From a virus, in IMG/VR virus record IMGVR_UViG_3300048928_000325, positions 1-37,820 of that record: a stretch of DNA of 37,820 nt. One strand, 5' to 3'. Both the position numbers and the translations under genes were made by a program. Positions 1 through 37,820 of this stretch are shown here, piece after piece; position 1 is the first letter of the stretch, and each line of letters opens with the position of its first letter. Below the pieces are notes generated by a model. The model had not been told where the DNA came from, did no database searches, and saw only the letters and a list, made by a program, of their open reading frames with translations.

Positions 1-399
1 CAGGCTAGAGCGCTCGCTCTCTTCGATGACGAACCTTCCTGATCCTGCAGCCAATTCAACCTCGCGAAGAAAGGGGACCGATACCTCGTCATCATCGACG
101 GGCGTATCGTCGTCCCACAGACTTATGTCCTTGAGTTCCGAATGCAATTGATCGCGCCCGGTGCTGGCTGCAGGCGCGACATCCGCACGGCCCCGCAACT
201 GGTCGGTGCTCACGGCGAAGTACTCGGCAATCTTCGAGATGTGTTTATCCGAGGGATCGACGATCTTCCCGCTGAGGATCCGCGAGAGAGTGGATTGAGG
301 CACGCCGGTGCGACGGTGAAGCTCCGTGGGGGAGATCCCGTGCTGATCGAGCAGCGCCCTTAAGACGGTAGAAACATTGCGTTTTTGCATAAAGCGCAT
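1..399 (-). CDS. prtR: PrtR-like tailocin/pyocin repressor, N-terminal part (runs off the window)
   Basis: The 133 visible residues begin MRFMQKRNVSTVLRALL and hold an XRE-type helix-turn-helix (about residues 10-65, including QSTLSRILSGK). An acidic linker with DDDTPVDDDEV follows, and then ELAAGSGR, which contains the Ala-Gly pair where LexA/CI-type repressors self-cleave. The S24 peptidase half lies beyond the window edge. PrtR represses pyocin/tailocin genes until RecA-stimulated cleavage. The start at 399 is preferred over ATG 390 because a GAAAAGAA stretch precedes it. The gene diverges from mutS. In the P. fluorescens group a prtR next to mutS marks the tailocin cluster between mutS and cinA, so this is read as host DNA outside the prophage. 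It closely resembles the prophage CI at 29155 in its linker and cleavage region. Confidence 0.8.
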   Translation of the reverse strand, partial: MRFMQKRNVSTVLRALLDQHGISPTELHRRTGVPQSTLSRILSGKIVDPSDKHISKIAEYFAVSTDQLRGRADVAPAASTGRDQLHSELKDISLWDDDTPVDDDEVSVPFLREVELAAGSGRFVIEESERSSL

Positions 400-463
400 A
401 GTGCTTGTTCTTTTCGCGGAAGACAAATGCCAAATTGCATAAATGACGCATATGTTGTGCATA
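387..463. promoter_or_regulatory. GCATA repeats in the prtR-mutS intergenic region (possible PrtR operators)
   Basis: GCATA occurs five times, at 387-391, 396-400, 437-441, 448-452 and 459-463. The last three are spaced exactly 11 bp apart, one helical turn. They flank and overlap the prtR start and its upstream region. An array in helical phase next to a repressor gene suggests autoregulatory operators. That is inference; no footprint is known to me. The motif is unlike the TACAA-N6-YTGTA operators of the prophage. Confidence 0.4.
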
Positions 464-601
464 GACAGAAGAAATGTATCTCAGGGCTTTCATGCCTGCG
501 TCGGGTGGACCGCCCATGTTAACCTTGCGCCCATCGCGGAAAAGCCGGGCCGATGCCCCTCCTTTGCCCTACACCTTTCAACGAATTTGCCTGATTATCC
601 G

Positions 602-658
602 ATGAATAAAGCGCTCTCTGATCTGTCCTCCCACACGCCAATTGTGTTGGAGTACTAA
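602..658 (+). pseudogene. mutS: Orphaned 5' end of the host mutS gene at attL
   Basis: The reading frame encodes [18 protein letters not shown] and then stops. The first 13 residues match the start of the intact mutS at 37401 ([13 protein letters not shown]), after which the frame enters phage sequence and ends within five codons. Codons here (CTC, CTG, TCC) are typical of Pseudomonas, and the sequence upstream is continuous with the host prtR region. This is therefore read as the original mutS start, cut off from the gene body by insertion of the prophage. It lies at the end of a longer open frame from 443 that has no other sign of being a gene. Confidence 0.75.
632..642. repeat. attL core
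   Basis: CACACGCCAAT is identical to 37431-37441 and lies at the same codon position (His-Thr-Pro) relative to each mutS start. The surrounding 563-659 segment aligns without gaps to 37362-37458 at roughly 70% identity (69 of 98 positions by eye). The crossover is placed in this longest identical block downstream of the ATG. A second perfect block, ATGAATAAAGC at 602-612, is a less likely core. Confidence 0.7.
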
Positions 659-660
659 CG

Positions 661-703
661 AAAAAAAGCCCTACACCCCCGAATTACATGGGGTATAGGG
701 CTT
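661..703 (-). terminator. Intrinsic terminator for leftward transcription at the prophage left end
   Basis: AAGCCCTA (666-673) pairs with TAGGGCTT (696-703) and CCCC (676-679) pairs with GGGG (690-693), with one mismatch and a 10-nt loop. A run of seven A residues at 661-667 becomes a U tract on the minus strand. It would stop transcripts of the small gene at 782-1054 before they reach the host prtR-mutS region. Confidence 0.75.
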
Positions 704-731
704 AATTGACAAATCACGCTTATTGTTCATT

Positions 732-781
732 TGGCATTAAATGGCATTGGTTGGCGTACGGTTTGCCCCATTTTTGCCCCA
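732..781. promoter_or_regulatory. Left-arm integrase/excisionase binding repeats (candidate)
   Basis: Two kinds of direct repeat lie here. TGGCATT occurs at 732-738 and 742-748. GCCCCATTTTTGCCCCA at 765-781 is a double GCCCCA unit and recurs exactly at 37354-37370 near attR. Paired repeats on both sides of the core are what arm-type sites of lambda-like tyrosine integrases look like. The assignment is inferred from position and repetition. Confidence 0.5.
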
Positions 782-1054
782 TCAAGATTTCTTGCCCTGA
801 CCGGGCGCTCCTCCTTGCAACGGCCGATTGGAACCTTGGACCTTCTCTTTGAGCCTGGTGAATGGCGTCGATGAAGTCTTCCGCCTGGCCAGCACCTTAC
901 TGCCCCGGCTAGTTCTCTTCAGAGCCTGCATCGTCAAAGCCCTTCGTTCCTTAATGGCACACAATGCATCCTCGAAAGAGATTCCCTGCTCATCAACAAG
1001 AACCTGCGCTCTCTCCCTGAGCTTAGATTCCCGATACGCTGAATTTTTCCCCAT
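782..1054 (-). CDS. Small basic protein of unknown function
   Basis: A 90-residue protein beginning MGKNSAYRESKLRERAQVLV. The first half looks helical and charged; the C-terminal half is rich in Lys, Arg, Ser and Gly and ends PGQGKKS. No family is recognised. ATG 1054 is preferred to GTG 1057 because AGGAGG lies 7 nt upstream of it. The gene diverges from the coiled-coil gene at 1161, and the LexA-type box between them could serve both. It ends within the arm-type repeats and is followed by the terminator at 661-703. Its strong ribosome-binding site and conserved-looking frame favour a real gene. A role in integration, excision or host takeover is only a guess. Confidence 0.6.
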   Translation of the reverse strand: MGKNSAYRESKLRERAQVLVDEQGISFEDALCAIKERRALTMQALKRTSRGSKVLARRKTSSTPFTRLKEKVQGSNRPLQGGAPGQGKKS

Positions 1055-1124
1055 CACACGTCCTCCTGGTTAAATGTGAATGCAGTTCGTCGCATCACCA
1101 TCGCTGGCATTATCCCTTATCGAT

Positions 1125-1144
1125 TACTGTATATCCAAACAGTA
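1125..1144. promoter_or_regulatory. LexA (SOS) box
   Basis: TACTGTATATCCAAACAGTA matches the 20-bp E. coli LexA consensus at all but three central positions and keeps both CTG/CAG half-site ends. It ends 16 bp upstream of the GTG start at 1161 and lies in the divergent intergenic space with the gene at 782-1054. Host LexA would repress the promoter until DNA damage. Pseudomonas LexA uses the same CTG-N10-CAG pattern. Confidence 0.75.
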
Positions 1145-1160
1145 CAGATAAGGCGTTACC

Positions 1161-1490
1161 GTGGATCCCTACGAAATCGAAGACACCTCTGACTGGCTCG
1201 GTAGCCCGACTCAACTCGACACCGTTAAGCATTACGCGCACATGCTCGAGGAGGAAATCCAGGAGCTCAAGCTACAACTGCGTGCAGCTAAGGAAAACAT
1301 ATCAGGACTGGTGGAGATGCACGCCGAAATTTCACGGGGTCGTGACGAGGCTATGAGAAATCTTCGAGAGCAGTCCGGCACACTGGCAGTGCTGCGCTTG
1401 AAAGAGCGGGATCTTCAGACAGTATCCCGCGGCAAGGATCGACTCATCGAGGACTTGCGTCGCCAGCTGTGCGACAAAGGCTCAGCGTGA
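1161..1490 (+). CDS. SOS-controlled small coiled-coil protein, unknown function
   Basis: A 109-residue acidic protein starting at GTG (MDPYEIEDTSDW), with AAGG about 9 nt upstream. Residues about 25-105 have the charge pattern and heptad spacing of a long coiled coil (ENISGLVEMHAEISRGRDEA), with no membrane segment or catalytic motif. It is the only plus-strand gene at this end of the prophage, and its stop overlaps the end of the converging Rz gene by 9 nt. With a LexA box immediately upstream it should be expressed on DNA damage independently of CI. It resembles no family I can name and may act as an SOS-timed accessory (moron-type) product. Confidence 0.65.
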   Translation: MDPYEIEDTSDWLGSPTQLDTVKHYAHMLEEEIQELKLQLRAAKENISGLVEMHAEISRGRDEAMRNLREQSGTLAVLRLKERDLQTVSRGKDRLIEDLRRQLCDKGSA

Positions 1491-1997
1491 TACTTCCCGC
1501 ACGTATGCTTGGCACGCCGCCAGCGCAATCAGTCCTTGGTCACCGGTGTCGGTGATTCCGACAATTCGTTGAGCATGCGCCGGGTCAAGTCTGGCGCGCG
1601 CTCCTCCATGAACCACGCGGCGGGCGTCGGTACCGGCTGGCAATGAGCAGCCAGTGGCTGAATCCGTGGCGTCGAGAAGGACTGACAGCCGCAGATCAGA
1701 AGTGGCAAGGCGATCGCGCAGGCGAGCCTGGTTGGTTTGAGCATCGCTCAGTTCCTTATAGTGGGTTTGCTCGCTTGACGACAGACGATCCTCCAGAAGC
1801 AGACGCTTATCCTGCGCGGTGCGCACTTGAGCGGCGGCGGCGTTGCTGAGGGCAGTAAGGTCGTCCTTGTACAGAATCGCCTGCTCAGCCAGTTGCTCGC
1901 CATAGCGCCAATCCTGCACCTGCCACACACCACCGGCGGTAAGCGACAACAGCGCCAGCACTCCGACAAGGGCCAGCTTCAAAGCCGAAGGACTCAT
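1482..1997 (-). CDS. Rz: Rz-like inner-membrane spanin
   Basis: 171 residues. An N-terminal membrane anchor (MSPSALKLALVGVLALLSL) is followed by a periplasmic helical region (about residues 30-110) rich in Gln, Asp and Leu, and a C-terminal tail. This is the i-spanin plan: it pairs with the outer-membrane lipoprotein Rz1 to fuse the two membranes in the last step of lysis. ATG 1997 overlaps the TGA of the hydrolase gene, so the two are translationally coupled, and a complete Rz1 frame is nested inside. It is the last gene of the late operon. I see no terminator after it, only the converging gene at 1161-1490. Confidence 0.85.
   Translation of the reverse strand: MSPSALKLALVGVLALLSLTAGGVWQVQDWRYGEQLAEQAILYKDDLTALSNAAAAQVRTAQDKRLLLEDRLSSSEQTHYKELSDAQTNQARLRDRLATSDLRLSVLLDATDSATGCSLPAGTDARRVVHGGARARLDPAHAQRIVGITDTGDQGLIALAACQAYVREVSR
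1529..1744 (-). CDS. Rz1: Rz1-like outer-membrane spanin lipoprotein nested in Rz
   Basis: 71 residues encoded in another frame entirely within Rz. It has a short signal peptide ending LPLLICGC, with the predicted lipidated Cys at about residue 20. The mature part is small and contains Pro (STPRIQPLAAHCQPVPTPAA). A short lipoprotein embedded in Rz is the hallmark of lambda-type Rz/Rz1 pairs. The Cys at position -2 of the lipobox is unusual, but the rest fits. Confidence 0.8.
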   Translation of the reverse strand: MLKPTRLACAIALPLLICGCQSFSTPRIQPLAAHCQPVPTPAAWFMEERAPDLTRRMLNELSESPTPVTKD

Positions 1998-2419
1998 GGC
2001 ACATCCTTGTAAAAGAGATGATGACCGAGTGTCAGCGTCAGCTTGGCGCCCTTCACCCACGCCGGGGGCTTGGGCATGGTGGTCGCATAGTAGTGGGTCG
2101 CCCCGCCAGTGGGATCCGGCACCACCCCGGCCATCACCTCCATGGCCACCGCCAGCGCTCGCTTGTACTCGCCGGAGGGAATCGGCTTGGCCCCCGTGAG
2201 GTAGGGCGCGTTCGGATCGTCGCCGTTCCAGCAACTAAACTGCCAAGCCTTCTGGCAAACGCCGGCGTAGCCTTCGCCCCACCAGGATTTCGCCTTGCCA
2301 TCGAACACCCGATTACGGATGGTCCAGGCGCAGGCCTGCAGGCCTGCCAGACTCTCGCCGCGGGCCTCCCCCCACAAGGTGCGGGCGAACACATCGCGAT
2401 CTCTTTCTGTCACGGTCAT
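1994..2419 (-). CDS. Endolysin: cell-wall hydrolase of the SleB-like (Hydrolase_2) type
   Basis: 141 residues starting MTVTERDRDVFARTLWGEARGE. The phrase LARTLWGEARGE...G..A.AWTIRNRV and the later GATHYYATTMPKPPAW are typical of the SleB/CwlJ-like peptidoglycan hydrolase family found as endolysins in Pseudomonas phages. No signal peptide is seen, so export presumably needs the holin. The start at 2419 is chosen for GGAGAG 6 nt upstream. The long upstream extension would run through a terminator hairpin. Its stop overlaps the Rz start. The holins are about 21 kb away at the other end of the operon. Confidence 0.82.
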   Translation of the reverse strand: MTVTERDRDVFARTLWGEARGESLAGLQACAWTIRNRVFDGKAKSWWGEGYAGVCQKAWQFSCWNGDDPNAPYLTGAKPIPSGEYKRALAVAMEVMAGVVPDPTGGATHYYATTMPKPPAWVKGAKLTLTLGHHLFYKDVP

Positions 2420-2437
2420 CGGTTCTCTCCAGGCAAT

Positions 2438-2459
2438 AAAAAACCCGCACGCGGCGGGC
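2438..2459 (-). terminator. Intrinsic terminator inside the late operon, before the lysis genes
   Basis: CCCGC (2444-2448) and GCGGG (2454-2458) form a stem with a 5-nt loop. Six A residues at 2438-2443 give a U tract on the minus strand. It lies between the amidase-fold gene and the hydrolase, so lysis genes would need readthrough or antitermination. Confidence 0.7.
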
Positions 2460-2491
2460 ATTGGCGGATGACGCCCACTAGGGCGCTTGGG

Positions 2492-2971
2492 TTAGGCCAG
2501 TTCTAACAACGCCTCCGGCGAGCCGGCGGTTTGCGTGGGCGCGGGCAGCATCCACAAGTGTTGTGGGGTGGAGCGCCCGGTCAGCTCAGGCCGGAGCAGC
2601 GGCGCGCCGGCCTCGCGGAAGGCCCAGGCGACGAACTCCGAGCAGAAAAACCGCTCCCGCACCTGGAAGTCGTCAGCGTGCGCCAGGATGCCCAGCAGCC
2701 CCAGGTAGTCGTAACCGGCCCCCAACTGGCTCAGGGCGGCAGCCTTGACCGCGGCGGCATCCGGGCACGGCATATCCACCAACGCCGCATAGCTGGCCTG
2801 CCCCAAGCGTCGCTTGAGCGGCGTCAGGCTCACGCCGGCCAGTATGTTGGCGCCGATCACCTGGTCACCCAGCACGATTTCAACGTGACTGAAGGCGGAC
2901 CAGGTGACGCCGCGGATCAGCAGACTGCCCAGCGCGCGGCGGCGGGTGAACAGCACTCGAACTACGTCCAT
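2492..2971 (-). CDS. YiiX/C92-type papain-like peptidase/amidase fold protein
   Basis: 159 residues from MDVVRVLFTRRRALGSLLIR. A His in SAFSHVEIV (about residue 35) and a Cys in RFFCSEFVAWAF (about residue 115) fit the permuted NlpC/P60-like YaeF/YiiX family, which uses a Cys-His pair. Homologues are common beside phage tail-fibre and lysis genes in pseudomonads. A role in cell-wall or lipid cleavage during entry or release is inferred. ATG 2971 has a G-rich ribosome-binding site. The frame is open upstream but reads antisense-looking Arg/Pro-rich sequence, so the longer form is rejected. Confidence 0.7.
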   Translation of the reverse strand: MDVVRVLFTRRRALGSLLIRGVTWSAFSHVEIVLGDQVIGANILAGVSLTPLKRRLGQASYAALVDMPCPDAAAVKAAALSQLGAGYDYLGLLGILAHADDFQVRERFFCSEFVAWAFREAGAPLLRPELTGRSTPQHLWMLPAPTQTAGSPEALLELA

Positions 2972-2991
2972 ACACAGCCCCCCACTTTCGG

Positions 2992-3726
2992 TTAAGCAAT
3001 CAGCGCCACGGCCTGCTGAATCGCCGCATTGATTTCGTCGTACCTGTCCAGGGCCGCCTGTTCGGCCAGCGGCAGGAGTTCGTACTTGCGCATCCGCAGT
3101 GCGCCCAGGGATTCTTGGGCCGCGCGCAGGCCGTCGGACTGGAGCAGGATCAGGTCGCAGGCCGCACGAGAGGTCAGGCCCGCCGCGACGGCAAACGCAC
3201 TGATCCAGACACCACACTCACCCGTGTAGTCGGCGGCCTGATAGGCCCGCGCCGCCTTCTCCCGAAACTCGTATTCCGCCTGGAAGCGCGTCCAGTTCAA
3301 GTAAATGCCGGCGATGGTGGTATCCACCTGTTCGGCCAGCTCCGCGCCGGCCAGCCAGACGACCGGGGGATCCATCAGCACCGGATAACCATCCTCACCC
3401 CAAGTAATCACCTGGCCGGCCGACTGCCCCGCCAGCAGCTCGGCATGGTAGGCCGCGGTGATTTCGACCGCATCCTCAGGAATCAAGCAGGCCGGGTTAA
3501 CCACCTCCAGCGTGTCCGGGGTTGCGCGCATATCGGGAACAGCGCGGAGCGTGATCGGTTCGTCCCCGGTGTTGTTCAGCAGCTCGTCGCCCACCCACAC
3601 CGACTCGCCCGGCTGGACGACGATATCCGTCGTCGGGCGGACCCATGCCGGGTCTTGGATAGTGGTCAGGCGGGACCCATGAATCTCGGTATCGTAAAAC
3701 CCGCGAGTAGATTTTGAAGCGTACAT
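2992..3726 (-). CDS. Tail-fibre assembly chaperone
   Basis: 244 residues beginning MYASKSTRGFYDTEIHG, the usual opening of Pseudomonas phage tail-fibre assembly proteins. The central block IPEDAVEITAAYHAELLAGQ, followed by a Gly-Glu-Asp-rich stretch and VLMDPP, is the typical chaperone motif. The C-terminal half is helical and unusually long compared with minimal Tfa proteins. It follows the fibre gene in the operon with an excellent ribosome-binding site (AAGGAG, 7 nt). It is expected to assist trimerisation or attachment of the fibre encoded just before it. Confidence 0.8.
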   Translation of the reverse strand: MYASKSTRGFYDTEIHGSRLTTIQDPAWVRPTTDIVVQPGESVWVGDELLNNTGDEPITLRAVPDMRATPDTLEVVNPACLIPEDAVEITAAYHAELLAGQSAGQVITWGEDGYPVLMDPPVVWLAGAELAEQVDTTIAGIYLNWTRFQAEYEFREKAARAYQAADYTGECGVWISAFAVAAGLTSRAACDLILLQSDGLRAAQESLGALRMRKYELLPLAEQAALDRYDEINAAIQQAVALIA

Positions 3727-3737
3727 AGATTTTCTCC

Positions 3738-4628
3738 TTAGTAACCGAGGGCAAACCAGCGGGCATTGATCGCTACACGCACACCGGAGTTGTTCCAGCC
3801 ATCGACGGAGCCACCAGAATTATTGGGGGTGTAGAGGTTTGCAAAAGTCGGACTGTTCGAGTTAGCGCCGCAGTAGGTTTCGAGTACGCTATTGGGAAAA
3901 ACGATAGGGAAGGTCACAGGCACACTGGCAGACGCCGAGGTCGTGACTTGTCCCCACTGCATAATCAGGCCGCTCGGCAGCTTCTGGCGACCATTGGAAC
4001 TCAGGGCCGCGCCAAAGGCGTCAGCATATTTAAGCTGGAAAGACCCGCCCACGGCGTACCAATTGGTGCCATCCGTCTCAACCGTCAGGCTATCGCCAAG
4101 CCCCAGCGTGATAGTGGATAGCGGCGTACCACCATTGACATAAATCGACTGAGCCAGTTGCGTAGCGATGAAGCACGGCTGGCTGGCAAACATCACAATT
4201 CGCAGCTTTGTCCCAGGCACCACGGCGACGGCTGATGGCAGCGTTACCGTGTAGTTGCCCCCCGCACCGGCATAGATGAGCTTCCCGGCATGGCTCGCAT
4301 TAAGCGTGGTCACGCCGACCAGGTTAGTAAAACCGGAATCATTCCCCAGCGCCCCCTTTACAAACGCCGTGGTCGCCACCCCCTGCGTGGCATCGAATTG
4401 AGGCTGAGTGACAAACAGCGTTTTCCCGCGAATCGCGGTTAACAGCTGATCGTTCACGACCTCCGAGGGGGCAATACCCGCCGCACTCAGAATATTCAGA
4501 ATTTCTTGCGTGACCGCATTGCCCCACTGCGCCGGGATCAACGATCCCGGCGTGCCCAGCAACGGGTCCTCATCGACAAACTTGCCAGCTACCAGCCCAA
4601 CGCTGGGCACACTGATCGGATAATCCAC
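3738..4628 (-). CDS. Tail fibre / receptor-binding protein
   Basis: 296 residues starting at GTG with GGGAG 7 nt upstream (MDYPISVPSVGLVAGKF). The N-terminal part (about 1-90) carries the short baseplate-attachment region seen in Mu-like fibres (DPLLGTPGSLIPAQWGNAVT). The middle is beta-rich and Gly/Thr-rich. The end, LPSGLIMQWGQVT...FPIVFPNSV...ARWFALGY, matches the gp53-like C-terminal fibre domain that forms the tip. It determines host range by binding a cell-surface receptor. Base composition is slightly more AT-rich than neighbouring baseplate genes, as often seen for exchanged fibre genes. Confidence 0.82.
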   Translation of the reverse strand: MDYPISVPSVGLVAGKFVDEDPLLGTPGSLIPAQWGNAVTQEILNILSAAGIAPSEVVNDQLLTAIRGKTLFVTQPQFDATQGVATTAFVKGALGNDSGFTNLVGVTTLNASHAGKLIYAGAGGNYTVTLPSAVAVVPGTKLRIVMFASQPCFIATQLAQSIYVNGGTPLSTITLGLGDSLTVETDGTNWYAVGGSFQLKYADAFGAALSSNGRQKLPSGLIMQWGQVTTSASASVPVTFPIVFPNSVLETYCGANSNSPTFANLYTPNNSGGSVDGWNNSGVRVAINARWFALGY

Positions 4629-4639
4629 GGCTTTACTCC

Positions 4640-5239
4640 CTAGTCATAATTGATGCGCACAACGGTGTGCGCCGGCGCCGGCCGACGGATCAAGCATTCG
4701 AGCGCGTTGCCCGGATTGGCGCCGAAACGCTCGCCCCAGTAGCTGACGCCAAAGCGCCGGCCCTTCCGCTGGCGCCCGCCGGTGTTTAAGGTCCAGATGA
4801 ACTGCGCACTCCAGGTACCAAAGTGCGCCGCGCCGAAACGAGAACGCCCCATACGGGGCGCTCGGTGTTCGGTGATGGTCGCGTTCGGGTAACCCTGGCT
4901 GACGGCGATCTCAATGAAATAGGCCGGGCTCTGCCCCCCGACCTCGAACAGCCGACGGCGCACCGACAGCCGCCGATCTTCAAACGCCGGGTTCGGCCCT
5001 AGGCACGCATCCGGCAAGCCCATGATGGCTTCCCAGTCCGGCACCAGCTCGCTGACACCCGCCGGGTCCATTTCATTCAGCAGGTCCAAGGCCCGCGCCT
5101 CGAGGCGTGAGAATTCGACCGCGACCCCCGCCAGCACCAGCTCGATCTCCGGGACCAGCTCGGGATCCCAGGCCGGCCCCGACGGCAGCAGCCCGCGCAG
5201 CTGCAGGCGGTATTGCTCGGGCGTGCGCGCTACAGCCAT
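4640..5239 (-). CDS. Mu gp48-like baseplate protein (YmfQ/DUF2313)
   Basis: 199 residues. The start MAVARTPEQYRLQLRGLLPSG and the stretch LLNEMDPAGVSELVPDWEAI are characteristic of the YmfQ family, the Tail protein I equivalent that links baseplate wedges to fibres. It follows gp47 with a 10-nt overlap and precedes the fibre gene, the same order as in Mu and SfV. Confidence 0.87.
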   Translation of the reverse strand: MAVARTPEQYRLQLRGLLPSGPAWDPELVPEIELVLAGVAVEFSRLEARALDLLNEMDPAGVSELVPDWEAIMGLPDACLGPNPAFEDRRLSVRRRLFEVGGQSPAYFIEIAVSQGYPNATITEHRAPRMGRSRFGAAHFGTWSAQFIWTLNTGGRQRKGRRFGVSYWGERFGANPGNALECLIRRPAPAHTVVRINYD

Positions 5240-6267
5240 GTGATCCCCCCAAACGTCAGCAGGTGATTGGTGGCCGGAACCACGTTGGCCACCGGTGCCG
5301 TCAGTTGATGGTCGGTTTCGCCCGTGGAGCCACTGACGGCTTCACGGATGTGAGTGATCAGCAAGGTGTCGCCGAGCCCAGCCTCGCGCTGATGCAGATC
5401 GCGCAACTGCAGATCGATGGCTGCGCGCACGGCCGAGGTATCCGGCACCGCGTGGATGCTGTACAGCACCGGCACCTCCACCGGCGGCAACACGTACAGC
5501 TCCGCCGTTACCGGGCGCAGCGACTCGATGTAGGCTTTCACCTCGGCCAACTGCGCCGGATTCGGCACCGGCGCGACGTCGTTGTCGCGCATCACAAACA
5601 GCCCGACGGTGCCCGGCCCCAGGTAATTACGCCGGCACCAGGCGCGGGTGACACCTGGCACTTCCAGCGCCCAGGTCTCGTAATCCTCTGCCGAACCGCC
5701 CTGGGCAATCACCCGATAGGAGCGGATCACCCGCGCACGCAGCGATTCGATACTCTCCTGGGCCACCCCACCGGCCAGACCGGGGGCCAACACGGTAAAG
5801 GTGCTGGACACCCCCGCTACCGGCTGGACCAAGGTCAGCACCAGACCGGCCTCGGCATTGCCCAGGACTCCCGCGTCGACCGCCTCCAGCGTGGTGCTGT
5901 TCAGGCCTGCCACCGTGGTGACGCCGGCGGTGACCTTGTAGGTGCGGCCATCAGCGGCCTGCAGCACGGTATCGACATCGAGTACGCCGCCGGCCGCGGC
6001 CATGAAACTGGCCGGACCGCTGGCAGACTGGGCCGGCTTACGCGGCTCGTTCAAGCGCAACGCGGCCATGCGCACCAGGGTTTCCTCATCCGCCGAGTCC
6101 GGCAGGATTTGATCGGCCATCCAGTTCAGGTAGCCGTACAGCCCATAGGCCACACCGGCGTGCGCACGGGCCAGCACCTGCGCATCGGAGCGGCGCAAGG
6201 CATCGCCCGCCAGGTCGGCTTGGGCGCGACTGACCAGCACCGGTAGCGTGGGAGTTTCATACGGCAT
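5230..6267 (-). CDS. Baseplate wedge protein J / Mu gp47-like
   Basis: 345 residues. MPYETPTLPVLVSRAQADLAG and the segment EESIESLRARVIRSYRVIAQGGSAEDYETWALEVPGV (spanning about residues 170-205; wording partial) are the classic baseplate J-like signature, followed by RAWCRRNYLGPGTVGLFVM. It forms the iris-like wedge that triggers sheath contraction. It overlaps gp46 upstream and gp48 downstream by about 10 nt each, indicating coupled translation. Confidence 0.9.
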   Translation of the reverse strand: MPYETPTLPVLVSRAQADLAGDALRRSDAQVLARAHAGVAYGLYGYLNWMADQILPDSADEETLVRMAALRLNEPRKPAQSASGPASFMAAAGGVLDVDTVLQAADGRTYKVTAGVTTVAGLNSTTLEAVDAGVLGNAEAGLVLTLVQPVAGVSSTFTVLAPGLAGGVAQESIESLRARVIRSYRVIAQGGSAEDYETWALEVPGVTRAWCRRNYLGPGTVGLFVMRDNDVAPVPNPAQLAEVKAYIESLRPVTAELYVLPPVEVPVLYSIHAVPDTSAVRAAIDLQLRDLHQREAGLGDTLLITHIREAVSGSTGETDHQLTAPVANVVPATNHLLTFGGITWL

Positions 6268-6655
6268 AGATCACCTGCCAGGCAGAAGAAGGGTTGATGT
6301 TCAGCCGCGCGCCACTGGGGACCGTCAGCGTGGTGAGCAGGTTTAAGCGATTGAGGTCGACCTGCTCACTGCTGACCTCGAGGCCGATCACCAGGCCATC
6401 GTCGAGCAGCCACTGCAGCGCCTCGCGGGCGTAGAACTCGGCATCGCGCTGGGTTTGCGCGGTCAGCTTGACCCGACGCAGCAGCCACAAGCGCGAGCCG
6501 ATGCGGTCATCGGCGATGGCCGGGTAGCTGTCGCCCCACCAGCCGAACCGCTCCTCGTCGTCGACCGGGTCGTCGGTGGCGGCGCGGCGCCAGGTGTAGA
6601 GGCTGATGATCACCGCCCGCGTCAGGTCAGCGTGCAGCGCGTCCGCGAGCATCAT
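6257..6655 (-). CDS. Mu gp46-like baseplate wedge protein
   Basis: 132 residues. It contains RFGWWGDSYPAIADDRIGSR and LWLLRRVKLTAQTQRDAEFY, the conserved core of the phage GP46 family (related to T4 gp25, which initiates sheath polymerisation). The start at ATG 6655 is preferred to GTG 6658 and ATG 6652 because GGGAGG is then 6 nt away. The gp45 stop overlaps this start (TGATG). Confidence 0.88.
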   Translation of the reverse strand: MMLADALHADLTRAVIISLYTWRRAATDDPVDDEERFGWWGDSYPAIADDRIGSRLWLLRRVKLTAQTQRDAEFYAREALQWLLDDGLVIGLEVSSEQVDLNRLNLLTTLTVPSGARLNINPSSAWQVIYAV

Positions 6656-7161
6656 CACGCACCTCCCACGGGCGGCCCGCTCTGGCCGCTGCCGGCCTGC
6701 ACATTGCCGTGCGGGTGTTCGATCTGACTGATCCCGCCGGCGACTTGGTCGCCGGTCGACTCAATCCGCCCGGTCTGGGTGATGGTCGGCGTGTCGAAGT
6801 TCACTGAGTTGGTGGCTTTGATGTTCAAGGTGGCGGTTTCGATCTCGATGATCCGCCCGCGTTTAAAATGGATCTTGTCGCCTTCGTCGGTGTAGATCGC
6901 CACCTCGCCCGGCGCGAGCTCCTTGATCCGGTACCGGCGGTCAGAGGCCACCAGCACCACGGCGTGGGAACGGTCGCCCCCGAGGAACGCGGTCAGCACT
7001 TCGGCGCCGGCCAACGGGTTGCTGGTCAAGCCATACGGCTCGAAGTGCTCGGCGCCGTCTTTGATTTCCCCGGCCGTGAGGCGCACCTGCAGGGTTTGGA
7101 GTTTGCGCGCAGCATCGGCCATGATCACCGTGCCGCGGACCAGCATACTTTTCAGGTTCAT
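6655..7161 (-). CDS. Mu gp45-like baseplate central spike (gpV family)
   Basis: 168 residues. The N-terminal OB-like part is followed by a beta-helical repeat region (GDKIHFKRGRIIEIETATLN). The tip ends EHPHGNVQAGSG, whose HPH holds the H-x-H pair that binds iron at the apex of Mu and P2 spikes. The trimer pierces the outer membrane on contraction. It ends in the gp46 start and begins 4 nt into the gp44 end. Confidence 0.9.
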   Translation of the reverse strand: MNLKSMLVRGTVIMADAARKLQTLQVRLTAGEIKDGAEHFEPYGLTSNPLAGAEVLTAFLGGDRSHAVVLVASDRRYRIKELAPGEVAIYTDEGDKIHFKRGRIIEIETATLNIKATNSVNFDTPTITQTGRIESTGDQVAGGISQIEHPHGNVQAGSGQSGPPVGGA

Positions 7162-8273
7162 TTTTTGGTCTCGTAGTCAGCAGGAATCAGGTACTCGAAG
7201 TTGTCGGCCTTGCCGCCCTTCTTCGCCTTGCGCGCCTTGTGCGGATCCTTCGGCTCCGGCTCAAAACTGTCTGGCGGGGCGACTTCCAGCTTGGTCACCA
7301 TGCCGGCGTCGCTCAGCGAATAAGTGATGCGCGAAATCAGCAGGTCGCGGTCAAAGCCGATGATCGGGTCGATCACCCGCACCAGGGTGTTGTGCCGCCA
7401 CAGCTGGCCATTGGACTGGCGCCAGCCATGCACCGTGTAGGTGGTGGCCAGGGCTTTCCCCATGCGCGAACCGCGCTCCCAGTTGGCCCGCGCCTGGGCC
7501 AGCTCGTTGGTCATCTGCCCGGACTCCTGAATGATCTGCACCCTCCGGCGCTTGACCCGGTCATCAGTCAGGGTGGCGGACACCTCGGATGCCTTCGCGC
7601 CATATTCGTCATCGGTGCCGCTCTTCTGCCCCAGCACCTGGTACTCGGAAAACACCCCGGAGAAATCCAGCGCGGCCTCGGCGGACTTGATGTTTTTGCC
7701 GACCTCGAGCGCATCGAAGGCGCGCCCGCCGCTGCCAGGGCTGGCCAACACCGCCATGCCCCGCGCATCGTCGGTGGAGAACACCCGGAACAAGGTCAGC
7801 AGCCGGTCAATCGAGGCGAACGCCGTCTCGCCCGGCTCGATGGTGTGGTCGGAGAGCTTGCTACCTTCGGGGATTTCACTGCTGACATTGATGCTGTACG
7901 GCGCCGCCAGCGCCTTAACGATGGCCAGCACGCTCTGGTTGCTCCACTGCCCCGGCTTGTTCACCGCCGCGCAGTCGACCAGGTCCGCAGTCAAGGACCG
8001 CCCGCTGATGGACGTGGTGATCTGCTTGTCGTCGTAGCCAATCGGCGTGGCAAATGCCCAGCCGGTCAGCACCAGGTCAGCGCCGATGCGCACCTGACAC
8101 TTGGCGCCCTCACTAATGGGCCGCCGCTCAAGCTGCCCCGGCCATTGCCAGGTGAGGCTGAGATTAAACGAGCGCGCCTGATCTTCCAGGCCGGCGGTGA
8201 TCTCCACCGTTTTCCAGCCGAAGTAATCCAGACCGTCGACCGTGAGGCTGACGGCGTTTTGTTCATCGGGCAT
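7158..8273 (-). CDS. Mu gp44-like baseplate hub protein (gpP/gpD family)
   Basis: 371 residues. The order gp43-gp44-gp45 and the features NAVSLTVDGLDYFGWKTVEI at the start, TISGRSLTADLVDCAA in the middle and GWRQSNGQLWRHNTLVRVID near the end identify the contractile-tail hub family. It sits between tube and spike. GAGG lies 7 nt before ATG 8273. The C terminus is very Lys-rich (KARKAKKGGKAD). Confidence 0.88.
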   Translation of the reverse strand: MPDEQNAVSLTVDGLDYFGWKTVEITAGLEDQARSFNLSLTWQWPGQLERRPISEGAKCQVRIGADLVLTGWAFATPIGYDDKQITTSISGRSLTADLVDCAAVNKPGQWSNQSVLAIVKALAAPYSINVSSEIPEGSKLSDHTIEPGETAFASIDRLLTLFRVFSTDDARGMAVLASPGSGGRAFDALEVGKNIKSAEAALDFSGVFSEYQVLGQKSGTDDEYGAKASEVSATLTDDRVKRRRVQIIQESGQMTNELAQARANWERGSRMGKALATTYTVHGWRQSNGQLWRHNTLVRVIDPIIGFDRDLLISRITYSLSDAGMVTKLEVAPPDSFEPEPKDPHKARKAKKGGKADNFEYLIPADYETKK

Positions 8274-8276
8274 GGG

Positions 8277-9560
8277 TTACCTCTGGGCGATTTTGATCGG
8301 CAGCGCCGGCACAAAACCGGGATGGCGGATGCGGTTGCGTTGCACCAGCTCGGACTCGCGGGTGGCGTCACCGAAGCGCCGATAGGCCAGCACCAGGACC
8401 GACAGCGTTTCCGGCGGGGTCACGTCGACCAGGCGCACCCCCGAGGCGGCCACCGCCGTCAGGTGCTTGACCAGCGCCAGGCGGTGGTTATTCAGCGCCT
8501 GGTAGTGCACCGGGTCCGCCTTGAGCGAGGCCGTATGGATCGCTTCGTTGAGGCTGTCGCGCAGCTCCAGGACATCGTCCGCCACCGGCACCTCCGGCCG
8601 CACCTGCGGCTGCAGGGCCTGCTGGTCCACCGATGGGGTCGAGCCCGGCGACACTGGCTGTTGGGTCACCGGCATGTCACTGACGATCAACCCGATCTGC
8701 ACCAGCAGCGAATCCTGCACCAGGTTGGCGGTCGCTTGCGAGGCGGTCACCGTGTCGGCGCCGCCCAGCGGGCTCACCGTATCAATTACGCTGACCGCCT
8801 GGCTTTGCTGCGTCGTTTCGGCCACCGCCGCCCGATAGCCACCGGTGGAGCCGCCACTCGAACCACCGCCGGAACTGGAGCCGCCGAAAAAGTTGCTGCC
8901 CGGAAAACTGCTGAAGTAACTGGTGAACAGCGACGACAGCGTGCCGGGCGAATTCATCAGCGATTGAGCAAACCCGGTGAGCGTCGAGAAGGTGCCCTGG
9001 AACGGGGCGAACTGCTGCTGGATCACCCCGTAGACCCCCGACAGGCTGTTGCGCAGTTGCAGCAGCCCGAGCCGGGCCTTATTGACCGTGGCCATCGACG
9101 ACTGGTAACGGCCCAGTGAGGCGTCCAGCAGGCTGTTGGAGGACGTCACCAGTTGCTGCTGGGTGTTGACCTTGGCCGACGGTGACTTTAGCGGTAGGTC
9201 GGGATAGAAGGTCAGCTCAAACGTCACCATCCCGCCTTGGGTGCGTTCGTGGCCCATCTCGCACTCGCCGACCTTGACCTGCAGGCGCCCCAACCAGGGG
9301 TGCACCAGCTCGCCGGCGCCAGGGGTTTGCAGCGCCTCGATCAGCTTGTCGCGCCGCTCAAAGCAGTCATCGCCCACCACCCACGCGGTCATTTTGTGCA
9401 CCCGGGCCTGCTTGCCCATCTGCTCAAAAAACGGCGTGTCGCGCTGCGGAAATTCATGCAGCGGACCTTTCATGCCCACCGGTACCGACGTCTGTGGAAT
9501 CAAGAAACTGATCCCGCGAAACGACGCCGGCAGCACTGCAGCGCGCCAAGTCTTATCCAT
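8277..9560 (-). CDS. Mu gp43-like tail/DNA circularisation protein
   Basis: 427 residues. MDKTWRAAVLPASFRGISF and the block ARVHKMTAWVVGDDCFERRD are the DNA circularisation N-terminal domain (Mu gpN family). The middle has a very flexible Ser/Gly run (GGSSSGGGSSGGSTGG, about residues 225-245). The C-terminal half is helical. Despite the name it is a structural baseplate/hub-associated protein. Its ATG follows the tape-measure stop directly with no gap. Confidence 0.86.
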   Translation of the reverse strand: MDKTWRAAVLPASFRGISFLIPQTSVPVGMKGPLHEFPQRDTPFFEQMGKQARVHKMTAWVVGDDCFERRDKLIEALQTPGAGELVHPWLGRLQVKVGECEMGHERTQGGMVTFELTFYPDLPLKSPSAKVNTQQQLVTSSNSLLDASLGRYQSSMATVNKARLGLLQLRNSLSGVYGVIQQQFAPFQGTFSTLTGFAQSLMNSPGTLSSLFTSYFSSFPGSNFFGGSSSGGGSSGGSTGGYRAAVAETTQQSQAVSVIDTVSPLGGADTVTASQATANLVQDSLLVQIGLIVSDMPVTQQPVSPGSTPSVDQQALQPQVRPEVPVADDVLELRDSLNEAIHTASLKADPVHYQALNNHRLALVKHLTAVAASGVRLVDVTPPETLSVLVLAYRRFGDATRESELVQRNRIRHPGFVPALPIKIAQR

Positions 9561-11621
9561 TTACTGAGGCCTCATCACGCCAATGGTTCGAGTGCCAACG
9601 CTGGGCTTGATGCTCAGCCCGCTCTGGTTGGTTTTGCCTTGTTCAACGGTGGTACCGGCCGGCGCCCCGTTGATGTTGACGTTGATCTCACCGTCAACTT
9701 TCTGCGCCTGATTGGCCGCCGTCTGCTGCAGTAAGTTGCCCGACTGCGCCGCCAGGTTCGGCCGGCTCAACAATGTGCCGGTGCTGGGTACGCCCGTCGC
9801 GTTGTTCATCATGCGCTGGTAACGCTGCGCCCCCTCGGCGGCGCCAGGCTCAAGCAACGAGCCATCGCCGCCACCGGCGCCGGCATTGCGCACCCGCTGC
9901 TCTTCGGCAAAGGCGTTGGCCTTGTTGGTGGCGGTTTTGATGACGCCTTCCCCGCCCTCACCACCGCCGAAGTAGCTCATCAACGGTTCAATGATCGGCT
10001 TGAGTTTCTCCCACAGGCTCTGGAACCACGCGGTGATCGGCGCCCAGTTTCGGGTGATTAGGCCCAGCGGCGACCAGTCAAACAGCCTCCCCATAAATTC
10101 CATCACCGGAGTCGAGACGGCGACCAACACCCCCCACAACGCGGAGAACAGTTCGGTCAGCGGCCCCCAGTTTTCCATGATCATGGGGATCGGGGTGTAA
10201 GCAAATGCCTGTTTGAACCAACCCCACAGGACCATCGCCGGGCCTCGGACCTTTTCCCAGATCGCCTGGAAGTAAGGCGCCACCGTTGACCAGTTCGCGA
10301 TGAGCAGACCAGCGGCAAGTGCAATGCCACGAACAATGATCCCGATTGGTGACATGGCCGTAACTGCGCTCATGATTTTGGTCACCACAATGGCGCCCAT
10401 CACTGCGACCCGCAGTACACCAAAGGCAAACGCGGCACCGAGAACGCCCCGAATCACCCCGGGATGTGCCCTGGCCAGTTCAGACATTTGCGTGATGGCC
10501 GGCCCTATTTGATCCATAAAGGCATTGAACGGAGGCAGAAGTGCGCCGCCGACTTCAACCCCCAAACGGGTGACCTTGTTGGTCAACAACTGCATGGCGT
10601 TGGCTGTGGTGGCCGACCGAGCCGTGTATTCACTTTCCATCGAGCCGGCGAACTTGCCCTCTTTCCCGACGGCGGTAAAGCTGGACTTCAAAAGATCCAG
10701 GTTAGTCAGCAGCGGCGCGATGGCAGACACCGACTCCGTGCCAAAAAGTTGGGTCAGCAGTCCGGCCTGCTTCGCTGGGTCGACCTTGGCGATACGCTCT
10801 AGAACATCCTCGATCGTGCCCTGCGCGTCCTTTTGCATGCTCTTCGATACTTGTTTCACATCCAGACGCAGCGACCTGAACGCCTCCGACTGTTGCTTGG
10901 TGGCTGCGCTGCCCTTGGTCAGCGACAGCATAAAGTTCTTCATGCCCGTCGCAGCGACTTCACTTGGAACGCCAACGCCCGCAAGCGTCGCGCCCATTGC
11001 CGCAACCTGCCCCGCGGACAGACCTGCGATACCGCCCAGCGAACCGATGCGGGTGACGATGTCGGAAATTTGAGCAGCCGACGAAGGTCCGATGTTGCTC
11101 AGGTAGTTGATTTTGTCAGCCAGCGTCACCACTTCAGGCTGGGTCATTTTGAACGAGGTCCGCCACTTGGCCATCATGTCGCCGGATTGATCGGCGGTTT
11201 GATCAAAGGCGATCCCCATCTTCACCGCGTCTTCAGCGAATTGCTTCAGCTCGCCACGGGCGAAACCGGCCTGTCCGCCGGCGGCCACAATGGCTGCAAT
11301 ACCGCTCGCAGCCATCGGCATTTTCTCCGACATATCAAGCACATCCTGCCCCATCTGCTTGAACTGTTCGGGCGTGTCGAAGGTGACCACCTTCTTCACG
11401 TCAGCCATGGACGTTTCAAATTCCATGGCCGCGCGGGCGCCCGCGATAAACGGCGCAGCGAAAGCGCCGCCCTGCAACATATCCTTGAACCCGATGTTGC
11501 CCAGGCCGGAGCTATTCATCTGCTTGCGGAAACCCGCAACGTTCTTACGGATCCCGGTTAGTGTCGGCGACAACTTGTCGACGCCAGTGATCAACGCCTT
11601 GAGCTGAAACTTGTCCGCCAT
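9561..11621 (-). CDS. Tail tape measure protein (TP901 type)
   Basis: 686 residues. The N-terminal third contains the TP901 core (FETSMADVKKVVTFDTPEQF, then a Gly-rich membrane-active-like region around GIAAIVAAGGQAGF). Hydrophobic helices occur around residues 390-450 (GVLRVAVMGAIVVTKIMSA, MSPIGIIVRGIALAAGLLIA). Trp-rich repeats that each end in W (AIWEKVRGPAMVLWGWF; ENWGPLTELFSALWGV; WAPITAWFQSLWEKL) recur towards the C terminus. The protein sets tail length and exits during DNA injection. ATG 11621 is chosen over GTG 11624; it overlaps the stop of the frameshifted chaperone. Confidence 0.9.
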   Translation of the reverse strand: MADKFQLKALITGVDKLSPTLTGIRKNVAGFRKQMNSSGLGNIGFKDMLQGGAFAAPFIAGARAAMEFETSMADVKKVVTFDTPEQFKQMGQDVLDMSEKMPMAASGIAAIVAAGGQAGFARGELKQFAEDAVKMGIAFDQTADQSGDMMAKWRTSFKMTQPEVVTLADKINYLSNIGPSSAAQISDIVTRIGSLGGIAGLSAGQVAAMGATLAGVGVPSEVAATGMKNFMLSLTKGSAATKQQSEAFRSLRLDVKQVSKSMQKDAQGTIEDVLERIAKVDPAKQAGLLTQLFGTESVSAIAPLLTNLDLLKSSFTAVGKEGKFAGSMESEYTARSATTANAMQLLTNKVTRLGVEVGGALLPPFNAFMDQIGPAITQMSELARAHPGVIRGVLGAAFAFGVLRVAVMGAIVVTKIMSAVTAMSPIGIIVRGIALAAGLLIANWSTVAPYFQAIWEKVRGPAMVLWGWFKQAFAYTPIPMIMENWGPLTELFSALWGVLVAVSTPVMEFMGRLFDWSPLGLITRNWAPITAWFQSLWEKLKPIIEPLMSYFGGGEGGEGVIKTATNKANAFAEEQRVRNAGAGGGDGSLLEPGAAEGAQRYQRMMNNATGVPSTGTLLSRPNLAAQSGNLLQQTAANQAQKVDGEINVNINGAPAGTTVEQGKTNQSGLSIKPSVGTRTIGVMRPQ

Positions 11622-12048
11622 CACTGCACCTGCTGAAGTTCGTTAATACGTTGGGCGTGCTCCAGGCTTTCCGTGAGCAAGTCCAAAGGCCTGGCCATCA
11701 TCTGTTCGGGGTCAACCTTCCAGAACCAGGCCAGGTCGTAGGCGACTGAAATCAGGTCGTTGATGGAGCCGACGCCGCACTCATGAAAAAACCGGCGACC
11801 GCCCAACTCAGCGCGTTGAGGTCAGCCAGGTCCAGTTGGTTGACCGACGACGGCGGGATGCCTGCACAGACCGCGATGTATTTCGCCGCCACATCCATGT
11901 CGAGCCCGACCTCTTCGTTCTTGTCGATCCGATACGGCAGCGCCTTGATGGCGCGCACTTCCTGTACGGTCGGCCGACGCAACGTCAGCTCAGTCAGTGG
12001 CTCGCCGTGGGCCTCGATGGCCACCTGAAGTTTTACTGCGCCCGTCAT
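11621..12048 (-). CDS. Tail assembly chaperone, -1 frameshift product (gp41-gp41' fusion)
   Basis: A ribosome slipping back one base at 11785-11791 would leave the gp41 frame after Phe 88 and continue HECGVGSINDLISVAYDLAW to the stop at 11621-11623, giving about 142 residues. The second frame has no convincing start of its own and is free of stops across the overlap. It ends LLTESLEHAQRINELQQVQ, typical for the T half of such pairs. A G/GT-type programmed frameshift just before the tape-measure gene is conserved across long-tailed phages. Confidence 0.75.
11752..12048 (-). CDS. Mu gp41-like tail assembly chaperone, short form
   Basis: 98 residues from ATG 12048 (AGGGG 7 nt upstream, overlapping the tube stop). 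The sequence AVKLQVAIEAHGEPLTELTLRRP and the helical remainder match the E/gp41/gp14 family of tail assembly chaperones, which coat the tape measure during tail building. Near its end the codons GGT-TTT-TTC form a slippery site where a -1 shift leads into a second frame (see the fused product). Confidence 0.85.
   Translation of the reverse strand: MTGAVKLQVAIEAHGEPLTELTLRRPTVQEVRAIKALPYRIDKNEEVGLDMDVAAKYIAVCAGIPPSSVNQLDLADLNALSWAVAGFFMSAASAPSTT
11785..11791 (-). promoter_or_regulatory. Slippery heptamer for programmed -1 frameshifting
   Basis: On the minus strand the bases read T TTT TTC in the gp41 frame, the canonical X-XXY-YYZ arrangement. Both tRNA-Phe anticodons can re-pair after a one-base slip, and the -1 frame is open from there to 11621. 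Confidence 0.75.
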
Positions 12049-12392
12049 TGCCACACCCCTTTGATGCCGTCAAATTGCAGTTCAATGGTGCCGTCATCGC
12101 CTTTCGATGTCGGCTCATCGACCAGGTACGCCCCCGAGAGCACGTAGACCTTGCCGTTGTTGAATTCACAGGTGACCGTCATGTCGGTGCCTTCGGTCAG
12201 CGTCTTGATCGATAGCGCCGGGTCATGGATGGCGGTCATTTTCAGATAGGGCGCCAGCTCCTCCTCCTTGTAGTAGCCCGGATAAACCGTCTCCCGTTTT
12301 TTATCCATCAACGGCGCCTCGGCGCCACCGGTGACGGTCAGCTGCATCCCGTCCACCTTGATGTAGGCCGTGCCCGCTACTTTTTTGCCCAT
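12045..12392 (-). CDS. Contractile tail tube protein (gpM/gp40-like)
   Basis: 115 residues. GTAYIKVDGMQLTVTGGAEA at the N terminus, the loop KRETVYPGYYKEEELAPYLK, and the ending DDGTIELQFDGIKGVW are typical of the Mu-type tail tube family (PF10618). Hexamers stack to form the inner tube. GGAG lies 8 nt upstream. The gene follows the sheath but is separated from it by a terminator hairpin, and it is translationally coupled to the chaperone. Confidence 0.9.
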   Translation of the reverse strand: MGKKVAGTAYIKVDGMQLTVTGGAEAPLMDKKRETVYPGYYKEEELAPYLKMTAIHDPALSIKTLTEGTDMTVTCEFNNGKVYVLSGAYLVDEPTSKGDDGTIELQFDGIKGVWQ

Positions 12393-12411
12393 GGGTTGTA
12401 TCTCCAGAATG

Positions 12412-12435
12412 AAAAAGCCCGCTCGGGGCGGGCTT
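12412..12435 (-). terminator. Intrinsic terminator between sheath and tube genes
   Basis: AAGCCCGC (12415-12422) pairs with GCGGGCTT (12428-12435) around a 5-nt loop. A residues at 12412-12416 give U on the minus strand. Transcription of the tube and all downstream tail genes must pass it. Confidence 0.7.
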
Positions 12436-12452
12436 GGTGATCGTGATCAGCG

Positions 12453-13949
12453 TTACGCGGCGGCGTCGTACTGGAGGCGGAACTGGTTGAGCAGCGCAAA
12501 AATGCGCAGGCCGTTGATGTAGTCCGGCGGGAACAACACGTTCACCCGGCTCGGGTCATTGCTGTCGCGCTCCACCACCAGGTGCTCGGCGAACAGGTCA
12601 GCATTTTCCACATGACCTTCTTGCTCGAGCTTGGCGTATTGCGCGATCAGCTCGCCACGAATGGTGCTCGGCGTGACGATCGGCTGGCCGGCACCGAAGC
12701 GCGTACCGTCGCTGGCCAGCTTGTGGCGACCGTACTTGCTGGTAATCACGCTCTGCATACGCCGGATGATGAACGCCGACTGGTGCATGGTCTCGCTGTC
12801 CAGGTACGAGTTGTCCGCCTGGCCATACGCGTTCTTCTGGTAGGTGGTGATCGAGCGCTGGATGCGCACATAGCCACCTTCGTAGTAGGCCGTGGCCAGA
12901 CCGTAGGTCAACAGCGACTGGCGCTCCGTGAGCGTGAACCGCTCGCTGGCCGGTGCCGGATCCAGCCCGGGCAGAGATCCGCTTTGGGTTGGCCGGCTGG
13001 CATCTGCCGAGATAAACACCGAAGTGCGCGCCGCCAGTGCCGCTGCCTGCACCCAGACCGGCTGGGGCACGCTCGGTTCCAATGCCTGGATTGTCATGTG
13101 CTGATCATTGCGGGCCTGACCGGCCGCCACCAGCGTACCCAAGGTGCCGCGTTTCGCCGTGTATACGTGGCCGAACAGTTGTTTCGCCCAGCTCCAGCGA
13201 CCGGTGTTGTCGTCCATCGCATCTTTCCACGCGTTCAGCGTGGTCGTATCCGACCAGGGCACGCAGATGAATTCGAAAGGCTCATCGCCCAGCGCCGCTA
13301 CTGCATCGATCTGGTCAGGCGCACCAACGCCCCCCGCCATCTGGGTCGCAACAACAGTCAGGCCCGCAGGGGTCGCCTCGCCATTGGACTTGCCCAGGCG
13401 ATTCAGAACCAGACCAATGTCGTTGCCGCTCTCACCCTTCCACTTACAAGTGAGCGTGACGACTCCCGCGACAGCCAAGGCGGTGACTGGCAGGTCTGGC
13501 GTAGCGTTGATCTTCACGGCCAACGCCGACGCTGCGATGGTCGGAGTAGCCGCCGACACGACGACCGACTGCACACGAACACCGCCGACGTACAGGTTCA
13601 ATAACCCCGGCTCTGTCGCGGCACCGGTGATAGTGACCGTCGCTGTTGCAGCGGTACCGGTATCGTTCTGTAGCGGCAGGCACCAGATCTCGCCGATCGG
13701 ATCAGTCTTGCGCCAGGTTTCGTACATCGCAGCTAGCATCGAGCCTTGGCCGCCGATGTCCTTGGCCAGCCCCAAACTCGACACCAGCACCAGTTGGCCA
13801 ATGCTTTCGCTGGTGGTGTCGCCGTTGACTTGGGCGACGATCAGCCGTCGCATGGCCGACGATGCACTGTTGGCCGCCGAATTATCCATCTCCGCATAGA
13901 ACAGCGGCACACGGATATCGGCGGGGATGTTGCTGAATCCGATGGCCAT
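12453..13949 (-). CDS. Contractile tail sheath protein (Mu gpL/gp39-like)
   Basis: 498 residues. MAIGFSNIPADIRVPLFYAE is the standard opening of Mu-like sheath subunits. The C-terminal part with RVNVLFPPDYINGLRIFALL and the final FRLQYDAAA forms the domain that interlocks sheath rings. Length agrees with Mu gpL (about 495). The start overlaps the stop of the DUF2635 gene. Confidence 0.92.
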   Translation of the reverse strand: MAIGFSNIPADIRVPLFYAEMDNSAANSASSAMRRLIVAQVNGDTTSESIGQLVLVSSLGLAKDIGGQGSMLAAMYETWRKTDPIGEIWCLPLQNDTGTAATATVTITGAATEPGLLNLYVGGVRVQSVVVSAATPTIAASALAVKINATPDLPVTALAVAGVVTLTCKWKGESGNDIGLVLNRLGKSNGEATPAGLTVVATQMAGGVGAPDQIDAVAALGDEPFEFICVPWSDTTTLNAWKDAMDDNTGRWSWAKQLFGHVYTAKRGTLGTLVAAGQARNDQHMTIQALEPSVPQPVWVQAAALAARTSVFISADASRPTQSGSLPGLDPAPASERFTLTERQSLLTYGLATAYYEGGYVRIQRSITTYQKNAYGQADNSYLDSETMHQSAFIIRRMQSVITSKYGRHKLASDGTRFGAGQPIVTPSTIRGELIAQYAKLEQEGHVENADLFAEHLVVERDSNDPSRVNVLFPPDYINGLRIFALLNQFRLQYDAAA

Positions 13950-14155
13950 TATTGCGCTTCCTCGGGTTTCGGCGTGGTGACGCCCTTGGTGGATTGGGCT
14001 TTATCAGCCTTGAGGGTTACGTCACCGTCTAACTGGCGGCGGCGCCACCAGGCGTTATCGGGGACTTCCCGACCATCAGCGGGCAACAGGTCGCCAGCCT
14101 CCGGATCGGGCACAGAGCGGCCAGAGGCCGGCACCACAGTGATGCGTTTGGTCAT
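13949..14155 (-). CDS. DUF2635 (Mu gp38-like) small tail protein
   Basis: 68 residues. ITVVPASGRSVPDPEAGDLL and the Trp-Trp-Arg-Arg stretch (DNAWWRRRQLDGD) are diagnostic for the DUF2635 family that always precedes the sheath gene in Mu-like tails. The role is unknown. GGAG is 9 nt upstream. Confidence 0.88.
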   Translation of the reverse strand: MTKRITVVPASGRSVPDPEAGDLLPADGREVPDNAWWRRRQLDGDVTLKADKAQSTKGVTTPKPEEAQ

Positions 14156-14742
14156 GGTGTTACGTCTCCTGAGAATGTCGCTTCAATGCGCCCATCTGGG
14201 CCAGGGCTTTGCAGGTTCGGATCTGCCGGGTCAATGCAGTCCATGTTGAAGGTCACGCCGGTGAAAGGCGCCAAACCGTCGAGTTCGAGTTCGTGCCAAG
14301 TTTCAGCAGGATCGCCTTGCCCGCTACGCCCAAGCTGGAACTCGGCAGTGAACAGAAACTGGTACACCACGCGCGCCCTACTAGTGTGGAGCAACGCACC
14401 CTTGCCGTATTCGATAGGCTCATACTCCGGGGCTGGGCACCAACCGATAAGAGATCGCCAGAGTTCCGCACGCAGGTCGTGCAACAAATCGTTGGCTTCC
14501 TGCCCTCGCTCATCACCAGCATCGAGAACGATCACCACAGCGAACTGATCGGTGATGTCTTGAATGACCGTGTTTTGCGCTTTGTTCGGGCCGCCCGCAT
14601 CCGCCGAAGCAATAACGTATGCCGCTGGCAGAGCAAGATTTGCGCTTTCCACAACGGCATCCCAATCGATGCCACCGGTGACGCGCTGGGCAAAGGCAGG
14701 GCATGTTGCTCGCAGGTGGGCAACAATCGGGTTCAATTTCAT
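14152..14742 (-). CDS. Mu gp37-like tail terminator/completion protein
   Basis: 196 residues. The N-terminal 140 residues (LRATCPAFAQRVTGGIDWDA, VIVLDAGDERGQEANDLLHD, VVYQFLFTAEFQL) resemble the gp37/tail terminator group located immediately upstream of DUF2635 and sheath in Mu-like phages. The C-terminal part is acidic and includes GVTFNMDCIDPADPN. It probably caps the tail tube. The call rests on position and overall resemblance. Confidence 0.7.
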   Translation of the reverse strand: MKLNPIVAHLRATCPAFAQRVTGGIDWDAVVESANLALPAAYVIASADAGGPNKAQNTVIQDITDQFAVVIVLDAGDERGQEANDLLHDLRAELWRSLIGWCPAPEYEPIEYGKGALLHTSRARVVYQFLFTAEFQLGRSGQGDPAETWHELELDGLAPFTGVTFNMDCIDPADPNLQSPGPDGRIEATFSGDVTP

Positions 14743-14760
14743 TGGTCAAATCCCAGGTAT

Positions 14761-14790
14761 AAAAAAACCCCGCATCAGCGAGGTTTTTTT
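14761..14790. terminator. Bidirectional intrinsic terminator after the moron gene
   Basis: ACCCCGC and GCGaGGT form a stem around ATCA, flanked by seven A residues on the left and seven T residues on the right. It closes the gene at 14804-15199 and lies just before the gp37-like tail gene. Confidence 0.75.
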
Positions 14791-14803
14791 GAAGTAGCTA
14801 TTC

Positions 14804-15199
14804 TCAGCCCTTGTTGAAGCTCTCCACTACTGAGCCAACATTGATGTCGGCTGGCAGTGGCAGCTTCATAACTGCAATATCAGACTCCGTGGAAAACTTA
14901 GTCTCGGCCAGTTGGCGAGCACTTCCATTCACCGGTTTAAATTTATCCGCCTCATACAGCCAGATCTGCGGTGCGCTCTTGCCATTAAGAGTCACGTTCC
15001 AGCATCCAACCATGGAACGAGCACCAATCACTTTTGAATCACATTCGACCGCACCTTTCGGGAAAACCTTATGGTTCATGTAAATGAGCGTAATACGGTC
15101 AATCGCAGCGCTTGGTGCCTCAGCGGCAGCTTCCGCTGCATTGGCATTCATTACCAGCGCCAACGCGGCGAAAGGAACAAGCAAGATCAACGCTTTCAT
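14804..15199 (-). CDS. Secreted small protein of unknown function (probable moron)
   Basis: 131 residues from ATG 15199 (GGGAG 6 nt upstream). A clear Sec signal peptide (MKALILLVPFAALALVMNANA, cleavage near residue 21) precedes an about 110-residue mature domain. The mature domain holds two Cys (ECDSK and MVGCW), which could form a disulphide in the periplasm. Nothing in it suggests a virion part, yet it lies among head-tail connector and tail genes and has its own terminator. Insertion of an independently expressed gene in the late operon is the definition of a moron. Possible roles such as superinfection exclusion or envelope modification are guesses. Confidence 0.7.
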   Translation of the reverse strand: MKALILLVPFAALALVMNANAAEAAAEAPSAAIDRITLIYMNHKVFPKGAVECDSKVIGARSMVGCWNVTLNGKSAPQIWLYEADKFKPVNGSARQLAETKFSTESDIAVMKLPLPADINVGSVVESFNKG

Positions 15200-15252
15200 G
15201 GACAACTCCCTGTAAACAGAACAGCAAGCCTATCCCAAAGCGGTTTCGAGAG

Positions 15253-15774
15253 TCACGTCAACGCGGCCGCGAACGCAGCTTTCAAAATTGACTCGACCTG
15301 CGAAGATGAATCCTGCAGCGCATCAGCCATGTAGTTGTCACGCGGTTTGATTCGCCATTCACCTGAAGCCCGCTCGGCCAGCGCAGCGGCGCGAGCGCCT
15401 TTGGCTCGACGGTTCGATTTACCTTTGCCCATCCCAGGAGCCAGCTTTCCGAGTTTCTTTCCTCGCTTCACCCCATAGTGCAAGTAGGCCGGGTAAAACT
15501 CTTCCATCGCCGTAGTTTTGGAAGGGGCAATTCGAACGAGAAATCCAGAGCGGGACACCCTGAAGTGAATTGACTCCACCGTGGCGCCGGAGCGATTGAC
15601 CGGGTAGCCATCCTGGCCACTGCCCAACGCGAGATTCATTTGCGCTTTTTGAGTAATCAGCAGACCGACCTTGCGCATGCCAGCGCGGATCTTCCGTTTG
15701 TCAAAGGCTTCACGCTCAAACTTGTCGAAGCCCTCGACGTGCAGGTATCCATCAATCGAAGCCGAGTTAGACAT
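15253..15774 (-). CDS. HK97 gp10-like tail completion / morphogenesis protein
   Basis: 173 residues from ATG 15774 (GGTGG 6 nt upstream; the upstream extension is rejected). EREAFDKRKIRAGMRKVGLL fits the gp10-type family of small head-tail proteins, and a basic Lys/Arg/Gly region (about residues 105-130, VKRGKKLGKLAPGMGKGK) follows. It overlaps the head-closure gene by 8 nt. Position after the connector genes supports the call. Confidence 0.65.
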   Translation of the reverse strand: MSNSASIDGYLHVEGFDKFEREAFDKRKIRAGMRKVGLLITQKAQMNLALGSGQDGYPVNRSGATVESIHFRVSRSGFLVRIAPSKTTAMEEFYPAYLHYGVKRGKKLGKLAPGMGKGKSNRRAKGARAAALAERASGEWRIKPRDNYMADALQDSSSQVESILKAAFAAALT

Positions 15775-16129
15775 AGATTCCACCCCCAACCTGTTGCGGG
15801 CCCAGCTCCTCCACCTCAAGCAGGGTGAACCGACGCTTCCCGTTCATGTCGGCGACCCTACGCACCCGATAGATCGTGTCACCGTGAACAACTTCATGAG
15901 ACTCACTCATTCCCTTCAGGTAGTAGAAGGTCACCCGATGAGTGATCTTCACATCGGTCTGGACACCGTTCGCGTAAACAGCGGTACCGACAGGTTCGAT
16001 CTTTGCCCACCGTCTTTTCTGATCGGTGAACAACGAGTCGAGCCCCTGATCCGGCGCTGGGATGTCGATCCTCAACCTCAAGGTGATACGCCGGTCCAAC
16101 TCTCCAGCACTGGGCTCGCGCATGGCCAT
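15767..16129 (-). CDS. Head closure / head-tail joining protein (SPP1 gp16/HK97 gp9-like)
   Basis: 120 residues. The pattern ELDRRITLRLRIDIPAPDQG, then a Trp-Ala-Lys-Ile stretch, then THRVTFYYLKGMSESHEVVH and IYRVRRVADMNGKRRFTLLE is that of the phage head-tail joining family PF05521. It plugs the portal after packaging. Two nucleotides separate it from the connector gene upstream. Confidence 0.82.
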   Translation of the reverse strand: MAMREPSAGELDRRITLRLRIDIPAPDQGLDSLFTDQKRRWAKIEPVGTAVYANGVQTDVKITHRVTFYYLKGMSESHEVVHGDTIYRVRRVADMNGKRRFTLLEVEELGPQQVGGGIYV

Positions 16130-16131
16130 AA

Positions 16132-16683
16132 TCAGAACCTCGGCGGTACGGTGATATCAGCCACCAGGTGATCAAGAAACGCTGACGGCAATTCGGCCAA
16201 AGTCTGACCCACCAGGAACATCTCCGGATGACGGTAGATGGTCGCTGCCGCCATCAGTAGCCAGTTGCGGACGCCCGGGTGCAGATCAAGGTCGAGCCCG
16301 GCTTTGTAACGAATCCGCAGCCGGCCAGCGGGCCGAGCTGCTGGGAAGAACAGGAAGGATTCCCGTTGATCCTGGCGCAACTCGAACGACCCAGCATGTG
16401 CAGCCCATGTGCCATCCGCTTGCAACGCCATCACCGAGACAACCTCACTGGCCTGACCAATGTCCAACGCATTCCCGGACTGGCGTTCGGCTGGCCACTC
16501 TTCTTCGTAAACGGCACCACGAATCGACGCACCGGTCTTCGACTCGCACTGAGTGGTGACTCCCGGAATGATGATCTGTTCGATCAACTCCGGCTCCATG
16601 TCCTCCGGTTCAACCCGGCACTGAAAGGCGATCTGCGCCAGGGTCAGGACCGGATCACCGAAGTACTCGATACGGCGAGCCAT
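16132..16683 (-). CDS. Head-tail connector (gp6 / phiE125 gp8-like)
   Basis: 183 residues. LTLAQIAFQCRVEPEDMEPE at the N terminus, and the C-terminal helical part HPGVRNWLLMAAATIYRHPE, match the gp6/gp15-like connector family (phiE125 gp8 in annotations). Dodecamers attach below the portal. It precedes the closure protein as in HK97-like phages. Confidence 0.8.
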   Translation of the reverse strand: MARRIEYFGDPVLTLAQIAFQCRVEPEDMEPELIEQIIIPGVTTQCESKTGASIRGAVYEEEWPAERQSGNALDIGQASEVVSVMALQADGTWAAHAGSFELRQDQRESFLFFPAARPAGRLRIRYKAGLDLDLHPGVRNWLLMAAATIYRHPEMFLVGQTLAELPSAFLDHLVADITVPPRF

Positions 16684-16686
16684 GAC

Positions 16687-16977
16687 CTATGGCTTCTCAT
16701 CGAGTTCTGGCGGCTCCAGATCTTCCGGTTGCTCCTGCTCCGGTTGCTCTGGTTGTTCTGGCGGCAGGTCGCCATCAGCCACGGGAGGCTTCGCCGCTGT
16801 CGTTTTTTTTGCGACGCCGCCTTTACCTGCTTTTTCGGGCACAGCCTTGTCGACATACGGTTTCGCACGACCGCCCTCGATCAGCGCGTCTGCGGCCTCA
16901 ACATCAAAGCCAGCAATCTCCCCAACGGCGTAGCCGCGCCATTCCTTCTTGAAGGTGACGATTTTCTTATCGCTCAT
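16687..16977 (-). CDS. Small acidic protein with Pro-Glu-Gln tail, head region
   Basis: 96 residues. The first 45 (VTFKKEWRGYAVGEIAGFDV...AEALI-like) resemble the small domain found after capsid genes in HK97-like phages. The C-terminal half is disordered, beginning with a basic AKKTTAAK patch and ending in EQPEQPEQEQPEDLEPPE, a repeat of E-Q-P. Function is unknown. It could be a head decoration or assembly factor. Confidence 0.65.
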   Translation of the reverse strand: MSDKKIVTFKKEWRGYAVGEIAGFDVEAADALIEGGRAKPYVDKAVPEKAGKGGVAKKTTAAKPPVADGDLPPEQPEQPEQEQPEDLEPPELDEKP

Positions 16978-16999
16978 TTTGCTACTCGCTTGAATGATT

Positions 17000-17021
17000 G
17001 ACCCCGCGGGTGAGCGGGGTC
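17000..17021 (-). terminator. Strong hairpin after the capsid gene, no U tract
   Basis: GACCCCGC (17000-17007) and GCGGGGTC (17014-17021) pair perfectly around GGGTGA. Downstream on the minus strand the sequence is AATCATTC, so termination would be weak. It may protect the abundant capsid mRNA 3' end. Confidence 0.4.
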
Positions 17022-17027
17022 TGGGGA

Positions 17028-18338
17028 TTACATTCCGGCGCCCCAGGTGATGGCGGTGCCCACGGAAATAGACTCGACGTGACGCGGGCCGAAGTCGTGC
17101 TTGCTGATCACGCGGATCAATGTCTGATCGCGCTGGAACGCGCTCACTGTGTTGCCGGCACCGTCCTTGTAGGACGCTTCGGTACTGATGGCGATAGCCA
17201 AGGTCGTGTCCTCACCGATGTAGCAGTCAGCGAAGTTCACGAAGTAGATTTCGGATTCGTTGCCGCCGACGCCAAGGTTGACCGGTACTTGAGTGGTCAG
17301 TGCCACCGGATAGCCCTTCAACATGCCGCCGTCGATTTCCGGATAGGCCTTGTTCCCGTTGCCGTCGCGCAACGATTGCAGCCAGCGGATGGTGCGCGGC
17401 GCCATGATCCAGCCGCAACCGGCTAGGTCCACGTTGGCACCTTCCAGGCGCAGCATCATACCGCCCAGGTACAGGTCAACAATGGCGAGCGTTGCACCAG
17501 CAGGCGCACCCATCACGTTGCCAGGCAGGGCCCAGTAGCGCAGGCCTTTCGGGAGCGATCCAGTACCAGCACCGCGGATGAAGTGAAGGTCTTCCGACAA
17601 GCCCATGCTGACCGCCAGGTCACTGCTGACCTGGGAGTCGATGCGCGGGTTGACGCCCGCATACGCCAACAGGTCATTGGAAATTGGCACGATCGCGGCG
17701 GCCTTCTTGGCGGAAAGCTTGAGGTCACCGAGTTGCATATCGGTGATCGCAATATCTTCCTCGGTACCCAGGTAAGTCACCTGAGTATTGCCCAGCACGC
17801 GAGGCATGGTCAGGTTGCCGTTGTTCAACGGCAGGCTGATTGCGCCCATCTTGCGCACCACGGACTTTGGCCGCAGTGATTCAATGACACTGGTACTGAA
17901 ATTCTCTGGTACCAGCACACCGCCGGAACCTGGGGTAACAGTAGAAAGTGCCATATGCACATCGACGCCGTAACCGCCCGTCTTGGCCATTTCAGCAGCG
18001 ACCTGCTGATTGCCGCCGGCCTGGACCATCAAGCGCACCATTTGCGCCATCGCGATACCCGGCTTAGTTGGTTCACTATGAGTACTGATATGGGTGGGGG
18101 AGCCTTTGTTACCCTGCGCGCTTTCCTCGACAGGTACCGCAGCCGCTGCCGCGATTCGCTCGGCGCTCTCGGCGCGAGTGATCTTTGCGGTCATTTCGTT
18201 GATCTGAGTTTCCAGCTGCGCAAACTGCGCGAGCTGCTCGACGGTGAGGCTAGCGCCGCCGGCCTCGATCTGGGCAAGTGCCTGGACCTGGGTCACCAGC
18301 TGGGCGCGTTCGCTACGCATTTGAAGTACAAGGGACAT
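17028..18338 (-). CDS. Major capsid protein, HK97 fold
   Basis: 436 residues from ATG 18338 with AGGAGG 5 nt upstream. The first about 90 residues are a helical delta-domain scaffold (RSERAQLVTQVQALAQIEAG). The mature shell protein probably begins near residue 100, where the sequence turns to SPTHISTHSEPTKPGIAMAQ. The core has STVTPGSGGVLVPENFSTSV and ILRPKSVVRKMGAISLP-like segments typical of HK97 capsids. The order protease then capsid supports proteolytic maturation. Confidence 0.93.
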   Translation of the reverse strand: MSLVLQMRSERAQLVTQVQALAQIEAGGASLTVEQLAQFAQLETQINEMTAKITRAESAERIAAAAAVPVEESAQGNKGSPTHISTHSEPTKPGIAMAQMVRLMVQAGGNQQVAAEMAKTGGYGVDVHMALSTVTPGSGGVLVPENFSTSVIESLRPKSVVRKMGAISLPLNNGNLTMPRVLGNTQVTYLGTEEDIAITDMQLGDLKLSAKKAAAIVPISNDLLAYAGVNPRIDSQVSSDLAVSMGLSEDLHFIRGAGTGSLPKGLRYWALPGNVMGAPAGATLAIVDLYLGGMMLRLEGANVDLAGCGWIMAPRTIRWLQSLRDGNGNKAYPEIDGGMLKGYPVALTTQVPVNLGVGGNESEIYFVNFADCYIGEDTTLAIAISTEASYKDGAGNTVSAFQRDQTLIRVISKHDFGPRHVESISVGTAITWGAGM

Positions 18339-18354
18339 GGTGCCTCCTGGGCAT

Positions 18355-18377
18355 AAAAAAACCCGCACATGGCGGGC
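18355..18377 (-). terminator. Intrinsic terminator between protease and capsid genes
   Basis: ACCCGC and GCGGG (18362-18366 with 18372-18376) form a short stem around ACATG. Seven A residues at 18355-18361 make a U tract on the minus strand. It is directly upstream of the capsid ribosome-binding site. Confidence 0.65.
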
Positions 18378-18400
18378 TTCGACGAGTGCCGCGAACGCGG

Positions 18401-19345
18401 TCAGCTCAGTGTTTGAAGATTCAGTGCAGCGGCACGGACCGCGATGCGGCCGCCCTGGCGATTCGCCCGGCTCAACGCAACTGAGTGGGAAAGGTCATCA
18501 ACAGCCTGTTGCGGGCTCTGCATGCGGTCAGCCAGGCCGGCACTGATGCCCGCCTGTCCGCGATACAACCCCGCCTCCGTAGCCATGACCTGCTGTACAG
18601 ATAGCCCCCGGTACTCGGCAACCGCGTTGACGAAGAGCTGATAGCTCTCTTGCACCACATCGTTGAGGTACTTAAGCGACTGATCGCTCAAGGGTTCGTG
18701 AGGGCTGAGGTCGTTTTTGTGGGCACCGGCAAACACCGTGGTCACCTTCACGCCCATGCCCTCCTCCATCTTGGACCGGTCCATGTGACTGGCGATGACG
18801 CCGATGGAGCCGACGCCACTGGTCTGGCTCACCACCAGCTCACTACAGGCCGAGCCGAGCAGGTAGCCGCCACTGTAGGCCATGAAATTGACGATTCCGG
18901 TGATGGGCTTCTGCTGGGCCATCGCGTGGATATCGGCCGCCAGCTCAAAAGCCCCCACGGCGGAACCGCCAGGGCTGTCGATGTCCAGCACGATCCGCTC
19001 GACCATGGGGTCAGCAACTGCGTTTCGAATCTGCCCGCGCAGCTGTTCATAGCTAGTCATCGTTTCGCACATGCCGATATGGCTTCCGCGACTCACCAAC
19101 ACACCGCTGACCGGAATCACCTCGATACCGGTGCGGGCGATAGCAGTGCGGCGCTCGTCTTCCCGCTGTGCGATGCGGTCCATACCGTCATCCGACCACA
19201 GGCCCGCAGTGCCTTGGGCACCGATGTTGACGATGTTCAAGCTCATCACCTGGTTGGCCCAGCGAACGCCCAGGTCCAACATATCAGGCATCACCAACAG
19301 CGGCTGGTTGAACAGCAGGCTGGAGGCTCTCAAGTAGTTTTTCAT
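18401..19345 (-). CDS. Prohead maturation protease, S49/SppA-ClpP fold
   Basis: 314 residues. IEVIPVSGVLVSRGS, ERIVLDIDSPGGSAVGAFEL, and NFMAYSGGYLLGSACSELVV are S49 family blocks. The catalytic Ser is in AYSGGY (about residue 157), and the general-base Lys lies in the HMDRSKMEEGMG segment after SQTSGVGSIGVIA. Lambda gpC belongs to this group. It cleaves the capsid scaffold. The start overlaps the portal stop (ATGA). Confidence 0.9.
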   Translation of the reverse strand: MKNYLRASSLLFNQPLLVMPDMLDLGVRWANQVMSLNIVNIGAQGTAGLWSDDGMDRIAQREDERRTAIARTGIEVIPVSGVLVSRGSHIGMCETMTSYEQLRGQIRNAVADPMVERIVLDIDSPGGSAVGAFELAADIHAMAQQKPITGIVNFMAYSGGYLLGSACSELVVSQTSGVGSIGVIASHMDRSKMEEGMGVKVTTVFAGAHKNDLSPHEPLSDQSLKYLNDVVQESYQLFVNAVAEYRGLSVQQVMATEAGLYRGQAGISAGLADRMQSPQQAVDDLSHSVALSRANRQGGRIAVRAAALNLQTLS

Positions 19346-20613
19346 TGCGCCAGAATCCTCTCGATTTCCGCGTGCTGCATTTCAAGTTGAGCGCGCACAG
19401 CGGGATTGGTCAGGTCGGCGCCGGACTTACCTGCATCCACCATGTTCAGTGGCTGCAGGTAGATTTCGCCACCAGGTACCGGCGGCATGTTTTCCAGGCG
19501 CCGAATGTCGTTGACGCTGAGCCAACCCCACTGCCGTCCGATGGCATAGGCTTCGTAGCGGCTCTTTTGATCGCCACGCAACAAACCGGAGAGGTTGAAC
19601 TCGATGAAGTAGTTGCGCCGGTCGGCGGGCAACAGGAAGTCGCGCATCATCGATTGTTCGTGACGCTTGACCCAGGGCAGCAACGCGAACACCACGAACT
19701 GAATCATCAGTTGCTCAAGGGTGTTGTAGTTGGACTTCTCCAGGTCATTGACCATGGGCAACGGGATCTTGTAGATGCGGGCGATATCGGTACCGGTGGT
19801 TTTGAGGATCCCCAGCACCTCGGCATCGACGTTGTTCATGGAGACGGGCTTGAAGGTCATACCCTCTTGTAGCAAGGCCACCTTCTTGGCGTTGTCCATG
19901 CCGCCGAACTTTTGGCCCCACTGGTCAACGATTTTGTCGATGCTGCCCTGATCCTTGATTGCGGGAGCTTCACGCGGCCGCTCGATTACGCCTGAGACGG
20001 TCACGCCGTTGGCGAAGCTCTTGCCCGTGTATTGCCTGACGGCTTGGGCAAGCCCCAGGGATTCGGCGTGCACCTCAATTGGTGACAGCCCCACGTAGTG
20101 GTTCGTGCTGAACCACCGTACGTGATGGACCATTCGCATCGGCAGCGCTTCACCACCTCCGATCCGGTAGTACGGCAGCATGTCGCCGCCCTTGAGCACC
20201 TGCACCTTGTCGTTGCACAGCGGCCAGAGCGCCACAACGTTGCCGTCGTCTCGTCGGTCGATGAAGCTGTAACCGTTGCCCCGCAAGCCGGCGGCGCCCT
20301 GCATGCACTCCATGAATTCATACGGAGTCTGAAAACCGTTCGGCTGGTACCGAAGCACGTCATATGCCGGATGGTTGATAGCCGCTTCGCGCTGGCCTTT
20401 GTCCATGCGTTTGTACATCTCGCAAGGCAGCTGCCCCATAGTCTCGGCCAGCAGCGTGACGCAGTTTTGCAGGATCGGGAGACCCAACGCTGATTCGGGC
20501 GTGACCTTCACTCCGGAGCTGTTGCGGCCGCTGCCGATCAAGCCGCGCCAGAAGCCGCTGCCAGTTTCCGTCAGATTGCCGCGACCCTCGCCGAGCACGC
20601 TTGAAAAGAACAT
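19342..20613 (-). CDS. Portal protein, HK97 type
   Basis: 423 residues from ATG 20613 (AAGGAGG 6 nt upstream; the longer open frame is rejected). HPAYDVLRYQPNGFQTPYEF, the VEVHAESLGLAQAV-like helix and RIYKIPLPMVNDLEKSNYNT followed by LPWVKRHEQSM are typical of phage portal PF04860. It forms the dodecameric DNA gate. The C terminus (EMQHAEIERILAQ) overlaps the protease start. Confidence 0.92.
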   Translation of the reverse strand: MFFSSVLGEGRGNLTETGSGFWRGLIGSGRNSSGVKVTPESALGLPILQNCVTLLAETMGQLPCEMYKRMDKGQREAAINHPAYDVLRYQPNGFQTPYEFMECMQGAAGLRGNGYSFIDRRDDGNVVALWPLCNDKVQVLKGGDMLPYYRIGGGEALPMRMVHHVRWFSTNHYVGLSPIEVHAESLGLAQAVRQYTGKSFANGVTVSGVIERPREAPAIKDQGSIDKIVDQWGQKFGGMDNAKKVALLQEGMTFKPVSMNNVDAEVLGILKTTGTDIARIYKIPLPMVNDLEKSNYNTLEQLMIQFVVFALLPWVKRHEQSMMRDFLLPADRRNYFIEFNLSGLLRGDQKSRYEAYAIGRQWGWLSVNDIRRLENMPPVPGGEIYLQPLNMVDAGKSGADLTNPAVRAQLEMQHAEIERILAQ

Positions 20614-20615
20614 GC

Positions 20616-20801
20616 TCAACCTCCTTGAGGTTTGGATTTCGCTCTCAATGCGGCAGATGCTCGATCTGCAAGGAATGACCAGCCCATTAAGCCAGCGCCC
20701 GCGACAATGCAGGCCGCCGGATCGCTGAACATTGACACGCCGTACACCAACAGCACGAAGCCCGGCACACCGGCCACCCATGACAAGATGCTCAATCTCA
20801 T
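20616..20801 (-). CDS. Small two-helix membrane protein between terminase and portal
   Basis: 61 residues starting MRLSILSWVAGVPGFVLLVY. Two hydrophobic segments (about 5-22 and 27-45) are followed by a basic tail (AALRAKSKPQGG). Its ATG overlaps the TerL stop (ATGA), and it ends 2 nt before the portal start, so it is co-translated. No family is recognised; a membrane-anchored accessory is likely. Confidence 0.65.
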   Translation of the reverse strand: MRLSILSWVAGVPGFVLLVYGVSMFSDPAACIVAGAGLMGWSFLADRASAALRAKSKPQGG

Positions 20802-22612
20802 ATACCCGCCCCTTCGTCGTAGATAGATTTGCCACTCGGTCCAGCAGCTTTGCTGCTGATTCCGACGGCCATGATGGATGCGACGATGCCGTCGATCCGA
20901 CCAGTCGCTTTGGCCTTGTCGGCCTTCCGGTTGTTTGCTGGATCGGAAACGATCACCGCATTGCCGGCGCACCAGGTCATTACCGGATTGCCGTCGTGAC
21001 GCAGGGTTTCAACTGTCTCGCTTTCGATAACCTCCCAGTCAGCGGGATCAAGATCGATCACGTCCTGTTCAGGGGCCAGGCCCAGCAAGCGCCGCTCAAA
21101 CTCATCTACCGCCGGCCCCATGTCCTTGTAGCCCTGGCCGAAGCCCACCATCTCCGGTAGCGAGATGTCATATTCGGACATCAGCTGCAGCAGGTCTTCA
21201 ATGCGCCACCGGTCATAGGCGATGCGTTCGACGTCGAAGTACGCACAGATCGTGACCAGGCGACGCAGCACATGCAGCTTGCTGATGGCCCTGCCCGGCG
21301 TCGTTTCAAGGTGCCCATCCTTAACCCACATGGCATAGGGCACCTTGTCTCGATCCTCACGCCCTTGCAGGTCATCATCCGGAATCCAGAAGTACGGCAG
21401 CAGCCGCCAGTGCGGGTCGTGCGGAGCCGGCCAGAAAATGAGAACGAATGCGGTCAAGTCCGTGGTGCTGGCCAGATCGAGCCCACCGACGCAGCGGCGG
21501 TTCCTGAGTAGCCGCATTGGCACACGCTCTTCAGCCTGCTTCCAAACACCCCAAGAAATCCATGGGGCATCGGCCTGCGTCCATTCGCAGAAGTTGAGAC
21601 GACGCACCACCGACTCCTGAGCCGGCAACCCTCGAGCCGACTGGACCTGCTCACGCAGATACTTGCGTCCAGGGATTCCATCGGTCTGCCCTTCTGCGAT
21701 GTAGTCGAGCGAGGGGTTGACCTTTGGCCAGCAGGCCTCGTCTTTGAATGGGTCATCACCTTCATCCAGAGAACAGATGAATGCGAAGAAGCTGTCGTCA
21801 TCTTCAATGGCTGCGCAGATCCGCACGCCCAGGTCGTGGTATTGACCGCAGACTGTCTTCTTATCGGAACCACTGTTAGTGATCATCACCACCATGGCTT
21901 TGCGTCGGTTCTTGGTACCGGCGCGCATCATGTTTACGGTGGCGGCGCTCTTGTGTTCGTGCACTTCATCAAGCAAGCCGATGTGTGGTCGAGGGCCTGA
22001 CTTGCCTTCGTCGGCGCTGATGGGCCGGAAGAAGGAGTTGGTCTTTTCGTAAAACAGGTTCCAAACTTTTTCGTCGCGACCAGACTGCACCAGGCGCGAG
22101 CGAAGATTGCGAGACATGTCGACCATCGACACGGCATCACGAAACAGGATCATTGCCTGATCGCGCTTGGTGGCCGCCGCGTAAATTTCGGCGCGCTGTT
22201 CACCGTCGGCGACCAACCCGTAAAGGCCGATCCCGGCGACCAGCGGGCTTTTTCCAGAGCCTTTTCCTGTCTCGATGTAGCCCAATCGGAAGCGGCGATA
22301 ACCATCAACGGTCATCCAGCCAAACAAACTACCGACGACAAAGGCTTGCCAAGGAGCCAGAAGAAACGGCATGCCTTCGTAGTCACCGCCGTTGAGGCAA
22401 AGCACATCCTCGAAAAAGCCAATTGCGCGGTTGGCATTTTCCAAATCCCAAATCAAACCACGTGCAGGCCCATGCTCCAAGTCGCGAAGGTGGCGTTTAC
22501 AGGCGTTACGAACATTGGGACCGCCGACGATATCGCCAGCCAGTACGGCAAGGGCAAAGGCAGTGACGCGATCATCAGCGGAAATACTTGTCTGCGGCGT
22601 CTCGTTGTTCAT
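20798..22612 (-). CDS. Terminase large subunit
   Basis: 604 residues. Walker A is GKGSGKS (about residue 118) and Walker B is IGLLDEVHEH (about 214). The nuclease domain opens with GGLDLASTTDLTAFVLIFWP (about 375-395), giving its first Asp. It is the P27/HK97-type motor that pairs with the small subunit encoded just before and overlapping it. ATG 22612 lies inside the TerS 3' end; GTG 22627 is a possible alternative. Confidence 0.93.
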   Translation of the reverse strand: MNNETPQTSISADDRVTAFALAVLAGDIVGGPNVRNACKRHLRDLEHGPARGLIWDLENANRAIGFFEDVLCLNGGDYEGMPFLLAPWQAFVVGSLFGWMTVDGYRRFRLGYIETGKGSGKSPLVAGIGLYGLVADGEQRAEIYAAATKRDQAMILFRDAVSMVDMSRNLRSRLVQSGRDEKVWNLFYEKTNSFFRPISADEGKSGPRPHIGLLDEVHEHKSAATVNMMRAGTKNRRKAMVVMITNSGSDKKTVCGQYHDLGVRICAAIEDDDSFFAFICSLDEGDDPFKDEACWPKVNPSLDYIAEGQTDGIPGRKYLREQVQSARGLPAQESVVRRLNFCEWTQADAPWISWGVWKQAEERVPMRLLRNRRCVGGLDLASTTDLTAFVLIFWPAPHDPHWRLLPYFWIPDDDLQGREDRDKVPYAMWVKDGHLETTPGRAISKLHVLRRLVTICAYFDVERIAYDRWRIEDLLQLMSEYDISLPEMVGFGQGYKDMGPAVDEFERRLLGLAPEQDVIDLDPADWEVIESETVETLRHDGNPVMTWCAGNAVIVSDPANNRKADKAKATGRIDGIVASIMAVGISSKAAGPSGKSIYDEGAGI

Positions 22613-23108
22613 TAGGGAAGAGCTCACCTTGCGGCGGCGGTGCCGTTTTCAGATTGCGCCGGGACATCGGCGAAAGGCCGAACTGCGCACCAGCTGCGTT
22701 GGCACGCTTTTCCGCGTCGTTCGCCAGTTGCCGAAGGACGTGCATCTGCTGCGCGCCGGTTTTGAAGGTCTGGATGTCGCCGCCCAATTCATCAGCGGAC
22801 TCAACATTCCGCTTAGCAATCAGCCGCTGGTAGCGCCGCCAGTCCGCCGTCGCCTGGCAATAAGTTGCCAGCGCCATCGAATCCAGCTGCGAAACGATAC
22901 CGAGGGAGATCAATGCGGGGACCAACTGCTCCCATTCCGCAACTGCCTCTGTCGAAAGGACATCCGGCATTGGCGGTGCCCCCACGGGTACCGCCGGTGT
23001 TGTGGCCTCTGCAATCAGGTCATCAAGATTTTCCCGGCCCCGATTTCCCTGCAAAAGTTTGAGCACCGCTGGTTTTCCAGGGCGACCTGAGTTTCCGTTT
23101 CCGGCCAT
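22575..23108 (-). CDS. Terminase small subunit, P27 family
   Basis: 177 residues from ATG 23108 (AGGG 7 nt upstream). The N terminus GNGNSGRPGKPAVLKLLQGN is the standard P27 signature. VAEWEQLVPALISLGIVSQL and the helical ALATYCQATADWRRYQRLIA follow. It recognises the packaging site. The gene order HNH-TerS-TerL is that of cos-type HK97-like phages. Confidence 0.9.
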   Translation of the reverse strand: MAGNGNSGRPGKPAVLKLLQGNRGRENLDDLIAEATTPAVPVGAPPMPDVLSTEAVAEWEQLVPALISLGIVSQLDSMALATYCQATADWRRYQRLIAKRNVESADELGGDIQTFKTGAQQMHVLRQLANDAEKRANAAGAQFGLSPMSRRNLKTAPPPQGELFPNEQRDAADKYFR

Positions 23109-23261
23109 AAATAACCCTGCCTGTTCATACCCCCCTCCCCTCATTTTTCCCGACTTTGCGAAGCGAGGGGGGCGAGCGGTCTAGAAGGAAGTCCGAATGA
23201 AGTTTTTCACCCCCCCTACCCTCGGGGTTGTGCCATTTTTTGGTGCGCCGATGGCAGCTGG
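23109..23261. other. Non-coding gap between HNH and TerS genes, candidate cos region
   Basis: About 150 bp with homopolymeric C runs (CCCCCCTCCCCTC near 23131 and a second C run near 23205) and a complementary GAGGGGGGCGAG near 23165. In HK97-like phages with an HNH gene next to terS the cohesive-end site often lies here. No overhang can be deduced from sequence alone. Confidence 0.3.
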
Positions 23262-23630
23262 TCACCGGTTCCAGTGGTGGCCCGGGTCGGCGGGACGGCC
23301 ATCTGCACCGCAGCCAGGGAGCCGACCACTCTTCTCCAGCCGCTGCTTGGTCGAGTCATGGCAGAACTTGCACAGGCTCGCCCAGTTCTTCGGGTTCCAG
23401 AACAGCTTCCATGCGGCCTTGATACGCACCGGATCGCCACTATCCTTGGCGTCCTTCAGCTTCGGCGCGATCTTGTGGTCAACGATGGTCGCTGCCACTG
23501 GCCGTTGATCTGTCGAACACATGGTGCAATAGGGATGCTGACGCAGGTGGCCATCGCGAGACTTCTGCCACTTGTACCCATAACCACGCTCGGTACTACT
23601 GCCACGTCGGTCATCCGAAACCTTGCTCAT
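23262..23630 (-). CDS. HNH endonuclease of the packaging module
   Basis: 122 residues from ATG 23630. RGYGYKWQKSRDGHLRQHPY, then the zinc cysteines YCTMC, then the His motif TIVDHKIAPKL, Asn in NPKNWASLCKFCHDSTKQ complete the beta-beta-alpha HNH fold with CxxC pairs. HNH proteins adjacent to terminase are required for cos cleavage in HK97-type phages. Its start overlaps the holin stop (TGATG). Confidence 0.88.
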   Translation of the reverse strand: MSKVSDDRRGSSTERGYGYKWQKSRDGHLRQHPYCTMCSTDQRPVAATIVDHKIAPKLKDAKDSGDPVRIKAAWKLFWNPKNWASLCKFCHDSTKQRLEKSGRLPGCGADGRPADPGHHWNR

Positions 23631-23920
23631 CAGCCCATCTTCCATACACGTGCCAGGTTGCCCGAGCTTTTGCAGACAGACCCAACGAACACCGCGAGCA
23701 GGACCACCAACGGCCAAGAGTTATACGGCATGACCAACTGCCCTTTGCCGATGTACCCCGCAGCAGAACCAGCCGCGACCATCACCAGCCAAGCGAGGCA
23801 ACTCATGTTCCGACGGAACCGAGCACCTTGCCGCTTGAACGTAAACAGTCGAACGAACAACGCGACACACAACCAGAACGTCACCTGCGTGAGGACCTGC
23901 TGCAATAGTTGACTATCCAT
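23630..23920 (-). CDS. Holin-like protein, three membrane segments
   Basis: 96 residues from ATG 23920. Hydrophobic segments lie at about 10-25 (VTFWLCVALFVRLF), 38-58 (SCLAWLVMVAAGSAAGYI) and 68-82 (WPLVVLLAVFVGSV), with basic stretches between them. This is the small three-TM holin type common in Pseudomonas phages. Its start overlaps the end of another membrane protein gene, suggesting a holin/antiholin or two-component pair. Confidence 0.75.
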   Translation of the reverse strand: MDSQLLQQVLTQVTFWLCVALFVRLFTFKRQGARFRRNMSCLAWLVMVAAGSAAGYIGKGQLVMPYNSWPLVVLLAVFVGSVCKSSGNLARVWKMG

Positions 23921-24266
23921 CCTGCCTCCCTTGCTGTTCAGCAATGAGGCCGCGCCGCTTGATGACGGCCAGTGCAACGGTGACGACCACAACCGAAGCA
24001 CCGAACGCCGCTGGCCCGGTGTACTTGAATGGCCTGGTGCCGAACATCTCAACCTCGGCCATGCCAGGGGCGAACATGTAACCCATCACGAAAGAAACGA
24101 GCAGGAACAGAACGCGCTTCCATACGGGCAATTCCTCGGTCGTGGTGAAGAAGACCAACGAGCCAGCCAGCGCGCCGATCACTGCGAGCATGTCAACGCC
24201 CGCTAGAAGGCCAGTAGCAGCCAATCCCACACCACCGGCCACGACAATAGTTGCCGGCTCGCTCAT
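23913..24266 (-). CDS. Second holin-like membrane protein, first gene of the late operon
   Basis: 117 residues with three to four hydrophobic stretches (IVVAGGVGLAATGLLAGVDM, LAVIGALAGSLVFF, VLFLLVSFVMGYMF, FGASVVVVTVALAVI) and a charged tail. It resembles putative phage holins seen at the head of late operons. GGAG is 8 nt upstream. The overlap with the next gene indicates coupling. Confidence 0.72.
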   Translation of the reverse strand: MSEPATIVVAGGVGLAATGLLAGVDMLAVIGALAGSLVFFTTTEELPVWKRVLFLLVSFVMGYMFAPGMAEVEMFGTRPFKYTGPAAFGASVVVVTVALAVIKRRGLIAEQQGRQDG

Positions 24267-24307
24267 GCTGATTCTCCATTGCAGACACCCATCGGGCCGA
24301 AAATAAA

Positions 24308-24327
24308 AACCCCGCCGAAGCGGGGTT
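24308..24327 (-). terminator. Intrinsic terminator in front of the late operon (tR'-like)
   Basis: AACCCCGC pairs with GCGGGGTT around CGAA. The minus strand then runs TTTTTATTTT. Lying between the Q-like gene and the first late gene, it matches the place of lambda tR', which Q antitermination overcomes. Confidence 0.75.
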
Positions 24328-24457
24328 AGGTGACCGGCTCAGGGAGGGCCGGGTGAAGCTGCACAGCACGTGCGAGGTCAGCGCCAAGGCGCAAATTCCA
24401 TATCGTGGTGACTTTTTACCCCCTCAGTACGGAACCGAAAAGAGGGCATTTTCGGTT
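24328..24457 (-). promoter_or_regulatory. Late promoter/leader candidate between the Q-like gene and tR'-like terminator
   Basis: About 130 bp with no gene. AACCGAAAA (24433-24441) and TTTTCGGTT (24449-24457) form a perfect 9-bp inverted repeat that overlaps the Q-like stop codon. No clear -35/-10 pair is visible, so the promoter itself is inferred from the Q-late gene order. Confidence 0.35.
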
Positions 24458-24938
24458 AACCAACTCGACGCAACTTTGACGCAACTTTGAGGAGACTTTG
24501 AGGCATTCCGCCCCGACCAGTGGCAAGCCACTTGCGCGCCTCGGCGCGATCAGTCAGCACCTGCACCAGTCGCTGATGCAGATCGTGCACCTGGTCGTAG
24601 TAAGTCTGTTTCGCGCTGGACGCTAGACCCAACAGATGCATTTGCATCAGCCAGGTCGGCGCCGGATCATCGCCATACCGCAAGCCTGCCAACCGCTGCA
24701 ACCGCTCACCCCGCTCGTCCTGTCGAGCGATCTCTGACAGAGCTGCACCGATCTCTTGAGCAACCGCATCTGGACCAGCTCCTGCACCAAGGATGATCCG
24801 AGAGCCGGGTGTGCCGCGAGGTGCGCAGCCGCCCCACTCCATGATCGTTGCCATCGGACTGCCCATGCCGCCGGCCTCACCATTGCCCCGGCATTGCTCG
24901 CCCCAGTGCTTCAACAGTACTTCCATTTCTTCGATCAT
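24456..24938 (-). CDS. Probable late-gene antiterminator (Q-like)
   Basis: 160 residues from ATG 24938 (GGAAGG 5 nt upstream). MEVLLKHWGEQCRGNGEAGG, then GSPMATIMEWGGCAPRGTPG, and a C-terminal helical SLLKVASKLRRVG recall the Q-like antitermination proteins of Pseudomonas phages, recognised from memory of the family rather than a search. Position fits: it is the last early gene, followed by a hairpin region and an intrinsic terminator and then the whole late operon with more terminators. The last 33 bp of the gene are three 11-bp direct repeats that could be a binding array. Confidence 0.6.
   Translation of the reverse strand: MIEEMEVLLKHWGEQCRGNGEAGGMGSPMATIMEWGGCAPRGTPGSRIILGAGAGPDAVAQEIGAALSEIARQDERGERLQRLAGLRYGDDPAPTWLMQMHLLGLASSAKQTYYDQVHDLHQRLVQVLTDRAEARKWLATGRGGMPQSLLKVASKLRRVG
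24466..24498 (-). repeat. Three tandem 11-bp repeats at the 3' end of the Q-like gene
   Basis: CGACGCAACTT, TGACGCAACTT and TGAGGAGACTT follow without gaps. The first two differ at one base. Helical-turn spacing next to the late promoter region suggests protein binding, for example a qut-like site; this is inference. Confidence 0.5.
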
Positions 24939-24960
24939 CGCCCTTCCCCCCGAAAAACCG

Positions 24961-25253
24961 AACCCGACACAAAAAAACCACAACCCAACACAAACCCAAC
25001 ACAAATAAATCTCTTTAAAATCAATACCTTTATTAACTTTGAGTTGAGTGTGTTGGGTTTGTTGGGTTTATCTGTCCTCGCATAAGAAAATTTTCTTACC
25101 CTTACTTTAGGTTCAAATAACGTCATGCATGCGCGTGCGCGACACCAAACCCAACACACCCCGCACAGCAGCCGCAAACCCGCGCAATTCAAGGCCAGAA
25201 ATTGTGTGGGGTTCCAAAAACCAACCCAACACACGCCCGACACACCCAACACA
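24961..25253. repeat. AACCCAACACA iteron-like array, possible replication origin
   Basis: AACCCAACACA occurs as two tandem copies (24982-25003), inverted at 25049-25059 followed by a partial copy, again at 25148-25158 and 25223-25233, and as variants at 24961-24971, 25234-25244 and 25245-25253. An AT-rich stretch with TTTAAAA and a GCATGCGCGTGCGC palindrome-like block lies between them. The array sits immediately downstream of the primase-helicase gene. Iterons plus an AT-rich unwinding region are the layout of phage and plasmid origins. No convincing protein is encoded in the gap 24939-25266. Confidence 0.55.
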
Positions 25254-25266
25254 CTTTTATGCGCAC

Positions 25267-27966
25267 TCATGCTGCAGCCGCCTTGACGTGTTCCCAGTTG
25301 TCCACGTTCCACCCAGCCAACTTCGCCTGCGCGCGCCAGTTGCAGACTGTCTTGCCCAGATCGGCCGCCTTCAATGATGGGGGCTGGGAAGCGTCAGGAT
25401 CATTAGGGAAGAAGAACGCGCCAAATCGCCTGTTACTACCTTCAGTCCAGGGGATAGAGCGGGTCTTATCGACTTCAGAGCCGAGGAACAACGAGAACTT
25501 GGTCTGGCTCATCACGTGCTCTTTGTTGCGGTGACACCACTCAAGAAATAGCGAATAGAGGTCAGTCGAAAGGCACACACCCCACAAATCGCGACCCAGC
25601 TCGCCGAACTTCCAGAGATTCAGGAACGTTTGCCACCCAGCCCGACTCAAAGCCACCAGTCGTTCACGTGCCGCCGTGCTCGGTGGCCGAGTGCGCTCGT
25701 CAAAGTCACCAAGGTCAACCGACAACAACCAGCCGTAGAGCGCCGCAACCCCGCCATTTTTCAACTCTTGGCCGATAGCTTTCTGCCGGACTTCGGGCAG
25801 GGTCTGTTCGGGCCACATCACCAACATCCGCCGATCACTCTCGCTGATGGGCCACGGCATGATCTCGTTGCTTAGGAACACCGCATTCATATGGTTGGCC
25901 TCTTCCCAGCCATTGATGAACTTCGATTCCATGCGCACCGTTTTGCCGGTGATCAAATGCTTGATCTTGCCCACCTGGTTGTAACGTTGGTCACGACTGA
26001 CAACCTCTTCAAACACCGACCAGAGCTTTCGGCTTTGCCAGGCGTTAAAGTTACTTTCGAGCTGCGTCTGCCCAACCGTGGCCGCGTACTGACCGTAAAG
26101 CATCCCCAATGCATCAGCGAACAGCAGGCTTTTACCGGAGCCTTCCATGATGGAATGCATCAAAACAGCCGTGTCCATCTTGGCGCCGAGGTGCTGAAGC
26201 GGGTATGCCATCCACCGCGTCAACCAACGCGCTGCGTCCTCATCGTGGTTGCACAGGAACGAAATCAGCCAGCGCAGGTTTGCGCAGGCTTCATCATCAT
26301 TGACCGGCTCAAGCGGCAGACCATCGAACGTGTTGATGTAGATGCTCGGGTCTTTGGTCATCGTCGGGTCAAACACAATGTGGTCAACATCGACCACCCG
26401 CCGCTCACTGCTGTTCAACCACAATGGGTACGTGTCGCCCAGGGCCATCTTCACTGCACCCTCTGCAACACGCCGCTTCTTATCTCTGTCCCATACGTCT
26501 TTAGTGCCGTCGATGTACACGTAACGCTCTGTCGGAGGCATACCGAAGGCGCCGCCCTTTTTGCCCGCCATTCGCCGCGACTGCTCGATATCACGGACAT
26601 GGTCATCCGAAATCAACTTGCGGCGCTCGGTGTCCTCTAGCCACTGTTTGGCCAATGGCTTACCGACCCGGGCTTCGAATGCGGACTTTTTCATAACTCG
26701 CGATTGGTCGAAGTCCCACACGTGGGTTGTGCCTTCCACCAATGCAAATCGCCGAAGGATGTGCTCAAGCGTCAACACGTCCCCCGCACCCCCATCAGGA
26801 GCCGGAGCGGCCTCGCTGTCTGCGGTCACCCCCGAGCTCGGCTCGTTCAGGTCATCAGATGGGGTCGGGGGAAGATCCCGCGGATCAGGCCGCGTTGAAT
26901 GCTGCATACCCAGCATGCGCGCAGCATCCTTCACCGCCTTCGACTGATCACCGCCGTGCTCGAGCAAACAGAACACCTCAAAGGCATCGTTCTGATGACC
27001 ATTCGCGAGCGGATCTGCCCCATGGTGCGAGTAAACCTTGCCCTCGCTGATTGTCACACCCGGTAGGCCGGTGCTGCTTTGTGGATACAACCACTTGCCG
27101 CCCCGCTTGATATACGCGTTGGCACGCAGCAACTCTTCAACGTCGTGACAGCGATTGAACTCGTCAATCACCGATGGCGACTTACCCGCCGCTGGCGCCG
27201 AGCGCTTGACGGCCTTCGGCGCCGGAGCTGCGGGTTTAATTGCCCAGGGGCATGCTGCTTCAGCATCGCGCTTAAAGATGTCCCAGTTTTGCCAGATGGC
27301 CAGCAGATCGTTGGTCAGCGTTGGCAAACCGTCCGTGCCGTTGGGCGGGGTTTTCCAGATGTACGGCTTGCCGGTACCAGGATGAATCGACGGCGGGAAC
27401 ACGTCCTGCACCAGGCCGGCACGAAGTTCAAACACCGTGAAACGTTTGTACTCTTCAGCTTCGGCGCGGGCAGCAGACTCGCCGGCGACATCGCCCTGCT
27501 CTTTCGCGGCCTTCGCCGTGTCCATCAGGCCTTTGTGAATCGAGCCATCCGGGTCCTTTTCATTTGGCCAGGAAAGAGAATGCCGGGTCAGCTCAATGCC
27601 GTCCGGCAACTTGAACAAAACTCGAAACCGCAGGGGGTTACCAACGATGGTCGGATACACGACAGCCATGGCATCCAGATCCACGCCCAACAGCTCGTAA
27701 AGCACGTGGCGCGTCCACTGCACATCGTCAACATCCAACGAGCAGACGCGACTCGGCCCGAGCACGACGCCCAGATTGTGGTTCGGATTTCTTTGCCAGA
27801 ATGCTTCGGCTGCCGCAGGGTCGGTGATGAACCCGCCCGGCTTGTTCCAGCCAATGCCTTTCGGCGCCTTTTCACCAGGTTCAATGGCGACCAAGGCAAG
27901 ACCGAAGGTGTTGATGTAACGCTTTGCCCACGTGGCGATGGCTATTCCTTTGGCCGGTTCACTCAT
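25267..27966 (-). CDS. Primase-polymerase / superfamily 3 helicase fusion for phage replication
   Basis: 899 residues from ATG 27966 (GGGAGG 7 nt upstream). The N-terminal prim-pol domain (about 15-190) shows GLALVAIEPGEKAPKGIGW and the metal-binding VCSLDVDDV. A linker with Ala/Pro/Asp repeats (about 355-405) follows. The C-terminal D5-like ATPase has Walker A MEGSGKSLLFADALG (about 608), then SFNAWQSRKLWSVFEEVVSR-like and an arginine-finger region FLSNEIMPWPISESDRRMLV. It should prime and unwind at the origin, which the neighbouring repeats may mark. Its start overlaps the TraR-like stop. Confidence 0.9.
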   Translation of the reverse strand: MSEPAKGIAIATWAKRYINTFGLALVAIEPGEKAPKGIGWNKPGGFITDPAAAEAFWQRNPNHNLGVVLGPSRVCSLDVDDVQWTRHVLYELLGVDLDAMAVVYPTIVGNPLRFRVLFKLPDGIELTRHSLSWPNEKDPDGSIHKGLMDTAKAAKEQGDVAGESAARAEAEEYKRFTVFELRAGLVQDVFPPSIHPGTGKPYIWKTPPNGTDGLPTLTNDLLAIWQNWDIFKRDAEAACPWAIKPAAPAPKAVKRSAPAAGKSPSVIDEFNRCHDVEELLRANAYIKRGGKWLYPQSSTGLPGVTISEGKVYSHHGADPLANGHQNDAFEVFCLLEHGGDQSKAVKDAARMLGMQHSTRPDPRDLPPTPSDDLNEPSSGVTADSEAAPAPDGGAGDVLTLEHILRRFALVEGTTHVWDFDQSRVMKKSAFEARVGKPLAKQWLEDTERRKLISDDHVRDIEQSRRMAGKKGGAFGMPPTERYVYIDGTKDVWDRDKKRRVAEGAVKMALGDTYPLWLNSSERRVVDVDHIVFDPTMTKDPSIYINTFDGLPLEPVNDDEACANLRWLISFLCNHDEDAARWLTRWMAYPLQHLGAKMDTAVLMHSIMEGSGKSLLFADALGMLYGQYAATVGQTQLESNFNAWQSRKLWSVFEEVVSRDQRYNQVGKIKHLITGKTVRMESKFINGWEEANHMNAVFLSNEIMPWPISESDRRMLVMWPEQTLPEVRQKAIGQELKNGGVAALYGWLLSVDLGDFDERTRPPSTAARERLVALSRAGWQTFLNLWKFGELGRDLWGVCLSTDLYSLFLEWCHRNKEHVMSQTKFSLFLGSEVDKTRSIPWTEGSNRRFGAFFFPNDPDASQPPSLKAADLGKTVCNWRAQAKLAGWNVDNWEHVKAAAA

Positions 27967-28169
27967 CGCCGAGCCTCCCGCAACCCCTGACAGTGGACGC
28001 AGGTCTCGCAACCCTCAATCGTCTGCTGTCGAAGCAACGGGATAGGATCGTCACAATCCTCGCAGAACTGAGCACTGACACGGCTCGATGGCACGCGACG
28101 ACTGCGATGAAGGGCAACGTCGAGCAGGTATTGCGCCTGGTCGTTGGCGCGATCGATATCATCAGCCAT
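27963..28169 (-). CDS. TraR/DksA-type zinc-finger protein
   Basis: 68 residues, MADDIDRANDQAQYLLDVAL, then FCEDCDDPIPLLRQQTIEGC and TCVHCQ. The two CxxC pairs form the DksA/TraR C4 finger. Short phage TraR homologues bind the RNA polymerase secondary channel and mimic DksA plus ppGpp. It overlaps both neighbours (8 nt with the CII-like gene, 4 nt with the primase), so all three are made together. Confidence 0.88.
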   Translation of the reverse strand: MADDIDRANDQAQYLLDVALHRSRRVPSSRVSAQFCEDCDDPIPLLRQQTIEGCETCVHCQGLREARR

Positions 28170-28650
28170 TGACGCGGTCCTCCATCGCCTGACGAGCACC
28201 CGCCATGATGCCGAGGATTTCGCGGATAACGTCCATGCCCTGCTTTTCGAGGTCCAAGACTTCGTGAAGCTCCCAGATATTGTCGGCAGCACCATCGTGC
28301 ATCGCAGCCACAAACTCACCGGTCTCGCCGAGCAACTTGCCTACAGCTTTAAGAGCATCACGCGTTGCCGGTACCGGTACCGGGCGATACCAGACCGCAC
28401 CCGCCGGACGCATCAACGCGTCAAGCAAGCGCGGGTCAGCAGTCAACCTGATCACATCTTCAAGCTCATCAGGGTTCAGCCAGCGGCGCTCTTCGTCGAG
28501 CTTAAGTTTCTTTTGAAGGGTGTCGTTATCCAACACCATCTCAAAGGCAAGGGCGGTGATTCCGCCCTTGAAGTCACGACCAGCGCGATAGATCGCCTGA
28601 CGTAGAGGAAGAACCGGACCAGCGTCCGGCAAAAGATCTGTGCGACTCAT
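28162..28650 (-). CDS. CII-like phage regulatory protein
   Basis: 162 residues from ATG 28650. LPLRQAIYRAGRDFKGGITA, then LAFEMVLDNDTLQKKLKLDE, then DELEDVIRLTADPRLLDALM match the phage regulatory CII family (PF06892). It is second in the leftward early operon after the Cro-like gene, the place of lambda cII. Its ribosome-binding site (AGGGGA) lies in the loop of an RNA hairpin, pointing to translational control. Confidence 0.8.
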   Translation of the reverse strand: MSRTDLLPDAGPVLPLRQAIYRAGRDFKGGITALAFEMVLDNDTLQKKLKLDEERRWLNPDELEDVIRLTADPRLLDALMRPAGAVWYRPVPVPATRDALKAVGKLLGETGEFVAAMHDGAADNIWELHEVLDLEKQGMDVIREILGIMAGARQAMEDRVNG

Positions 28651-28651
28651 A

Positions 28652-28674
28652 ACCGTAAATCCCCTGTTTACGGT
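28652..28674 (-). promoter_or_regulatory. Hairpin presenting the cII Shine-Dalgarno in its loop
   Basis: ACCGTAAA (28652-28659) and TTTACGGT (28667-28674) are perfect 8-bp inverted repeats. In the minus-strand mRNA the 7-nt loop is CAGGGGA, which carries the only plausible ribosome-binding site, and the stem ends one base before the ATG. As DNA it could also be an operator. Confidence 0.55.
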
Positions 28675-28687
28675 GTAGCCATAGTCC

Positions 28688-28699
28688 AGGGTTAACCCT
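28688..28699. promoter_or_regulatory. 12-bp perfect palindrome in the cro-cII interval
   Basis: AGGGTTAACCCT lies in the 140-bp gap between the CII-like and Cro-like genes. Nothing else identifies its role; a DNA-binding site for one of the nearby regulators is possible. Confidence 0.3.
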
Positions 28700-28746
28700 A
28701 TCCTACAACCACGACCGATGTGCATGTGCTGTGTGTCGTCGTAGCT

Positions 28747-28780
28747 GAGCTGGGGGATCTTTGGTGAGAGGCCCCAGCTC
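28747..28780 (-). other. Leader hairpin with CCTCTCACCAA loop, copy 1 (downstream of the Cro-like gene)
   Basis: GAGCTGGGG (28747-28755) pairs perfectly with CCCCAGCTC (28772-28780). On the transcribed minus strand the 16-nt loop reads CCTCTCACCAAAGATC. The same loop motif recurs at 30017, 32113 and 32992 on the plus strand, always in the sense of transcription. Confidence 0.65.
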
Positions 28781-28790
28781 GGCACCTTAA

Positions 28791-29048
28791 TTAAGCAGCC
28801 TTTGATTCCTGAAGGTCTTGCGGCACACAGAAAACATCAGGTCGAAGTCGAAACCGAGAAACACCGGTCATCAACTCGGCCCGCACCACAAGCTCCGCGG
28901 GCAAATATCCCCGCTTCAGCCAATACGAGACGATCTGCTGCGAAACCACACGTCCCGGGCTCGACATGACCTGCGCGAAGGCGACCTGACCTTTGGCCGC
29001 CTCGACAGCTTCAACCAGCGCTAAGCGCATCTCATCAGAGTGGTTCAT
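28791..29048 (-). CDS. Cro/YdaS-like repressor
   Basis: 85 residues. MNHSDEMRLALVEAVEAAKGQ, then VAFAQVM, VVSQQIVSYWLKRGYLPAEL and TGVSRFRLRPDVF fit the YdaS/Cro antitoxin-type HTH family, including the typical end ATGVSR-x-x-LRPD. It diverges from cI and is the first gene of the leftward early operon. GAGG is 5 nt upstream of ATG 29048. It should compete with CI at the shared operators. Confidence 0.85.
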   Translation of the reverse strand: MNHSDEMRLALVEAVEAAKGQVAFAQVMSSPGRVVSQQIVSYWLKRGYLPAELVVRAELMTGVSRFRLRPDVFCVPQDLQESKAA

Positions 29049-29154
29049 GGGGACCTCAGAGCAGAAAGTACAAACAGAAATTACAGCTAAATTTGTATTT
29101 ACGCAACAAATTAGCGTGTTGGATGGAGTACAAAATCATTTGTATTATTCAGGG
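29049..29154. promoter_or_regulatory. cI-cro divergent promoter region with two 16-bp operators
   Basis: Operator TACAAAATCATTTGTA (29129-29144) overlaps the cI -10 TATTAT (29143-29148), whose -35 is TTGGAT (29119-29124). Operator TACAGCTAAATTTGTA (29082-29097; TACAA-N6-CTGTA on minus) overlaps the cro -10 TGTAAT. A wider inverted repeat AATTTGT-N9-ACAAATT spans 29090-29112. The predicted cI +1 falls at about 29155, the A of its ATG. Confidence 0.7.
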
Positions 29155-29904
29155 ATGACTAAAGCCTCCAAGAATCCGTCGGCCGTAGCAGCCTTGTTCA
29201 AGGCACGCCGCAAAAAACTAAAGCTCAGCCAGGTCGCACTCGCCGAAAAAGTGAGAGCACTCTTGGGTCCCGAAGAAACGTTCAGTCAGCAGACGTACGC
29301 AGCATTCGAGGCGGGCGACACCAAAAATACCCGCTTCTCTATCCAGATCGCTCAGGTGCTCGGCATCTCGATTGAAGAAGTGGCCGCCCTGAACGGCGAT
29401 CAAAAAAAATCAACCGTCCCTGAGGCGGTAATGCTCGGCCCAATTGAAGTGTGGGATGACGAGACCCCACTGGATGACGATGAAATCGAGGTTCCATTGC
29501 TCAAGGAAGTACAGCTTTCGGCAGGAAATGGCAGGGCTGTAACGCACGACCACGTAAGGTCTAAGCTGAGATTTGGAAAGATCACCCTACGCAGGCAAGG
29601 GGTCGAACCGGACAATGCCGTCTGCGTCACCGTCTCAGGCAACAGCATGGAACCAGTACTTCCAAACGGCAGCACCGTCGGCGTTGACCAGGGGAAAAAG
29701 GAATTTAAGGACGGGGACATTTACGCGCTTAGCCACAATGACGAGCTCCGCGTAAAAATGCTCTATCGCCTACCACTCGGCGGGATCAGGATGCGCAGCT
29801 TCAATAGAGACGAGTACCCCGACGAGGAATACACACTGGAAAGAATCCACTCGGAGTCGATAGTCATCATCGGCCGGGTGTTCTGGTACTCCGTTCTACG
29901 CTGA
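29155..29904 (+). CDS. CI-type repressor with S24/LexA autoprotease domain
   Basis: 249 residues. XRE HTH about 10-80 (LKLSQVALAEKVRALLG, QQTYAAFEAGDTKNTRFSIQ). Self-cleavage Ala-Gly at about 123-124 (VQLSAGNGR). S24 domain with nucleophile Ser164 in SGNSMEPVLP and Lys201 in RVKMLYRLP, 37 residues apart as in LexA. It should keep lysogeny until RecA-stimulated cleavage. ATG 29155 has no spaced ribosome-binding site (AGGG touches it), and the promoter predicts a leaderless mRNA as for lambda cI. Its linker (DDETPLDDDEIEVP) closely parallels the tailocin PrtR at the left edge. Confidence 0.93.
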   Translation: MTKASKNPSAVAALFKARRKKLKLSQVALAEKVRALLGPEETFSQQTYAAFEAGDTKNTRFSIQIAQVLGISIEEVAALNGDQKKSTVPEAVMLGPIEVWDDETPLDDDEIEVPLLKEVQLSAGNGRAVTHDHVRSKLRFGKITLRRQGVEPDNAVCVTVSGNSMEPVLPNGSTVGVDQGKKEFKDGDIYALSHNDELRVKMLYRLPLGGIRMRSFNRDEYPDEEYTLERIHSESIVIIGRVFWYSVLR

Positions 29905-29920
29905 AAACAAACAAATTGAT

Positions 29921-29944
29921 GCCCGCCTTGAGCGGGTTTTTTTT
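29921..29944 (+). terminator. Intrinsic terminator after cI
   Basis: CCCGC (29922-29926) and GCGGG (29932-29936) pair around CTTGA and are followed by eight T. It separates cI from the operator-controlled promoter of the rightward operon. Confidence 0.85.
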
Positions 29945-29956
29945 CGGCCTCAAATC

Positions 29957-30001
29957 AAATACAAATTTGCCTGTTGACCTAAATACAAATTGAATTGTAG
30001 T
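29957..30001 (+). promoter_or_regulatory. Promoter of the rightward early operon with CI-type operator
   Basis: TTGACC (29974-29979), 16 bp, TGTAGT (29996-30001). The spacer and -10 hold the operator TACAAATTGAATTGTA (29984-29999), of the same TACAA-N6-TTGTA form as at cI and cro. A degenerate second copy starts at 29960. The block TAAATACAAATT-N4-TGTART is shared exactly with the cro promoter. Confidence 0.72.
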
Positions 30002-30007
30002 CTTGTT

Positions 30008-30036
30008 CTCGTACCCCTCTCACCAAAGAGTACGAG
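30008..30036 (+). other. Leader hairpin with CCTCTCACCAA loop, copy 2
   Basis: CTCGTAC (30008-30014) pairs with GTACGAG (30030-30036) around the 15-nt loop CCCTCTCACCAAAGA. The right arm contains the only purine-rich ribosome-binding candidate and ends 2 nt before ATG 30039, so folding could block translation of the first gene of the operon. Confidence 0.65.
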
Positions 30037-30038
30037 CC

Positions 30039-30233
30039 ATGCAAACCACACAGCACAGCAATACCCGCTGCCCCGTCTATCTGCATCCAGCGGCCGCCAC
30101 CAGCCGTGCAGCAGTGATCGCCATTCAGCAAACCACCGGACTGTTGGTCATCACCAATGCACGTAGCAAGACCCGCACAGCCCAGTTGATCGACGCCACA
30201 GACACTTCCCCATGGGGAGGTGACGCAGCATGA
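30039..30233 (+). CDS. Small conserved-looking phage protein, unknown function
   Basis: 64 residues, MQTTQHSNTRCPVYLHPAAA, then TSRAAVIAIQQTTGLLVITN. No motif is recognised. It is the first gene of the CI-controlled rightward operon, just behind the leader hairpin, and its stop overlaps the kinase start. The 12-codon upstream extension is rejected because it would encode the hairpin. Confidence 0.6.
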   Translation: MQTTQHSNTRCPVYLHPAAATSRAAVIAIQQTTGLLVITNARSKTRTAQLIDATDTSPWGGDAA

Positions 30234-30802
30234 AGCAACTTTTGATCGGTCTCGCCGGCCGCGCACGCACCGGCAAAACCACCGCCGCCACTCACCTAGT
30301 GAACGTTCACGGCTTTCAGGCTTACGCATTCGCAGATCCGTTACGCGAAGGACTGATGAACATCTTCAACCTGAGCCCATGCGACTTCGACGGCGCCCGC
30401 AAAGAGCAGCCCATTGGCTGGCTCGGCCGCTCGCCGCGCGAGCTGATGCAGTCATTAGGGACTGAATGGGGCCGCAACCTGGTTCACCCAGAACTCTGGC
30501 TGCTGCTGGCTGAGCAGAACCTCGAGTTCCTCGGGCAGACCCATGACACCGCGACCGGCTTCGTGATCAGCGATCTGCGATTCGAGAACGAAGCAGACTT
30601 TGTTCGCCAGCGCGGCGGGATCGTTGTCCACGTCGTCCGTCCTGATGCAACACAGGTGAACCCACACGTCAGCGAATCGGGCATTGGCATTCAGGACAAC
30701 GACCTGGTGCTGCACAACGACGGCGCACTCGACAACCTTTTTGGCCAGCTCGACGAGCTCTTCACCGCCTTGACCGCCCGCGTCGATAGCGACGCAGCCT
30801 GA
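30230..30802 (+). CDS. Deoxynucleoside monophosphate kinase-like protein
   Basis: 190 residues. The P-loop GLAGRARTGKTTAATHL (about 7-23) and FADPLREGLMNIFNL, RSPRELMQSLGTEWGRNLVH are typical of the phage dNMP kinase family (T4 gp1-like). It would phosphorylate dNMPs for phage DNA synthesis, possibly a modified base given the methyltransferase downstream. GGAGG 9 nt upstream. ATGA overlap with the preceding gene. Confidence 0.85.
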   Translation: MKQLLIGLAGRARTGKTTAATHLVNVHGFQAYAFADPLREGLMNIFNLSPCDFDGARKEQPIGWLGRSPRELMQSLGTEWGRNLVHPELWLLLAEQNLEFLGQTHDTATGFVISDLRFENEADFVRQRGGIVVHVVRPDATQVNPHVSESGIGIQDNDLVLHNDGALDNLFGQLDELFTALTARVDSDAA

Positions 30803-30812
30803 GGACAGCGCC

Positions 30813-31088
30813 ATGAACCGCACCCTGGACGAAACCGCCGCAGTGCTCGGCCTCAAACCCCGCGCCTTCCGCACCAGGTTGCGGGAGCTCGGCATTTTGA
30901 ACACCAGCGGCGACCTTGCCAGCCAGCACCGTGAACGTGGCTACCTGTACTCGGACCCACGCAGCACCTTGATCCCTTCCATCAACAAATACCGGCACTA
31001 CGCCGTAGTCATGGTGAAAGAGGAAGGGGTTGATTGGCTGGCTAAGAAGCTGGGAATCACCATCACGAACAAGGACGCCGCAGCATGA
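30813..31088 (+). CDS. KilAC-like winged-helix (antirepressor C-terminal type) protein
   Basis: 91 residues. LDETAAVLGLKPRAFRTRLR, then an ELGILNTSG segment, an ERGYLYSDP turn, and YRHYAVVMVKEEGVDWLAKK follow the KilAC domain layout (helix-turn-helix, aromatic strand, then T-x-x-G-x-x-W/L helix). Only this domain is present, without the BRO/ANT N-terminal part usual for antirepressors. A DNA-binding regulatory role is likely. Confidence 0.65.
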   Translation: MNRTLDETAAVLGLKPRAFRTRLRELGILNTSGDLASQHRERGYLYSDPRSTLIPSINKYRHYAVVMVKEEGVDWLAKKLGITITNKDAAA

Positions 31089-31468
31089 AAACCAATTACT
31101 TCAATGCATACACCCAAGCTCTAGGCGCCCTGCGACTGATCCCAATCTATCTGGACAGCCCGGGTGTGGTCAGCCGCGCCACGCTCATTGGCGCAGCGAG
31201 CGAAGCCATTGACCTGCTGGCCAGCATTCCTTGCCGCACGCTGGAACTGGCCGAAGTTTTCCGCTGCGTTAACGGCGTGATCCAAGAAGGCCAAGTCGCT
31301 TACGTCACCCCAACCAATTCACCCGAGCATCCATTCGGCGCCGTGGTCGCTGACGAAAAAGGCCAGATATGCGCCGCCGCCATAGGCAAAAGCAAAGAAG
31401 GCCTCGCCGAAATGATTCGCCTGAAGTTGGTGCCCCGATCGGAGGGGTACGGGGAGGACGCAGCGTGA
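31085..31468 (+). CDS. Hypothetical phage protein
   Basis: 127 residues from ATG 31085 (overlaps the previous TGA). LRLIPIYLDSPGVVSRATLI, then ASEAIDLLASIPCRTLELAE suggest an N-terminal helical bundle, followed by a beta part (GQVAYVTPTNSPEHPFGAVV). No family recognised. Translationally coupled on both sides, so a genuine gene. Confidence 0.6.
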   Translation: MKTNYFNAYTQALGALRLIPIYLDSPGVVSRATLIGAASEAIDLLASIPCRTLELAEVFRCVNGVIQEGQVAYVTPTNSPEHPFGAVVADEKGQICAAAIGKSKEGLAEMIRLKLVPRSEGYGEDAA

Positions 31469-31707
31469 GTAACACACTCGATCAACTTCGCCGCCAGTTC
31501 GCCACGCCGTGCCCGACCTTGTCGGCGGTACGCGAACAGTACTTCACACACATCCGGACCGACCGTTACCTGCTGACCGAAATCAAGGCAGGCCGCATTG
31601 CGCTGGTCGTGAAGCGCCTGCACGGATCGGCTCGCGCTCAACGGGTGGTTTATCTGCACGACCTGGCCGACTTCCTCGATGCCCAAGCAACGAAGGAAGC
31701 GGCCTGA
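31465..31707 (+). CDS. PrtN-like pyocin activator domain protein
   Basis: 80 residues from GTG 31465 (GGAGG 7 nt upstream; overlaps the preceding stop). VREQYFTHIRTDRYLLTEIK, then IALVVKRLHGSARAQRVVYL, then HDLADFLDAQ match the P. aeruginosa PrtN layout: a short helical DNA-binding domain with a central Y-F-x-H and a C-terminal L-x-D-L-A helix. PrtN activates pyocin genes by binding P boxes and is itself repressed by PrtR. Finding it inside a phage early operon, in a phage sitting next to a prtR gene, suggests control of late phage genes, of the tailocin, or of both. Confidence 0.72.
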   Translation: MSNTLDQLRRQFATPCPTLSAVREQYFTHIRTDRYLLTEIKAGRIALVVKRLHGSARAQRVVYLHDLADFLDAQATKEAA

Positions 31708-31716
31708 ACCAACGGC

Positions 31717-31735
31717 GCCCCTGCCGTTCAGGGGC
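31717..31735 (+). other. Leader hairpin before the gene at 31766
   Basis: GCCCCTG (31717-31723) pairs with CAGGGGC (31729-31735) around CCGTT. An overlapping alternative pairing of AACGGC with GCCGTT (31711-31716 with 31723-31728) exists. No T run follows, so regulation rather than termination is more likely. It lacks the CCTCTCACCAA loop. Confidence 0.45.
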
Positions 31736-31765
31736 AAACAACTCGCACTCAATGAGGCACAGCAC

Positions 31766-32110
31766 ATGAGCAAAGCACGCCCCTTCATCGACACGCTACG
31801 GGACATCGAGGCCGGCGGCCTTCTCGATGAACTGAGCGAGGCCCAGTACAGCCTCATCGACGCCATTCGTCTGTCCGGCAAAGCCGGCAAGCTGGTGATC
31901 GAACTGAACTACAAGCCTGACGGGCGCGGCCAGATGAACATCAAGGCCGACGTCAAGGTGAAAGAACCGGTTCTGTCCCGCGGTACTTCCCTGTTCTTCC
32001 TGACACCTGAAGGCAACCTCACCCGTCGCGACCCACGCCAGCAAGATTTGCAGCTCCGCCCCGTGATTGAAGAAGAGAACCCCGCAAGCCTCCGCAACGT
32101 TTCGCAGTAA
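31766..32110 (+). CDS. Hypothetical phage early protein
   Basis: 114 residues from ATG 31766 (GAGG 9 nt upstream). FIDTLRDIEAGGLLDELSEA, then LSGKAGKLVIELNYKPDGRG, and KEPVLSRGTSLFFLTPEGNL. Similar proteins are common next to DUF2303 genes in siphovirus and myovirus early operons, possibly acting with single-stranded DNA or RecT-like proteins; I cannot name the family. The longer frame from 31679 overlaps the PrtN-like gene and is rejected. Confidence 0.65.
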   Translation: MSKARPFIDTLRDIEAGGLLDELSEAQYSLIDAIRLSGKAGKLVIELNYKPDGRGQMNIKADVKVKEPVLSRGTSLFFLTPEGNLTRRDPRQQDLQLRPVIEEENPASLRNVSQ

Positions 32111-32112
32111 AG

Positions 32113-32123
32113 CCTCTCACCAA
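32113..32123 (+). other. CCTCTCACCAA leader motif, copy 3
   Basis: CCTCTCACCAA lies between the stop at 32110 and the ribosome-binding site GGAG of the DUF2303 gene. No strong stem is visible around this copy, unlike the other three. It is 18 nt from ATG 32141. Confidence 0.6.
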
Positions 32124-32140
32124 AAAATGGAGCACATCCA

Positions 32141-32962
32141 ATGCAGCAAGCAATTCAACATCTTGTGACCCTAGCTCAAGCCTTGGGCAAACCGATTGAC
32201 CATGATGATCTGGCCGCGCCATTTGCCCTGATTCCCGATGGCGTCGACATCAAATCGCTGGAACATCTGCAACACGCACCAACGCGCGTCCGCCAGAAGA
32301 TCACTGTGCTTGATGCCGACAGCTTCATTGCCTACGTAAACCGTTTTGCTACCACAGCGACTGCTGTGTTCTGCAACGGCCCCGAAGGTCGCACCTTCTC
32401 GGCAGTGATCGATTACCACCAGCCCGATCTGCCTGCCTGGAGTGATCACACTGCAACGTACTGCTGCCCCATCACTGTCGAGTGGGGCCGCTGGAAAGCT
32501 GGCGATCGCAAGCGCATGGACCAGGCCACCTTCGCCGAGTTCGTCGAAGAGAACGTGAAAGACATCGTGGCACCAGACGACACCCCGACAGCGCCAAGCG
32601 CCGCCGACATGCTGGAGATCAGCAGAACACTGGAAGCGAAGAAGAACATTTCATTTCGCCAAGGCACTCGCCTCGACAACGGCCAAGTTCAGCTGACCTA
32701 TAACGAAGAGATCGACGGCCGCGCCGGCGAAACAGGGCAGCTCAACATCCCCGAACAGTTTTTCATCGGGGTTAAACCTTTCCTCGGTGGTGACGCCTTC
32801 TGCGTCCCTGCTCGCTTCCGCTACCGGATTGTCGATAGTCGCCTGCAAATGTGGTTCGAGTTGGTGCGCCCAGAGAAAGTACTGGAAGAGGCCTACAACG
32901 CGGTTCGCACGAAGATCAAAGGCGCAATCAACGAAGTACCTCTGTACGAGGCAACCCGGTAA
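32141..32962 (+). CDS. DUF2303 family phage protein
   Basis: 273 residues. IPDGVDIKSLEHLQHAPTRV, then DADSFIAYVNRFATTATAVF, TFSAVIDYHQPDLPAWSDHT and NIPEQFFIGVKPFLGGDAFC are hallmarks of DUF2303 (YfdQ-type). The function is unknown, but the family is restricted to phages and often near recombination or early genes. GGAG 9 nt upstream. Confidence 0.88.
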   Translation: MQQAIQHLVTLAQALGKPIDHDDLAAPFALIPDGVDIKSLEHLQHAPTRVRQKITVLDADSFIAYVNRFATTATAVFCNGPEGRTFSAVIDYHQPDLPAWSDHTATYCCPITVEWGRWKAGDRKRMDQATFAEFVEENVKDIVAPDDTPTAPSAADMLEISRTLEAKKNISFRQGTRLDNGQVQLTYNEEIDGRAGETGQLNIPEQFFIGVKPFLGGDAFCVPARFRYRIVDSRLQMWFELVRPEKVLEEAYNAVRTKIKGAINEVPLYEATR

Positions 32963-32980
32963 CTAAACCCAAAGCAACAC

Positions 32981-33018
32981 CCCGCCGCCGTCCTCTCACC
33001 AACGATCCCGGTGGCGGG
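32981..33018 (+). other. Leader hairpin with CCTCTCACCAA loop, copy 4
   Basis: CCCGCCGCCG (32981-32990) pairs with CGGTGGCGGG (33009-33018), with one G-T wobble, around the 18-nt loop TCCTCTCACCAACGATCC. It lies upstream of the membrane-anchored gene at 33040, whose ribosome-binding site (GAGG) is just past the hairpin. Confidence 0.65.
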
Positions 33019-33039
33019 TTCTACTGAGGTACACAGCAC

Positions 33040-33465
33040 ATGCAAAATGAAACCTACATCATCCTTTTTGGCCTGCTGGCCGGCTGGGCACTGACATCCT
33101 TCTACTTCCTCAAAGCGATGAAGCGAGTCAATCGCCTTCGCCATAGCGATCTCAAGCAGTATCAAACCGATCTCAGCGAGGCTAAGCAGCGCTACCTCGC
33201 GCTGTATCGTCAGACCTTGTCGTTCGGGACTTTCCTATCCAGAGAAGACGCGCATGCACTGCTCAACACGGCGGATAGCCTGCGCCTTGCACAGGAAACG
33301 TGGAAGGCATTCCCTGGTACCGAGGCAGTAAGCGCAAAAGCTAATGCCCAGCAAACTCAAATCAAACAGCTCGCCGACCGAGCCCTAACAACACTCGGAA
33401 TGGCGGCTAAGTTGACGGCAGACTTCAACCGTCCGGTAGGGACTGTCGGGCGAGGTGTCGCATGA
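33040..33465 (+). CDS. Membrane-anchored coiled-coil protein, unknown function
   Basis: 141 residues. One N-terminal transmembrane helix (YIILFGLLAGWALTSFYFL, about 5-24) is followed by about 110 residues of predominantly helical, charged sequence (LRHSDLKQYQTDLSEAKQRY). No catalytic motif. Its stop overlaps the HD gene start. Inner-membrane early proteins can mediate superinfection exclusion, but there is no direct sign of this here. Confidence 0.6.
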   Translation: MQNETYIILFGLLAGWALTSFYFLKAMKRVNRLRHSDLKQYQTDLSEAKQRYLALYRQTLSFGTFLSREDAHALLNTADSLRLAQETWKAFPGTEAVSAKANAQQTQIKQLADRALTTLGMAAKLTADFNRPVGTVGRGVA

Positions 33466-34007
33466 GCTGGATTCTCACCCACAGCGGTCGCCAGTTCGAT
33501 CTGCTCAACCCTACCGCAGCTATGATCAGCCCTCGCGATATCGCACACTCCTTGGCCAACCTGTGCAGATTCAACGGCCACACACGCGAGCACTACAGCG
33601 TTGCCCAACACAGCTTAATCGTGTGTGACCTGGTGCCGACAAAGTATCAGCTATCGGCTCTGATCCACGACGCCACCGAGGCATACCTCGGCGACATGAC
33701 ACGACCGCTCAAAGCGCTGATGCCCGAATTTCGTGAGGCAGAGCAACGGGTGTGGCACGCCGTCTGCGATCGCTTCAACATCGAACCGATCCTGCCCGAA
33801 AGCGTCATCCGCGCCGATCTGGTGGCCTTGGCCACCGAACGCCGCGACCTCATGCCACATCACCCCGGCGAGTGGGAATGTCTGAAAGGCGTCCCAGCAA
33901 TGCCCGAGCGCATCACTCCACTCTCAGTTCAAGAGGCAAGCATGCAGTTCTTCAGCCGCCTGATGGAGCTGATGCAAGTCGATCACCGCCGGAGGATGAG
34001 CGCATGA
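33462..34007 (+). CDS. HD-domain phosphohydrolase (YfbR/5'-deoxynucleotidase-like)
   Basis: 181 residues. The metal-binding set is HSLANL (first His), REHYSVAQHSLIV, and the HD pair in ALIHDATEAYLGDM (about residue 69), with a final Asp in IRADLVALATERRDLM. This layout matches YfbR-like dNMP phosphatases carried by phages. With the kinase at 30230 it could adjust dNTP pools. The stop overlaps the methyltransferase start. Confidence 0.85.
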   Translation: MSWILTHSGRQFDLLNPTAAMISPRDIAHSLANLCRFNGHTREHYSVAQHSLIVCDLVPTKYQLSALIHDATEAYLGDMTRPLKALMPEFREAEQRVWHAVCDRFNIEPILPESVIRADLVALATERRDLMPHHPGEWECLKGVPAMPERITPLSVQEASMQFFSRLMELMQVDHRRRMSA

Positions 34008-35779
34008 CTTGCATGACATCCCTTGCACTACCGTTTGAAAAAGAATTGGTTGTCGATCTGTTCGCTGGTGGCGGAGGTGCAAGTACTGGTATCGCTCGAG
34101 CCTATCGGGAACCGGATGTCGCGGTGAACCACAATCCGATTGCTTTGGCCGTACACCGCGCCAACCACCCGAAGACAGCGCACTACGTTGCCGACGTGTT
34201 TGAGGTTGACCCGATCCACGCTACAGGCGGCCAGCCAGTCGGCATCCTTTGGGCCTCGCCGGACTGCCGCCACCACAGCAAAGCCAAGGGCGGTGCGCCG
34301 CGCGATCGCGGCGTGCGCGGCCTGGCATGGGTTGTGGTGCGCTGGGCCTACGCTACCCGGCCGCGCCTGATGTTTCTGGAGAACGTCGAAGAATTCTGCG
34401 ATTGGGGACCGATCGATGAAGAGGGGCAACCGATCAAGGCCGAGCGCGGCCGCACCTTCAAATCATTCATTGCTGCGCTGAGTACGGGCCTAGCTGCCGA
34501 TCACCCGGACATGCCGGAGATCCTGCAATCAATCGGCGACTTCGTTCCGGTCGCAGATCTAATCCGTGGCCTCGGCTACAACGTCGAATGGCGTGAGCGG
34601 ATCGCGGCCAATGCCGGCACGCCGACCATCCGCAAACGGCTTTACCTGGTAGCTCGCAGAGACGGCAAGGCTATCGTCTGGCCGGTAGCAAAACGCCACA
34701 AGAAGCCGACCGCGAAACAACTCCCTTGGCGCTCTGCTGCCGAGTGCATCGACTGGAGCAACCTGGGCCGCACGATCTTCCGCGAGAAACCGATGGCGAC
34801 GAACACCATGCGCCGCGTGGCCAAGGGTTGCTGGCGTCATGTGCTGACCAGCGTGAAGCCTTTCATCGTCCCGATGCGGGGAACATCGGAAGCACACACC
34901 AGCACTCACGGCGTCGACGACGCACTGTCGACCATCAGCGCAGGCGGCACTCATCACGCACTGGTACAGCCGGTGGCTGCGCCGTTCCTTACAGAGTGTG
35001 CAAACGGCTCAGCGCAGCGCAACTTCAGCGCAGTCGAGCCGCTGCGCACGCAGGTTGCCCAGGTCAAGGGCGGGCACTTCGCACTTGCCGCGGCGAACTT
35101 GATCACTTTACGAAAGGGATCGGTAGGGGCAGATGTCGCTGTGCCGCTCAATGTGGTCGCCACCAGTACCGGGCACCACGCAGTGTCAGCGTCCTTTTTC
35201 GAACAGGCAAATGGCGGTTTCTATAAAGGAGATGGGCGATCGTCCAATGACCCGATCTCTACCATCTGCCAGTCCGGTGCCAATCAGCGACTGGCCAGTG
35301 CCTACCTGGTGAAGTATTACGGCAACGAGAAGGATGGCATTTCGCTTACCGAACCCATGCATACCCTGCCGACGAAGGACCGGGTTGCGCTGGTCGAAGT
35401 GGTGCAGGTGCCAGACACGCTGACGCCGGAGCAGATGGAAGGCGCTCGCCGTTGCGCCGCCTTCATGCATGAGTATCTGCCGGAGCACTTCAAAGACCCC
35501 GCCGAGATGGTCATGGTCGGCGGTTATGTGCTGGTAGACATCACCCTGCGCATGCTGCAGCCGCCAGAGCTGAAGGCGGCGCAGGGCTTCGACAAGGACT
35601 ACATCATCGACCGCGGGCTGTTCGTTGACCCAGCCACCGGCGCCGAACAGTGGCTGCCAATCAACAAGACCAACCAGGTACGGTTGATCGGCAACAGTGT
35701 CTGTCCAGACGAAGCCGAAGCACTGGTCGCAGCCAACGCCGCGGATCTGATCAACATGTATCAGAGGCTTGCCGCATGA
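34004..35779 (+). CDS. DNA (cytosine-5) methyltransferase
   Basis: 591 residues from ATG 34004 (GGAGG 8 nt upstream). Motif I is VVDLFAGGGGASTG, motif IV is WASPDCRHHSKAKGG with catalytic Cys88, motif VI is FLENVEEF, motif VIII is IRKRLYLVARRDG, and motif X is IGNSVCPDEAEAL. Between VIII and X about five degenerate repeats of the form (E/D)PL-x-TI-x(8)-HALV occur (about residues 300-470). The protein probably protects phage DNA from host restriction. The same Dcm-like type with a P-D-C motif is known in many phages. Confidence 0.92.
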   Translation: MTCMTSLALPFEKELVVDLFAGGGGASTGIARAYREPDVAVNHNPIALAVHRANHPKTAHYVADVFEVDPIHATGGQPVGILWASPDCRHHSKAKGGAPRDRGVRGLAWVVVRWAYATRPRLMFLENVEEFCDWGPIDEEGQPIKAERGRTFKSFIAALSTGLAADHPDMPEILQSIGDFVPVADLIRGLGYNVEWRERIAANAGTPTIRKRLYLVARRDGKAIVWPVAKRHKKPTAKQLPWRSAAECIDWSNLGRTIFREKPMATNTMRRVAKGCWRHVLTSVKPFIVPMRGTSEAHTSTHGVDDALSTISAGGTHHALVQPVAAPFLTECANGSAQRNFSAVEPLRTQVAQVKGGHFALAAANLITLRKGSVGADVAVPLNVVATSTGHHAVSASFFEQANGGFYKGDGRSSNDPISTICQSGANQRLASAYLVKYYGNEKDGISLTEPMHTLPTKDRVALVEVVQVPDTLTPEQMEGARRCAAFMHEYLPEHFKDPAEMVMVGGYVLVDITLRMLQPPELKAAQGFDKDYIIDRGLFVDPATGAEQWLPINKTNQVRLIGNSVCPDEAEALVAANAADLINMYQRLAA

Positions 35780-35949
35780 AAGCCCTTCGCCGAACAGTCC
35801 GAATACGCCGCGGGCAAATGCCGCCCCTAGACCTCCAAACCATCTGCGACAAATGCGACAAGTCGCGGGCACACGGCAACCACGAACAATGCAGCAAGCT
35901 GCGCCAGGCCGAAGGCATCGCGCGCCGTGCACGGGAGCAACAGCAATGA
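35776..35949 (+). CDS. Small zinc-finger-like protein
   Basis: 57 residues starting MKALRRTVRIRRGQMPPLDL. The segment CDKCDKSRAHGNHEQCSK has a CxxC pair, two His and a further Cys, enough for one zinc site. It is very basic. It overlaps both the methyltransferase stop and the excisionase start by 4 nt, so it is expressed with them. Function unknown. Confidence 0.65.
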   Translation: MKALRRTVRIRRGQMPPLDLQTICDKCDKSRAHGNHEQCSKLRQAEGIARRAREQQQ

Positions 35950-36143
35950 GCCTTCCACGCTGGGTAATGATCAACCGCGCATCCGAACTCACCGGCTACA
36001 GCGAAGACGCCATCCGCCACAAAGTGAAGAACGGTACCTGGGCACAGGGCCGCATCTGGCGCAAAACGCCAGACGGCCGCATCGCAATCAACATGACGGA
36101 GTACGACAAGTGGGCCGAGAGCGCACCGCAGGAAGCGGCCTAG
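35946..36143 (+). CDS. Excisionase
   Basis: 65 residues. MSLPRWVMINRASELTGYSE followed by DAIRHKVKNGTW and [18 protein letters not shown] is the compact winged-helix excisionase type found before DUF3596-type integrases in Pseudomonas prophages. It would bind the attachment arms and favour excision. Overlaps the integrase 5' end by 34 nt. Confidence 0.85.
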   Translation: MSLPRWVMINRASELTGYSEDAIRHKVKNGTWAQGRIWRKTPDGRIAINMTEYDKWAESAPQEAA

Positions 36144-37387
36144 AAGCCGAGTTGGCCAAACACAAAGGGATCGAGTTACACGGCGGCAACATTCGCGTCG
36201 TGTTCATGTGGCGGCGAGTCCGCTGCCGCGAATCCCTCGGCCTTCCAGTTACCAAAGCCAACATCAAACATGCCGCCCTACTCAGGGCGGCAATCATTCA
36301 TGAGATCAAAACAGGGCACTTCGATTACACGCGCCACTTCCCCAACTCGAAGAACGCGACCAACTACAGCAACGTAAAGGACGAACGCCTGGCCGCGCTG
36401 ATGGCCCGCTACAAACCGCTGAAGGCCGTCGACATTACCCCGATGACCGAAGAGAAATACGGTTACGCGCTTGATATCTGCACCGAACTATTGGGGCCAG
36501 ACCGGTTGGCAGGCATCCTTTTGCCCGAAGATATCCAACTACTCAGAACGCAACTGATCGCCACTCGGGCGCCCTCGACCGCGAACCATTACTTGGCTAC
36601 GTTTGCTGGTTTCCTGGCCTGGTGCGAGAACAACAGCTACTGCCGCAAAGGCCTCTCCACCGCCTGCATACGATTCGCAATGATCGGACGCGAACCAGAT
36701 CCGCTGACAAAGGGCGAGTTTGAACAACTGCTCGCCAAAGGATGCCTCCACCCGCAGGACTCAGCCGCAATCACACTTGCGGTCTACACAGGCCTTCGCC
36801 CGGGAGAGATGTGCGCACTGGCTGTCGAAGACATCGACCTGGTCGCGGGACAGATCAACATCATCCGAGCAATCACAGCAGATGGCACATTCAAAGTCCC
36901 AAAGACTGGAAAGCCTCGGGCAGTACTTCTGATGCCGCCAGCTGTCGAGGCCTGCAAAATTCTGATGGGGTTGGTGGCCGACCACGCACCGCGTGAGATA
37001 GAGGTGTACATGAACCGCCACGAAAGTCGCATCGAAACAGTCACCCCGCTGCTGTCCCCTACGACGCAAGCCCGGAAGAAAATCATCAACCACTGGTTTA
37101 TCCCCACATCGTGGAACACTAAGTGGGCAGCCATCCAAAAGCGTTCAGGGATTCGCCCACGCCGGCCGTACCAGACTCGGCACACCTACGCCTGCTGGTG
37201 CCTGACTGCCCGTGGTAACCTTGCGTTCATTGCAAAGCAAATGGGCCACAAGGACTTCACCATGCTGGTCGAGGTGTACGCCAAGTGGATGGACGACGAG
37301 TCGCCGACCGAGCTTCTACACATCTGGTCAGGCATTCAAAAGCAAACCAAAAAGCCCCATTTTTGCCCCACACTTTTGAACGAATAA
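36110..37387 (+). CDS. Tyrosine integrase
   Basis: 425 residues from GTG 36110 (GGAG 8 nt upstream), giving [20 protein letters not shown], the DUF3596-like arm-binding start; TTG 36152 is an alternative. The catalytic domain has Arg230 in [12 protein letters not shown], the R-H-T motif with Arg357 ([10 protein letters not shown]), GHKDF, and nucleophile Tyr390 in VEVYAKWM. The last residues ([12 protein letters not shown]) are encoded by the arm-type repeat and by the copy of the mutS leader. The stop is 13 bp from the mutS ATG with no terminator between. Confidence 0.93.
37354..37370. repeat. Right-arm integrase binding repeat (candidate)
   Basis: GCCCCATTTTTGCCCCA is an exact 17-bp copy of 765-781. 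It lies within the integrase 3' end, 61 bp upstream of the attR core, and runs into the segment that mimics the mutS leader. Confidence 0.5.
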
Positions 37388-37400
37388 CGCTAAGCCACTG

Positions 37401-37820
37401 ATGAATAAAGCAATTTCAGATTTATCCAGTCACACGCCAATGATGCAGCAGTACTGGCGCCTGAAAAACCAGCACCCTGACCAGCTGATGTTCTACCGCA
37501 TGGGCGACTTCTACGAAATCTTCTATGAAGACGCGAAGAAGGCCGCCAAATTGCTGGACATCACCCTGACCGCCCGTGGGCAGTCGGCGGGTCAGGCGAT
37601 TCCGATGTGTGGGATTCCTTACCATGCCGCGGAAGGTTACCTGGCGAAACTGGTCAAGCTCGGCGAGTCGGTGGTGATCTGCGAGCAGGTCGGCGACCCG
37701 GCGACCAGCAAAGGGCCGGTGGATCGTCAGGTGGTGCGGATCATCACGCCGGGTACGGTCAGTGACGAAGCGCTGCTGGATGAGCGTCGGGACAACCTGA
37801 TCGCAGCGGTGCTGGGTGAC
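37401..37820 (+). CDS. mutS: DNA mismatch repair protein MutS, N-terminal part (runs off the window)
   Basis: The 140 visible residues begin [20 protein letters not shown] and include the mismatch-binding motif [20 protein letters not shown], whose G-x-F-Y-E element carries the conserved Phe and Glu that contact the mispair. MutS recognises mismatches and recruits MutL. The reading frame is intact across attR, but codons 1-13 come from the phage copy (GCA ATT TCA GAT TTA) rather than the host (602-640). Its original promoter is left 36.8 kb away. I see no convincing new promoter or ribosome-binding site in the 13 bp after integrase, so expression may depend on phage transcription. Confidence 0.93.
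37431..37441. repeat. attR core
   Basis: CACACGCCAAT matches 632-642. To its left the mutS start is AT-rich and differs synonymously from the attL copy; to its right the sequence reads as ordinary Pseudomonas mutS. The phage therefore supplies bases up to the core and the host supplies bases after it. Confidence 0.7.

Follow-up and report, generated by a model that had tools for sequence, protein, structure and literature searches.

The locus considered here raises the question of what a small gene at the edge of a prophage does, and why it stands behind a binding site for LexA, the SOS repressor of the host. LexA-controlled prophage genes are known from a few model phages, and mostly encode antirepressors. 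The window, by which we mean the whole stretch of DNA analysed, is an entire provirus record of 37,820 nt (IMG/VR record IMGVR_UViG_3300048928_000325). It spans from a partial HTH repressor gene (1-408) at one edge to the start of mutS (37401) at the other, and contains the following features.

666-703, minus strand: strong hairpin with a run of T after it on that strand (-21.4 kcal/mol, z -4.4)
764-780, plus strand: candidate attL core GCCCCATTTTTGCCCCA, an exact 17-bp direct repeat with 37353-37369
782-1057, minus strand: divergent 91-aa ORF, doubtful as a gene, without homologue and with flat GC by codon position
1086-1093, plus strand: a further conserved promoter element, TTCGTCGC, with the consensus CTCGTCGCC, lying some 32-40 bp ahead of the LexA box
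1125-1144, plus strand: LexA box TACTGTATATCCAAACAGTA, the single match in the window (0 in 100 shuffles), conserved in position at 60/60 and 77/77 homologous loci
1161-1490, plus strand: gene for a 109-aa protein with a short acidic N-terminal segment and then one long coiled-coil helix (ORF with GTG start, family alignments, AlphaFold2, selection on the N half)
1161-1334, plus strand: conserved half of this gene by dN/dS, residues 1-58 (MDPYEIEDTSDWLGxPTxLE...LENEVQEL...IFGLVEM)
1482-1997, minus strand: Rz spanin gene (Pfam Phage_lysis, E 3.6e-5, just under the family cut-off), overlapping the stop codon of the LexA-box gene
1529-1744: Rz1-like ORF nested in the Rz gene
1994-2461, minus strand: endolysin (cell wall hydrolase), final part of the late operon (Pfam Hydrolase_2, E 1.5e-13; PHROG endolysin)
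29155-29904, plus strand: prophage repressor with HTH and S24 peptidase domains (Pfam Peptidase_S24, E 2.1e-22; HTH_3)
36137-37387, plus strand: tyrosine integrase, start uncertain (Pfam Phage_integrase and Arm-DNA-bind_2)
37353-37369, plus strand: candidate attR core GCCCCATTTTTGCCCCA, the exact repeat of 764-780, within the 3′ end of the integrase gene

The prophage edge and its LexA box

An initial annotation of this DNA had placed the gene beside an att arm and oriented it against the late operon. Both points agree with the layout above, in which the gene lies next to one copy of the 17-bp repeat and is convergent with Rz, a minus-strand gene ending at 1482. At the far end, mutS begins 14 bp past the integrase stop codon, so that the prophage adjoins the 5′ end of that gene. 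The opposite prophage end (555-656 region) has a second, diverged version of the mutS start at 602-658, which is either an att mimic or the leftover of an earlier insertion. By analogy with the SpyCI mutator switch, mutS in the lysogen may depend on transcription from the phage side. The start of the HTH repressor gene at 1-408 lies outside the candidate att core, and this gene is probably a prtR-like regulator of the mutS-cinA tailocin cluster, which is known in P. fluorescens (PMC2647930). The hairpin at 666-703 is likely to be a terminator separating the prophage edge from its flank.

The near-consensus LexA box that had been noted directly before the 109-aa gene was borne out as the only such box in the window, and differs from TACTGTATATAAAAACAGTA at two positions. 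When up to three mismatches to a 16-mer LexA consensus are allowed, the window has a single match and 100 shuffled versions have none; the looser pattern CTGT-N8-ACAG alone is not significant in the window (1 found, 0.54 expected). The box is separated by 16 bp from the GTG start, ahead of which there is an AAGG Shine-Dalgarno-like stretch. As in the p95 promoter of phage 186, the first part of the box may serve as the -10 element. Further upstream, the CTCGTCGCC element has a CGTC core shared without change by 23 aligned promoters; a permissive pattern finds similar elements in 73 of 77 further promoters, making the element nearly as conserved as the LexA box. Its conservation suggests additional regulation beyond LexA.

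It had also been proposed that the box may control the divergent gene, which is not supported here. Searches of phage records and family loci returned no homologue of the ORF at 782-1057, its GC content by codon position lacks a coding-like pattern, and a promoter-like site overlapping the LexA box on the minus strand does not exceed chance (1 site against 0.8 expected). As the hairpin at 666-703 may end minus-strand transcripts, transcription over this ORF is conceivable, but its control by LexA is unsupported.

A Pseudomonas phage gene family and its promoters

Relatives of the 109-aa protein were found by tblastn and pattern searches in Pseudomonas phages and prophages. A 19-member profile matches 126 of 399 genomes of the genus at E 1e-5 or better (best 5e-44). 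A 49-member profile matched at least 395 stretches of IMG/VR viral contigs and none of the 368 other Gammaproteobacteria genomes sampled, and a search of plasmids gave no match. None of the libraries Pfam, NCBIfam, PHROGs and PADLOC contains a specific match to the protein. Weak library matches to YabA, SMC and ATP synthase b were attributed to coiled-coil composition; a match to PHROG 9651 (6e-4 over the coil) was likewise put down to composition, and the single weak PDB profile match, to CP12 (E 0.002, over the coil), was set aside. The GenBank labels 'DarA' and 'minor tail protein' on homologues (OP626800.1, OP795451.1, MF975720.1) are unsupported here and appear to be spurious transfers. 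Literature searches on the gene, and on phage SRAP genes led by a LexA box, yielded no description of it. Judged by sequence, these proteins are a family of Pseudomonas phages, restricted to Pseudomonas in the genomes sampled.

The LexA box is retained across the family loci although the flanking DNA changes. It precedes the family gene in all 60 loci of a first set that have upstream sequence and in all 77 of a second, two sets that are not fully independent, their members being related and a few loci recurring. Equally good boxes elsewhere in the loci of the first set number 10 in about 905 kb. The distance from box to start is mostly 10-20 bp.

Host genomes tie this box to the SOS regulon of the bacterium. 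The strict pattern TACTGTATATNNNNACAGTA occurs once or twice per genome in four host genomes, and one occurrence is always the family promoter. With three mismatches allowed, in two of the four genomes, the pattern recovers lexA, dinB, yebG, umuD-like and radical-SAM genes, all recognised from their translations. Since the same pattern finds lexA, dinB and yebG in Pseudomonas genomes, the box is of the type recognised by the host's own LexA. In these two genomes the box of the phage gene is the best or joint-best match, and the prophage box is nearer consensus than the much weaker box of lexA itself. Control of the family gene by host LexA, and not by phage CI, is thus strongly supported by phylogenetic footprinting; the initial annotation had favoured LexA over CI, and the 137/137 promoters and the recovery of lexA, dinB and yebG back it.

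It had further proposed that the gene could act during mild SOS, which is not supported. In E. coli, near-consensus LexA boxes bind LexA tightly and open late. The box is among the most consensus-like in the genomes checked; by the E. coli rule, tight repression and late induction are predicted, and action in mild SOS is therefore unlikely. The window repressor is moreover of the S24, RecA-cleavable type, so that damage sufficient to free LexA-bound promoters should also tend to induce the prophage. Action of the gene without prophage induction is possible.

The position of the family gene, between attP and the convergent lysis genes, is constant before Rz and endolysin. Free phage records have the order integrase, family gene, optional cargo and convergent Rz-endolysin-tail genes, and in prophages an integrated flank or a tRNA lies upstream. 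The commonest neighbour is the Rz cluster (39 loci). The window has no cargo, and its gene runs into the end of Rz. Elsewhere the cargo varies between phages and includes acyltransferases and proteins of no named kind. In 17 loci, a count that leaves out a fragment and the c28 neighbours, an SRAP gene (PF02586; E 1e-45 for one member) follows the family gene in the same orientation, often 20-50 bp past its stop codon; the c28 neighbours (L016, L019, L023) had been candidates for SRAP-like proteins and failed Pfam. In L002, L017, L066, L068 and others, SRAP follows directly behind the LexA-box gene, and a LexA box thus leads SRAP. Three loci (L008, L009, L064) have a second LexA-type box about 240 bp upstream of the family gene. 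It stands before a divergently oriented gene for a DNA adenine methylase, suggesting that this phage enzyme is under LexA control. Frameshifted family members also exist (L025/L097), and the gene is therefore dispensable.

The 109-aa protein and its possible roles

Family alignments divide the protein into a conserved part, comprising the start MDPYEIEDTSDWLGxPTxLE and the coil up to about residue 58, and a variable remainder. Median dN/dS is 0.32 for the first half and 0.76 for the rest, which is clear as a sign of purifying selection on the N half and suggests relaxed constraint on the C half. An AlphaFold2 model built with 49 homologues has a flexible start and a single helix over residues 18-108 (mean pLDDT 90.6), and conserved hydrophobic residues at 33, 36, 40, 47 and 50 have heptad spacing. 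Helix and heptad agree with the coiled coil noted initially, and the heptad makes a dimeric coiled coil likely.

Our preferred reading, to which we give about an even chance, is that temperate phages of Pseudomonas carry here a conserved accessory gene, repressed by LexA, whose product engages a host or SOS partner and helps the phage at induction. Judging from the box, the gene in a resident prophage would stay off until DNA damage is substantial and RecA has inactivated LexA; its own promoter would then drive expression, whatever the state of the phage repressor. The product would be a small, probably dimeric coiled-coil protein, the conserved first half of which would bind a conserved partner. 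This partner would be a host protein or one associated with RecA and the SOS response, and not the phage's own repressor; through it, the protein would help the phage, when induced, to cope with a host cell that is damaged or with the DNA of that cell. We infer that a conserved host partner is the most likely target, as the most economical reading; the coil has no specific fold match pointing to a partner. In about a quarter of relatives the gene would lead a LexA-controlled unit with SRAP (YedK/HMCES), a protein that shields abasic sites in DNA. SRAP is absent from most loci, so the link to DNA repair is by association.

More tentatively, and with somewhat less than even confidence, the proteins could be seen as a Pseudomonas-restricted phage SOS family that leads a LexA cassette, in many cases including SRAP. 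Their target would be a conserved host component of DNA repair or SOS, allowing a prophage to reshape the damage response of the host independently of its own repressor.

A more specific form of host interaction would be an SOS modulator of the DinI, PsiB or RecX sort, which would bind RecA or LexA and so adjust, in the phage's favour, how strong the SOS response is or how long it lasts. LexA control, the small acidic N-terminal segment and a partner that is necessarily common to many phages all fit such a role, and the dinI genes of Gifsy phages sit behind LexA boxes (PMC3121763). However, the protein matches no DinI-type family in Pfam or NCBIfam. Its AlphaFold2 model is all-helical, whereas the DinI fold is alpha/beta, and we consider this role rather unlikely.

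The predicted tight repression could also suit a brake on growth or division, by which the protein would halt division or metabolism in badly damaged lysogens late in SOS and hold the cell for phage production. Tightly LexA-repressed genes of E. coli include sulA, tisB and the colicin genes, and the near-consensus box resembles theirs. Searches of Pfam, NCBIfam and PDB profiles nevertheless connected the protein, by sequence or by structure, with no known inhibitor, leaving this explanation unlikely.

Among small phage proteins encoded behind LexA boxes, the best known are antirepressors (PMC3121763), which bind the prophage repressor and trigger induction; examples are Tum (phage 186), GftA/GfoA (Gifsy) and AntC (N15). 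A Pseudomonas precedent might be seen in PP_3901 of P. putida, likewise LexA-controlled and, according to a passage of PMC4595014 citing Abella 2007, needed for damage induction of prophage genes; PP_3901 is nevertheless a DUF1654 protein unrelated to the family. Several lines of evidence argue against an antirepressor here. Self-cleaving S24 repressors are present in the window and in 8/8 searched family-bearing records of at least 37 kb, whereas phages with known antirepressors have repressors not reliant on RecA cleavage. Across 18 phages, identity of the family protein and identity of the repressor are uncorrelated (Spearman rho -0.01), with chromosomal repressors paired by position within about 55 kb, some of which may belong to a neighbouring element; by the same method, the family protein and the linked Rz, endolysin and SRAP give rho 0.23-0.37. 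In two single viral records, G407 and G404, the family proteins are 97% identical and the repressors 20% identical. Comparison with Tum, the one antirepressor compared, gave an hhalign probability of 0.3%, and the gene lies at the lysis end, away from the immunity genes. The protein might still be an antirepressor if it acted on a surface that all S24 repressors share, but these patterns disfavour a role as trigger of prophage induction, and we regard an antirepressor as improbable.

Finally, it is very unlikely that the protein is of little importance and its promoter serves mainly to drive the cargo that follows, which varies, or a transcript running antisense into the lysis genes: cargo does differ between phages (SRAP, acyltransferases, others) and transcripts converge with Rz, but the first half of the protein is clearly under purifying selection and the gene is kept without following cargo, as in the window.

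The family is thus found in about a third of sampled Pseudomonas genomes, has one of the best LexA boxes in the genomes checked for such boxes, and evolves unlike an antirepressor. Should the preferred reading of a host or SOS partner hold, and the protein act on the SOS or repair machinery of the host, then the prophages of many Pseudomonas strains would account for part of the DNA-damage responses measured in them.

Comparison with known LexA-controlled prophage genes

Among the closest parallels is the p95 SOS operon (tum-orf97) of coliphage 186, in which a LexA box likewise lies over the promoter of a small gene at the end of a temperate genome, outside CI control, and the promoter -10 is the first part of the box. 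Its product Tum has no sequence similarity to the window protein; it acts as an antirepressor, and RecA does not cleave the repressor of phage 186. The Gifsy LexA operon (a dinI homologue with the antirepressor GftA or GfoA) is also a LexA-controlled accessory prophage operon (PMC3121763), but it lies beside replication genes, its antirepressors target repressors that are not inactivated by cleavage, and its proteins are of other types. SRAP genes, as frequent operon partners of the family, are neighbours and not homologues, and are absent from the window.

Within Pseudomonas, PP_3901 from a P. putida KT2440 prophage, the sequence of which was located via a published primer, is likewise a short LexA-controlled prophage gene with a near-consensus box, TACTGTCTATGCATACAGTA, just before its start. 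It differs in matching PF07867 (DUF1654) at E 1.7e-32, a match that the window protein lacks, and this identity rules it out as a homologue; a search of the KT2440 prophage record for the family found no member. As the two are not homologous, there are two separate LexA-controlled prophage families in one genus.
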